Virus record (IMG/VR): IMGVR_UViG_3300027985_000465
Coordinates: 1-36,499 of that record
Source of the DNA: a virus
Length of the DNA stretch: 36,499 nucleotides
Strand: one strand, 5' to 3'
The stretch's first letter is position 1. Each line of letters begins with the position of its first letter. The position numbers and the translations under genes are program-made. The notes beneath the pieces were generated by a model, which saw only the letters and a list, made by a program, of their open reading frames with translations, ran no database searches and was not told the origin of the DNA. Of this stretch, positions 1 through 36,499 are shown piece by piece.

Positions 1-144
1 GACGTAGATTTAGTTTTAAATGAGTGCTTACGCATATTAAAAAAATGCAATATGTTTATATTTTGTAGTAATAAACAAGTTTCTAAAATTATGAAGTGGG
101 GAGAAGAAAAAGGGTTTTATACTACTTGCTTAGTATGGCATAAA
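1..144 (+). repeat. Terminal direct repeat, left copy
   Basis: Identical over 144 bases with 36356-36499. It lies within the methyltransferase gene, so it reflects a circular or circularly permuted genome closed in assembly rather than a biological terminal repeat. Confidence 0.97.
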
Positions 145-504
145 AATAACTCAGCACCTTTTGCAAATGGAGTATGGCGTGGAGATATTGAATTTTGCAT
201 ACATATTAGAGAAAAAGGAGCGTACTTTGAAGGTTCAGCTAATGAAAAACAAAAAGTTACAACATTGCCTGCTAACCCATCAGAGTTCGGGCATCCTACT
301 GAGAAGCCAATTAGATTAGTCGATAAGTATTTAAGAATTGGAGCTACACAAGGACATAAAGTTTTCGACCCATTCATTGGAAGCGGTACAACTGCTGTAG
401 CTTGTAAATCACTTGGTATTGAATTTGTAGGTTGCGAACTCGAATCCGATTATGTAGCGATAGCCAATAAACGCTTAGAAGCTGTGCAAGGGAGTTTATT
501 TTAA
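1..504 (+). CDS. Beta-class DNA methyltransferase, C-terminal part (continues from 36161-36355)
   Basis: This is the 3' part of a gene cut by the contig ends; joined with 36161-36355 it encodes 232 residues. It probably transfers a methyl group from S-adenosylmethionine to adenine N6 (or cytosine N4) in DNA. Seen here: GHPTEKP, and the SAM-binding motif DPFIGSGTT at about residue 188 of the joined protein. The catalytic DPPY lies upstream at residues 31-34, so the order IV-then-I is that of the beta class. It sits between portal and MuF genes, an unusual place, and has its own promoter and structured leader. No cognate restriction enzyme was seen, so an orphan, protective or regulatory methylase is inferred. 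Confidence 0.93.
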   Translation, partial: DVDLVLNECLRILKKCNMFIFCSNKQVSKIMKWGEEKGFYTTCLVWHKNNSAPFANGVWRGDIEFCIHIREKGAYFEGSANEKQKVTTLPANPSEFGHPTEKPIRLVDKYLRIGATQGHKVFDPFIGSGTTAVACKSLGIEFVGCELESDYVAIANKRLEAVQGSLF

Positions 505-534
505 CTAGCTATAATTATAAAATAAAGGGTATGT

Positions 535-1566
535 ATGAATCTATCGACTGAGCTTCGAGACATAGCAACGACAAGAGCTATACTACTTCAACAGCTTGGT
601 AGTTCAATATCAAATGATGTTAAAAATGCTTACTTATTAATATTAGATGATATTAAATCTAAGATACTAAAGCATGAAGAATTAGACGTAGCACGAACTA
701 AGCAGATCATCAAAGAGATACGTGCGATAGTATTCCCACAATTAGACCTAGAGCCTCAGCTACAAGAGTTTGCATTACACGAACGTGATTGGTTAATCAA
801 TTCAAGTAATATGGCGGCAGGTGCGGAAATATTCAGAGCTATACCACCTGAAAGCGTAATCATAGCAATAGGTAAGAACCCAGTTATTGAAGGTGCGTTG
901 CTTAAAAATTGGATTAGTGGGCTTAACGATAAAATCAAATTTGACTTTGAGCGATCAATCAATCTTTCAATGCTTCAAGGTGAAAGTACGCAAGAAGCTA
1001 CAAAGCGATTAACTAAAGTAATGGGCATATCTGTTAATCAAGCAGAGACATTAGTTAGAACCGCTATAGCCTCAGTTAGTAATAGAGTACGTGAAGAAGT
1101 TTACAAAGACAATGAAGATATTATCAAAGGTCGTAGGCACGTTTCAACTATTGACGGCAGAACATCAGATATTTGTATAGTCAGAGATGGTGCGGAATGG
1201 GATAACAAAGGTAAAGGACTAAATCAAAAAGGTAAGTCAAATACTTTCAGACAACCACCATTACATCCAAGATGCAGATCATATTTAGAACCTATCCTTA
1301 AATCATGGAGCGAGATAGACCCATCACTTGATTGGATAGATGAGATACCACAAACAACGCGCGCCAGTATGTCTGGGCAAATAGATTCAAAAATAACATT
1401 TGAGCAATGGCTAAAAAGTAAAGACGCTAAATTCGTAGAAGAGCTATTAGGTCGCGGAAGAGCTGAACTATATCTTAGTGGAAGAATATCGGTAGGAGAC
1501 CTTGTTACCAAGGGAGGAAGAACAAGAAATATAAAGGAATTACGCGAAATTTCAAATAAAAAGTAG
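535..1566 (+). CDS. Phage minor head protein, MuF/SPP1 gp7 family
   Basis: A 343-residue protein with the MuF-like C-terminal signature: a helical segment followed by RHVSTIDGRTSDICIVRDG and the cysteine/histidine-containing PPLHPRCRSYLEP around residues 200-260. In this family the protein associates with the portal, enters the procapsid and may assist early DNA steps. The position fits, because portal is the next structural gene upstream across the methyltransferase. The start chosen is ATG 535; an out-of-frame ATG lies at 531, and AAGGG upstream serves as ribosome binding site. The C-terminal 80 residues after the motif are not recognised. Confidence 0.85.
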   Translation: MNLSTELRDIATTRAILLQQLGSSISNDVKNAYLLILDDIKSKILKHEELDVARTKQIIKEIRAIVFPQLDLEPQLQEFALHERDWLINSSNMAAGAEIFRAIPPESVIIAIGKNPVIEGALLKNWISGLNDKIKFDFERSINLSMLQGESTQEATKRLTKVMGISVNQAETLVRTAIASVSNRVREEVYKDNEDIIKGRRHVSTIDGRTSDICIVRDGAEWDNKGKGLNQKGKSNTFRQPPLHPRCRSYLEPILKSWSEIDPSLDWIDEIPQTTRASMSGQIDSKITFEQWLKSKDAKFVEELLGRGRAELYLSGRISVGDLVTKGGRTRNIKELREISNKK

Positions 1567-1572
1567 TATAAT
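1567..1572 (+). promoter_or_regulatory. Candidate promoter -10 of the HNH1 leader
   Basis: A TATAAT begins directly after the stop codon of the minor head gene and about 90 nt before the HNH start. No convincing -35 is seen. It would start transcription around 1579-1581, just before the structured leader. Confidence 0.5.
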
Positions 1573-1583
1573 AATGATGTAGA

Positions 1584-1654
1584 AAGATTATGCGAGGGGT
1601 TGCCTACAGCCTCCTCAGCATCAACCCTTCACATAATTTTATAAGTCTGAGGAG
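1584..1654 (+). promoter_or_regulatory. Pseudoknot-forming leader that can mask the HNH1 ribosome binding site
   Basis: An outer stem pairs 1584-1592 with 1632-1640 (9 bp, one G-U) and an inner stem pairs 1596-1602 with 1622-1628 (7 bp, one G-U). The loop carries CTCCTCAG (1611-1618), perfectly complementary to CTGAGGAG (1647-1654), which contains the Shine-Dalgarno of the ATG at 1661. Together these form an H-type pseudoknot that would hide the ribosome binding site. A competing hairpin, AGTCT-GAGG-AGACT (1644-1657), would present GAGG in its loop instead. Function is inferred. The methyltransferase leader at 36082-36154 has the same plan. Confidence 0.65.
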
Positions 1655-1660
1655 ACTGCT

Positions 1661-2341
1661 ATGCCAAAAACAATAACATCACAATCAATTCCAGTGTTAA
1701 TAGAAGATTTAGGTACAATTAAAGATTTAAAAGGAAATAAAAAAAGAAGATATGGTATTTATAAATGCTATTGTGGAAATGAATTTAAAGCGTCTACAGA
1801 TAACATTAAAAAAGGTCATACAAACTCGTGCGGTTGCTTAAGAGGCAAAGATATGATTATTAACAGTTTTATACATGGTATGTGTAATCATAAAATATAT
1901 AAAACTTGGGAAGATATGAAGCAAAGGGTAAATAATAAAAACAACCCATCTTATAAAAACTATGGCGGTAGAGGAATAACTATATGTGAAAGATGGTTGC
2001 ATAGCTTTGAAAACTTCCGTGATGATATGCTTCCAACTTGGGAAGAAGGCTTAACACTTGATAGAATAAATAATGACGGTAACTATGAACCTTCTAATTG
2101 CAGATGGGCTAGTAGAACTATACAAACAAGAAATACAAGGGTTCTACGCTCCACAAATACAAGCGGGTATAAAGGAGTAAGCTTCCATAATAGGCAGAAA
2201 AAATGGAATGCAACAATACACCATAATGGTAAAAATAATCATTTAGGGTCTTTTGATACAGCAAAAGAAGCGGCTATTGCTTATGATGCTTATATTATTG
2301 AAAACGACTTAGAACATACTTTGAATTGCTGTAAAAGCTAA
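1661..2341 (+). CDS. HNH homing endonuclease with AP2 DNA-binding domain (HNH1)
   Basis: A 226-residue free-standing endonuclease. The N-terminal third has paired cysteines (KCYCGNEF and SCGCL) that suggest a zinc-binding element. The middle has the phage HNH signature GLTLDRINNDGNYEPSNCRW followed by Q-T-R-N. Residues about 170-220 form an AP2-type DNA-binding domain (SGYKGVSFHNRQKKW, GSFDTAKEAAIAYD). Such enzymes nick or cut DNA to spread their own gene. It separates the minor head gene from the scaffold gene and has its own promoter and leader, consistent with a mobile insertion. A paralogue with the same domains lies on the minus strand at 11597-12214. Confidence 0.9.
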   Translation: MPKTITSQSIPVLIEDLGTIKDLKGNKKRRYGIYKCYCGNEFKASTDNIKKGHTNSCGCLRGKDMIINSFIHGMCNHKIYKTWEDMKQRVNNKNNPSYKNYGGRGITICERWLHSFENFRDDMLPTWEEGLTLDRINNDGNYEPSNCRWASRTIQTRNTRVLRSTNTSGYKGVSFHNRQKKWNATIHHNGKNNHLGSFDTAKEAAIAYDAYIIENDLEHTLNCCKS

Positions 2342-2356
2342 CACTTTTTTATATTG

Positions 2357-2387
2357 TATAATATCAATACGTGACACTCTGTGAGTG
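2357..2387 (+). promoter_or_regulatory. Promoter and short hairpin upstream of the scaffold gene
   Basis: TATAAT at 2357-2362 is followed by a CACTC-TGT-GAGTG hairpin (2375-2387). The TCCT at 2399-2402 can pair with AGGA at 2408-2411, the ribosome binding site of the scaffold gene. This probably restarts transcription of head genes downstream of the HNH1 insertion. The same 12-mer TGTATAATATCA occurs at 12234-12245. Confidence 0.45.
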
Positions 2388-2419
2388 CAACGAATTAATC
2401 CTTTGTGAGGAACATAGCT

Positions 2420-3034
2420 ATGACACCAGAAGAATTGCAAGTGTTAGTAGAGGAACTGAAAGCAGAAAAAGAATCGATGGCTAAGAAGAATCAAGAACTT
2501 TTAGCCGAAGTGAAAAAAGAGCGATCAAAGAATAAAGAGATTGATGCAGACGTGTACCATAGAACTCTCGATGAACTCGAAAGCGTAAAAGCTGAAAAAG
2601 CTAAACTCGAAAGCGAAGTTAAACTGAAAGCGAAAGACTTTGAAAAACTATCTGCTTCATTAAATGAAAAAGATGGTGCATTACAAGGCTTACTTATCGA
2701 TCAAGGTTTAACCCAAGCATTAACCGAAGCGGGAGTGCCAGCGCATCTATTGAAGTTTGTTAAAGCAGACCTAAAAAGTCAAGCCAAACTTCAAAGTGAT
2801 AACGGACAATATACCGCATTAATCGGGGACAAGCCATTGAATGACTTTATCGCAGAGTGGAAAAATGCAGATGGTAAAAATGTTATCATTGCTCCTACCA
2901 ATACAGGCGGTGGAAGTCAAGGAGGAAATGGAAGTGGCGGTAACGGTAAAACCGCTTCACGCTCTCAATTTGAGGGATATTCCCCAGCAGAACAAATGAG
3001 CTTTGTAAAAGCTGGTGGAACAATTACAGAATAA
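2420..3034 (+). CDS. Capsid scaffolding-like protein
   Basis: A 204-residue, highly charged protein. Residues 1-85 are heptad-rich coiled coil (many E, K and L), followed by a small folded part ending around residue 150 and a glycine-rich linker (GGGSQGGNGSGGNG). A basic or aromatic C-terminal tail follows (SRSQFEGYSPAEQMSF). This layout and its position immediately before the coat gene match phage scaffold or minor structural proteins (DUF4355/gp20-like). ATG 2420 was chosen over GTG 2405 because AGGA lies 8 nt upstream of it. Assignment rests on architecture and context rather than a catalytic motif. Confidence 0.72.
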   Translation: MTPEELQVLVEELKAEKESMAKKNQELLAEVKKERSKNKEIDADVYHRTLDELESVKAEKAKLESEVKLKAKDFEKLSASLNEKDGALQGLLIDQGLTQALTEAGVPAHLLKFVKADLKSQAKLQSDNGQYTALIGDKPLNDFIAEWKNADGKNVIIAPTNTGGGSQGGNGSGGNGKTASRSQFEGYSPAEQMSFVKAGGTITE

Positions 3035-3044
3035 GGATGCTTAA

Positions 3045-4196
3045 ATGGCAAATACTCTTACAAATCTGATTCCAACACTTTATCAATCACTTGATAAAAT
3101 CTCACGGGAGCAAGTCGGGCTTATCCCATCGGTAAACCTAAACGCTTCTGCGGCTAATGCAGCATTGAATGAATCAATCAATGTTCCGATTACAGTTGCC
3201 GAGACTGCATACGATATTACTGCTGGTCTTTATGCCCCTGACAATGGAGATACAACACCGGGCAATGTATCAATTGCGATCACGAAGTCAAAAATGGTTC
3301 CTGTCCGTTTTAATGGTGAGGAAATGCGTGGTCTTAACAATGGCTTGGGAGCTTCCCAACTTGTAACAGATCGTTTCACTCAGGCAATGCGTACGTTGAC
3401 TAACTTGGTTGAAGCTGACCTAGCAGCACAGCATATTTACGCTTCACGTGCTTATGGTACTGCTGGTACAACTCCATTTGCATCAACTATTGGAGATTCT
3501 GCACAAGTTCGTAAAATCCTTGAAGATAATGGGCAATGGTTTGAAGGCTCAATGGGTCTTGTTCTTAACTCAGCAGGTGCTGCAAATCTTCGTACACTTG
3601 GGCAACTTACTAAAGTTAATGAAGCGGGTGGAATGGAAGGGCTACGTCGTGGCGCATTGATGGACTTAAATGGTTTTATGATTGGTCAATCAGGACAAAT
3701 CGTAACATCAACCGCTGGCACTGGTGCGTCTGCAACTACTAATACCGCTGGTTATGCAGTTGGGTCTACAACCATTACTTTAGCTTCTGCTGGCACAGGA
3801 ACTATTGTTGCAGGTGATGCAATCACTTTCGCTGGGGACGGTAATATTTATATTGTTCTTACTGGTGATACTGACGTTTCTAATGGCGGTTCAATCGTAT
3901 TAACTACAGGGCTTAGACAAGCGATCCCAGCTAGTGCAACAGCAATTACAGTTGTAGCTGCATCAGCTCGTAATATGGCATTTGAGAAAAATGCTATCCA
4001 ATTGGTTACACGTGCCCCAGCTATGCCTGACGGTGGAGACGGTGCTGATGATGTTATGAATATCACTGACCCACTGAGCGGAATTACATACCAAGTTGCT
4101 GTGTATAAACAATACCGTCAAGTTAAATATGAGATCGGACTTGCATGGGGTGTAAAAACTATCAAGCCTGAGGGTCTTGCACTTCTCCTAGGGTAA
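3045..4196 (+). CDS. Major capsid protein, P22 coat protein family
   Basis: A 383-residue coat protein. The N-terminal MANTLTNLIPTLYQSLDKISRE and the SINVPITVAETAYDIT segment resemble coat proteins of the P22 gp5-like family (PF11651), which have the HK97 fold. Residues about 225-315 form a beta- and glycine-rich stretch (YAVGSTTITLASAGTGTIVAGD), likely an insertion domain exposed or bridging between subunits. It follows the scaffold gene by 10 nt with the ribosome binding site AAGGA. Codon choice looks less A+T extreme than in neighbouring genes, as expected for a very highly expressed protein. Confidence 0.88.
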   Translation: MANTLTNLIPTLYQSLDKISREQVGLIPSVNLNASAANAALNESINVPITVAETAYDITAGLYAPDNGDTTPGNVSIAITKSKMVPVRFNGEEMRGLNNGLGASQLVTDRFTQAMRTLTNLVEADLAAQHIYASRAYGTAGTTPFASTIGDSAQVRKILEDNGQWFEGSMGLVLNSAGAANLRTLGQLTKVNEAGGMEGLRRGALMDLNGFMIGQSGQIVTSTAGTGASATTNTAGYAVGSTTITLASAGTGTIVAGDAITFAGDGNIYIVLTGDTDVSNGGSIVLTTGLRQAIPASATAITVVAASARNMAFEKNAIQLVTRAPAMPDGGDGADDVMNITDPLSGITYQVAVYKQYRQVKYEIGLAWGVKTIKPEGLALLLG

Positions 4197-4201
4197 AACC
4201 T

Positions 4202-4348
4202 ATGGAGACGGTAACAGTAATTGATGCAAAGCACCCTAACGGTGAATACATCATTAATAAATCAGACTTTGATGCTTCTAAACATACCTTAAAAGGTGTA
4301 GATAAGACAACTAAAAAGCCTAAAGAGGCTAAAACAGAGGGGGAATAA
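4202..4348 (+). CDS. Small hypothetical protein in the head operon
   Basis: A 48-residue ORF starting 5 nt after the coat stop codon. It begins METVTVIDAKHPNGEYIINK and ends in a lysine- and glutamate-rich tail (TTKKPKEAKTEGE). The first 35 residues could make a small beta domain; the tail looks disordered. Size and position after the coat gene are compatible with a small structural or decoration-type protein, but I do not recognise a family. Confidence 0.6.
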   Translation: METVTVIDAKHPNGEYIINKSDFDASKHTLKGVDKTTKKPKEAKTEGE

Positions 4349-4385
4349 TCCCCTTCGCTTTTGAACTCTTTAAAAGGATATTGAA

Positions 4386-4517
4386 ATGCCTAAAAAATTA
4401 GATCGTTGTGTATCAGCAGTTAAGAAGCAAGGCAAAAGTGATAGCGCATCATACGCTATTTGCAATGCTTCATTAGGTAAAAGCAAGTCTAAAACTAAAT
4501 TGAAAAAGAGTAAATAA
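4386..4517 (+). CDS. Small basic protein with YAIC motif
   Basis: A 43-residue lysine-rich protein starting at an ATG with AAAGGA upstream and ending in TAATG, so its stop overlaps the next start by one base. The core LDRCVSAVKKQGKSDSASYA followed by ICNASL resembles short virion-associated proteins seen in many phages with the pattern LDRCV-(x)n-AYAIC. The two cysteines could be structural. Role unknown; the basic tail suggests nucleic-acid or capsid-interior contact, as inference only. Confidence 0.65.
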   Translation: MPKKLDRCVSAVKKQGKSDSASYAICNASLGKSKSKTKLKKSK

Positions 4518-5023
4518 TGGCAAATATTATAGTAGGGACTAATTCATACGTTACAGAGGAAGAGTTAGCAGCTTATGCAAGTGATAGAGGCATTACTATC
4601 TCTGCTGTAGACAGTACAGTATTACTTATTAAAGCTATGGATTACTTAGAGAGTAGACAATTTATAGGAGTTAAGACGGTATATAATCAGCCTTTGCAAT
4701 TCCCAAGGGTGCTATGCGATACATATGGACAATTTGGTATTCCTTACTATTTCAATCAATATCCTCAAAACTATAATAGTCCTTGTCCTTATGACAGCTC
4801 AACAGTACCTAATGAGATTAAAAAAGCTCAGATGATAGCAGCACTATTAATCGATTCAGGATATGACCTTCAATCTACTATTAAACAAGCAGTTAAAAGA
4901 CGTAAGGTTGGGCCACTAGAAACAGAATATGCAGATTATACTAATTCGGCAGAGCAACATCGTGCATTAGATGATATTTTATCTCCATTCATCAAAAGTG
5001 GTATCAAGGTAGTAAGATCATGA
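4517..5023 (+). CDS. Head-tail adaptor (DnaT-like phage protein family)
   Basis: A 168-residue protein. The start (IIVGTNSYVTEEELAAYASD), helix IKAMDYLESR, and the pattern QPLQFPR...VPNEIKKAQMIAALLIDSG are typical of the phage family annotated as putative DnaT-like ssDNA-binding protein. That family occupies the head-tail adaptor position (HK97 gp6-like) in siphovirus genomes. The name reflects remote similarity only; the location after the coat gene and before completion proteins supports the connector role. Confidence 0.75.
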   Translation: MANIIVGTNSYVTEEELAAYASDRGITISAVDSTVLLIKAMDYLESRQFIGVKTVYNQPLQFPRVLCDTYGQFGIPYYFNQYPQNYNSPCPYDSSTVPNEIKKAQMIAALLIDSGYDLQSTIKQAVKRRKVGPLETEYADYTNSAEQHRALDDILSPFIKSGIKVVRS

Positions 5024-5388
5024 ACTCAGAATCAAAAGAATTTTATGATTCAGCTTATGATAGCTTAAAAGATGGAGAGAGCGCAACATATATTCAAGAA
5101 ACAAGTGGCAGTTATATAAATGATGAATGGGTAACTGGCACAAGTTCATCTACTTCTATTACCTGCTATCAAGACTCACCATCTACTAAAGACATTGAGA
5201 AAGGGTTAGCTTCTATTACTGACATTAAAGTTTTAGTAGCTGCTAAATCAATGCCATTGGTTACCCCAATGATAGGTGATAAAATTATACTAACTGACTA
5301 TACGGTTACAGTAAAACAACTAGACACCGTTAAAAGCCTAGAAGGTATTACGGTACTACACCAGCTTTTCTGCTCAAAGATGGCTTAG
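5020..5388 (+). CDS. Head closure / head-tail connector-like protein
   Basis: A 122-residue protein whose start overlaps the previous stop by 4 nt (ATGA). It has a beta-rich pattern (SATYIQETSGSYIN, GDKIILTDYTVTVKQ) like small SPP1 gp16 or HK97 gp7-type stoppers. Assigned by gene order: adaptor, closure, gp10-like, tail terminator, tail tube. No diagnostic motif is visible. Confidence 0.55.
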   Translation: MNSESKEFYDSAYDSLKDGESATYIQETSGSYINDEWVTGTSSSTSITCYQDSPSTKDIEKGLASITDIKVLVAAKSMPLVTPMIGDKIILTDYTVTVKQLDTVKSLEGITVLHQLFCSKMA

Positions 5389-5835
5389 ATGGGTAGATTC
5401 TCACTTGATATGAAAGTATTTGCAAAAAAAGCAGGTGCAAACGCTGATACAGTAGTTAGAAAAACAGCAATAGGATTATTTAGTGCTGTAATGCGCGGTA
5501 CTCCAGTTGATACTGCCAACGCACAATTTAACTGGTATGTTGATTTTAATTCATTTTCAAATAAAGTTGATAAAAATATAGCTTTAGGTTCAGCTACTCC
5601 GGCTATAAAACAATCTGAATTTGAATTAGATTTGCTTAGGTATAAAGCAGGTGATACAATTACATTAACTAATAATTCAGATCACATAGAAGTTTTAGAA
5701 TATGGTTTATTTCCATGGGATAATAGTGCTAAAGTAATTAATCATTTCAGTACACAAGCCCCAAAAGGAATGGTGCGCCTTAATATAATGAAGTTCCAAA
5801 CATTCGTTGACAATGCAACAAGGAGTTTAAAATGA
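5389..5835 (+). CDS. HK97 gp10-like tail completion protein
   Basis: A 148-residue protein starting one base after the previous stop. The sequence ADTVVRKTAIGLFSAVMRGT followed by PVDTANAQFNW matches the hallmark of HK97 gp10-like putative tail components, in which an N-terminal helix is followed by TPVDTG-x-A-x-x-W. The later ITLTNNSDHIEVLEYG also fits that family. It would act at the head-tail joint during tail attachment. Confidence 0.78.
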   Translation: MGRFSLDMKVFAKKAGANADTVVRKTAIGLFSAVMRGTPVDTANAQFNWYVDFNSFSNKVDKNIALGSATPAIKQSEFELDLLRYKAGDTITLTNNSDHIEVLEYGLFPWDNSAKVINHFSTQAPKGMVRLNIMKFQTFVDNATRSLK

Positions 5836-6233
5836 GCATACGGTCACTTTTAGAAGCGAAATTAGCAACTATCGCAATACCTATCGGTACAGTATATGAA
5901 AACTTACCAGCAAGTGCATACACTCCAGTTGCAGTGACTCCATACCAAACAGTACAAATTCTATATGGTGAGCCTGATGATTTAACAATCACAAACGACC
6001 TTATAAAAGACCAAGGGATTATGCAAATTAATTTGTATTATCCTATCGATAAAGGCGCAAAGAGCATAGAGGCAAGAGCTAAACTAATCCGATCAACATT
6101 TATAAAAGGATTAAAGCTCACAGATGGAATCGATGAGGTACGGATTAGTTCTACCCCTTCGATTAAAAACATGGGTCAAAGTTCAGACCGTTATATTTTT
6201 ATAGTATCAGTTAATTGGCACTCATATTCATAG
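5832..6233 (+). CDS. Tail terminator-like protein
   Basis: A 133-residue protein that overlaps the previous stop by 4 nt (ATGA). The start SIRSLLEAKLATI, followed by a beta segment (YQTVQILYGEP) and MQINLYYPIDKGAKSIEARA, fits small phage tail terminators (DUF4128-like), which cap the tail tube and join it to the head. It lies directly before the tail tube gene. The call rests on overall pattern and gene order. Confidence 0.65.
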   Translation: MSIRSLLEAKLATIAIPIGTVYENLPASAYTPVAVTPYQTVQILYGEPDDLTITNDLIKDQGIMQINLYYPIDKGAKSIEARAKLIRSTFIKGLKLTDGIDEVRISSTPSIKNMGQSSDRYIFIVSVNWHSYS

Positions 6234-6264
6234 ATGAAAAAGTATACCCCATATATTTGTTATC

Positions 6265-6278
6265 ATATCAATTGATAT
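6265..6278. promoter_or_regulatory. 14-bp perfect palindrome upstream of the tail tube gene
   Basis: ATATCAATTGATAT is a perfect palindrome 17 bases before the tail tube ATG. It overlaps a possible TGaTATTAA promoter element (6273-6281). It could be an operator or simply A+T-rich symmetry. Confidence 0.35.
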
Positions 6279-6295
6279 TAAAATAGGAGCATAAC

Positions 6296-6802
6296 ATGGC
6301 TATTCCATCGGTTGACGGGATTAACACAAAGTTTTATCTAGCTGCATCAGGTACATACGCTGCGGTATCTGATATTGAGACGGCTATCGCAGCGGCTAAA
6401 GAGATCGAAAACATTACAGCTTTCGGTAACGTTGATTTTGGTACATGGGCAGTAAATACGCTTTCAGTTTTTGGCGGTGGGTTTAAAAAATCTATCGGAG
6501 GTCAAACATCAGGCAATACGACTCTAACAGTTGTGTTCGATGCAGCTAATGCAACAGGTCAGGCAGACCTACAATTAGCACATAGTACGGCAGGGGCAAC
6601 AGCAGGTTATCGTGATCTTATCTTGATGCTTGACGATGAACCAACAGCAGGGGCAACACCCCACCCTACATACATCGTGTGTAAAGTTAAATTTGTAGCA
6701 TTGTCAACACCAGTTACAATGGATACGATGGTAACGTTTGATACTACGGTAGAGTTCATGGAGCTTCCAACCATGTATAAAGCTGCGCAGACAACTACAT
6801 GA
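6296..6802 (+). CDS. Major tail tube protein
   Basis: A 168-residue protein with the tail tube fold pattern: MAIPSVDGINTKFYLAASG, an IEN-x-x-x-FGNVDF segment, strand-rich core, and TMDTMVTFDTTVEFMELPTM near the end. Tail tube subunits stack as hexameric rings around the tape measure. GGAG 9 nt before the ATG gives a strong ribosome binding site. A terminator follows immediately, so it is probably made in excess over the downstream chaperones. Confidence 0.83.
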   Translation: MAIPSVDGINTKFYLAASGTYAAVSDIETAIAAAKEIENITAFGNVDFGTWAVNTLSVFGGGFKKSIGGQTSGNTTLTVVFDAANATGQADLQLAHSTAGATAGYRDLILMLDDEPTAGATPHPTYIVCKVKFVALSTPVTMDTMVTFDTTVEFMELPTMYKAAQTTT

Positions 6803-6810
6803 TGACCCCT

Positions 6811-6839
6811 TAACCCTTTCGGGGGTTATCCTCTTTTTT
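6811..6839 (+). terminator. Rho-independent terminator after the tail tube gene
   Basis: TAACCC (6811-6816) pairs with GGGTTA (6823-6828) around a TTTCGG loop, followed by TCCTCTTTTTT. The T-run is offset by five bases, so efficiency may be partial. It lies just 3' of the tail tube stop and before a new promoter. Confidence 0.7.
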
Positions 6840-6849
6840 ATTCTTTCAA

Positions 6850-6858
6850 TGCTATAAT
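6850..6858 (+). promoter_or_regulatory. Extended -10 promoter for tail chaperone genes
   Basis: TGCTATAAT, a consensus extended -10 element, lies 30 nt before the chaperone ATG and directly after a terminator. No clear -35 element is seen. Confidence 0.65.
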
Positions 6859-6887
6859 CTCCACATAAAACTACAATAGGAATCAAG

Positions 6888-7277
6888 ATGAAATTATCAC
6901 AAGTCAATTACGAGACTGATAAGCCAAAAAAAGTAGAGATTACCGACCATAATGGTAAATCGTTTGAACCGAAAGCATTTATTAGCGTTATTTCTATCCA
7001 TTCTGAAACTGGCACAAAAGCTCTACATGAAATGCAAAGAGCTATGATGAAGTTAGCGCAAGAAAATACAGACGTCAATGACATTTCAGAGCAACAAAAA
7101 GCACTAAAAATTGAAGCTATGAGCAAATTGGTTATTGGGTGGGAAGGTATCGAAGATGAAAACGGCAAGCCGATGAAGTTTAACCAAGATAACGCCAAGA
7201 TCGTTTTATCAAATTCTTACATTTCCGATATCGTAGATAAATTTGCATCAAACTTGGGAAACTACCTTACGGCATAG
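6888..7277 (+). CDS. Tail assembly chaperone, short form (gpG-like)
   Basis: A 129-residue protein expressed without frameshifting. It lies between tail tube and tape measure genes, where siphoviruses encode the chaperone that coats the tape measure before tube polymerisation. It contains no recognisable enzyme motif and is charged and helical. The final codons contain the slippery heptamer GGGAAAC (7256-7262), which allows part of the ribosomes to continue into the -1 frame. Confidence 0.82.
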   Translation: MKLSQVNYETDKPKKVEITDHNGKSFEPKAFISVISIHSETGTKALHEMQRAMMKLAQENTDVNDISEQQKALKIEAMSKLVIGWEGIEDENGKPMKFNQDNAKIVLSNSYISDIVDKFASNLGNYLTA

Positions 7278-7696
7278 GGGATAAACTTTCCTCGTATGCC
7301 AAGCAAATTGGATATTACAATACCACTCCAGACAAAGATTATAAGCCTAATAAAGACAAAACTCGCAGTGAATTATTAACCGATTATGACCTACCAAAAA
7401 TAGACGGGGCAGAGTATCTAATACATCATCTTAATATGGCTGGTTGGATACAAAACGGTGGAATGTCACATACTGCTATTTCATGGCAAGAATTACACGC
7501 TTATAATCAGGCTCACTATGGGATTTTATCTCCAGAAGAATTAGACATTATGATGCTTATGTCCCGTGGATACTCTAACGAATTGCACGATAAAAACCCA
7601 CATAAACAAGCACCATACGGATATAGTAAGCCTAAAATTAATAGCTTTGCTCAGGCTATGAAAAGCATTGCTATCGTCAAAGAATTGAAACCATAA
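6888..7696 (+). CDS. Tail assembly chaperone, -1 frameshift fusion (gpGT-like), join 6888-7262 and 7262-7696
   Basis: In the zero frame GGA-AAC is preceded by G, giving G_GGA_AAC at 7256-7262, a canonical X_XXY_YYZ site like the lambda G/GT site. The -1 frame is open from there to 7696 and has no ribosome binding site of its own at its internal ATG (7436). The product would be about 269 residues, with the T-part reading LPYGIGDKLSSYAKQI and ending KSIAIVKELKP. Programmed frameshifting here is a conserved feature of siphovirus tail modules. Confidence 0.85.
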
Positions 7697-7714
7697 AAAC
7701 AGCTCATTATCACT

Positions 7715-7729
7715 TTGCTATAATAGCAA
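7715..7729 (+). promoter_or_regulatory. Palindromic extended -10 promoter before the tape measure gene
   Basis: TTGCTATAATAGCAA is a perfect inverted repeat around a central base and contains the extended -10 TGCTATAAT. It is 26 nt from the tape measure ATG, so transcription would start near 7731. The symmetry could allow a dimeric regulator to bind over the -10, as inference. Confidence 0.5.
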
Positions 7730-7754
7730 TATTATATAGTATCAAGGGATATAC

Positions 7755-10700
7755 ATGACCGATACAGCATCATTACGAATAGCAGTTGAAACTTCGGACG
7801 TTAAAAAAGCAAATGATGAGTTAAATAAGCTCTCTAATACTTCCGATAAAACTGAAAAATCAGTAAATATAACATCAAAATCTTTTCTATTACTTGGCAC
7901 TGCATTAACAGGTTCAGCAGTAGCAGCAGCGGCACTATTAGCCCCATTTATAAGCCTTTCAGATCAATTCACAGGAATACAATCTAAATTAAAACTTGTA
8001 ACTTCTTCCACAAATGAATTAGCAAGCGCGCAATCAGAATTATTTAAAATTGCCCAAACTACAAGACAAGGTTTTGCTGAAACTGTAGATACTTACTCTA
8101 ATTTTGCTTTAGCAATGGGCGAAATGGGTAAAAGTCAAAAAGATATTTTAAGAACAGTTGAGACTATTAATAAAGCTATTGCTATTAGTGGAGGAACAAC
8201 TCAACAGGCAGCCGCTGCCACTACACAGCTAGGTCAGGCTTTTGCATCGGGAACATTGCGAGGGGATGAACTTAACTCTATCCTTGAAAACTCTAAGGGA
8301 TTGGCGCAAGCTATTGCGGACGGAATGGGAGTTCCTATCGGTCAGCTTAGAACGCTAGGGAGCGAGGGTAAGATAACTGCTGAAATTTTAGCTAATGCCC
8401 TAGAAAAATCTGCCAAATCTGTAGATGATAAATTCTCTAAAGTTGGCAAAACAGTAGACCAATCTATGACTATGGCTAAAAACTCATTACTTCTTGCGGT
8501 AGGGGAGATGGATAAAGCCACTGGAATATCAAAAACATTAGCAGAGGCTATAAGCGGGTTAAGTTCTGTTTTTAGTGATGCGGCTATAGCTATTCACAAA
8601 TTTAACATTGAGATAAATAGACTTCAAGACGTTAGAAAAATAAAAACTTTCGATGACGCAAATACAGCCCTAAAACAAATAGATGATGAGATTAAGTCTC
8701 TAACTACATCTATGAATTTGTCAGACAGAGCAAAACGTGCATTAATGGGTGAAGTACAAGTAAGAGCTAAACTTATTCAATTAAGAGCATCGGAAGCAGC
8801 ATTAAACAGAAAAGTAAACTCAATTGCGGAAGATGAATTAAAAATACAAAATCAAAAAGATGAGGCTTATAAAAATAGACCCGCAAAATCTTTAACAAAA
8901 GAGGAAATAGCAGCAGCTAAAAAAGCTGCAAAAGAAGCACAAAAAGCAGAAGAAGAAAAAGCAAAAGCAATTGAAGATATTACAAATGAAGGTTTCGAGT
9001 TTTCAAAGCAAGTATATGAGAATAGAAAGAAATTAGAGGACGATTTATTTCAAGCTACAGCTTCAAACTATGAAAAAGAGATGGGGCTAATAGCTAAAAA
9101 AGTTGAGGCTATCAAGGGTGTAGGTGTTACCTTAGAAGAAACTACACAATACCAATCTATACTAGAAGAAAATTACCTTGAAAGTGTTTATCAAGATTCA
9201 CAACGTATGTTTGATAAGCTCGATGAAGAAATTATAAAAAGTGCAGAAGAATTAGAAAAGTCATTAGAGTTCAAAATAAAAATAGATTTTGATACGGAAG
9301 GTGATTTTAAAGGTGTTTCTAAAGTAGCTAAACAAATTGAGCTATTAGTAGATGAGACAAAACAATACGAAAGCAATAAAAAGAAAGCTGCAAATAATAC
9401 TAAGCTGCTGGCAAAAGTAGAAGAAGATCACACTAAAAATCAAATAGCTGGATATGCAAATATTTCAGGTGCAATGTCTGAAATGTTTAATGAAGGGTCA
9501 AGAGAAGCAGCAGCATTTAAAGCAATTGAAAGTGGATTAGCCGTTGTAGCAGGTGTGAGAGCTATTATGACTGCTGGTACTGGTGATCCATATACTGCTA
9601 TTCCACGTATGGTAGCTATGGCGGCGATGGTAGCTTCTACACTTCAAAGTGTTGGAATAGCATTTAGTGGTAATGGTAATGTCACTACAACATCAGATGC
9701 TTTTTCATCTATGCAAGCCAATACAGGCACTGGAAGCATTTTAGGAGATACTACAGCTCAGAGCAAATCCATATCAAAATCAATGGAAATACTAGGTGAC
9801 CTTGCAAAGCCTGAGTTTAGAATTATGACCGATATGGCTAGATCATTACAATCTATAGATGATAAGATTGGCGGTGTAACAAGCCTATTAATAAGACAAG
9901 GCGGATTTGCATTTGGAGAAGGGTATACTGGCTTTGATACTGGTTTTGCCAATAATATAACATTAGGTAGCGGAGCATTGAGCATACTAAGCCCAATAAC
10001 ATCATTAACAGATAAACTATTATCTAAGATACCTATTCTAAATATATTCTCTGGGCTTGCATCAGGTCTTTTAAATTCCATTTTGGGTGGTTTATTCGGT
10101 CAAACATCAGTATCACAAACTATGACTGATTCGGGTATATTTTTTGCAGATGCACTATTACAAAATGCAATTGATGAGTTCAACGGTTCTGCATACCAAA
10201 CAATAGCAACTACAGTTAAAAAGAAATCATGGTTTAGCAGTTCTTCAAGTACAACAATATCAACTTATTTTTCAGGGTTAGATGACGAGATAAGCAGACA
10301 GTTCTCTCTAGTCCTTGAAAATCTATATCAAACTACACTTTTGGCAGGAGAAGCATTAGATACATCTGCTTCTAGTATTGAATCTGATTTATCTGATTTT
10401 GTTATAAGTATTGGGAAAATATCTCTTAAAGGGAAAACAGGCGATGAAATACAAGAGACTATATCGTCAATTTTTGGAAAAATAAGCGATGATATCGCAA
10501 AAGACGTATTCCCATTATTAACAGACTTCCAAAAAGTAGGTGAGGGCTTATTTGAAACAATGACCCGTGTAGCTTCTGGAATGGAAGAAGCTGAATACTA
10601 TATTAATCGACTAGGTAAGCAATTTAATGATATTGTATATACTGATCTTTTAAATAAACAAGGCGATGTAGCACTAGAAGCATTACGCCAGTCTATCATT

Positions 10701-11600
10701 AATTTAGAAGGGACTGCAAGCGGAGTATCCGAAATAATCCAATCTTTCAGCGGTGATGTTGAGGAGCTATATAGCACCTATTCATCGCTTGATCTTTTAC
10801 GTTTTGATCTCACAGCTATAGGAACTTCAACCGATGCACTTACATCATCTATGTTATATGGGGCTGGTGGCATTAATGCTCTATCAGATGCGACACAAAA
10901 TTACATCGAAAACTATTTGAGTGAATCCGAACAAGTAGCTTATAACACGTCGGTAATGACTGATAAGTTCAATGATTTAGGTCTAACTATCCCTACTACC
11001 AAACAAGGGTTTACCGATCTATTAAAATCTATTGATGTTACAACCGAAAGTGGGCAAGATTTATATGGTCGCTTAATTTTGCTTTCCGATGGGTTTAATA
11101 GCCTAGTGGAATCATCAGATAGTATAAAATCATCCCTATTTGATAATATACAGTCATTTATTGATAGCATAAGCGGAAATACATCGCTTGATGCTCCTAA
11201 AACATTTAGCGAGTTTACATCATCCTTCAACAGCATGGTAGATGCAATAGCAAATGGTTCGAGTGACCTAGAGTCTATAGGTAAAACTACATTAGACAAT
11301 GCCCAAAACTATCTTAATACTGTAACAGCTACAGCAACATCAAGCAGAGACATTGCATTTGCTAAAGCTATACTTATTAATAAGTTCAGTGGAGTAATTG
11401 CAACACCAGATACAACACTAAATACAATTAATGATACATTGAAGTTCTCGTTAGGAGAAAGCGGAGTTATTGTTCATGAGCTAAAAGAATTAAGAGATCA
11501 AATTAAGTATCTGAATGATCTTAATACCACCAATACGGCTACAAATTTGAAAATACTTTCTACCCAAAGAAGTATCTTAGGCGAAACTGCAACGGCTTAA
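7755..11600 (+). CDS. Tail length tape measure protein
   Basis: At 1281 residues, by far the longest gene. The N-terminal part has a typical tape measure region: SDQFTGIQSKLKLVTSSTNE, then TRQGFAETVDTYSNFALAMG, the AISGGTTQQAAAATTQLGQA block, and GDELNSILENSKGLAQAIAD. A long lysine/glutamate coiled coil covers about residues 370-560. Hydrophobic segments follow near residues 590-640 and 735-780. With the usual 1.5 angstrom per residue the tail would be about 190 nm (calculation, not measured). No lysozyme or peptidase motif is evident. The stop overlaps the convergent HNH2 stop. Confidence 0.93.
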   Translation: MTDTASLRIAVETSDVKKANDELNKLSNTSDKTEKSVNITSKSFLLLGTALTGSAVAAAALLAPFISLSDQFTGIQSKLKLVTSSTNELASAQSELFKIAQTTRQGFAETVDTYSNFALAMGEMGKSQKDILRTVETINKAIAISGGTTQQAAAATTQLGQAFASGTLRGDELNSILENSKGLAQAIADGMGVPIGQLRTLGSEGKITAEILANALEKSAKSVDDKFSKVGKTVDQSMTMAKNSLLLAVGEMDKATGISKTLAEAISGLSSVFSDAAIAIHKFNIEINRLQDVRKIKTFDDANTALKQIDDEIKSLTTSMNLSDRAKRALMGEVQVRAKLIQLRASEAALNRKVNSIAEDELKIQNQKDEAYKNRPAKSLTKEEIAAAKKAAKEAQKAEEEKAKAIEDITNEGFEFSKQVYENRKKLEDDLFQATASNYEKEMGLIAKKVEAIKGVGVTLEETTQYQSILEENYLESVYQDSQRMFDKLDEEIIKSAEELEKSLEFKIKIDFDTEGDFKGVSKVAKQIELLVDETKQYESNKKKAANNTKLLAKVEEDHTKNQIAGYANISGAMSEMFNEGSREAAAFKAIESGLAVVAGVRAIMTAGTGDPYTAIPRMVAMAAMVASTLQSVGIAFSGNGNVTTTSDAFSSMQANTGTGSILGDTTAQSKSISKSMEILGDLAKPEFRIMTDMARSLQSIDDKIGGVTSLLIRQGGFAFGEGYTGFDTGFANNITLGSGALSILSPITSLTDKLLSKIPILNIFSGLASGLLNSILGGLFGQTSVSQTMTDSGIFFADALLQNAIDEFNGSAYQTIATTVKKKSWFSSSSSTTISTYFSGLDDEISRQFSLVLENLYQTTLLAGEALDTSASSIESDLSDFVISIGKISLKGKTGDEIQETISSIFGKISDDIAKDVFPLLTDFQKVGEGLFETMTRVASGMEEAEYYINRLGKQFNDIVYTDLLNKQGDVALEALRQSIINLEGTASGVSEIIQSFSGDVEELYSTYSSLDLLRFDLTAIGTSTDALTSSMLYGAGGINALSDATQNYIENYLSESEQVAYNTSVMTDKFNDLGLTIPTTKQGFTDLLKSIDVTTESGQDLYGRLILLSDGFNSLVESSDSIKSSLFDNIQSFIDSISGNTSLDAPKTFSEFTSSFNSMVDAIANGSSDLESIGKTTLDNAQNYLNTVTATATSSRDIAFAKAILINKFSGVIATPDTTLNTINDTLKFSLGESGVIVHELKELRDQIKYLNDLNTTNTATNLKILSTQRSILGETATA

Positions 11601-12214
11601 ACAACACCGTTTGTAGTATGCTCTAAATTATTTTCGACAACGTAATAGTCATACGCTTTAGCGGCTTCTAAAGCTGTATTAAATCTTCCTATTGTTATTG
11701 TTTTTTTATTTATTGTTATTCTAGAATCCCACTTATTTCTATCTTTTTTAAATGTTACACCTCTATATCCGCTGCTATTAGTATTCATAAGTATTCTTGT
11801 ATTTCTTGCTTGTGTATTTCGTATCGCCCATCTACAGTTAGAAGTTTCATAGTCTCCATTTACATTTATTCTATCTATTGATAGACCTTCTTTATAAGTT
11901 GGGTACATATCTTCAATGAAATTTTTAACATCATTCCATCTTTCGCATACTTTTATTCCCCTACCACCATAATCTTTATATGCTAATTGTTTTTGATTAT
12001 TACATCTTTGCATCATTGCATTCCATATATGATAAATCTTATGTTTTGTAGATTTATGTGTTGTTCTAGCGCACCCACAAGATTTTTGCTTTTTAAGATT
12101 TGTTGAATTTATTTCACATATATTTCCACAGTGACATTCAACTAAAAAAAATCTTATTTTTACCCCTTTCTTATTAGCTCTTGTTCCTAAATCTTTTTTT
12201 ATTAATAACGCCAT
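11597..12214 (-). CDS. HNH homing endonuclease with AP2 domain (HNH2), antisense in the tail module
   Basis: A 205-residue paralogue of HNH1. It has N-terminal cysteines (VECHCGN, SCGCAR), the HNH signature GLSIDRINVNGDYETSNCRW followed by QARNTR, and a C-terminal AP2 domain (SGYRGVTFKKDRNKW, GRFNTALEAAKAYDYYVVEN). It is the only minus-strand gene within the structural region and lies tail-to-tail with the tape measure gene, sharing 4 bases at the stops. That tight fit suggests targeted insertion between tail genes. It probably uses the minus direction of the symmetrical promoter at 12234-12245. Confidence 0.9.
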   Translation of the reverse strand: MALLIKKDLGTRANKKGVKIRFFLVECHCGNICEINSTNLKKQKSCGCARTTHKSTKHKIYHIWNAMMQRCNNQKQLAYKDYGGRGIKVCERWNDVKNFIEDMYPTYKEGLSIDRINVNGDYETSNCRWAIRNTQARNTRILMNTNSSGYRGVTFKKDRNKWDSRITINKKTITIGRFNTALEAAKAYDYYVVENNLEHTTNGVV

Positions 12215-12233
12215 AACTCGCCTTTTATTTTAA

Positions 12234-12245
12234 TGTATAATATCA
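12234..12245. promoter_or_regulatory. Bidirectional promoter between HNH2 and tail tip genes
   Basis: TGTATAATATCA gives TATAAT (12236-12241) on the plus strand toward the gene at 12280. Read on the minus strand it gives TGATATTAT, an extended -10 element toward HNH2 at 12214. Two divergent genes may therefore share one promoter core. Confidence 0.5.
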
Positions 12246-12279
12246 TTACAACATTTAAAATAATATAAAGAGTTTTAAA

Positions 12280-12543
12280 ATGAGCCAACCAGCTTACGCT
12301 ATTGAATATCTTGGGGCTATATCTATTGAAGCTGGGGTATCATACTCTACAACTGACATATTAACTGCATACCCGACAGCAACAGTAATCCAAATGAAAA
12401 CAGAAGGAATAAAAGTCGGAATAGATGGCGGAGTTATGTTTTTAGTTGCTTATGATGATGAAAGCTACCTAGCGTCTGGAAAGAGTTTTATTTTTGATAA
12501 TCCATGTATTGTTGCAATAGGAATATATAAGGCGATAGTATGA
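12280..12543 (+). CDS. Small tail tip-associated hypothetical protein
   Basis: An 87-residue, beta-rich protein (QPAYAIEYLGAISIEAGVSY) located after the tape measure and overlapping the next start by 4 nt. Its place suggests a distal tail or tail tip component. No known domain recognised. Confidence 0.6.
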   Translation: MSQPAYAIEYLGAISIEAGVSYSTTDILTAYPTATVIQMKTEGIKVGIDGGVMFLVAYDDESYLASGKSFIFDNPCIVAIGIYKAIV

Positions 12544-13580
12544 AATATGTTAAACAATTAATAACCGATTATACTTCCCCTGATATTTCTGAACCTTCCG
12601 AATTATGGAGCAATTCAATAATAACTGCTGGTTCTTTTGTAGTTGGCAAAACATACACAATTATATCTATAGGAACAACCAATTTTATGTTGATAGGGGC
12701 ATCAGCCAATACCGTAGGATTAGTATTTACTGCAACCGGCATAGGTAGTGGAACTGGTACAGCACAAGTCACTTATAATTTAGGGGATGAGGTTCTATAT
12801 GGGAATTATATTTGGAAAAATGCTTTTACCGCAAATGCAGACCATGAACCGATTGAAAATAGTAATTATTGGACTAAATGGAATGTTTCAAATAAGTATT
12901 CATTGATAGACCTAAACTCTACATCATACACAGTAGCAAATACAGATTTAACGTGTACTTTCCCATTAGATAACATCGATACTTTAGCAATAGGTTATTT
13001 TACAGCCGCAAGTATAACTATTGAAAATTTAGACGCATCAGATAATGTTATTTTAACACAAAGTTATACCCAATCAATTAATGAAGAAGTATTTGACTAT
13101 TATGATTATATATATTCAGACTATACATTATCTACAAATATGGCTAAATATTGGGATATACCAAGGATAGGTACGCAACTAAGAGTTACTTTTGAGCTTG
13201 GAACAATCGGTACGTATGTATCGATAGGATTTATGATTGGTGGGCAATCTGTAAATATGGGCGAAACTCTTGATAATGTAAAAATAGGGTTTAAATCATA
13301 TAGCATAAGAAGTACGGACGCATTCGGTATTACAACTATAACAAAAAGAGCAGCGCAAGACTTTTTAGATTTTGAAACTGTAATAGACTCGTCACTATTA
13401 ATGCCATTGCGGAGAAAAGCTAAATCGGATAAAGATGAAACAGTAGCATTTATTGTAGATGATAGACAAGATAGTATCTATGAAAATATAGTCACACTTG
13501 GGGTATCGCAAGATATGCAGATCGTAGCATCAAATTTTGACAAGACTACTCTAACATGGTCAGTTATAGAAATGATATGA
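12540..13580 (+). CDS. Tail tip / fibre-like structural protein with carbohydrate-binding-like module
   Basis: A 346-residue protein. Residues about 30-80 contain a module common in phage tail proteins: FVVGKTYTIISIGTTNFMLI, then ASANTVGLVFTATGIGSGTG. Next comes a segment with GDEVLYGNYIWKNAF, resembling short carbohydrate-binding type modules, and then a long beta-rich domain with a helical DFLDFETVIDSSLLMPLRRK. It probably forms part of the tip that contacts the cell surface. It overlaps the small gene before it (ATGA). Confidence 0.65.
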   Translation: MKYVKQLITDYTSPDISEPSELWSNSIITAGSFVVGKTYTIISIGTTNFMLIGASANTVGLVFTATGIGSGTGTAQVTYNLGDEVLYGNYIWKNAFTANADHEPIENSNYWTKWNVSNKYSLIDLNSTSYTVANTDLTCTFPLDNIDTLAIGYFTAASITIENLDASDNVILTQSYTQSINEEVFDYYDYIYSDYTLSTNMAKYWDIPRIGTQLRVTFELGTIGTYVSIGFMIGGQSVNMGETLDNVKIGFKSYSIRSTDAFGITTITKRAAQDFLDFETVIDSSLLMPLRRKAKSDKDETVAFIVDDRQDSIYENIVTLGVSQDMQIVASNFDKTTLTWSVIEMI

Positions 13581-13589
13581 TTCTATCTA

Positions 13590-13598
13590 TGCTAATAT
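13590..13598 (+). promoter_or_regulatory. Extended -10 promoter before the tail fibre gene
   Basis: TGCTAATAT is an extended -10-like element located 26 nt before the ATG at 13624, in the gap between two tail genes. No -35 element is obvious. Confidence 0.4.
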
Positions 13599-13623
13599 TA
13601 CATAATATAAAAAAGGGGATTTA

Positions 13624-14871
13624 ATGCCTATTACTGCAACATTTCCGACAATTACTTTCCCGCATAGAGGGGTTGAGTCAAAAGATACTTTTGTACTAAG
13701 CCAAGAAACCGCACAAGATTTATTAGCAGGGTCTTTCACTGCAAATCTAAATACATTCAAAACAGAAGCAAATGCTTTAGAATCAAATGTAAATGCAAAA
13801 GAAGCGAGTGCAGTAGCGGCTAGCGCAACAGCGGTATCGGCAGCAAATTATCAAGGTGATTGGGTGTCTCAGGGATATACACAGGGGCAATCTGTATCAT
13901 ATCTTGGAAATACATACACTTGTAAGCTAACCCACACTACAGCACAAACACCAACAAATACGACATACTGGAATCCTACCGGTTTAGGGGCTACAATCCA
14001 TTCATCAGATGAAAAAACAACCCCCGTTGATGCTGATGAATTAGGTATATGGGATAGCGTAACCACATCATTAAATCGAATGTCATTTGTAAATTTTTAT
14101 ATAGAAATCAAAACTAGACTTACAACATTTTTTGATGTTCGATATGATATTGCCGCAAATATCAATTCCGCAACGACAGAAGACCCGGGAAGTACAGATA
14201 CCTTCGGATATTATGATAGCTTTACAGGTCTATTGCGCAAGGTCACAGTTACTAACCTAATTTCGGTATTCCGTAGTACGCTTGACAGCGTTTATGCGAA
14301 TTTAGTTTCGCCTGTATTTACGGGAACTCCAACTGCACCGACAGCATCAGCGGGTACAAACACGACCCAGATCGCTACAACTGCATTTGTGCAGGGGCAA
14401 AGTTTTGAAAAGATTGGTCAAGGAACTGCTCAGCCTTCAACGAGTGGTTATTCTATAAATTTTACAGGGATACCATCATGGGTAAAAAAAATTAAAGTTC
14501 AGTTCGTAGGGGTAAGCACTACGGGATCAAGTCCTATAATAGTTCAGATTGGAAGTGGGTCAATTCAAACAACAGGTTATTCATCAGCAGCGTCTTCTGG
14601 TACTGCAACTGCATTCGCGTCTAATGGATTCGCTATTACAAATGGAGGATCAAGTTCTAATGTTGTAAACGGAGAGTTTGAAATATCAAGTTTTACACTT
14701 GGCACATATACTGGATTTGGCTGTACTACTCAGAACATAAGCACTAATGCACCTCATGTATGTGCTGGATCAGTAGCTATTTCAGGTACTATTGATAGAG
14801 TTACCATTACTACGGCGGGTGGATCTGATACTTTTGATTCAGGAGCTATTAATATTATGTATGAGGGGTAA
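13624..14871 (+). CDS. Tail fibre protein with chitin-binding-type module
   Basis: A 415-residue fibre. Residues about 78-118 form a carbohydrate-binding type 5/12 module (NYQGDWVSQGYTQGQSVSYL, then GNTYTCKLTHTTAQTPTNTT). Residues about 235-260 hold the widespread fibre repeat SPVFTGTPTAPTASAGTNTT followed by QIATTAFVQG. The C-terminal 150 residues are glycine-, serine- and threonine-rich and beta-like, and probably form the receptor-binding head. This is the likely host recognition protein, together with the esterase-like protein at 16050. Confidence 0.8.
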   Translation: MPITATFPTITFPHRGVESKDTFVLSQETAQDLLAGSFTANLNTFKTEANALESNVNAKEASAVAASATAVSAANYQGDWVSQGYTQGQSVSYLGNTYTCKLTHTTAQTPTNTTYWNPTGLGATIHSSDEKTTPVDADELGIWDSVTTSLNRMSFVNFYIEIKTRLTTFFDVRYDIAANINSATTEDPGSTDTFGYYDSFTGLLRKVTVTNLISVFRSTLDSVYANLVSPVFTGTPTAPTASAGTNTTQIATTAFVQGQSFEKIGQGTAQPSTSGYSINFTGIPSWVKKIKVQFVGVSTTGSSPIIVQIGSGSIQTTGYSSAASSGTATAFASNGFAITNGGSSSNVVNGEFEISSFTLGTYTGFGCTTQNISTNAPHVCAGSVAISGTIDRVTITTAGGSDTFDSGAINIMYEG

Positions 14872-14878
14872 AGAATAA

Positions 14879-15229
14879 ATGCTTAATGAAACTAACCGAT
14901 GGTTACAATTCTATGCTGAATGGCAAGCTGCAATTGCTATTTTCTCAGGAACTATTCTACAAATGCTATTCCTCGAAAACCCAAGTAAAAAGATTCTTGC
15001 TACTATTGCGGTTAGTGCTATCTTCGTGGCGGTTTATGTTGCTTATCCTGCGTTAGAGTATCTCGAAATCGATGTAGGCGGAAAGTTAGCTACAGGTATT
15101 TTCGCTCTTTCGGCTTTTTTGTCAATAGCATTTCTCACAATGCTGATCGCGGTATTTAATACGATCGTTTCAATGCTCCCAGAAGCGGCAAGAGCTGTTA
15201 TAAACAAGTATTTAGGAGGCCCAAAATGA
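14879..15229 (+). CDS. Holin-like membrane protein
   Basis: A 116-residue protein with three predicted membrane segments (about residues 15-32, 39-57 and 70-98) and a short polar C-terminus. It directly precedes the endolysin genes. Holins permeabilise the inner membrane at the end of infection. Membrane topology and position support the call; no family was recognised by sequence. Confidence 0.7.
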   Translation: MLNETNRWLQFYAEWQAAIAIFSGTILQMLFLENPSKKILATIAVSAIFVAVYVAYPALEYLEIDVGGKLATGIFALSAFLSIAFLTMLIAVFNTIVSMLPEAARAVINKYLGGPK

Positions 15230-15342
15230 CTCTAAAAACTAAAAAACATAGCGAAGCGTACATGATAGCTTTTGCGGTATTATTTGCTGTAGTAATCACG
15301 CCTATTTTAAAATGGGTATTTTTAATTTGTACGGAGGGTTAA
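15226..15342 (+). CDS. Small single-pass membrane protein in the lysis cassette
   Basis: A 38-residue ORF with AGGAGG upstream and an ATGA overlap with the holin-like gene. After a basic N-terminus (MTLKTKKHSEAY) it has one hydrophobic segment (MIAFAVLFAVVITPILKWVF). The stop codon abuts the endolysin ATG. It could be a second holin or a holin regulator; this is inferred from position and topology. Confidence 0.65.
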   Translation: MTLKTKKHSEAYMIAFAVLFAVVITPILKWVFLICTEG

Positions 15343-15807
15343 ATGGAAGGTTTTAGCAAATATTTTACTTTTGAAGAATTAACCGATACCTCACATAAAA
15401 ATCTATTAACTAAAAATAGACTTGATGCAATGAGATATATTAACTCAGGAAAAAGACTATCAAAGCTATTGCAGTCAATTAGAGAAGTATTAGGAAATTA
15501 TCCGATTACTATTACAAGCGGTTTTAGAAATAGCGATGTTAATTTAGCTGTAGGGTCAAGAGTTACAACATCATCGCACACTAAATTTGAAGCGGCAGAT
15601 ATTATTCCTTCAAATATTAGTGTTAAAGGCGCACTTGACAAAATAATGCTTGAAGTAAAAAATAGAAATTTGCAAGACTTGAAAAAAGTAATTATTGAGC
15701 AAGTAGGTGGAAAAAAGTGGCTTCATATTCAAGTTAAAATGTCATCAGAAGATCAAGTTAGCTTTTGGGCGACTACAGACGGTAAAAACTACACTCAAAT
15801 ATCATAA
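15343..15807 (+). CDS. Endolysin, peptidase M15 family
   Basis: A 154-residue zinc peptidase. TITSGFRNSDVNLAVGS, SSHTKFEAADI and KWLHIQ provide the M15 ligands His79, Asp86 and His128. Members of this family cleave peptidoglycan peptide cross-links (L-alanyl-D-glutamate or D-Ala-D-Ala type). There is no signal peptide, so release through a holin pore is expected. It is encoded immediately after two membrane proteins. Confidence 0.88.
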   Translation: MEGFSKYFTFEELTDTSHKNLLTKNRLDAMRYINSGKRLSKLLQSIREVLGNYPITITSGFRNSDVNLAVGSRVTTSSHTKFEAADIIPSNISVKGALDKIMLEVKNRNLQDLKKVIIEQVGGKKWLHIQVKMSSEDQVSFWATTDGKNYTQIS

Positions 15808-15816
15808 GGAGATATC

Positions 15817-16053
15817 ATGGAACTTACGGGAACGCTACAAGAAATTACAGGAAGTAGCACAGGGGTAATAATTGGGCATGGGACTTTCCAATATGCTTTC
15901 GGGACAACTCAGCCTTCACAACCACTTGGAAGATGGTATGAAAAAACAAATGAGCCATTCAATTATACGGGCGGATTCGGTAGCGTATGGGTTTCTAGGG
16001 ATACTGCTGGTGGTGTAGATTCACTATCTATTGATTATGTATTGACGGTATGA
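15817..16053 (+). CDS. Hypothetical beta-rich protein next to the esterase-like gene
   Basis: A 78-residue protein (MELTGTLQEITGSSTGVIIG) with many glycines, aromatic residues and predicted strands. The stop overlaps the next start (ATGA). It may be a partner or a virion component of the following protein. Family not recognised. Confidence 0.55.
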   Translation: MELTGTLQEITGSSTGVIIGHGTFQYAFGTTQPSQPLGRWYEKTNEPFNYTGGFGSVWVSRDTAGGVDSLSIDYVLTV

Positions 16054-17684
16054 TTATGCTAGGCAATGGAAATATTGGGATTTTACCATTTAATAATCGT
16101 AGATTAGGACTTGGTAATGGTTCATCCCCAATAATTCACTGGTATGATACCCCTATAGTATCCGCTTCATATACTAAGCCTGACGTATCAGCACTTCCTA
16201 CACTTGGGGTTGAAAAATGCAAGGTTCCACAGACATCCCCTCTAATTCGATTAGGGAATACAACTATCACTGATAATGGGGACGGCACTTATCAGTGGGT
16301 AAATTCCACTCTAAATGGATATGTTCGTAGCGATTTCTCAACTACATATTTGATGGCTTCGGGGCTTTCCATAGGTAAAAAATACCGTGTAATTGTAGAA
16401 TTCGATCTTATATCAGGCTCAGTCACCCTGTACTTCCCTACACTTGTTAAATTTAAAGAGACAGTTAAGTACACCACCACTGGATCCTATACTCATGCAG
16501 AAATAATCGATGTAACTAATTTTAACCCGTATCTATACTATCTAAATAGTGCAACAACAGGGACTACCACAGAGATTAAAGTCAAGAGTATTTCGGTGCA
16601 AGAACTTGATCCGCAAGTACCGGCGTATATAGATACAGGATGGGTTCCGCCATCAGATTCTGACTGGACTATTTTTGCAAAAATAAATGTATATGATTCG
16701 GTTAGTGATTCATCATATAGTGGTGTTGTAGATGAGACAACAGGGAAAGCGATTTACTTCGGTCAAGATTCTTTTGTAGGAAATTTAAATGTAAATGTTG
16801 GGGTATGCGGAAATACGACAGAAGGATGGATACAGTCTGGCTCATTAAGTGAGGATTTCCATTATATGACACTGACTTATAATCATACTACTAAAAATGT
16901 TGATCTTTATATTGACGCTCGCTATAAAGGAAGTCAAACATCAGTTTATAACCTAACAAGTGCTAGAACATTTTTGCTTGGTCACTATAATGCGTCCACA
17001 TTGGGGCATTTTAGAGAAGGTCAAACTGTAACATTTGAGGTATTTGATAGAGCTTGCACAGATGCGGAAGTACATGAATACATCAAAAATGCCCCTTATA
17101 TCATAATGTGCCCAGCCGGAGATAGCACATACAATATTCAAACGGGTTGGCAAAAAGCACTTCCTCAATTTCTCCCAAATAAAGAGAATATTTTGTATTG
17201 CGACACTGCTAAAGGTGGGTCAACTGCTAAGAGCTACTACGACGATGGATGGTGGTCACAGTTACTCTTACTTAAACCAAAATATGTACTGATGGGGTGG
17301 GGCCAGAATGATAACACTTACGGTGTAAGTATCGAGGGTGAGTTTAAACCATATATCAACATGATGATTGATGAAGGTTTGGCTCAAGGTCAGACGATTT
17401 ATCTTTGTACCCCTTCGGTCGCTATGAGCGGAGTTGGGAGCGGAGTGATTGCTTCTCCAAATAATGAAGTCCAGGCGCAGGCTATTAGAGAAATCGGAAT
17501 AGCTCGAGGTATCCCAGTCCTCGATGTATTTGCTAAGGAGATGGAAGTATTACTGACTTGGACTGAAGCAGAGCGGGCGGCATGTTTTACAGACGGGATC
17601 CACTATACGATGTATGGAGCAAAAACACTTGCTTGCCCAGTTATTCGAAATGAAATGGATCGTTTGGGTATTACATTATTATGA
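16050..17684 (+). CDS. LamG-like plus SGNH hydrolase protein (putative virion polysaccharide esterase)
   Basis: A 544-residue protein. The N-terminus (NGNIGILPFNNRRLGLGNG) resembles virion-anchoring starts. Residues about 200-345 look like a concanavalin/LamG fold (DWTIFAKINVY, NVDLYIDARYKG). Residues about 352-535 form an SGNH hydrolase: GDS at 357-359 (Ser359 nucleophile), GGSTAKSYYDDGWW with block II glycine, GWGQND with Asn420, and DGIHY with Asp515 and His518. SGNH enzymes deacetylate glycans, so it may remove acetyl groups from host surface polysaccharide. Its place between endolysin and spanins is unusual. Confidence 0.8.
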   Translation: MIMLGNGNIGILPFNNRRLGLGNGSSPIIHWYDTPIVSASYTKPDVSALPTLGVEKCKVPQTSPLIRLGNTTITDNGDGTYQWVNSTLNGYVRSDFSTTYLMASGLSIGKKYRVIVEFDLISGSVTLYFPTLVKFKETVKYTTTGSYTHAEIIDVTNFNPYLYYLNSATTGTTTEIKVKSISVQELDPQVPAYIDTGWVPPSDSDWTIFAKINVYDSVSDSSYSGVVDETTGKAIYFGQDSFVGNLNVNVGVCGNTTEGWIQSGSLSEDFHYMTLTYNHTTKNVDLYIDARYKGSQTSVYNLTSARTFLLGHYNASTLGHFREGQTVTFEVFDRACTDAEVHEYIKNAPYIIMCPAGDSTYNIQTGWQKALPQFLPNKENILYCDTAKGGSTAKSYYDDGWWSQLLLLKPKYVLMGWGQNDNTYGVSIEGEFKPYINMMIDEGLAQGQTIYLCTPSVAMSGVGSGVIASPNNEVQAQAIREIGIARGIPVLDVFAKEMEVLLTWTEAERAACFTDGIHYTMYGAKTLACPVIRNEMDRLGITLL

Positions 17685-17761
17685 CCGCCGCCGACTGGTT
17701 CCCATCAATAGTGCTGTTTATAGCAATCATTTGGTGGGTATTTAAAACAAAAAGGGAGTAA
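17681..17761 (+). CDS. 26-residue membrane peptide between the esterase and spanin genes
   Basis: An ORF overlapping the previous stop by 4 nt and the next start by one base (TAATG), with one hydrophobic segment (WFPSIVLFIAIIWWVF) and a basic end (KTKRE). Tight coupling at both ends argues that it is translated. The role is probably in lysis, perhaps as a small holin-like or spanin-accessory peptide (inferred). Confidence 0.6.
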   Translation: MTAADWFPSIVLFIAIIWWVFKTKRE

Positions 17762-18117
17762 TGATGGGTAAGATTCCGAATTTTTGGGCGTATGTTGCGG
17801 GGACTCTTGCTATTGCATTTGTATCGCTTGGATTCTATACGATCATCGTCGTCGGTGAGCGTAACGTATTATCTGAAACGATCAATACAAAAAACAAAGA
17901 TATCGAAGGCAAGGATAAGGACATCGCTTTCATGGCTGAATGGATGCGCCGTGATGCAATAGATGAACAGAAGAAAGACGCAGAGTATAACCGAACGATG
18001 GCATCCAAACCGAAATATATTACTCAGATCAAATATGTTCCTACAGGTGATGATGGTGCTGATTTGAAAGCTATCGCAGAGGAAGCGAGAAAAAATGCTG
18101 AAGGTGGGAAGATATGA
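17761..18117 (+). CDS. Inner membrane spanin (i-spanin-like)
   Basis: A 118-residue protein with one N-terminal membrane segment (WAYVAGTLAIAFVSLGFYTI) and a periplasmic coiled coil rich in K, D and E. It overlaps the following lipoprotein gene by 4 nt. This is the standard two-component spanin arrangement that fuses inner and outer membranes in the last step of lysis of Gram-negative hosts. Spanins diverge fast, so the call relies on topology and partner. Confidence 0.78.
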   Translation: MMGKIPNFWAYVAGTLAIAFVSLGFYTIIVVGERNVLSETINTKNKDIEGKDKDIAFMAEWMRRDAIDEQKKDAEYNRTMASKPKYITQIKYVPTGDDGADLKAIAEEARKNAEGGKI

Positions 18118-18353
18118 AAACGATTTTAATGCTGTTCGCTGTCATGATGCTGTTGGGTTGTGCCGGTAAAGAAGTTACTCCATCCGCTCCGGTCACAGTC
18201 ACGAAAAAGTGTGATACTAAGAAGCCGAAATGTGAAGATCGTACACCTGAGACAGGGGATATCGTTCAGTGGACAAAAGCTAGGTTAGAGAATTATCCGA
18301 AGTTAGAAAGTTGCTTGTATGATTTTGAAGCTGCTTTAGAGAAGTGCCTATAG
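18114..18353 (+). CDS. Outer membrane lipoprotein spanin (o-spanin-like)
   Basis: A 79-residue protein with signal peptide MKTILMLFAVMMLLGCAG; the lipobox LLGC predicts lipidation at Cys16. The mature part has a short proline-containing stretch and four more cysteines. It is the partner of the i-spanin gene, sharing an ATGA overlap. It is the last gene of the plus-strand late operon; convergent minus-strand genes begin 53 bases downstream. Confidence 0.78.
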   Translation: MKTILMLFAVMMLLGCAGKEVTPSAPVTVTKKCDTKKPKCEDRTPETGDIVQWTKARLENYPKLESCLYDFEAALEKCL

Positions 18354-18406
18354 CTTTTTAATTCGCTTGAATAGGCTTATAGCTTCTAAGTAATCAAAGT
18401 ATTCTT

Positions 18407-19012
18407 CTACACTTCTAAAGTCTCTTTGCGAGACTTCGCTATATTGTGATAATACTCGGATTGTTTCTTGTTCCGATTCGCTATATACTCTGGGTCTTTT
18501 TTCTTTTCTTGATAATAGCGTTTGTAATATTCGTGCTTCCTTGCTCTTTGCTCCGCTGTCATTACTCTGACAAAACCATTCTCTTTCTGTTTCAACTTGT
18601 ATTCTCTTTGCCTTTTTAGACGATGCTCTCTCTTTTCTTCTTGGGTCATATGACTTAAATCTGATCTCGGCTCCGTTCGTCGTTTTACTTCTCTGCCCAT
18701 CTTTTTTGCATAATACTTCCGTTGTCTCTCTTTCTTCGCTTCCCAAATCTCCTCTTTGGTGCGTTTGGGCTTTTTTGGCTTTTCCTGCTTCTGCTTTAGT
18801 GGCTGCTTTGGCTTTGTAGCCTTTGGATTTTTTGGATTTACTTCCTTAGCTGTTTCAGATAGTTTAAGTTGCTGTTTTTTTGGTCTAATTACAAGTGGTT
18901 CTATTGGTTTGCTTGTATCGATATTGTATGCTCTGTTATAGTCTTGCTCTGTTTTATATGGGTTTTCAATTTTATGCTGTTTGCACATTGCCTTGTATGA
19001 TTCGTATGTCAT
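18407..19012 (-). CDS. Lysine/arginine-rich protein, possibly frameshifted at its end
   Basis: A 201-residue, extremely basic protein with repeated KKxRxRKYY-type segments (KERQRKYYAKKMG, LKRQREYKLKQK, HEYYKRYYQEKKK), consistent with nucleic-acid binding. It is the last gene of the minus-strand early operon and overlaps the previous stop by 4 nt. The -1 frame stays open past its stop codon down to 18348 and encodes a plausible amphipathic end (SVEEYFDYLEAISLFKRIKK). A 7-bp hairpin at 18418-18436 lies near the possible shift. The full protein may therefore be longer. Confidence 0.6.
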   Translation of the reverse strand: MTYESYKAMCKQHKIENPYKTEQDYNRAYNIDTSKPIEPLVIRPKKQQLKLSETAKEVNPKNPKATKPKQPLKQKQEKPKKPKRTKEEIWEAKKERQRKYYAKKMGREVKRRTEPRSDLSHMTQEEKREHRLKRQREYKLKQKENGFVRVMTAEQRARKHEYYKRYYQEKKKDPEYIANRNKKQSEYYHNIAKSRKETLEV

Positions 19013-19527
19013 TTTTGCTCTTTGTATTCAATATTCTGCAATAGCAGTTCATTTTTTAGCTTCTGTTTGATAAGTCCCAACTTGTTTGGAGTAGGTATAT
19101 TTAGAATTTTTGCAAACATTCCAGTTAATCGGTTTGTATCATTCTCAACTTGTGTTGCATCGGAAGCGGCAAACTCTTTTTGGTCTGCGTGTTGCAAGCT
19201 GTTTAAAGCATCAAAAAACACACGTTTACTAAAGAACAGCTCTGCGTATTGTGTTCTCTCAATAAACGCATATAAACTAAGCAATGATATGCTTATTGAT
19301 ACAGTGAAATGATTGTCTGCTATCTCAGCTTTCACACGCTCCCAAACTTCATTTGACCCGATAGATAGCTCATCATACTCACCTCTATTCTTACGATGCA
19401 AAGCATTGATAGATTTACGTATTTGAGTACGCAATTTATCAAACTTCTTTGTTGTCTCATTAGGTGTAATGTATGATGCTAATGCTGCCATGAGCATTAG
19501 AATATTAATTGCTTGATGCTTTGTCAT
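19009..19527 (-). CDS. Hypothetical protein of the early operon
   Basis: A 172-residue, mainly helical protein beginning MTKHQAINILMLMAALASYI. The N-terminal hydrophobic helix may be a membrane or core segment. The remainder has charged helices (KFDKLRTQIRKSINALHRK). It overlaps the next gene by 4 nt. No family recognised. Confidence 0.65.
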   Translation of the reverse strand: MTKHQAINILMLMAALASYITPNETTKKFDKLRTQIRKSINALHRKNRGEYDELSIGSNEVWERVKAEIADNHFTVSISISLLSLYAFIERTQYAELFFSKRVFFDALNSLQHADQKEFAASDATQVENDTNRLTGMFAKILNIPTPNKLGLIKQKLKNELLLQNIEYKEQK

Positions 19528-19528
19528 C

Positions 19529-19753
19529 TTATCTTCTACCCAAACCGCTATAAGTTAAGCACGTTCCTTCAACGATATCGCTTTCGCATTTTTTCCATTC
19601 TAATAGTGCTTGTTGCTTCTCTTTTTTAAGCTGTTTAATATGCTCACCCATTCCGATATTATTTGAGCCGATATATGCGATTGCGAACAGCATAAATGCG
19701 CTAATAACACGATAAAAGATCACTTTATTTTCAAGTTGTTCATACGTTGGCAT
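19529..19753 (-). CDS. Small protein with one membrane segment
   Basis: A 74-residue protein starting at MPTYEQLENKVIFYRVISAF. One hydrophobic segment (VISAFMLFAIAYIGSNNIG) is followed by a charged helix (HIKQLKKEKQQALLEWKKCE). ATG 19753 was chosen over an upstream in-frame ATG because AAGAG lies 8 nt before it; it overlaps the upstream gene's end by 14 nt. The topology is spanin-like, but its location in the early operon argues against a lysis role. Function unknown. Confidence 0.6.
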   Translation of the reverse strand: MPTYEQLENKVIFYRVISAFMLFAIAYIGSNNIGMGEHIKQLKKEKQQALLEWKKCESDIVEGTCLTYSGLGRR

Positions 19754-20075
19754 TTTTAACTCTTTTTTTATTTGAGTATTTAGCCCAAGCATTTTGTAAT
19801 TCACTTACTGGAATATCAAGCTCATTTGAATAGTGGTGCATTGATAGCCGTGGGTTCATCTCAATTATTTTCATAGCATGTTCGATTCGTTTTTCATTCA
19901 CTTCTCTTACAACTTCTTGCACGTTCATATTACTTCCTTTTGTATTTGATTCTTTTTCATAAATGAAAGACGGATTTTTATCAATCATTTCAAACTCATC
20001 ATCTGATAGTAAGCCAGTAAATCCTAGCCACATACTCCCATTTTTTAGCTTGTATTTATATTGGTGTTTCTGCAT
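19740..20075 (-). CDS. Hypothetical protein with predicted C-terminal helix-turn-helix
   Basis: A 111-residue protein starting MQKHQYKYKLKNGSMWLGFT with GAGG before the ATG; longer in-frame extension would run through the SSB gene and is rejected. The first half is strand-rich. The second half (VREVNEKRIEHAMKIIEMNP, then LSMHHYSNELDIPVSELQNA) resembles a helix-turn-helix. It may bind DNA, as inference. Confidence 0.6.
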   Translation of the reverse strand: MQKHQYKYKLKNGSMWLGFTGLLSDDEFEMIDKNPSFIYEKESNTKGSNMNVQEVVREVNEKRIEHAMKIIEMNPRLSMHHYSNELDIPVSELQNAWAKYSNKKRVKNANV

Positions 20076-20085
20076 TATATTTCCT

Positions 20086-20517
20086 CTAAAATGGTATGCT
20101 ATCTTCATTAATATCAATCTCTGGAAGATTGTTATTAGGCATAGGCTTTTTTTCAAACTCAGGAGTTGGCATTTGGTATGGCTCTTTATTACCACTATCT
20201 TTACTATCTAGCATTTGCATCGTTTCGACGATAACGGAGTGTTTAGAGCGATTCTGTCCACTTGTTTGATCGACCCAAGTTTCTGTTTGCAGTTTTCCAG
20301 TTAAGAAAATCTGAGTTCCTTTTTCACCTGCATAGGTGTTGATAGTCTCAGCCATCTTCCCAAATACAATTGCATCGATGAAACATTGAGTTTCACGATC
20401 ACCAAACTTCTCAGATGAAGCTAACCCCATTTTTAGGATAGCCTTGCCATCACTACTATACCGAAGCTCAGAATCTCGCGTTAGTCGGAATAAACCTATA
20501 ATTTTAGGTAGGCTCAT
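20086..20517 (-). CDS. ssb: Single-stranded DNA-binding protein
   Basis: A 143-residue protein with an OB fold: IIGLFRLTRDSELRYSSDGK, QCFIDAIVFGKMAETI, KGTQIFLTGKLQTETWVDQ, and an acidic tip EIDINEDSIPF. The acidic tail usually recruits replication and repair proteins, so it may address host or phage partners. It lies in the same operon as the Bet recombinase and the exonuclease-like protein, and overlaps the MazG gene by 4 nt. Confidence 0.92.
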   Translation of the reverse strand: MSLPKIIGLFRLTRDSELRYSSDGKAILKMGLASSEKFGDRETQCFIDAIVFGKMAETINTYAGEKGTQIFLTGKLQTETWVDQTSGQNRSKHSVIVETMQMLDSKDSGNKEPYQMPTPEFEKKPMPNNNLPEIDINEDSIPF

Positions 20518-20804
20518 TCTGCATCCTTCACAAAAATACCGTTTACAATTTTGCCTGTACGATTGGCGATTACGCTATAAGCAGATTCAACGCATTCATC
20601 GAAATCAAGCCCGCACAGTTGAGCCTGAATAATAAGAGTAATTGTAATGTCTCCGATAGCATCTTTTATTTCTTCTAAATCACGCTTTCCTAATGCATTA
20701 GCAAGTTCCCCAACTTCTTCTACAGTTTTAAGCATTTGAGCCTCAGGAGTAGCTTTGTATAAAATTCCTTTTTCTTTAGCCCATTGTAAAACTTTTTCTT
20801 TCAT
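20514..20804 (-). CDS. MazG-like nucleotide pyrophosphohydrolase
   Basis: A 96-residue protein with the MazG/all-alpha NTP-PPase motif: ML-KTVEEVGELANAL (EExxE) followed by EEIKDAIGDITITLIIQAQL (ExxD). These residues hold magnesium and the enzyme hydrolyses nucleoside triphosphates or alarmones. In phages it may adjust nucleotide pools or ppGpp signals. ATG 20804 was selected because AAAGGA lies upstream; the longer in-frame start lacks one. Confidence 0.85.
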   Translation of the reverse strand: MKEKVLQWAKEKGILYKATPEAQMLKTVEEVGELANALGKRDLEEIKDAIGDITITLIIQAQLCGLDFDECVESAYSVIANRTGKIVNGIFVKDAE

Positions 20805-20817
20805 AACATATCCTTTT

Positions 20818-21258
20818 TTATCGGCATTGTGCCATTGATTGTATTTCATCCCAAAGCTTCTTATTTGGAAACTCAGGGATTTTAATACCTTTTTTCTCTC
20901 CGAATATAGCAGTGATATAATCTATCAAAGCATCCAACTCTTTACGTTTTAATTTTGTCGTGCTATCTATATTAAAAATCTGTTTTATGAGACCTTTAAT
21001 TATTTGACCTTTCACTAACTCCATAGTCCACATGATATCGTTTTGGAAAATTCCAGTCATGTAAAGGTTGTTTGCGTTTAGAACGTCCGATATTTGACTA
21101 CACCATAGATGAATTGCAGCATTTTGTTTTACAGTCCGCATATCCATGTTACGAATATCAATTTGGTACACCGCATCTGATAGCGTTGCGAGTTGCTCTG
21201 CATCTTCGTCTGAGTATGGGAGTAATGACCAACGCTCTTTTTTAAGAGTTATTTTCAT
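20818..21258 (-). CDS. NinB-like recombination protein (tentative)
   Basis: A 146-residue protein. MRTVKQNAAIHLWCSQISDV resembles the RTxxQNxxxH start of the NinB/Orf family, and the conserved later part KRKELDALIDYITAIFGEKK plus GIKIPEFPN also fits small phage recombination proteins. These proteins load recombinases on SSB-coated DNA. Its neighbours, Bet, an MBL exonuclease and SSB, fit this. The ATG overlaps the upstream stop (ATGA). Similarity is judged by eye. Confidence 0.55.
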   Translation of the reverse strand: MKITLKKERWSLLPYSDEDAEQLATLSDAVYQIDIRNMDMRTVKQNAAIHLWCSQISDVLNANNLYMTGIFQNDIMWTMELVKGQIIKGLIKQIFNIDSTTKLKRKELDALIDYITAIFGEKKGIKIPEFPNKKLWDEIQSMAQCR

Positions 21259-21914
21259 CACCAATCCTTTAAAGCTTCAATAATTTCTTTTCGAGTTGAG
21301 TTCCCAATATGAACTGGAAACAACTTTTTAATGCCATTTTCTTTGCAAAACCATATCGTTTTATCGACTGATAAATGCGAATTGATAGCACCTTTTAAGT
21401 GTGAAAACTCGTCGTTTTCTTTCGCCTCTTCGATAAGTTTTAAAGCAGTTTCATAATGGTGATTGCATTCTATTGATGCACTATCATAACCTACCGCACT
21501 AATACCTTCAAGCGATACTGTATCGGTAATATGAATATGCTTTTTACCGTCGTGCAAGATGCGATAACCACAGTTTTCTACATCGTGATAAGCGATGATA
21601 GGAGAAATTTTATACTCTCCAAGCTCATACACTTTCCCAAACTCATGCACAATAATTCGATCTTGATCGACTCCTATTTTTAAGATTTTATCAACCAACC
21701 ATTGACCGCATACAAATTTAATGCTTTCGTGATTTACAAAAACTTTGCGAATACAGTCTTTGTTAAAATGATCTCCGTGAACGTGAGTCAGTAGAATAAA
21801 ATCTACTTCCTTGCAATATGGTTTCGTTTTTGTGTACGATAGCCCTAAATCAATCATCAGACGACCATACAAAAAGCAGTTCCCATCGGAACCGCTGTTG
21901 ACTATTTTAAACAT
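21258..21914 (-). CDS. Metallo-beta-lactamase-fold protein, WalJ/YycJ-like (putative exonuclease)
   Basis: A 218-residue protein starting FKIVNSGSDGNCFLYGRLMI, the typical start of WalJ/YycJ-type MBL proteins. It has the metal motif THVHGDHFN (His44, His46, Asp48, His49). Further ligand candidates are the His of AYHDVENCGYR, the Asp of ITDT and the His of PVHIG near the C-terminus. WalJ-like proteins are double-stranded DNA exonucleases. Encoded beside a Bet recombinase, it probably provides the 5'-3' exonuclease that RecE or lambda Exo provides elsewhere. This is inferred from context. Confidence 0.8.
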   Translation of the reverse strand: MFKIVNSGSDGNCFLYGRLMIDLGLSYTKTKPYCKEVDFILLTHVHGDHFNKDCIRKVFVNHESIKFVCGQWLVDKILKIGVDQDRIIVHEFGKVYELGEYKISPIIAYHDVENCGYRILHDGKKHIHITDTVSLEGISAVGYDSASIECNHHYETALKLIEEAKENDEFSHLKGAINSHLSVDKTIWFCKENGIKKLFPVHIGNSTRKEIIEALKDW

Positions 21915-22596
21915 CTTTGAAATCGATCTCTGTTACTACATCGGTATCGATTGCATTTTCGACAAAAGCATCTTGCTGTTTTTGTTGCTTTTGAATTACC
22001 GATCTTGCTTCGCTTAATGTTGCTTCGGTTTCGTCATACATACCGCCAAGCTCTTCAACAAACGCCTCACGCAACCCTCTAACTAATGCGACTTTCTCAA
22101 CCATAGTTGCGCCTTTAGTAGCCCAATTAGAATTAATCTGACCATCGCTTTTCTTTTGCGCTACTTCATCGAATGAAACTGTAATATAAACTGGATGCAT
22201 CCAGTCTTTACGGTAAACTTTAGCCCAACCACCGACAAGGGTTTCGTTTTGTAGTTTGAATGTGCCTTTGCGCTCTTCAATGCTTCCATCTTCTTTTTGA
22301 ACGATGATACCCTGCTCACGCCCGTCAAATGCTTTATTTTGAATCGCACGTTTGAGAATTGCATCTTTACCAACAACCATTTGTGCAGGATTTGACCCAA
22401 ATTTGATTAAGTACGCCTCTTTCAAAAATGGGTTGAGTTTACGAACTTTACAAAGCTCTGAAAACATTTTAAATTCAGGCATTGTGATTTGAGCCGTACC
22501 GCTGACGATGTAATCTTGTACGATCTTGGGGGTTAGTTTGATTTCAGTATCTTCGATCTTGTATTCGACCATTACTTCTTTTTTTGCTTCACTCAT
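21907..22596 (-). CDS. bet: Phage recombination protein Bet (RecT/Red-beta family)
   Basis: A 229-residue single-strand annealing protein. It contains the Bet hallmark FSELCKVRKLNPFLKEAYLI, followed by MVVGKDAILKRAIQ, FDGREQGIIV, a GGWAKVYRKDWMHPV segment, and KVALVRGLREAF. It anneals complementary single strands, promoting recombination-dependent replication or repair of phage ends. It overlaps the exonuclease-like gene by 8 nt, so they are probably made together. Confidence 0.93.
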   Translation of the reverse strand: MSEAKKEVMVEYKIEDTEIKLTPKIVQDYIVSGTAQITMPEFKMFSELCKVRKLNPFLKEAYLIKFGSNPAQMVVGKDAILKRAIQNKAFDGREQGIIVQKEDGSIEERKGTFKLQNETLVGGWAKVYRKDWMHPVYITVSFDEVAQKKSDGQINSNWATKGATMVEKVALVRGLREAFVEELGGMYDETEATLSEARSVIQKQQKQQDAFVENAIDTDVVTEIDFKDV

Positions 22597-23506
22597 AGCG
22601 GATTCCTTTTTCTTTCATAAATTTCTTCAACTCAGATAGTTGTGCTTTTGTAGCATACACCGTGAATGATGCTTTGTAAACTTGATCTTCCGGCATCGGC
22701 TTAGGCTCTTGTTTTTCAAGTTGTGGATTAGCTTGTAGTACTTCTTGTACTATAGCATCTTCCGCTTCTTGGAGCTGTTGCAAAGCTATACGCTGCGCTT
22801 CTTCTGCTCGCAATCTGTTTTCTTCCAAAACTCGCTCCCGTTCTTCATTTTGCGCTTTGATTTGTTCCTCGCGATGAATCTCGATGTTTGTTTCACTGAT
22901 TGATCGGTTTAGGTCTTTTGATATTTGGAACTTTGCCAAAACACGCTCTTTATTCGGAAGCGTTTCGATTGTATCGATTGACGTTTTGATGTTAGACAAA
23001 TACTCGTCAATTTCTGTTTTAATAGATTTGTCAGATTTTGATTTAATGATCTTTAAACCCATATCATCGAAGCTCACAAAATCAAAAGTATTTTCATATT
23101 CAAAATATTCTTTGAGCCCGTCAATCTTCAATTTTAAAATACCGCTTTCAACGGTATCGACAAGATTTTTTAATTTCAAATCTGCATCCGCAAACGGCGA
23201 TTTGATTAGTTTTTTATACAATTCATCGAGTGTATTGTAATCTTTCATAATCAACTCTTTGGCAATCATACGAGCATTTTCCAAATCTTCAAAGTCTTTT
23301 TTAAGATCGGTTCGTGTCCGCTTGATAAGTGCTAAATTATCCTCGGTAGGCTCTAATCTTTCAATGTTTAATGATTGAATCTTTGCTGTTACGTTTTGGC
23401 TAATCGGTTCTAGCAACTCAAATACAATAATAGGCTTTTGTGTAACCACAATAGCTTTACTTACGTCGATATTTTCGACAACCTCTGCTTCAAATAAATC
23501 ACTCAT
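22589..23506 (-). CDS. DUF1351-like phage recombination-associated protein
   Basis: A 305-residue protein. The core LIKRTRTDLKKDFEDLENAR, followed by a KELIMKDYNTLDELYKKLIK helix, is the DUF1351 pattern of phage proteins found next to RecT/Bet genes. Residues about 205-265 are a glutamate/arginine/glutamine coiled coil, and the C-terminus (YKASFTVYATKAQLSELKKF) is a small alpha-beta unit. Biochemical function is unknown; it may help recombinase loading. AAGGGTG precedes the ATG, and the gene overlaps bet by 8 nt. Confidence 0.8.
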   Translation of the reverse strand: MSDLFEAEVVENIDVSKAIVVTQKPIIVFELLEPISQNVTAKIQSLNIERLEPTEDNLALIKRTRTDLKKDFEDLENARMIAKELIMKDYNTLDELYKKLIKSPFADADLKLKNLVDTVESGILKLKIDGLKEYFEYENTFDFVSFDDMGLKIIKSKSDKSIKTEIDEYLSNIKTSIDTIETLPNKERVLAKFQISKDLNRSISETNIEIHREEQIKAQNEERERVLEENRLRAEEAQRIALQQLQEAEDAIVQEVLQANPQLEKQEPKPMPEDQVYKASFTVYATKAQLSELKKFMKEKGIRYE

Positions 23507-23509
23507 CTT

Positions 23510-23767
23510 TCACCCTTTTATATCAATTTTATAAACGATATTGCTTTCCATACTTTCGATAATACGGCTAGCACTCATAGCTTGCAATCTAAACATAGCA
23601 CGATCATACTTGATTTTATATTCTCGTAATTGAGCCTGTGCAAGTCTTTCGTTTTGAATAAGATCACGTAGTTTGTCTTGCAGGAACTTTGCGTTAATCT
23701 CAACTGTATCTTCATCTCTAAAGAAGTCAGCCATAAACTGATCGAGTGTTTTAGTTGTCTTAATCAT
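23510..23767 (-). CDS. Small helical hypothetical protein
   Basis: An 85-residue protein (IKTTKTLDQFMADFFRDEDT) with a central helix rich in R, Q and E. It overlaps the preceding gene by 4 nt. No family recognised; it is part of the recombination operon. Confidence 0.6.
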   Translation of the reverse strand: MIKTTKTLDQFMADFFRDEDTVEINAKFLQDKLRDLIQNERLAQAQLREYKIKYDRAMFRLQAMSASRIIESMESNIVYKIDIKG

Positions 23768-24003
23768 TGTTGCTCCTTTGGTTCATGATAAAAACATCCA
23801 AATTCACTATCTTCGCATTGTCTATTAAACTTCCATGATAAACAATGCACTGAACTTTCATTTATTTCACACTCATTTTTATGCTTACACGTTTCACACG
23901 TATTATGCTCTTTAAGCTTCGCGTTCTCTGATTCCAAATGTCTGATATAATCAAGATCGCTAATCTCTTTTTCGCACCATTTGTATCGTATTGACTGGCT
24001 CAT
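23764..24003 (-). CDS. Cysteine-rich small protein, probable zinc-binding
   Basis: A 79-residue protein with a helical N-terminus (DLDYIRHLESENAKLKEH) and six clustered cysteines (CETCKHKNECEIN, VHCLSW, CEDSEFGC) plus nearby histidines in the C-terminal half. The spacing suggests one or two zinc sites. A comparable Cys cluster occurs in the 25503-25781 protein. Function unknown. Confidence 0.65.
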   Translation of the reverse strand: MSQSIRYKWCEKEISDLDYIRHLESENAKLKEHNTCETCKHKNECEINESSVHCLSWKFNRQCEDSEFGCFYHEPKEQQ

Positions 24004-24332
24004 TGTCGTTCCTTTAGATTTGTTACTTCAATAACTTCTCCGAGCATTATCACGATAGTGTCCATTGTACCAAGTGGTGAAGTATATAATGGTCTAAAAT
24101 CCGTTCCTATCCATTCAACTCGCATAGTTGGAGCATTTTTTGCATACCCGTTACGGAATACAACAACATCAAACTCTTTAGGAACAAGTTTGCCTTTATA
24201 CGCTTCTGGCTGAATATCATCATACAGCCTAGCAACCCAGTGTTGCTTAAACTCCCTATATTCTTCTTTTTTTTCACCGCTTGCTATTTTATTAAACCAC
24301 TCTTTTTTTAGTGTAAAGTGAAGCTCTCTCAT
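24000..24332 (-). CDS. ASCH domain protein
   Basis: A 110-residue protein: ELHFTLKKEWFNKIASGEKK, EEYREFKQHWVARLYD, VVVFRNGYAKNAPTMRVEWI. This matches the ASCH fold, with the GEKxxEYR strand-turn typical of the putative RNA-binding cleft. In phages it may modify or read RNA. GGGAGAG precedes the ATG; the gene is coupled (ATGA) to a 34-residue ORF before it and overlaps the next gene by 4 nt. Confidence 0.82.
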   Translation of the reverse strand: MRELHFTLKKEWFNKIASGEKKEEYREFKQHWVARLYDDIQPEAYKGKLVPKEFDVVVFRNGYAKNAPTMRVEWIGTDFRPLYTSPLGTMDTIVIMLGEVIEVTNLKERQ

Positions 24333-24433
24333 CCAGCTCTCCCAAGTATTTTTACAGCTAAATGCCCGAATTGATATTCACAGTATGCCAATACTGCCAA
24401 AATGTGACGGATGGTTTTATTTTTTAATTTCAT
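24329..24433 (-). CDS. 34-residue ORF coupled to the ASCH gene
   Basis: It reads MKLKNKTIRHILAVLAYCEY followed by QFGHLAVKILGRAG. AAGGGG lies 5 nt upstream of the ATG, one of the best ribosome binding sites in this operon. The stop codon overlaps the ASCH start (ATGA). The sequence is basic with an amphipathic helix. Coding is supported by the ribosome binding site and coupling, not by homology. Confidence 0.6.
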   Translation of the reverse strand: MKLKNKTIRHILAVLAYCEYQFGHLAVKILGRAG

Positions 24434-24558
24434 CTATTCCCCTTTGTGTTAAATTCACATAAAAACCATACATCACGGTAGCTACCCGCCGACTTATACC
24501 CTCCAGATATAAAACACCCTGTATGGCTTGTATGTAAATTTAAATGGAGCCGGCCCAT
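24430..24558 (-). CDS. 42-residue ORF at the head of the minus-strand operon
   Basis: It reads MGRLHLNLHTSHTGCFISGG, then YKSAGSYRDVWFLCEFNTKG. The composition (His, Gly, Tyr, Trp, Cys) looks protein-like and the stop overlaps the next start (ATGA). The ribosome binding site is weak (AAGAG at a long distance). The GxKSAG segment is reminiscent of small prophage Ash-like proteins, but I cannot confirm it. A 6-bp GC hairpin (24547-24552 with 24568-24573) overlaps its start. Confidence 0.45.
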   Translation of the reverse strand: MGRLHLNLHTSHTGCFISGGYKSAGSYRDVWFLCEFNTKGNR

Positions 24559-24617
24559 TAAGGCTATCGGCTCTTATCCCACGATTTCTTTTATTTGTTT
24601 TGAACCGGCATCATTTC

Positions 24618-24647
24618 TTATAGTTTTGTTGCAGATATTTTCTTCAT
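24618..24647 (-). other. Nine-residue leader ORF with strong ribosome binding site
   Basis: AAAGGAG lies 6 nt before an ATG that opens a 9-codon ORF (MKKISATKL) in the minus-strand leader. The -1 frame then stays open with a protein-like reading (NKTIRNDAGSKQIKEIVG) to about 24575. This may be a leader peptide, or the remains of a small frame-shifted gene. Low certainty. Confidence 0.3.
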
Positions 24648-24680
24648 TTAAAACTCCTTTGTTTTATTTTAAAAGCTCTG

Positions 24681-24751
24681 TAAAGCATATTTCACCCTGC
24701 GTGTCGTGACGGGTTTTATGAACGGTTTAACGACTCTTTAAATATGCTTTA
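24681..24751 (-). promoter_or_regulatory. Long stem-loop between tRNA and early operon
   Basis: TAAAGCATATTT (24681-24692) and AAATATGCTTTA (24740-24751) form a perfect 12-bp inverted repeat enclosing 47 nt. Inside, GTCGT/ACGAC (24703-24707 with 24730-24734) and ACCC/GGGT (24694-24697 with 24711-24714) are alternative pairings. It would be in the minus-strand transcript directly after the tRNA. Possible roles are tRNA 3' processing, attenuation or a stable RNA. Confidence 0.5.
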
Positions 24752-24761
24752 TAAAGATATA

Positions 24762-24840
24762 TGGTGCCTCCAGCAGGATTTGAACCTGCAACCTATAGGC
24801 TAGCAAAGTCCTATTGTTCTATCCATTGAACTATGGCGGC
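24762..24840 (-). tRNA. tRNA-like gene with enlarged anticodon loop (Gln-like, isotype uncertain)
   Basis: The cloverleaf is recognisable. It has a 7-bp acceptor with one G-A mismatch, a D arm (GTTC/GAAC), an anticodon stem ATAGG/CCTAT, a 5-nt variable loop, a T arm (GCAGG-TTCAAAT-CCTGC) and an encoded CCA. The anticodon loop is ACTTTGCTAG, 10 nt instead of 7. After C-T the triplet is TTG (Gln); shifting by one gives TGC (Ala). It is three bases longer than a standard tRNA. It may be degraded, or adapted to non-standard decoding. It is co-oriented with the tRNA-Ser just upstream. Confidence 0.7.
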
Positions 24841-24843
24841 ATT

Positions 24844-24928
24844 TGGCGGGTAGTATAGGACTCGAACCTATAAGAGTTTTACCTCGACAGGTTAGCAACC
24901 TGCTTCATTGCCGTTATGATAACTACCC
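24844..24928 (-). tRNA. tRNA-Ser (anticodon GCT)
   Basis: An 85-nt tRNA with a perfect 7-bp acceptor (GGGTAGT/ACTACCC), a D arm TCAT/ATGA, an anticodon stem GCAGG/CCTGT with loop TTGCTAA giving anticodon GCT, and a long variable arm (GAG/CTC) typical of tRNA-Ser. The T arm is ATAGG-TTCGAGT-CCTAT, and the CCA is encoded. It would read AGC and AGT codons. Confidence 0.92.
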
Positions 24929-25189
24929 ATTATAAATATTTTATTTAACAATAGCACAGAAAACAATTTCAACGCTTCACACTTTTACCTTACGGGGTTA
25001 TTAGCTAACGCTTACTTTATATTTCTAAGTCAAGCAACTCAAACGGATAACCATTTGCATAACCTAATTCTATCACACATTTCTTAAATTATTCTTTAAT
25101 ACGTAAATAAAACATAAATAAATTATAAATAAGCTTACTTTAATAAATGATTGGTAATAATTTGAAATACAATTTAAAAAGAGGTTAAT
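24929..25189. promoter_or_regulatory. Divergent A+T-rich control region between minus and plus early operons
   Basis: No ORF is supported here. On the minus strand an extended -10-like TGCTATTGT (24948-24956) could start the tRNA-recombination transcript about 13 nt before tRNA-Ser. A 10-bp direct repeat, GCTTACTTTA, occurs at 25010-25019 and 25133-25142. On the plus strand TGGTAATAAT (25152-25161) could be the -10 for the RHH gene. The region is a likely place for early promoters and operators. Confidence 0.45.
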
Positions 25190-25342
25190 ATGGCAAAGAA
25201 AACAGTTACATTTTCAATAGATGAAAAAGTTATAGATATGATTAATGACATTGTAAAATCAAAGCCTGAATATGAAAATAAGAGTCACTTAGTGGCGGCT
25301 TTACTAATTCGTGAGCATGGCAAGCTAAAAAAAGATAAGTGA
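25190..25342 (+). CDS. Ribbon-helix-helix-like small protein
   Basis: A 50-residue protein, MAKKTVTFSIDEKVIDMIND, then helix and KSHLVAALLIREHGKLKKDK. A basic beta strand (KKTVTFSID) followed by two helices is the ribbon-helix-helix plan of Arc/CopG-type DNA-binding dimers. AAAGAGG lies upstream of the ATG. It is the first gene of the plus-strand early operon, directly next to the divergent control region, so it may regulate both operons (inferred). Confidence 0.7.
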   Translation: MAKKTVTFSIDEKVIDMINDIVKSKPEYENKSHLVAALLIREHGKLKKDK

Positions 25343-25506
25343 TGAGCGATAAAGAACTACTAAGTATAGCAGATCAAACCGCAAAGATATTGAAAAAATC
25401 TAATTGTGGTATGTATGATGTTGTTAGCCTAATAAGATTATTGGCTATCCGCGTTAAAGAACTAAACTACAAAGCAAATAAAATGACTGAAGGAGCGAAA
25501 CAATGA
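25342..25506 (+). CDS. 54-residue hypothetical protein
   Basis: An ORF beginning MSDKELLSIADQTAKILKKS, with start and stop overlapping the neighbours (TGATG and ATGA). It looks helical. The coupling to both neighbours supports translation; no family recognised. Confidence 0.6.
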   Translation: MSDKELLSIADQTAKILKKSNCGMYDVVSLIRLLAIRVKELNYKANKMTEGAKQ

Positions 25507-25781
25507 TAACACGTGAAGAAGCGAAGCATGACTTACACCAAAAGTTACAGCTTGGTATTTTAAAAATTGGTGAATATGTCGATAAACTATTCGACCAACA
25601 AGACCAACTACAACAACACATAAAATCACTCGAAGCTAAGTTAAATACTGAACAGCTTGAGTGTGATGGATGTAAATGGTATGACGAACTTAAACCATCA
25701 TCTTGTGATTGTTTAGAGCCATGTAAACGGTTCAAACATGGATGGGATAAAGATAGATACGAACCAAAGGACACACAATGA
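25503..25781 (+). CDS. Hypothetical protein with coiled coil and cysteine cluster
   Basis: A 92-residue protein. Residues about 5-58 form a helix with glutamine-rich heptads (YVDKLFDQQDQLQQHIKSLE), followed by ECDGCKWYDELKPSSCDCLE, then PCKRFKHGW. The cysteines probably bind zinc. The layout, helix then Cys cluster, is similar to the minus-strand protein at 23764-24003. Function unknown. Confidence 0.62.
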   Translation: MITREEAKHDLHQKLQLGILKIGEYVDKLFDQQDQLQQHIKSLEAKLNTEQLECDGCKWYDELKPSSCDCLEPCKRFKHGWDKDRYEPKDTQ

Positions 25782-26080
25782 ATACAACACCGATAGAGTT
25801 TATGGCGTGGGATAAAAACAAAAATTCATTTAGAAGCACTTTTGAACTGTCAATGATGGATTTGGTCAACTCTAAAAATATTGAGTTTATGCAACTCACA
25901 GCCCTACGCTCAATAAACGATGAGCCTATCTATAATCATATGATTGTGAAAGATGAATTTGGTTACTATTTTGTAGTGAACATGTTTAAATACCTTATGA
26001 TGTATGATCTTGGTAGCCGTGACTTAGAAATAGTAGGCAATCGCTTTCAGAACCCAGAGCTTTTGGCGCTATGTAAATGA
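25778..26080 (+). CDS. YopX-like protein (divergent)
   Basis: A 100-residue protein. PIEFMAWDKNKNSF at the start, MQLTALRSINDEPIYNHMIV in the middle and LEIVGNRFQNPELL at the end follow the YopX pattern (RAWD..., YTGLKDKNGKEIYEGDIV, EVIGNIYENPEL). The central GLxDKxGxxIYEGD is eroded. YopX-family proteins are common in phages and of unknown function. A better conserved paralogue lies at 27867-28298. Confidence 0.65.
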   Translation: MNTTPIEFMAWDKNKNSFRSTFELSMMDLVNSKNIEFMQLTALRSINDEPIYNHMIVKDEFGYYFVVNMFKYLMMYDLGSRDLEIVGNRFQNPELLALCK

Positions 26081-26427
26081 GAGCCCTAACAAAATACGAG
26101 CATGAACAGTTTGAAATTGCTTTTAAACATATCTCCGCTTTATCTTCAATGCAAAACGATTTCACAGAGCTTTATATGCTCCGTCACGGTAACGATAGCC
26201 AATCAGCCATACCACCTAATTATTTCACATTGTCGGAAGCAATAGGTGGCTTTAGTGCTATGCGTGCAAAATTCTGCCCAATGTACCGAAAAGAAACTAC
26301 AGAATGGTTAATACAGTTTTGTTTTGATCATCAAATACAGCCTTCATCATTCGAGATAATAGGTGCAGTTCGTAAAATAAACATCGAGCGCAAAAACTAT
26401 ACTGAACATCATTACAAAAGTGGGTAA
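26077..26427 (+). CDS. Hypothetical protein
   Basis: A 116-residue protein beginning MRALTKYEHEQFEIAFKHIS and overlapping the upstream stop by 4 nt. It contains helices and a compact FSAMRAKFCPMYRKETTEWL segment. No known motif. It is the last gene before a gene-free regulatory stretch. Confidence 0.6.
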   Translation: MRALTKYEHEQFEIAFKHISALSSMQNDFTELYMLRHGNDSQSAIPPNYFTLSEAIGGFSAMRAKFCPMYRKETTEWLIQFCFDHQIQPSSFEIIGAVRKINIERKNYTEHHYKSG

Positions 26428-26432
26428 TGTTG

Positions 26433-26441
26433 TGGTATAAT
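26433..26441 (+). promoter_or_regulatory. Extended -10 promoter
   Basis: TGGTATAAT is an extended -10 element that begins right after the upstream stop codon. The predicted start point is near 26448, upstream of a pseudoknot-like element and the gene at 26666. Confidence 0.6.
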
Positions 26442-26466
26442 ACTGATACGTAAAACATTTCTAAAA

Positions 26467-26538
26467 AGTGATAGGAAGTTCTTGACGGTTCTTCTGCCTA
26501 TCACTGTTTAGAGTTGTCTATGTGTGAAGAACCGTCAA
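26467..26538 (+). ncRNA. Candidate H-type pseudoknot in the leader of the 26666 operon
   Basis: Stem 1 pairs AGTGATAGG (26467-26475) with CCTATCACT (26497-26505), 9 bp. The 21-nt loop contains TTGACGGTTCTTC (26482-26494), which is perfectly complementary over 13 bp to GAAGAACCGTCAA (26526-26538). A competing hairpin GTGAAG/CTTCAC (26524-26529 with 26540-26545) overlaps stem 2. The 26442-26665 leader has no well-supported gene, though a 27-codon ORF without ribosome binding site lies at 26572-26655. It may be a riboregulator of the downstream operon or an independent small RNA. Confidence 0.6.
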
Positions 26539-26665
26539 ACTTCACTTAAAAACATCCTCAACTACTTTTTAATGACTGACAATCGCAAGGATTCCACTAT
26601 GGAACTTCTAAAAGTCGATACCGAAGTATCAATCACGCTTATTGATTTGGTTTAGGGGGGATAGT

Positions 26666-27091
26666 ATGACTAAATTAAAACAATTGCATAATTATCCATC
26701 TGGTGATTGTATGAGAACTGTATTTGCTTGTTTACTAGATTATGATAATCCTGAGTTAATACCAAATTTTTCAACTGCAAAAGAAGGATTTACGCAATCA
26801 ATAGAAAAATGGCTAAAAGAAAATAATCTCGAATACATTGAGATTAGTGGTAAAGAATTTTTCGAATGCCCTTTTACTCCAATTGGATATTGTGGAATTA
26901 GCGGTAAAAGCCCACGTGGTGACTATAATCATATTGTAGTTGGTAGGGCATATACTGTAGAAAAAAACGATGGGATATATCGAGAGGTTGAGTTTTTACA
27001 CGACCCATCACCATTTCATGATGGAAAATATATCGATGGAGATATTAAATGGATAGGGTTTTTAGTTAGACCACTACATGGTGATAAATAA
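26666..27091 (+). CDS. Papain-fold-like phage protein (Cys-His-Asp pattern)
   Basis: A 141-residue protein. GDCMRTVFACLLDYDNPELI near the start, a GKSPRGDYNHIVVGRAY segment and FLHDPSPFHDGKYI later are the recurring blocks of a small phage family with a likely cysteine peptidase/transglutaminase-type fold. Cys15, the His of NHIVVG and the Asp of HDPSP are candidate active residues. Substrate unknown. ATG 26666 was chosen because GGGGGG lies 5 nt upstream; an in-frame ATG at 26642 lacks a site. Confidence 0.65.
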   Translation: MTKLKQLHNYPSGDCMRTVFACLLDYDNPELIPNFSTAKEGFTQSIEKWLKENNLEYIEISGKEFFECPFTPIGYCGISGKSPRGDYNHIVVGRAYTVEKNDGIYREVEFLHDPSPFHDGKYIDGDIKWIGFLVRPLHGDK

Positions 27092-27870
27092 TGGCTGAAC
27101 GTAGAATGATGAGTAAAAAGATTATCCACTCAGACGCATTTTTAGATATGCCAGCAACGTCACAAAACCTTTACTTTCATCTTCTATTAGAGGCAGACGA
27201 TGAGGGCTTTGTTAACTCTCCTAAGCGCATACAAAGAACGGTAGGTGCAAGCGATGGCGATGCACAAATATTGATCGCTAAAAAGTTCATATTATCGTTT
27301 GAAAGCGGTGTTATTGTAATTAAACACTGGCGTATCCATAACTACATTCAGAATGATAGATTTAAAAGTTCTAATCACTTTGAAGAGCGTTCAAAGCTCG
27401 TAATTAAGGACAATAATGCCTACACTTTAGATGATGGATACAATCTGGATACAAATTGTACGCCTAGTATAGGTAAGGATAGTATAGGGGAGGTAAGGAA
27501 AGGTAAGGATAGTATAGTAGATGATACTTGCAAGTACGAATCAGAATCCGACTTCTCTTTATCTCGTGACACTCATTACGATAATCTTTCCAAAGAGTAC
27601 AAAGAAGCCTTACGAGTTTTTATTGAATCAATGGGGCTATCTTATCCTTTTGATGATTTTGTAAACAGTCTACAAGCTAAAGCATCGTACAAGTATAAAA
27701 ACTTTGTTAAGACTTATCGAACGTGGGCAAAAAATCATATCCCAAAACAAGAACAGCGCATGGACATCTCAAAACTTCCAGAAGGAATGTCGCTTCAAGA
27801 TATGCTAAACGCAGCAGGCGAAGAATGGGAACGAGAGCAAGAGCAAAAACAAATAGGGGGTTGGAGATGA
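27091..27870 (+). CDS. Phage replication initiator / replisome organizer-like protein
   Basis: A 259-residue protein. The N-terminus MAERRMMSKKIIHSDAFLDM, followed by PATSQNLYFHLLLEADDEGF and IIVIKHWRIHNYIQNDR-like segments, is the winged-helix pattern of phage replisome organizers. A low-complexity linker (SIGKDSIGEVRKGKDSI, about residues 126-145) is followed by a DnaD-like C-terminal helical domain (KYKNFVKTYRTWAKNH). Such proteins bind the origin and recruit the host helicase. The linker DNA holds repeated sequences, typical of origins embedded in initiator genes. Confidence 0.78.
   Translation: MAERRMMSKKIIHSDAFLDMPATSQNLYFHLLLEADDEGFVNSPKRIQRTVGASDGDAQILIAKKFILSFESGVIVIKHWRIHNYIQNDRFKSSNHFEERSKLVIKDNNAYTLDDGYNLDTNCTPSIGKDSIGEVRKGKDSIVDDTCKYESESDFSLSRDTHYDNLSKEYKEALRVFIESMGLSYPFDDFVNSLQAKASYKYKNFVKTYRTWAKNHIPKQEQRMDISKLPEGMSLQDMLNAAGEEWEREQEQKQIGGWR
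27471..27517 (+). repeat. Iteron-like direct repeats inside the initiator gene (candidate origin)
   Basis: AGGTAAGGATAGTATAG occurs at 27471-27487 and 27501-27517, exactly 30 bp apart, with a partial copy AGGTAAGGA at 27491-27499. Such arrays inside initiator genes commonly form the phage replication origin. It also encodes the repeated GKDSI linker, so a protein-level repeat is an alternative reading. Confidence 0.6.
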
Positions 27871-28298
27871 GAGAGATTAAATATCGTGCATTAATGAATC
27901 CTGAATTTATGGAAAAATCATATTGGATTTATGGTGAAGCTGATTATAGAAGCGACTTTAAAGATAACGAAATGTCTTTAGAGAAGTTTCACAGACATAT
28001 TAGGGCTAATAGAGCATTACGTGAGACTATGACAGAGTTTACTGGATTGTTTGACAAGCAAGGTGTAGAGATTTATGAGGGGGATATTCTGGGAAGATGT
28101 TTTGATGATTACGATGAAAATTGTATAGTTAAATATAAAAGTGGAATGCTTATACTTGAAACTGTAAAATGCAAAGCTATTAGACCGTGCAACATTGATA
28201 GAGGCTTTGGGTGGTCAGAGCTTAAATACTACCATCATTATAGGAATGGGTTTGAAGTAATCGGAAACATTTATGAGAATAGTGAGTTGCTCAAATGA
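27867..28298 (+). CDS. YopX family protein
   Basis: A 143-residue protein starting REIKYRALMNPEFMEKSYWI, with the diagnostic TEFTGLFDKQGVEIYEGDIL and ending FEVIGNIYENSELL. It is the better conserved of two YopX-like proteins here. ATG 27867 has GGGGGTTGGAG upstream and overlaps the initiator stop (ATGA). Function of the family is unknown. Confidence 0.85.
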   Translation: MREIKYRALMNPEFMEKSYWIYGEADYRSDFKDNEMSLEKFHRHIRANRALRETMTEFTGLFDKQGVEIYEGDILGRCFDDYDENCIVKYKSGMLILETVKCKAIRPCNIDRGFGWSELKYYHHYRNGFEVIGNIYENSELLK

Positions 28299-28867
28299 AA
28301 GAAAAACTAACCGATGAGCTAATCACAGCTCTACTAGAAGTAATGAACATTCCAAAGTCAGGATACATAGAAGCGTCATTGTGTGAAAAGTTAGAACCAC
28401 TAAATCCAAAGCATTACACCGAAGTGATGAAAAACTTAATGGATAACCAAGATAGATACGCTAAACCAATCGAAAAGGTGTCTACAGCAATTCAAAAGAG
28501 CCTAGACCGATATTGTCACCCTAAAACCGTTTACGAGCTTTTAAGCCTATTTAAAAGATCGTATAGAGGGCGTGTTATTTCAGATGAGTGCGCCACTTTT
28601 TACAAAGGGGTAAAAATTGCTGTATCGGCAGATGGTGATTACTTGGTGAATCTTTATAACGGACAAAAGCTAAATGAGGCGGACACAATCGAAGTGATAG
28701 AGTGGTGTTTAGATAATCCTGAAAAAATAGGAGTAGACAATAGACATGAGTTTGTATCTATTCCTAGCAAATTAGGAACAAGCTACGGTGATGTAGTACA
28801 GATCGAAGCTCAATCACAAAAAGTACAGCATTTAATAGTTAATTTAGCAAAGGACAAACAATGCTAA
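28295..28867 (+). CDS. Hypothetical protein downstream of the initiator
   Basis: A 190-residue protein (KEKLTDELITALLEVMNIPK) with an all-helical N-terminal half and an alpha-beta C-terminal half. It overlaps the YopX gene by 4 nt. Its place after the initiator makes a replication role such as helicase loading conceivable, but no motif such as Walker A is present. Confidence 0.6.
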   Translation: MKEKLTDELITALLEVMNIPKSGYIEASLCEKLEPLNPKHYTEVMKNLMDNQDRYAKPIEKVSTAIQKSLDRYCHPKTVYELLSLFKRSYRGRVISDECATFYKGVKIAVSADGDYLVNLYNGQKLNEADTIEVIEWCLDNPEKIGVDNRHEFVSIPSKLGTSYGDVVQIEAQSQKVQHLIVNLAKDKQC

Positions 28868-29166
28868 TAAACTGTATAGAGTTAGAAAAACTTGGATACA
28901 CAAGAACAAAAGCGCATGATCTATCAAACCAGCTATGTATCGCTTTAAGATATACAAATAAGCAATGCTATATCGATGTTGTACGCAATGGGAAGAAGTT
29001 TAATATGTACCAAAACATAAGAAGTATTGAAAGATCAGCGGTTATAGATTTATGTAACTCAAAGATTGAAAAGTCAAAGACAAATAAAAGAATTAATGTA
29101 AGTCAATGGGAAGAATTAAAAGAAAAGTTAGAAAATTCACTAAAAACTATTGACATAGGAAAATAA
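28861..29166 (+). CDS. Hypothetical protein
   Basis: A 101-residue protein (MLINCIELEKLGYTRTKAHD) with a helix, strands around YIDVVRNGKKFNMY and a basic C-terminal helix. The first part resembles a small DNA-binding motif, but not strongly. The end of the gene overlaps the operator-promoter of the next operon. Confidence 0.58.
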   Translation: MLINCIELEKLGYTRTKAHDLSNQLCIALRYTNKQCYIDVVRNGKKFNMYQNIRSIERSAVIDLCNSKIEKSKTNKRINVSQWEELKEKLENSLKTIDIGK

Positions 29167-29178
29167 TTCCTATATAAT
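29150..29178 (+). promoter_or_regulatory. Full-consensus promoter with internal operator-like inverted repeat
   Basis: TTGACA (29150-29155), a 17-bp spacer and TATAAT (29173-29178) match the sigma-70 consensus exactly, the only such promoter seen here. The spacer holds a perfect inverted repeat ATAGGAA-AATAA-TTCCTAT (29155-29173) that touches both hexamers. A dimeric repressor bound there would block polymerase. Probably an early promoter shut off later. Confidence 0.8.
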
Positions 29179-29202
29179 GGTTATATCAAAACAAAAGGAT
29201 GG

Positions 29203-29439
29203 ATGAAGATGAAATATTATGTTATGAATGAGGCTAAAAATGGTCTTAAGTTGCTATTAGCAAATCTTGTAAAAACAAATGGTGAAAAATGGACGTATGA
29301 TATTGATAAGGCTTATTTTTTCAACAATGAAGAAGATGCAAAGTCACGGTTAAAATACAATCACAAAGTTATTAATGAAGCTGATGCAAAAAAAGCATCA
29401 TGCGATAACTTGGCATTGAAAATTATGGGTGCTGCGTGA
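29203..29439 (+). CDS. Hypothetical protein under the strong promoter
   Basis: A 78-residue protein (MKMKYYVMNEAKNGLKLLLA), mixed alpha-beta. AAAGGAT precedes the ATG; a second in-frame ATG is two codons later. It is the first gene of an operon driven by the consensus promoter, so it is likely strongly expressed early. Function unknown. Confidence 0.6.
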   Translation: MKMKYYVMNEAKNGLKLLLANLVKTNGEKWTYDIDKAYFFNNEEDAKSRLKYNHKVINEADAKKASCDNLALKIMGAA

Positions 29440-29780
29440 AACCAACTCAAAGACAAATATCCAAATACTATGGAGTAACAGAGCGAACGCTTCGTAATTG
29501 GGATAAAGCAACATGCGGGAGACAGCACTTGCTGGAAGCTGCAAAAAATTACTATATGGATCATTGCTTTAATGAAAAAAAAGCAAATGAAGTACATATA
29601 AATCAAACACTAAACAGAGATGATGAGCTAGAAGAAGCGGTATTCCTATCAATAGTTGGAATGAACGACATTAAAAGCGGAAGCAAGCTAACGGGCGCTT
29701 TTCATATCGAAGGAGCTATTATTATGCTCCAGCGTATTGTTAAGCAGATCGAAAAAGAATATCAAGAATTTGGAGGGTGA
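29436..29780 (+). CDS. Helix-turn-helix phage protein
   Basis: A 114-residue protein starting KPTQRQISKYYGVTERTLRN, an N-terminal helix-turn-helix like that of short phage regulators or terminase small subunits. The rest is helical (LEEAVFLSIVGMNDI, IIMLQRIVKQIEKEYQE). It overlaps the upstream stop by 4 nt. It may bind DNA, perhaps its own promoter; inferred. Confidence 0.65.
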   Translation: MKPTQRQISKYYGVTERTLRNWDKATCGRQHLLEAAKNYYMDHCFNEKKANEVHINQTLNRDDELEEAVFLSIVGMNDIKSGSKLTGAFHIEGAIIMLQRIVKQIEKEYQEFGG

Positions 29781-29781
29781 T

Positions 29782-29979
29782 ATGAAAAGTTATGTAAAAA
29801 AAGGTGACATTGTAAATATAAATGGGGTTTGGGGGAATGATATTGTTGAGTATGTAGAAAAAAATAATGGTTTAAGAGTGGCTACGAGCAGAGGATACTA
29901 TGTTGATATTAGCCAAATTACAAAAATAGAAGATAATTCTATTTATTCTAAAGAACAATATTTAGAAGATAAAAAATAA
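29782..29979 (+). CDS. Small hypothetical protein
   Basis: A 65-residue protein (KSYVKKGDIVNINGVWGNDI), a small beta barrel-like pattern. GGAGGG precedes ATG 29782; an upstream in-frame start at 29737 lies inside the previous gene and was rejected. Role unknown. Confidence 0.58.
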   Translation: MKSYVKKGDIVNINGVWGNDIVEYVEKNNGLRVATSRGYYVDISQITKIEDNSIYSKEQYLEDKK

Positions 29980-30025
29980 TATCATAATAACACATACAAG
30001 TAATACTAATATTGTGGATGGTAAG

Positions 30026-30271
30026 ATGAAAATATCAGTATTTAATAATTCCAAAATCATAGAAAATGTTAATATGCCTTATGGATTGCCATATAAAATT
30101 AGTATGTTTGGTTTTAGCGTTGAAAAATCAAATTTTCGTTATGAAATATCAGGTGATGTGTATTTCGACGAAGATAAATCAATTAGCACATTGTTATACT
30201 TTATGGATAGTATTGAAGCTAAAATAGTATCAATTGATAGTGAAGATATTATTATAGATTGGATATTCTAA
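30026..30271 (+). CDS. Hypothetical protein
   Basis: An 81-residue protein (MKISVFNNSKIIENVNMPYG), strand-rich and acidic at the end. GGTAAG lies before ATG 30026; an in-frame ATG at 30014 is an alternative. The stop overlaps the next start by one base (TAATG). No family recognised. Confidence 0.55.
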   Translation: MKISVFNNSKIIENVNMPYGLPYKISMFGFSVEKSNFRYEISGDVYFDEDKSISTLLYFMDSIEAKIVSIDSEDIIIDWIF

Positions 30272-30888
30272 TGAAAAAGATTATTTTACACTTATGTGCA
30301 GATTTAGGAAGCGATAGCCATTTTTATCAGATAGACGATAACTATGAAGTAATTATGATTGGAGAAAAAATAGGAGTTGAAAATTATCATCCTCCAAAAA
30401 ATGTTCACGGAGTAATTGCCAATCCAGTATGTACTGAGTTTTCAACTGCAAAAGGTTTCGACCATTGTGGGGATTTAGAAAAGGGTATGTTTCTAGTCGA
30501 TCACTGTTTACGAATTATCAAAGAATGTAATCCAGTATGGTGGGTTATGGAAAATCCTGCAAAAGGTAGACTAAAAGAAGTTATTGGAAAACCTGTAGCA
30601 ATTTATCAACCGTGGCAGTATGGAAGCCCTTGGACTAAACAAACTGCACTTTGGGGTAATTTTGTAATGCCTAAACCGATTTATACAAAGTGGGATTATG
30701 TTCCAAAAAATGATAAGCTATATATTAGACCTACAAGATCAAAGCCATCATTGGCAATTATGCACAAATCAGCAAAAGAGATTATACCTGAGTTTGAATG
30801 GGCTAAAGATTTAATCAACGATGATATGAGTTTGCGTTCAATGTGCAGCCAAGGATTCGCAAAAGCATTTTATGAGGTTAACCAATAA
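30271..30888 (+). CDS. Cytosine C5-methyltransferase-like phage protein
   Basis: A 205-residue protein. VIANPVCTEFSTAKG (residues 48-62) corresponds to motif IV with catalytic Cys54, WWVMENPAKG (91-100) to motif VI (ENV), and QPWQYGSPWTKQTALWGN is the characteristic later block of small phage Dcm-like proteins. Motif I is degenerate (LHLCADLGSDS), and the target recognition part is short. It may methylate cytosine in phage DNA or act in base modification. It is the second methylase-type gene of this phage. Confidence 0.75.
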   Translation: MKKIILHLCADLGSDSHFYQIDDNYEVIMIGEKIGVENYHPPKNVHGVIANPVCTEFSTAKGFDHCGDLEKGMFLVDHCLRIIKECNPVWWVMENPAKGRLKEVIGKPVAIYQPWQYGSPWTKQTALWGNFVMPKPIYTKWDYVPKNDKLYIRPTRSKPSLAIMHKSAKEIIPEFEWAKDLINDDMSLRSMCSQGFAKAFYEVNQ

Positions 30889-31214
30889 TGCTAGGCATAA
30901 CAAAACAACAGCAGTTGAAAAAGAACGGCACTATAAAGCCAAAACCATTCAAAAGCAAAGAGTATTTAGGATGGTTCCATAATCAAGGATATGGTTGTAT
31001 GGTATGCGGAAGCTCACCTATTGAAGCGCATCATATTATGCAAGGAAATAGAGGCAGACAAGACGATTTAATCGTGCCATTATGCCCAGACCATCATAGA
31101 GGTAAATATAGCCCTCATGGATTCGATGCTATGATGTTTCATAAAGCTAATCCAAAAGATATGCAGATAGAAATAGCAAAAAAATTGTTTAAGGAGTGGG
31201 AAGATGCAAGATGA
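30888..31214 (+). CDS. HNH-type nuclease, Ref/DUF968-like
   Basis: A 108-residue protein with CMVCGSSPIEAHHIMQG (Cys37, Cys40, His48, His49) and VPLCPDHHRGKYSPHG (Cys66, His69, His70), followed by DAMMFHKANP. The pattern fits the P1 Ref/DUF968-type zinc HNH nucleases used in phage recombination or Holliday junction processing. Its start overlaps the upstream stop by one base. Confidence 0.78.
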   Translation: MLGITKQQQLKKNGTIKPKPFKSKEYLGWFHNQGYGCMVCGSSPIEAHHIMQGNRGRQDDLIVPLCPDHHRGKYSPHGFDAMMFHKANPKDMQIEIAKKLFKEWEDAR

Positions 31215-31543
31215 AATCAACGACTAAATACAGAAACAAAAAAACAAACGGATATGATAGTAAAAAAGAGGCTAAACGTGCAGTAGAGTTAAAACTACTT
31301 GAACGTGCAGGGCATATCTCAGAGTTAAAAGAACAAGTAACTATACTACTGCAAGAGAAGTTTAGACATAACGGTAAGTGGGAATGTTCCATAACTTATA
31401 TAGCTGATTTCGTTTATATGAAAGACGGGGTAAAGATTGTGGAGGATGTAAAGTCTCCAATCACACGCAAGATACAAACATATAGAATTAAAAGAAAACT
31501 ATTGCTATTTAAATATCCTGATATTGCTTTTTTAGAAACATAA
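31211..31543 (+). CDS. DUF1064 family protein (putative nuclease)
   Basis: A 110-residue protein: KYRNKKTNGYDSKKEAKRAV, later ITYIADFVYMKDGVKIVEDV, then KSPITRKIQTYRIKRKLLLF. This is the DUF1064 pattern, with E/D-x-K residues of a restriction endonuclease-like core (D of IADF, E-D-V-K). ATG 31211 overlaps the previous stop (ATGA) and was preferred over the in-frame GTG at 31196. Likely acts with the HNH protein in DNA processing. Confidence 0.8.
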   Translation: MKSTTKYRNKKTNGYDSKKEAKRAVELKLLERAGHISELKEQVTILLQEKFRHNGKWECSITYIADFVYMKDGVKIVEDVKSPITRKIQTYRIKRKLLLFKYPDIAFLET

Positions 31544-31552
31544 TGCTATAAT
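31544..31552 (+). promoter_or_regulatory. Extended -10 promoter of the structured RNA
   Basis: TGCTATAAT starts just after the stop codon of the DUF1064 gene. Transcription would begin near 31559-31561, exactly at the start of the first predicted RNA arm (31562). No strong -35 element is visible. Confidence 0.68.
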
Positions 31553-31559
31553 ACACTTA

Positions 31560-31975
31560 CAAACCTATCACGCCTATACACAAAGCGCACCCAGATAGGT
31601 TACTTCGACAACCACCTCATAGTGAAGGTGCGTCGTGTTATTTGAATAGCTTTTTATCGAGTACACGTCGGAGCAAACGTCCGTAAATAAATACCGTATG
31701 AATATCGGGATGTATGATCTGCCTTTATGGTATCCGATACGGTCAAGGTGTACTCGACCATAGAGCTTTTAATAGTGGTACATAGTGGCGGAATATAGAC
31801 GCTCGCTGAAGGATGCGTTAGGGCAACCACACGATGTAAAACATAAGTTCATAGGTGAAAGTCCTATGGCTATGTATCACTACAAATAGCTTAGTAGTAT
31901 GAAATAGATGCAACGATCAGGAAAGCGACTTCATCCGCACCTCGCCTGAGACTTGCATCGACTTGATACTATAAA
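31560..31975 (+). ncRNA. Candidate large structured RNA with five arms, about 415 nt
   Basis: No ORF, but dense pairing. Arm 1: 31562-31569 with 31594-31601. Arm 2: 31606-31609 and 31613-31617 with 31626-31630 and 31632-31635. Arm 3: TCGAGTACAC 31657-31666 with 31748-31757, enclosing hairpins 31669-31672/31680-31683 and 31693-31699/31737-31743. Arm 4: 31764-31770 with 31884-31891 and 31773-31785 with 31870-31882 (20 bp with one wobble and small bulges), enclosing 31850-31855/31863-31868. Arm 5: 31895-31900/31966-31971, 31907-31913/31953-31959, 31917-31921/31945-31949. It has its own promoter; no U-tract follows arm 5. It could be an independent RNA or a long leader of the 31985 gene. Confidence 0.78.
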
Positions 31976-31984
31976 GAGGGATAG

Positions 31985-32236
31985 ATGAAAAACTACGAAA
32001 TGCTGCAATACAAAAAACAAAAAAAGTACATTAAGAAGTTAAAAAAAGAAAATGAACTTCTACAATTAAAGCTAAATGGATCAAATGCAACAGTAGCAAA
32101 ACAGATAGATTATATTGCTATACTTAACAAACAGTTAGAACAACAAGACCTATATATAAACCGATATATGGGAGATATTAAAGTTTTAAAACGAATGTAT
32201 CGTGATGATTTGATTAATAGCTTTAAATATGAGTAG
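31985..32236 (+). CDS. Small coiled-coil protein
   Basis: An 83-residue protein (KNYEMLQYKKQKKYIKKLKK) that is almost entirely a basic coiled coil. GAGGG lies 6 nt before the ATG and just after the last arm of the structured RNA. It may bind nucleic acid or the RNA itself, but this is speculative. Confidence 0.6.
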   Translation: MKNYEMLQYKKQKKYIKKLKKENELLQLKLNGSNATVAKQIDYIAILNKQLEQQDLYINRYMGDIKVLKRMYRDDLINSFKYE

Positions 32237-32246
32237 ATGAAACAAG

Positions 32247-32275
32247 TTGCAAAAAATGGTATAGAGTGCTAAAAT
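32247..32275 (+). promoter_or_regulatory. Promoter of the terminase operon
   Basis: TTGCAA (32247-32252), 17-bp spacer, then TAAAAT (32270-32275) with TGC in front (extended -10). The predicted start point is about 32282, which is the ATG of the next gene, implying a leaderless or nearly leaderless mRNA. Confidence 0.6.
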
Positions 32276-32281
32276 AGTGCT

Positions 32282-32632
32282 ATGAATAATTATGTACTAG
32301 ACGATTTCTATATGATATGCGATATCTGCAATGATAACTTAAGCATCGTTATAGAGCTAGTACACTTTTACCACCAAGAAGATGAGCGCATATCACGAAT
32401 TAAAAGTGATATCATGGAGTGGTCAGAGATAGACAGGTTGGAAAGATACTCTAAGACATTCAAAAATATACTTAGCTTTGATATTAGAAACGTACGCCAT
32501 GTAATAGCTATCAAAAGCGGTAAGATTAACTCTCAGGTGATAAAGATAGACCGAAGCAAGATCGATCAACACAAAGAGAAGCAAGAAGTAAGAGAACATT
32601 TTGTTCAAAGTCTGTTTCAGGAGTATAAATAA
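32282..32632 (+). CDS. Hypothetical protein, possibly leaderless
   Basis: A 116-residue protein (MNNYVLDDFYMICDICNDNL), mixed helical with a basic C-terminus. No ribosome binding site precedes the ATG, and the promoter would start transcription at or next to it. Position before the small terminase gene suggests a regulatory or packaging role, without a motif to confirm. Confidence 0.58.
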   Translation: MNNYVLDDFYMICDICNDNLSIVIELVHFYHQEDERISRIKSDIMEWSEIDRLERYSKTFKNILSFDIRNVRHVIAIKSGKINSQVIKIDRSKIDQHKEKQEVREHFVQSLFQEYK

Positions 32633-32655
32633 TGAATGATGAGATTAACTACTAA
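32632..32655 (+). other. Seven-codon mini-cistron linking two genes
   Basis: ATG-7 codons-TAA (MNDEINY). Its ATG overlaps the upstream stop (TAATG) and its stop overlaps the small terminase ATG (TAATG). This could pass re-initiating ribosomes from one gene to the next. Confidence 0.4.
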
Positions 32656-33149
32656 TGGCTTATAGTGCTGAGCAATGGGATCGTACAAAAGCATTATTTG
32701 AGAGTGGGCAATACTCACTATCTGAAATACAAGAAAAGACAGGTATTAGCAAAAGCAAGATAAGCGAGAAGTCAAAAAAGGAACAATGGGAACGGGGAAG
32801 GAACGCTGATTATATCGAAGCTCGTAAAACTTTAGCGGTCAAAAAGGGAACGGAAAAGGGAACGACTATACAAGTTCTTGATGATATTGCAGATGAACAG
32901 ATACGTAGAGAAAGATTAGTATTTGGGATACAAGAAAAAGCATTAGCAAAAGCAGATACCATGCTAGACCAAATAGATACACCAGCAGACCTTAAAACAA
33001 TTATTGACGCAGTAGATAGAGCCTCTATAACTCTTAAAGTATCTGAACGTCATGCTCCAAAAGTTGAGGTAAATAATACTAATGCTCAACAGAACAATAC
33101 AGAGATAAAAAGGGTAACTATTGCAAGACGCTCTGATAGAGTTGAGTGA
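32655..33149 (+). CDS. Terminase small subunit
   Basis: A 164-residue protein. The N-terminus AYSAEQWDRTKALFESGQYS followed by LSEIQEKTGISKSKISEKS is the helix-turn-helix of small terminases of the phage_terminase_2-like type. A central helical oligomerisation region and a basic end (IKRVTIARRSDR) follow. It recognises the packaging site and regulates the large subunit. Overlaps the large subunit start by 29 nt. Confidence 0.85.
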   Translation: MAYSAEQWDRTKALFESGQYSLSEIQEKTGISKSKISEKSKKEQWERGRNADYIEARKTLAVKKGTEKGTTIQVLDDIADEQIRRERLVFGIQEKALAKADTMLDQIDTPADLKTIIDAVDRASITLKVSERHAPKVEVNNTNAQQNNTEIKRVTIARRSDRVE

Positions 33150-34464
33150 CCCTCAATATGATTTTTTAACATCAACATTTAAACATACTGGATTCGTTGC
33201 TGGATTCGGTAGCGGTAAGTCTTTTATTGGTACTCTTAAATCATTAACTAAGATTTTAGATGGTGTACCAAAGACAGCTTATTATCTTCCCACATACGGA
33301 GATATAAGAGATATTGCTTTCGATGGGTTTCCTATTGTTGCAGAAATGCTAGGGTATCAATATAAACTAAATAAGACAGATAAAGAGTTTATTTTGCTTG
33401 ATGGTAAATATGAAATAGGAAAAACAATATTCCGAAATATGTCTGAGCCTGAAAGTATTGTTGGTTATCAGGTAGGATATGCGCTTATAGATGAAACAGA
33501 CATCCTCAAAGAGGAGATAATGGATAAAGCCTATAAGAAGATTCTAGGTCGTAACCGTTTAATTATGCAAGTTAATGATGATGAGCTATTACATGAATTT
33601 ATTAATAATGGGATTCCTCCACTTGGAACTTACTTTCACAAAGAGAAAAAAGAACTTTGCTATATTAACTGCATCGATGTTGCAGGAACACCTGAAGGTT
33701 ATAAGTGGTTTTATAAACGATTTAAAAAACGATTTAATAGTCAATCAGATTTATTAGTAACCGCATCAACATACTCAAACCTACATAATCTTCCTGACGA
33801 TTTTATTGATACACTTAGAGCTCAATATACTGAAGAAATGTTTGACGCTTATGTAAATGGAAAATTTGTAAACCTTACAAGTGGAACAGTTTATAAGTAT
33901 TTCAATCGCAAAGAGCATCATAGCGATGAACAAGTGCAAGACAATGAAACTATCATAATAGGTCAAGATTTTAATATAGGCGCTTGTGTATCAATTGTTT
34001 ACGTATGGAGAGGAAAAGCGCTTGTGGCAGTGAATGAGTTTATAAGCTATGATACAAAGGCAATAATAGCAAATTTAAATAGCAAGTACCCAAATAGATC
34101 GATAGAGATTTATCCTGATGCAAGCGGTGATAATAGAAAAACAAACGCACAAGAAACAGATATCCAAATGCTTAGAAATTCTGGGTTTATGGTTTATAAC
34201 AATGCTTCAAATCCATCCGTAATAGATAGGGTAAATATTCTTAATAATGCTTTTGAGAAGAAAACAGTATTAGTTAATACAAATCTATGCCCTAGATATA
34301 CAGAAGCATTAGAGCAGCAAGCATGGGATTCAAAAACTGGTGCTCCTGAAAAAGGTAACTCACATCCCGAACCATCAGATTTTAATGATGCTGGTGGATA
34401 TCCTGTTGCATATATTTTCCCTATCACTACACCATTCAATAGAGTAAAAATGATAGGTATGTAA
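33121..34464 (+). CDS. Terminase large subunit
   Basis: A 447-residue packaging motor. Walker A-like GFGSGKS at 28-34, Walker B ALIDETD at 121-127, and an RNase H-like nuclease with Asp283 (GQDFN), Asp333/Asp337 (YPDASGDNR) and Asp420/Asp423 (SDFNDA). It cuts concatemers and pumps DNA into the procapsid. The start appears to be TTG 33121 with AGGG upstream; TTG 33142 is an alternative. The long overlap with the small subunit suggests translational coupling. Confidence 0.92.
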   Translation: MQDALIELSDPQYDFLTSTFKHTGFVAGFGSGKSFIGTLKSLTKILDGVPKTAYYLPTYGDIRDIAFDGFPIVAEMLGYQYKLNKTDKEFILLDGKYEIGKTIFRNMSEPESIVGYQVGYALIDETDILKEEIMDKAYKKILGRNRLIMQVNDDELLHEFINNGIPPLGTYFHKEKKELCYINCIDVAGTPEGYKWFYKRFKKRFNSQSDLLVTASTYSNLHNLPDDFIDTLRAQYTEEMFDAYVNGKFVNLTSGTVYKYFNRKEHHSDEQVQDNETIIIGQDFNIGACVSIVYVWRGKALVAVNEFISYDTKAIIANLNSKYPNRSIEIYPDASGDNRKTNAQETDIQMLRNSGFMVYNNASNPSVIDRVNILNNAFEKKTVLVNTNLCPRYTEALEQQAWDSKTGAPEKGNSHPEPSDFNDAGGYPVAYIFPITTPFNRVKMIGM

Positions 34465-34482
34465 AATCAATATTAGTTAATA

Positions 34483-34497
34483 TGTCATAATATGACA
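34483..34497. promoter_or_regulatory. 15-bp inverted repeat before the portal gene
   Basis: TGTCATA-A-TATGACA is a perfect inverted repeat around a central A in the 54-bp gap. The -10-like CATAAT lies inside it. It may be an operator-promoter for the portal gene. Confidence 0.45.
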
Positions 34498-34518
34498 ATT
34501 ATAAAAAAGTGAGCTAAT

Positions 34519-35931
34519 ATGGCGATAGACACGAAAAATCCATTATTAACCAAATATGAGAAAGACTATGAACTTATCCGAACTATCATCGCAGGGGATA
34601 GAGAGCTAAAATCAAAAGGTGAGAAATATGTACCACGCCTTACTGATAATACCAATCAAGAATATAATGCTTATATCTCACGCCCATCATTCGAGAACTA
34701 CACGGCAAGAGTAATCGACGGGTTAGTCGGAATGGCTTTTGCTAAAGACCCAATCATTCAAATTCCAAGCGGAATGGAAGCATTAAAAGAGGATATCTCA
34801 CTATCGCAACTATCACTAGATGATCTTGTAAATGAACTTGTAAGAGAAGTATTAACTGTAGGTCGTTGCGGTGTCCTAATCGATATGCCTACTTCTCCAT
34901 CCGAACAGCTAACATTGGCACAAGCAGAATCATTAAACATCAGACCTTACGCAAAGATTTATAAAACCGAATCTATTAAGAATTGGCGTTATAAACTTGT
35001 AAATAACGTACTTACAACTGATATGGTAATACTATGTGAAGAATATGAAGATTGGGTAGACGAATATACGCAAGAAGAAAAAGAGATTTACCGTGTTTTA
35101 ATTATGCGTGATGGGGTATATACCCAAGAGGTATGGGAAGAAATCAAAGAAAAGTACGTGCTTAAAGAAACTATCACTCCTATGATGAATGGGAATCCTT
35201 TAAGCTATATTCCTTTCATTTCCGTAACTCCTGATAAACTTACTCTTATGCCAGTTAAACCGCCTGTCCTTGATTTGGCTACAGTAAACCTATCTCACTT
35301 CAAGCTGATGGTAGATTTCTATCATGGGGCGCACTTTACAGCTTTACCTACTGCAAACTTTTTTGTTGGTAATGTTAATGCTAAAGAAACAACTATCAAG
35401 TTGGGTTCAAGCTCTGCTAATATCTTCCAAGACCCTAACGGTCACGCTGAATACTTGGAGTTTAAAGGGGATGGGCTTAAAACACTATCAACAGAAAAAG
35501 ATGTATTGGTTAATCGTATGGCTTCACTTGGAGCTAGATTCCTAGCTGATGATAAAAAGGTGGCTGAAACAAGCGAGAGCCAAGAGACACGTTCAAGCGG
35601 TGAGCGTGCGATACTCATTGCAGCGGTAAGCACTATTTCCGATGCGGTTACTCGTATGCTTAGAATCATGGCTGATTGGATGGGTAATATCGGTGAAGTA
35701 TCATATAAGCTCAATAAAGACTATAATCTAAAAACAATCGATGCAGCGTTTATGCGTGAACTTATTACGGGAGTGCAGACGCAAGACATTACTCATCGTA
35801 TGCTATATGATAACCTTGTCGATGGAGAAGTAATCAAAGACTCAGAGCAATACACATTCGATGATTATATGACCGATAGAGAAGCAATGCAATCCACTAT
35901 CAATTTTCAACCAACTGCTAACAATGTATGA
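34519..35931 (+). CDS. Portal protein, DUF4055 family
   Basis: A 470-residue protein. NAYISRPSFENYTARVIDGL, followed by VGMAFAKDP, VREVLTVGRCGVLIDMPTS and TETSESQETRSS-like segments, matches the DUF4055 group, which occupies the portal position between terminase and MuF genes. The portal is the dodecameric ring through which DNA enters and leaves. The ribosome binding site is weak (GTGAG). Confidence 0.83.
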   Translation: MAIDTKNPLLTKYEKDYELIRTIIAGDRELKSKGEKYVPRLTDNTNQEYNAYISRPSFENYTARVIDGLVGMAFAKDPIIQIPSGMEALKEDISLSQLSLDDLVNELVREVLTVGRCGVLIDMPTSPSEQLTLAQAESLNIRPYAKIYKTESIKNWRYKLVNNVLTTDMVILCEEYEDWVDEYTQEEKEIYRVLIMRDGVYTQEVWEEIKEKYVLKETITPMMNGNPLSYIPFISVTPDKLTLMPVKPPVLDLATVNLSHFKLMVDFYHGAHFTALPTANFFVGNVNAKETTIKLGSSSANIFQDPNGHAEYLEFKGDGLKTLSTEKDVLVNRMASLGARFLADDKKVAETSESQETRSSGERAILIAAVSTISDAVTRMLRIMADWMGNIGEVSYKLNKDYNLKTIDAAFMRELITGVQTQDITHRMLYDNLVDGEVIKDSEQYTFDDYMTDREAMQSTINFQPTANNV

Positions 35932-36061
35932 CATTGAACAACTCAAAGAAGCAATAGAGCTTTTAAAGCAAGAGCTATTATTACAAATTGAGAAGCAAGA
36001 AAAAGATTATCAGCTATTGAATGATCGTTTAGATGAAATGGCTGTTAGTTTAAGTAAATAA
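35924..36061 (+). CDS. 45-residue coiled-coil protein overlapping the portal end
   Basis: ATG 35924 overlaps the portal stop by 8 nt and opens MYDIEQLKEAIELLKQELLL, then QIEKQEKDYQLLNDRLDEMA and VSLSK. It is a clear amphipathic coiled coil. The heptad regularity and coupling with the portal favour a real gene. Function unknown; perhaps a portal- or capsid-associated peptide. Confidence 0.65.
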   Translation: MYDIEQLKEAIELLKQELLLQIEKQEKDYQLLNDRLDEMAVSLSK

Positions 36062-36065
36062 ATAA

Positions 36066-36071
36066 TATAAT
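36066..36071 (+). promoter_or_regulatory. Candidate promoter -10 of the methyltransferase leader
   Basis: TATAAT lies just after the 45-residue gene and about 90 nt before the methyltransferase ATG, matching the distance in the HNH1 leader. No -35 element is evident. Confidence 0.5.
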
Positions 36072-36081
36072 TGTCTTGTTA

Positions 36082-36154
36082 TGAGTTGATAGAGTGGATA
36101 GAGATAACGACCTCCCATCCGCTTTATCCATTCTATCAATTTATTGGGTGGGAG
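36082..36154 (+). promoter_or_regulatory. Stem-loop leader whose loop can mask the methyltransferase ribosome binding site
   Basis: A 22-bp stem with several G-U pairs joins 36082-36103 and 36122-36143. Its 18-nt loop contains CTCCCATCC (36112-36120), complementary over 9 bp (one G-U) to GGGTGGGAG (36146-36154). That segment includes the Shine-Dalgarno of the ATG at 36161. This makes an H-type pseudoknot with the same plan and the same 6-nt gap between ribosome binding site and start as at 1584-1654. Functional role inferred. Confidence 0.66.
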
Positions 36155-36160
36155 TCCAAA

Positions 36161-36499
36161 ATGAACTTTGAAATGAACAAAATATACAACATGGACTGTT
36201 TGGAGTTTATGAAACAAGTTCCTGATAAGTATTTTGATTTGGTGCTTACTGATCCCCCTTATGAAATATCAAAGTCAGATCCGGGCAATAGTTCAATAAT
36301 GTCATTGGGTAAATTTTCAAGCGTTGGAAAGTTAGCTGATATTAGTGATGGATTTGACGTAGATTTAGTTTTAAATGAGTGCTTACGCATATTAAAAAAA
36401 TGCAATATGTTTATATTTTGTAGTAATAAACAAGTTTCTAAAATTATGAAGTGGGGAGAAGAAAAAGGGTTTTATACTACTTGCTTAGTATGGCATAAA
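36161..36499 (+). CDS. Beta-class DNA methyltransferase, N-terminal part (continues at 145 via the circle; 36356-36499 duplicates 1-144)
   Basis: This is the 5' part of the gene whose end is at 504. The start ([20 protein letters not shown]) and the catalytic motif [11 protein letters not shown] at residues 27-35 are here; DPPY favours N6-adenine methylation. GGGAG ends 6 nt before the ATG and lies inside the predicted pseudoknot. The reading frame continues into base 1 without interruption (195 nt before the repeat). Confidence 0.92.
36356..36499 (+). repeat. Terminal direct repeat, right copy
   Basis: Exact copy of bases 1-144. Removing it gives a circle of 36,355 bp and an intact methyltransferase gene. 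Confidence 0.97.

Follow-up and report, generated by a model that had tools for sequence, protein, structure and literature searches.

The 36,499-nt virus record IMGVR_UViG_3300027985_000465, here called the window (36.5 kb), carries a stretch devoid of recognizable genes between a DUF1064/resolvase-like gene and the packaging genes (Table 1). The preliminary description of this locus had noted about 415 nt without a gene. This was confirmed, with no ORF of 60 or more amino acids in the segment 31560-31975 (plus strand, 416 nt) or elsewhere between 31543 and 31985. We suspect that the host belongs to the Campylobacterota, judging from Campylobacter-like prophage relatives and a Sulfurimonas phage.

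The plus strand of the segment had a predicted folding energy of -126.1 kcal/mol, compared with -100.8 +/- 5.5 kcal/mol for dinucleotide shuffles (z = -4.57). None of 100 shuffles folded as well, confirming the elaborate RNA fold that had been proposed. The minus strand was less extreme (z = -3.0), and in 150-nt tiles the signal peaked at 31750-31999 (z about -3.1 to -3.5). The predicted layout begins with arms 1 and 2; arms 3 and 4 follow inside a domain that an 8-bp helix closes, and arm 5 comes last. Stems of 8 bp and 10 bp, as in the preliminary description, were found in arms 1 and 3, respectively, the one in arm 3 being perfect. Its extended -10 promoter is present in the sequence as described and is plausible, with a predicted transcription start at about 31559, just 5' of arm 1. 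The -10 element TGNTATAAT alone is not above chance, with 6 occurrences in the window versus 4.0 expected. The RNA and the ORF that follows it (31985) are not separated by a terminator. The RNA may therefore double as a leader for the packaging transcript, or form part of a late mRNA.

Table 1. Features in and around the RNA segment, in window coordinates.
Feature	Position	Strand	Description	Basis
DUF1064/resolvase-like gene	ends 31543		5' neighbor of the RNA segment	
Promoter-like site	31524..31552	+	TTGCTT (31524-31529), 17 nt, extended -10 TGCTATAAT (31544-31552)	sequence
Arm 1, abiF-type antitoxin hairpin	31562..31601	+	AACCTATC-A-CGC-loop-GCG-CACCCA-GATAGGTT; 8 bp, 31562-31569/31594-31601	
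Arm 2, small hairpin	31606..31635	+	CGAC..GTCG around CACCT..AGGTG	predicted fold only
Closing helix, 8 bp	31637..31644 / 31883..31890	+	makes a single multibranch domain of arms 3 and 4	pair probability 0.94-0.97
Arm 3, long arm	31648..31767	+	perfect 10-bp stem TCGAGTACAC/GTGTACTCGA, 31657-31666/31748-31757	pair probability 0.96-1.0
Arm 4, tRNA-like element	31773..31882	+	acceptor-like stem, D-arm-like core, 46-nt middle, T-arm-like hairpin directly followed by the 3' half of the acceptor-like stem	
Invariant core of arm 4	31785..31802	+	GTGGCGGAATATAGACGC; D-arm like, GCG/CGC, 9-nt loop without GG	
T-arm-like hairpin of arm 4	31849..31869	+	TCATAGG-TGAAAGT-CCTATGG	same place and loop in type-1 relatives
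Arm 5, long hairpin	31894..31972	+	7+7+5+3 bp	middle stem pair probability 0.88-1.0
First downstream ORF	31985..32236	+	83 aa, coiled-coil-like, no family	
Terminase small subunit-like protein	32655..33149	+		PHROG matches
Terminase large subunit	33121..34464	+	1.3 kb after the tRNA-like core	Pfam PF03237 and PHROGs
Portal gene	starts 34519		downstream of the terminase genes	

Homologues of the whole RNA were found neither in isolated phages, nor in relatives of the terminase or of DUF1064, nor beside the next ORF. The sole short match, in L006, lay within a repressor-like gene and was attributed to chance. Covariation among homologues, by which the preliminary description proposed to judge the RNA, was found for the families to which arms 1 and 4 belong, but for arms 2, 3 and 5 no relatives were found, and exact patterns from arms 3 and 5 had no viral match. 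These three arms are predicted to be stable, without comparative support. The tip of arm 5 (5 bp, 3-nt bulge, 3 bp, loop, 6-nt bulge) is proportioned loosely like an abiF hairpin, the conserved letters being absent, and is recorded as a lead only.

A search with the Rfam library (4227 families) gave nothing in the segment that reached a gathering score. Raising the E-value limit to 10 brought up just three families, abiF, pemK and 6A, each scoring under its cut-off, and the pemK and 6A matches were rejected as below noise. GOLLD and ROOL, to which the RNA had been likened, are often phage-borne and found near tRNAs. Together with OLE they are large ornate RNAs, as is the RNA described here, but there was no sequence or structure match, and the phage RNA is smaller and modular. 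The search of the library as a whole gave no covariance match to GOLLD, ROOL, OLE, HEARO or raiA in the segment. The suggested likeness to GOLLD and ROOL was thus not supported, and the RNA segment is a string of separable modules rather than a single giant RNA.

The AbiF system has been proposed as an ancestor of Cas13. In C. difficile, abiF RNA binds and neutralizes the AbiF HEPN toxin, both in cis and in trans (PMC12373285). Arm 1 shares the hairpin layout and the conserved letters of abiF RNAs (RF03085), such as RCd22 of C. difficile. It matched RF03085 with 28.0 bits at 31564-31600 (cut-off 37) in a full-length alignment (1-37), with an E-value of 0.0082 when all of Rfam was run on 701 nt and of 1e-4 when the single family was run on the whole phage. 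Real abiF RNAs from Bacillota genomes share the arrangement stem-A-CGC-CTCTTAACAAT-GCG-nACCAn-stem. Allowing for variants of its own, arm 1 keeps the near-invariant letters CACGCCT.T....C.A.GCG.ACC, and with them the conserved bulge, the inner CGC/GCG helix, CCT.T and C.A in the loop, and ACC in the 3' bulge. In its outer stem, CCTATC/GATAGG replaces CCCACC/GGTGGG and remains fully paired, a compensatory change. The exact loop pattern of arm 1 had no other viral match.

Arm 1 differs from abiF RNAs in being located at the 5' end of a larger RNA, in lacking a U-rich tail and in lacking a loop pair that covaries elsewhere in the family; it has A/A at this position, the sole exception among 29 aligned hairpins. 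The hairpin in L124 also has A/A there. Because of the score below cut-off and the missing loop pair and U tail, we call arm 1 abiF-type and do not file it as RF03085. The phage record had no match to Abi_2 (PF07751). Arm 1 is therefore an abiF-type hairpin without an AbiF gene.

When viral contigs were scanned with the pattern CACGCCTNTNNNCNANGCGNACC, at least 119 stretches matched. A continuous outer stem of 6 bp or more was present in 69 of the 80 viral stretches examined. Among 29 distinct abiF-type hairpins, the stem and one loop pair covaried (0.485 versus 0.142 for shuffled alignments, with 0 of 500 as high). The loop pair (alignment columns 17 and 21; C-G, U-A, A-U) is absent from the Rfam consensus structure. 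Abi_2 was encoded in 3 of 50 viral records carrying an abiF-type hairpin; the 47 records without it give an upper limit for the number of orphans, because many viral records are fragments. In bacterial genomes with abiF RNA, an Abi_2 gene started 90-140 nt downstream in 9 of 21 cases. Same-strand tRNA genes were present in 20 of 80 flanks of the viral hairpins. A U-rich tail followed 43 of 51 distinct viral abiF-type hairpins (L076-L155), as if they also ended transcripts. A terminator role for the abiF hairpin was rejected, since the 17 invariant letters are not needed for a terminator and arm 1 has no U tail.

Carriers among isolated phages include S-CREM1, Aeromonas phage PZL-Ah8, Salicola phage CGphi29 and Mycobacterium phage Thibault. 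In the T7-like PZL-Ah8, the hairpin lies between head genes and has a compensated inner helix (TGC/GCA), and in Thibault it is near tRNA genes. In CGphi29 the terminase genes are immediately preceded by 0.8 kb that lack annotated genes (L304, 1644-2450), and this stretch holds the orphan abiF-type hairpin together with several other hairpins. Caulobacter phage RW has abiF-like letters but no good stem and was not counted. The hairpin of S-CREM1 is an orphan inside an ncRNA/tRNA cluster. The portion of PMC9964418 that deals with this abiF sRNA gives a score of 51.6 bits; within that portion, neither a composite RNA nor a decoy is proposed. In S-CREM1 (9745-10643, L303), tRNA genes alternate with the RNAs manA, wcaG and abiF, an arrangement which raises the possibility that other cyanophage "cis-regulatory" RNAs may also be trans-acting.

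Arm 4 contains what the preliminary description had taken for a 20-bp composite stem with a wobble. It is best read as a 14-bp acceptor-like stem with wobbles (31773-31786/31869-31882) and a 6-bp T-arm-like stem stacked on it. As the arm reads like an altered tRNA-Leu, its core GTGGCGGAANATAGACGC was used as a search pattern. The core was found in 94 stretches in viral contigs, in none of 398 Pseudomonadota genomes and in 1 of 398 Bacillota genomes. It is carried by 85 distinct elements, including that of the window, and the full plan was found by script in 63 of them. This plan comprises an acceptor-like stem of any sequence, the invariant D-arm core with a 9-nt loop, a middle part ranging from about 20 to 165 nt in length, and a T-arm-like hairpin with the 3' strand of the acceptor immediately behind it. 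The T stem is 7 bp long in type 1, with a TGNNAGT loop, and 5 bp long in type 2, with a TATCRAAT loop; type 3 has a near-canonical T loop.

In 32 type-1 sequences, 94.9% of the cells were paired, compared with 67% after shuffling, and 173 double changes were counted versus 52; these sequences were chosen for pairing, which raises the paired percentage, but the choice does not explain the variety of the paired letters. Covariation in their acceptor and T stems was 0.733 versus 0.186 for shuffled alignments, with 0 of 500 as high, and slid controls did not exceed 0.17. A covariance model built from 14 relatives, with the window left out, gave a single match in the window, arm 4 (31777-31878, 66.6 bits, E = 1.3e-17); the core was the search seed, so its match is not independent, while the match of the acceptor and the T-arm is. 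Arm 4 has its acceptor stem right before the core and right after the hairpin with the T-G-N-N-A-G-T loop, and its T-arm-like hairpin falls within 25 nt that are identical to L215. Arm 4 is one member of a tRNA-like family with covarying stems, found repeatedly across many viruses.

No Rfam family covers these tRNA-like elements. Identity with tRNA or tmRNA was rejected for arm 4, which had no ARAGORN or Rfam tRNA match, no anticodon arm and no CCA. YrlA and other bacterial Y RNAs resemble arm 4 in carrying a tRNA-like module in a non-tRNA, but YrlA/Y RNA (RF02553) was likewise rejected, with no match in the window and scores no higher than 18 bits in relatives, against a cut-off of 69. A Ro60 gene was present in 1 of 50 records tested for this YrlA partner. 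The best non-family match of the covariance model, in 630 kb of abiF-carrying and related loci, was a phage tRNA-Leu (18.9 bits). The tRNA-Leu D-arm GTGGCGGAATTGGTAGACGC nearly equals the family core. Compared with tRNA-Leu, the family has lost the GG of the D loop and the anticodon arm, has a TGNNAGT T loop, accepts any acceptor sequence and usually lacks CCA. Intermediates with canonical or near-canonical D and T loops and no normal anticodon arm were found (L255 3-110, L264 3994-4089, L224 9743-9839). Together with the tRNA-Leu match, these sequences make descent of the family from tRNA-Leu likely.

The preliminary description had drawn attention to the location ahead of the terminase, and this proved useful: the tRNA-like family tends to be located 0.8-3.2 kb upstream of the terminase on the same strand. 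Ten of 20 nearby large proteins tested were terminase large subunits. A terminase was recognized in 18 loci, downstream and on the same strand in 16 and upstream in 2, and 15 of those 16 terminases were 0.85-3.2 kb from the element (1.3 kb in the window). Other relatives precede genes of replication, nucleotide or tail function, several of them SbcC-like, DnaD-like, thymidylate synthase and tail fibre assembly genes. Same-strand tRNA genes were present in 14 of 85 flanks, and in one bacterial genome the element is immediately before tRNA-Asn. As many kinds of insertion occupy pre-terminase gaps in phages, position alone is no proof of a role in packaging. The abiF hairpin and the tRNA-like element occurred together only in the window, and the element was absent from the abiF loci searched.

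Starting from this architecture, which the comparisons establish, we infer a function, and give about an even chance to the reading that the phage makes a modular noncoding RNA, acting in trans on RNA-binding defense proteins of the host. The abiF-type hairpin is under selection in phages without AbiF, and a decoy or a substitute antitoxin would be the simplest explanation. Transcribed from its own promoter, the RNA would offer its first hairpin to host AbiF-type HEPN RNases in place of the host antitoxin RNA, and the bound RNases would stay off while infection disturbs host RNA synthesis. The constant part of arm 4 is the pair of elbow-forming loops, while acceptor and middle are free, which suggests either that some factor recognizes the elbow or that the elbow has been changed to evade tRNA enzymes. 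The arm, without anticodon arm and CCA, may thus present a decoy elbow to a tRNA-recognizing host factor. The multibranch core would protect and display the modules. Phage phiTE escapes ToxIN, and thereby defeats abortive infection, by expressing a pseudo-ToxI RNA (PMC3475682). Pseudo-ToxI, like arm 1 as proposed here, is a phage-encoded mimic of an RNA antitoxin of the host, but it concerns another toxin family and another fold, and its function rests on experiment, whereas that of arm 1 is inferred.

The main rival is that the RNA is a cis-acting leader of the packaging operon. This would account for the same-strand packaging genes that follow without an intervening terminator and for the place of the tRNA-like element upstream of the terminase in 16 of 18 loci, and recognition by RNA polymerase or RNase P would fit well with a core that is invariant and stems that covary freely. 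A leader, however, has no need of the abiF letters, several relatives precede non-packaging genes or are located near tRNA genes, and the element is 1-3 kb from the terminase, with other genes intervening. We consider this explanation unlikely, though worth serious weight. The size, elaborate fold and pre-terminase place of the RNA would also fit a packaging RNA or a multimeric structural RNA of the GOLLD/ROOL or phi29 pRNA kind. Yet no large-RNA family of Rfam matched, the arms are modules that can stand apart and are found singly in other phages, and the tRNA-like family is found beside several unrelated terminase families as well as non-packaging genes, making this a very remote prospect.

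The modules might, finally, be relics: a decayed tRNA/ncRNA island with an antitoxin hairpin left after loss of AbiF, or an RNA retained solely to counter addiction to an AbiF system of the host. The tRNA-like family does grade into tRNA-Leu-like forms, and many bacterial abiF RNAs accompany Abi_2 genes. Orphans outnumber complete systems among viral records, however, and the 17-letter core without variation, the strong covariation and the stems that remain intact in unrelated viruses show selection, so that a relic appears improbable. Whatever weight the decoy and the leader do not take up is shared among relic, packaging and readings not listed here. Among the three options of the preliminary description, host interaction is best supported; no evidence was found for multimers or a packaging function.

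For an orphan abiF RNA in a phage, S-CREM1 is the one described precedent, given without a mechanism in the relevant portion of its report (PMC9964418). No description of the tRNA-like family was found in Rfam or in the open-access papers searched, although it may have been described elsewhere. The composite of abiF-type hairpin and tRNA-like element is new. If the trans-acting decoy is correct, the AbiF hairpin is widely held by phages without the toxin, making RNA mimicry of AbiF-type defense testable in isolates such as PZL-Ah8 and CGphi29, and a strongly covarying tRNA-like family, absent from Rfam and nearly absent from the sampled bacteria, recurs in phages with a tendency to precede the terminase gene. 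Tentatively, phages may carry a general class of modular RNA decoys in which orphan abiF-type hairpins and a virus-specific, tRNA-Leu-derived element with a modified elbow are mixed and matched, in this phage within a single transcript. Each module would titrate a different RNA-binding defense protein, with the tRNA-like element as a new viral RNA family.

Elsewhere in the window, on the minus strand, a tRNA gene (24762-24840) with an oversized anticodon loop (ACTTTGCTAG) could not be assigned by ARAGORN; it adjoins a normal tRNA-Ser(GCT) at 24844-24928. Downstream of these tRNAs, a second stretch without a clear gene (24440-24757, minus strand; z = -2.5, no Rfam match) contains a long hairpin, TAAATTTACATACAAGCCATAC / GTATGG..ATGTGAATTTA.

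Follow-up and report, generated by a model that had tools for sequence, protein, structure and literature searches.

The genes for a DNA methyltransferase and for HNH1, a homing-type endonuclease, each follow a leader that is probably an H-type pseudoknot hiding the ribosome binding site, and the letters of these leaders suggest a built-in translational brake on insertion genes. Both lie in the window, by which we mean the whole 36,499-nt stretch analyzed here (IMGVR_UViG_3300027985_000465), a circular phage contig. An exact 144-base repeat occupies both ends (1–144 = 36356–36499), which makes the record circular and carries the methyltransferase gene across the join. Around that join the head operon runs, in order, terminase, DUF4055 portal, methyltransferase, MuF-like protein, HNH1, and scaffold.

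Two Leaders With One Plan

An earlier note on this DNA had proposed that the two leaders share a plan—TATAAT, a long stem, a loop carrying an anti-Shine-Dalgarno, the Shine-Dalgarno (SD), six bases, and ATG. We recovered this plan in both leaders, at positions that agree with those the note gave, and in neither case did any of 300 dinucleotide shuffles reach the native fold. The features are as follows:

36066–36071 (+): TATAAT, with 9 nt between it and the stem; likely −10 box of a promoter belonging to the methyltransferase itself
36081–36103 (+): stem S1, 5′ arm, methyltransferase leader; pairs with 36122–36144
36112–36121 (+): anti-SD in the loop (S2, 5′ arm), methyltransferase leader; pairs with 36145–36154
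36122–36144 (+): stem S1, 3′ arm, methyltransferase leader; pairs with 36081–36103
36145–36154 (+): S2, 3′ arm, with SD GGGAG, methyltransferase leader; then 6 nt and ATG at 36161
36161–36499 (+): DNA methyltransferase, N-terminal part; continues at 145–504; 232 aa in total
1–504 (+): DNA methyltransferase, C-terminal part (N6_N4_Mtase, PF01555); 1–144 repeats 36356–36499
1567–1572 (+): TATAAT, with 11 nt between it and the stem; likely −10 box of a promoter belonging to HNH1 itself
1584–1602 (+): stem S1, 5′ arm, HNH1 leader; pairs with 1622–1640; covariation
1611–1618 (+): anti-SD in the loop (S2, 5′ arm), HNH1 leader; pairs with 1647–1654; covariation
1622–1640 (+): stem S1, 3′ arm, HNH1 leader; pairs with 1584–1602; covariation
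1647–1654 (+): S2, 3′ arm, with SD GAGGAG, HNH1 leader; then 6 nt and ATG at 1661; covariation
1661–2341 (+): HNH1, HNH-AP2 homing-type endonuclease, 226 aa (Pfam AP2; PHROG 374 HNH endonuclease, 4e-66)

In the methyltransferase leader, S1 comprises 23 bp (G–U counted) and the loop helix S2 comprises 10 pairs, one of them G–U, for a joint stacking energy of −53.7 kcal/mol; crude geometry suggests that the lowest ~6 pairs of this S1 must open for the pseudoknot to form. The HNH1 leader has 18 pairs and one C–A mismatch in S1 and 8 pairs in S2, together −33.4 kcal/mol (best shuffle, −30.4). Our plan scanner looks for a pair of interlocked helices in which the SD region falls within the second. 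Applied to all starts of ORFs of at least 40 codons on both strands of the window, it ranked both leaders at the top of the sites hiding an SD; a site without an SD, 26458 (−), scored −40.4, between the two. The two leaders had also been called unrelated in sequence, which holds for the stems and loop helices and is qualified by weak common words, seen by eye only (UAC..C before the anti-SD, UUUAU after the stem, and CTGCA before the ATG in some members).

Two other structured stretches of the window also have a TATAAT. At 26436–26538 (+), in a gap between early genes, the box is followed by another interlocked helix pair with no SD in it; the first helix (GTGATAGG/CCTATCAC) joins 26468–26475 to 26497–26504, the second (TTGACGGTTCTTC/GAAGAACCGTCAA) joins 26482–26494 to 26526–26538, and the element may represent a small RNA or a further leader. 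The core scaffold gene also has this box, and its leader region (2357–2420, +) contains two small hairpins, of which the first differs in the relatives G001 and G002 with pairing maintained, and the SD region (TCCTTTGTGAGGA) is kept in both. Two neighboring tRNA genes lie at 24765–24928 (−).

Insertion Genes and the Recurrence of the Leader

The suggestion that both genes are insertions into the head operon is supported by relatives of this phage. In G001 the portal gene adjoins MuF, with no methyltransferase between them, and in both G001 and G002 HNH1 is absent and other sequence fills the MuF–scaffold interval. HNH1-type genes also differ in location among contigs; that of L285, for instance, is close to the terminase gene, and that of G002 lies on the opposite strand.

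Scanning viral contigs with the HNH1 loop helix alone returned 44 stretches, 10 of which carry an HNH1-like leader (L199, L206, L207, L212, L213, L219, L228, L232, L235, and L238). Nine of these precede HNH genes; that of L212 precedes a 110-aa protein without a family match. A second scan, with the loop-helix core plus linker, gave 30 stretches and four new members (L281, L285, L289, and L292), where loop–SD pairing of CCTCCAAG/CTTGGAGG or CCTCCACG/CGTGGAGG replaces that of the window. The methyltransferase-type scan returned 29 stretches, and only one, L250, has a homologous leader, with pairing kept, before an unrelated 97-aa protein of unassigned kind. With this one close homologue, covariation lends the methyltransferase leader thin support.

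The same plan, built from different stem and loop sequences, precedes an HNH/NUMOD3 protein in L250, another HNH protein in G005, a DUF559 protein in L230, DUF723 and AP2 proteins in L205 and L216, and, as found in an HNH search, an HNH-type protein in L021. In G002 the gene behind it encodes a NUMOD3 protein with a match to a homing endonuclease PHROG; by our reading of its N-terminus, this protein looks GIY-YIG. Relatives thus carry the leader in front of several kinds of endonuclease, HNH and GIY-type/NUMOD3 among them, which supports the earlier note's idea of an element shared by insertion-type genes and shows it to be conserved. The contig carrying the L216 AP2 endonuclease and its plan-type leader also contains a group I intron (Rfam; 6903–7120, −).

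Across 15 stretches from the window phage and its relatives (303,750 bases), 13 leaders scored −26 or better, compared with 0.25 per shuffled set (eight sets). The genes that follow them are 10 homing endonucleases, one methyltransferase, and two unknowns. These contigs were not chosen blind, having come to notice through a pattern scan or through the methyltransferase; near-identical contigs were counted apart, and five of the 13 leaders, before four endonucleases and one unknown, had no role in the choice. Considered from the side of the genes, 25 endonuclease- or methyltransferase-like ORFs on 14 contigs include 13 endonucleases with the leader, together with the window's methyltransferase. 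The leader is missing from five endonuclease and five other methyltransferase entries, the remaining entry being the second piece of the window's methyltransferase; no other methyltransferase found in the contigs examined has one. The endonucleases without it in the window phage and relatives are HNH2 of the window, two in G005, one in G018, and a 64-aa fragment in G002. HNH2, the second HNH endonuclease (11597–12214, −), adjoins the window's longest ORF (7755–11600).

The fold is no general property of HNH genes, since only 14 of 190 HNH-type loci from two collections were strong, in that at most one of 60 shuffles did as well (a candidate fold of any kind was seen at 112); we accordingly dropped the notion that all HNH leaders have it. 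Nor is the plan restricted to insertions, given that a similar one precedes a major head protein in L236 (1767–2717, −), a DnaB-like helicase fragment in L025 (2511–2975, +), and genes of GC-rich phages (L256, L258, and L264). SD-hiding pseudoknots may be more widespread in phages than their occurrence at insertion genes would suggest. None of 12 endonuclease leaders from cultured phages was of comparable strength, and several of their starts overlap the preceding gene. Neither leader had a real homologue among 50,697 phage records searched with blastn, and a portal-protein scan of viral contigs found no relatives.

Compensatory Change in the HNH1 Family

A search of relatives for co-variation had been set in advance as the test on which the proposed pairing could fail, and in the HNH1 family loop and SD do co-vary. 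Our alignment (A4) holds ten leaders, nine of them distinct; L219, L232, L235, L238, L289, and L041 were omitted as near copies of, or from the same contig as, rows that were kept. Over S1 and S2 of the nine distinct leaders, 94.1% of 170 cells are paired and eight pairs show two-sided changes, a result matched by 0 of 500 shuffles, and sliding the partner by 1–3 columns left at most 53.7% of cells paired and three two-sided pairs. Of the five covariation measures, one, further pair types, was matched by 49 of 500 shuffles.

These counts bear on the possibility that the complementarity is due to chance, or that the stem is only a 5′ mRNA stabilizer and the loop–SD match incidental. In favor of that account, the tool could count no more than three S2 pairs unless the alignment was shifted; however, two of the three change on both sides, with 100% of cells paired, and the 13 leaders found stand against 0.25 expected, so we regard it as extremely unlikely. 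The aligner placed a gap at the end of S2, and we therefore also applied a hand rule to its nine pairs. By this rule a single cell is unpaired, the outermost one of the window's leader, and in three of nine rows one base is lost on both sides at once. The HNH1-family fold thus has the two interlocked helices of an H-type pseudoknot, backed by compensatory change.

Within the HNH1 subfamily the linker UUUWUAAGU is near-invariant. Such constancy would suit a riboswitch, in which the pseudoknot binds a small molecule, and riboswitches are among the pseudoknots that hide an SD. Yet the leaders matched no Rfam family at gathering score, gave chance-level matches only at relaxed thresholds (E up to 10), and have no sequence core common to the subfamilies, as judged by eye. 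The ligand sensing proposed in the earlier note thus found no backing, and a riboswitch seems very unlikely to us. Temperature sensing, also proposed there, fares poorly as well; at −12.9 to −25.8 kcal/mol of stacking, the S2 loop helices (7–12 bp) are probably too stable for melting.

A Unit Bounded by a Likely Promoter

In 11 of 20 leaders TATAAT ends 7–12 nt ahead of S1, and the transcripts we infer would therefore retain the whole stem; in L301 the box lies 16 bases before it. If these boxes are promoters, the mRNA would start a few bases before the stem. Homology, too, begins at the box. Among seven HNH1-type leaders (21 pairs), identity averages 0.80 from the −10 box to the ATG; in the 45 nt upstream of the box it averages 0.59 vs. 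0.58 when shuffled. The −10 box is therefore where the inherited unit starts. When we scanned for a promoter and spacer alone, leaving pairing aside, 70 matches came up, four of them strong, and no new family member; three of the strong matches were already known, and the fourth, L380, has a weak plan and a 56-aa ORF.

Fold Stability and a Proposed Brake

The enclosing stem has 17–23 pairs in 17 of 20 leaders. In a crude A-form model with assumed parameters, a 6–7-nt linker can span about 15–18 bp of stem, and in several leaders the fully zipped stem leaves 0–6 linker bases, which would strain the pseudoknot unless lower pairs open. With some lower pairs opened where needed, rough estimates (using an assumed pseudoknot penalty of 9.6 kcal/mol) favor the pseudoknot over the bare hairpin in 19 of 19 leaders, by 0.4 to ~22 kcal/mol. 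The lower stem also extends into the linker beyond chance: 134 pairs vs. 71 ± 13 in shuffles, leaving 60 nt of linker vs. 119 ± 20 (19 leaders, 100 shuffles; totals inflated by the relatedness of the leaders, with L228 omitted as a near copy of the L308 leader).

As selfish genes, homing endonucleases need to be kept almost silent within operons that are strongly transcribed. In the model that we propose, the gene's own TATAAT promoter would set the RNA 5′ end a few bases before the ~20-bp stem, the loop anti-SD would pair with the downstream SD, and 30S ribosomes would be blocked until the fold opens. With the SD forming one strand of a 7–12-bp helix, low translation is expected unless it does. 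Promoter, leader, and gene would travel as a cassette, mostly of free-standing homing endonucleases (HNH, GIY-type, and DUF559/DUF723 types) and at times of other accessory genes such as the window's methyltransferase. With the brake in place, a possibly harmful insertion could persist at low expression even though the head operon around it is actively transcribed.

How the fold opens and closes admits several accounts. In one, the leader is a timer: the full 20-bp hairpin forms first, during RNA synthesis, with the SD free, and the lower pairs later open so that the loop captures the SD, allowing brief translation per mRNA. The excess of lower-stem pairs, the narrow range of stem lengths, and the position of the SD strand as the last to be transcribed all favor it, while the relatedness of the leaders swells the totals and the 6-base linker of the HNH1 subfamily is nearly enough by itself, such that little opening would be needed; we consider the timer possible, if on the unlikely side. 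The fuller proposal—that promoter and pseudoknot leader form a transferable expression module, shared within one phage group by unrelated homing endonuclease families as well as by other insertion genes, and acting as a timer—we put forward tentatively, as rather unlikely; were it true, each transcript would give a short burst of translation before the pseudoknot shuts the mRNA.

The length of RNase III substrates is the basis of another reading, in which the long stem is a cleavage site and a double cut removes the anti-SD and switches the gene on. The stems are about two helical turns long and this length is kept though the sequence is not, but cleavage of a single strand would leave the SD paired, and we judge the reading improbable. 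A protein might instead bind the leader, such as the encoded endonuclease repressing itself. T4 gp32 and I-TevI are described as autoregulators (PMC3014915, PMC2988022); on the other side, the same plan, with unrelated stem sequences, precedes unrelated proteins, which makes protein binding a distinctly improbable explanation.

The built-in brake is the reading that we favor, and a likely one. Known RNA control of homing endonucleases rests on a few T4-type hairpins, and a pseudoknot leader placed at the promoter start, before diverse endonuclease families and a methyltransferase, would show a portable brake. A leader that is variable in sequence and constant in plan also offers a sequence-based means of recognizing insertion genes even where their products lack a known domain.

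Comparison With Known Systems

The preQ1 and SAM-II riboswitches are pseudoknots that sequester the SD. As in the leaders described here, the SD is the 3′ strand of their second helix; the present leaders differ in matching no Rfam aptamer family and in having no common ligand core. In the open-access literature we found no report of SD-hiding pseudoknot leaders of homing endonucleases (subscription journals and preprints fell mostly outside this search).

Two further phage leaders invite comparison. The T4 gene 32 pseudoknot, 67 nt upstream of the start, nucleates gp32 binding (PMC3014915); like the present leaders it is a phage-leader pseudoknot controlling translation, and unlike them it is not described there as pairing with the SD itself. 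In seg43(25) of Aeromonas phage 25, a very stable hairpin lies directly 5′ of the homing endonuclease RBS without covering it, and its role was left open (PMC2988022). The position of this hairpin is alike, and we considered it as a case of the same plan; its 6-nt loop, GATAAA, differs in having no anti-SD, and we rejected it. A different upstream stretch could pair with the seg43(25) SD.

The nearest parallel in purpose is with I-TevI, Aeh1 mobE, and T4 segB, whose hairpins hide the RBS and whose late promoters are placed so that late RNA lacks the structure, according to two reviews (PMC3014915, PMC2988022). A leader structure there blocks, and here would block, an endonuclease RBS within a phage operon. 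HNH1 and its relatives are likewise HNH and other homing-type endonucleases; the window's methyltransferase gene is not one. Two differences from the T4-type cases, as those reviews describe them, stand out. Here the SD pairs with the loop of an upstream hairpin, whereas there the SD or AUG lies in a simple nested hairpin; and here the likely promoter lies outside the whole structure, whereas there the transcripts lack the 5′ arm. The present leaders would thus resemble the known RBS-hiding hairpins in aim and differ from them in fold and in promoter placement.
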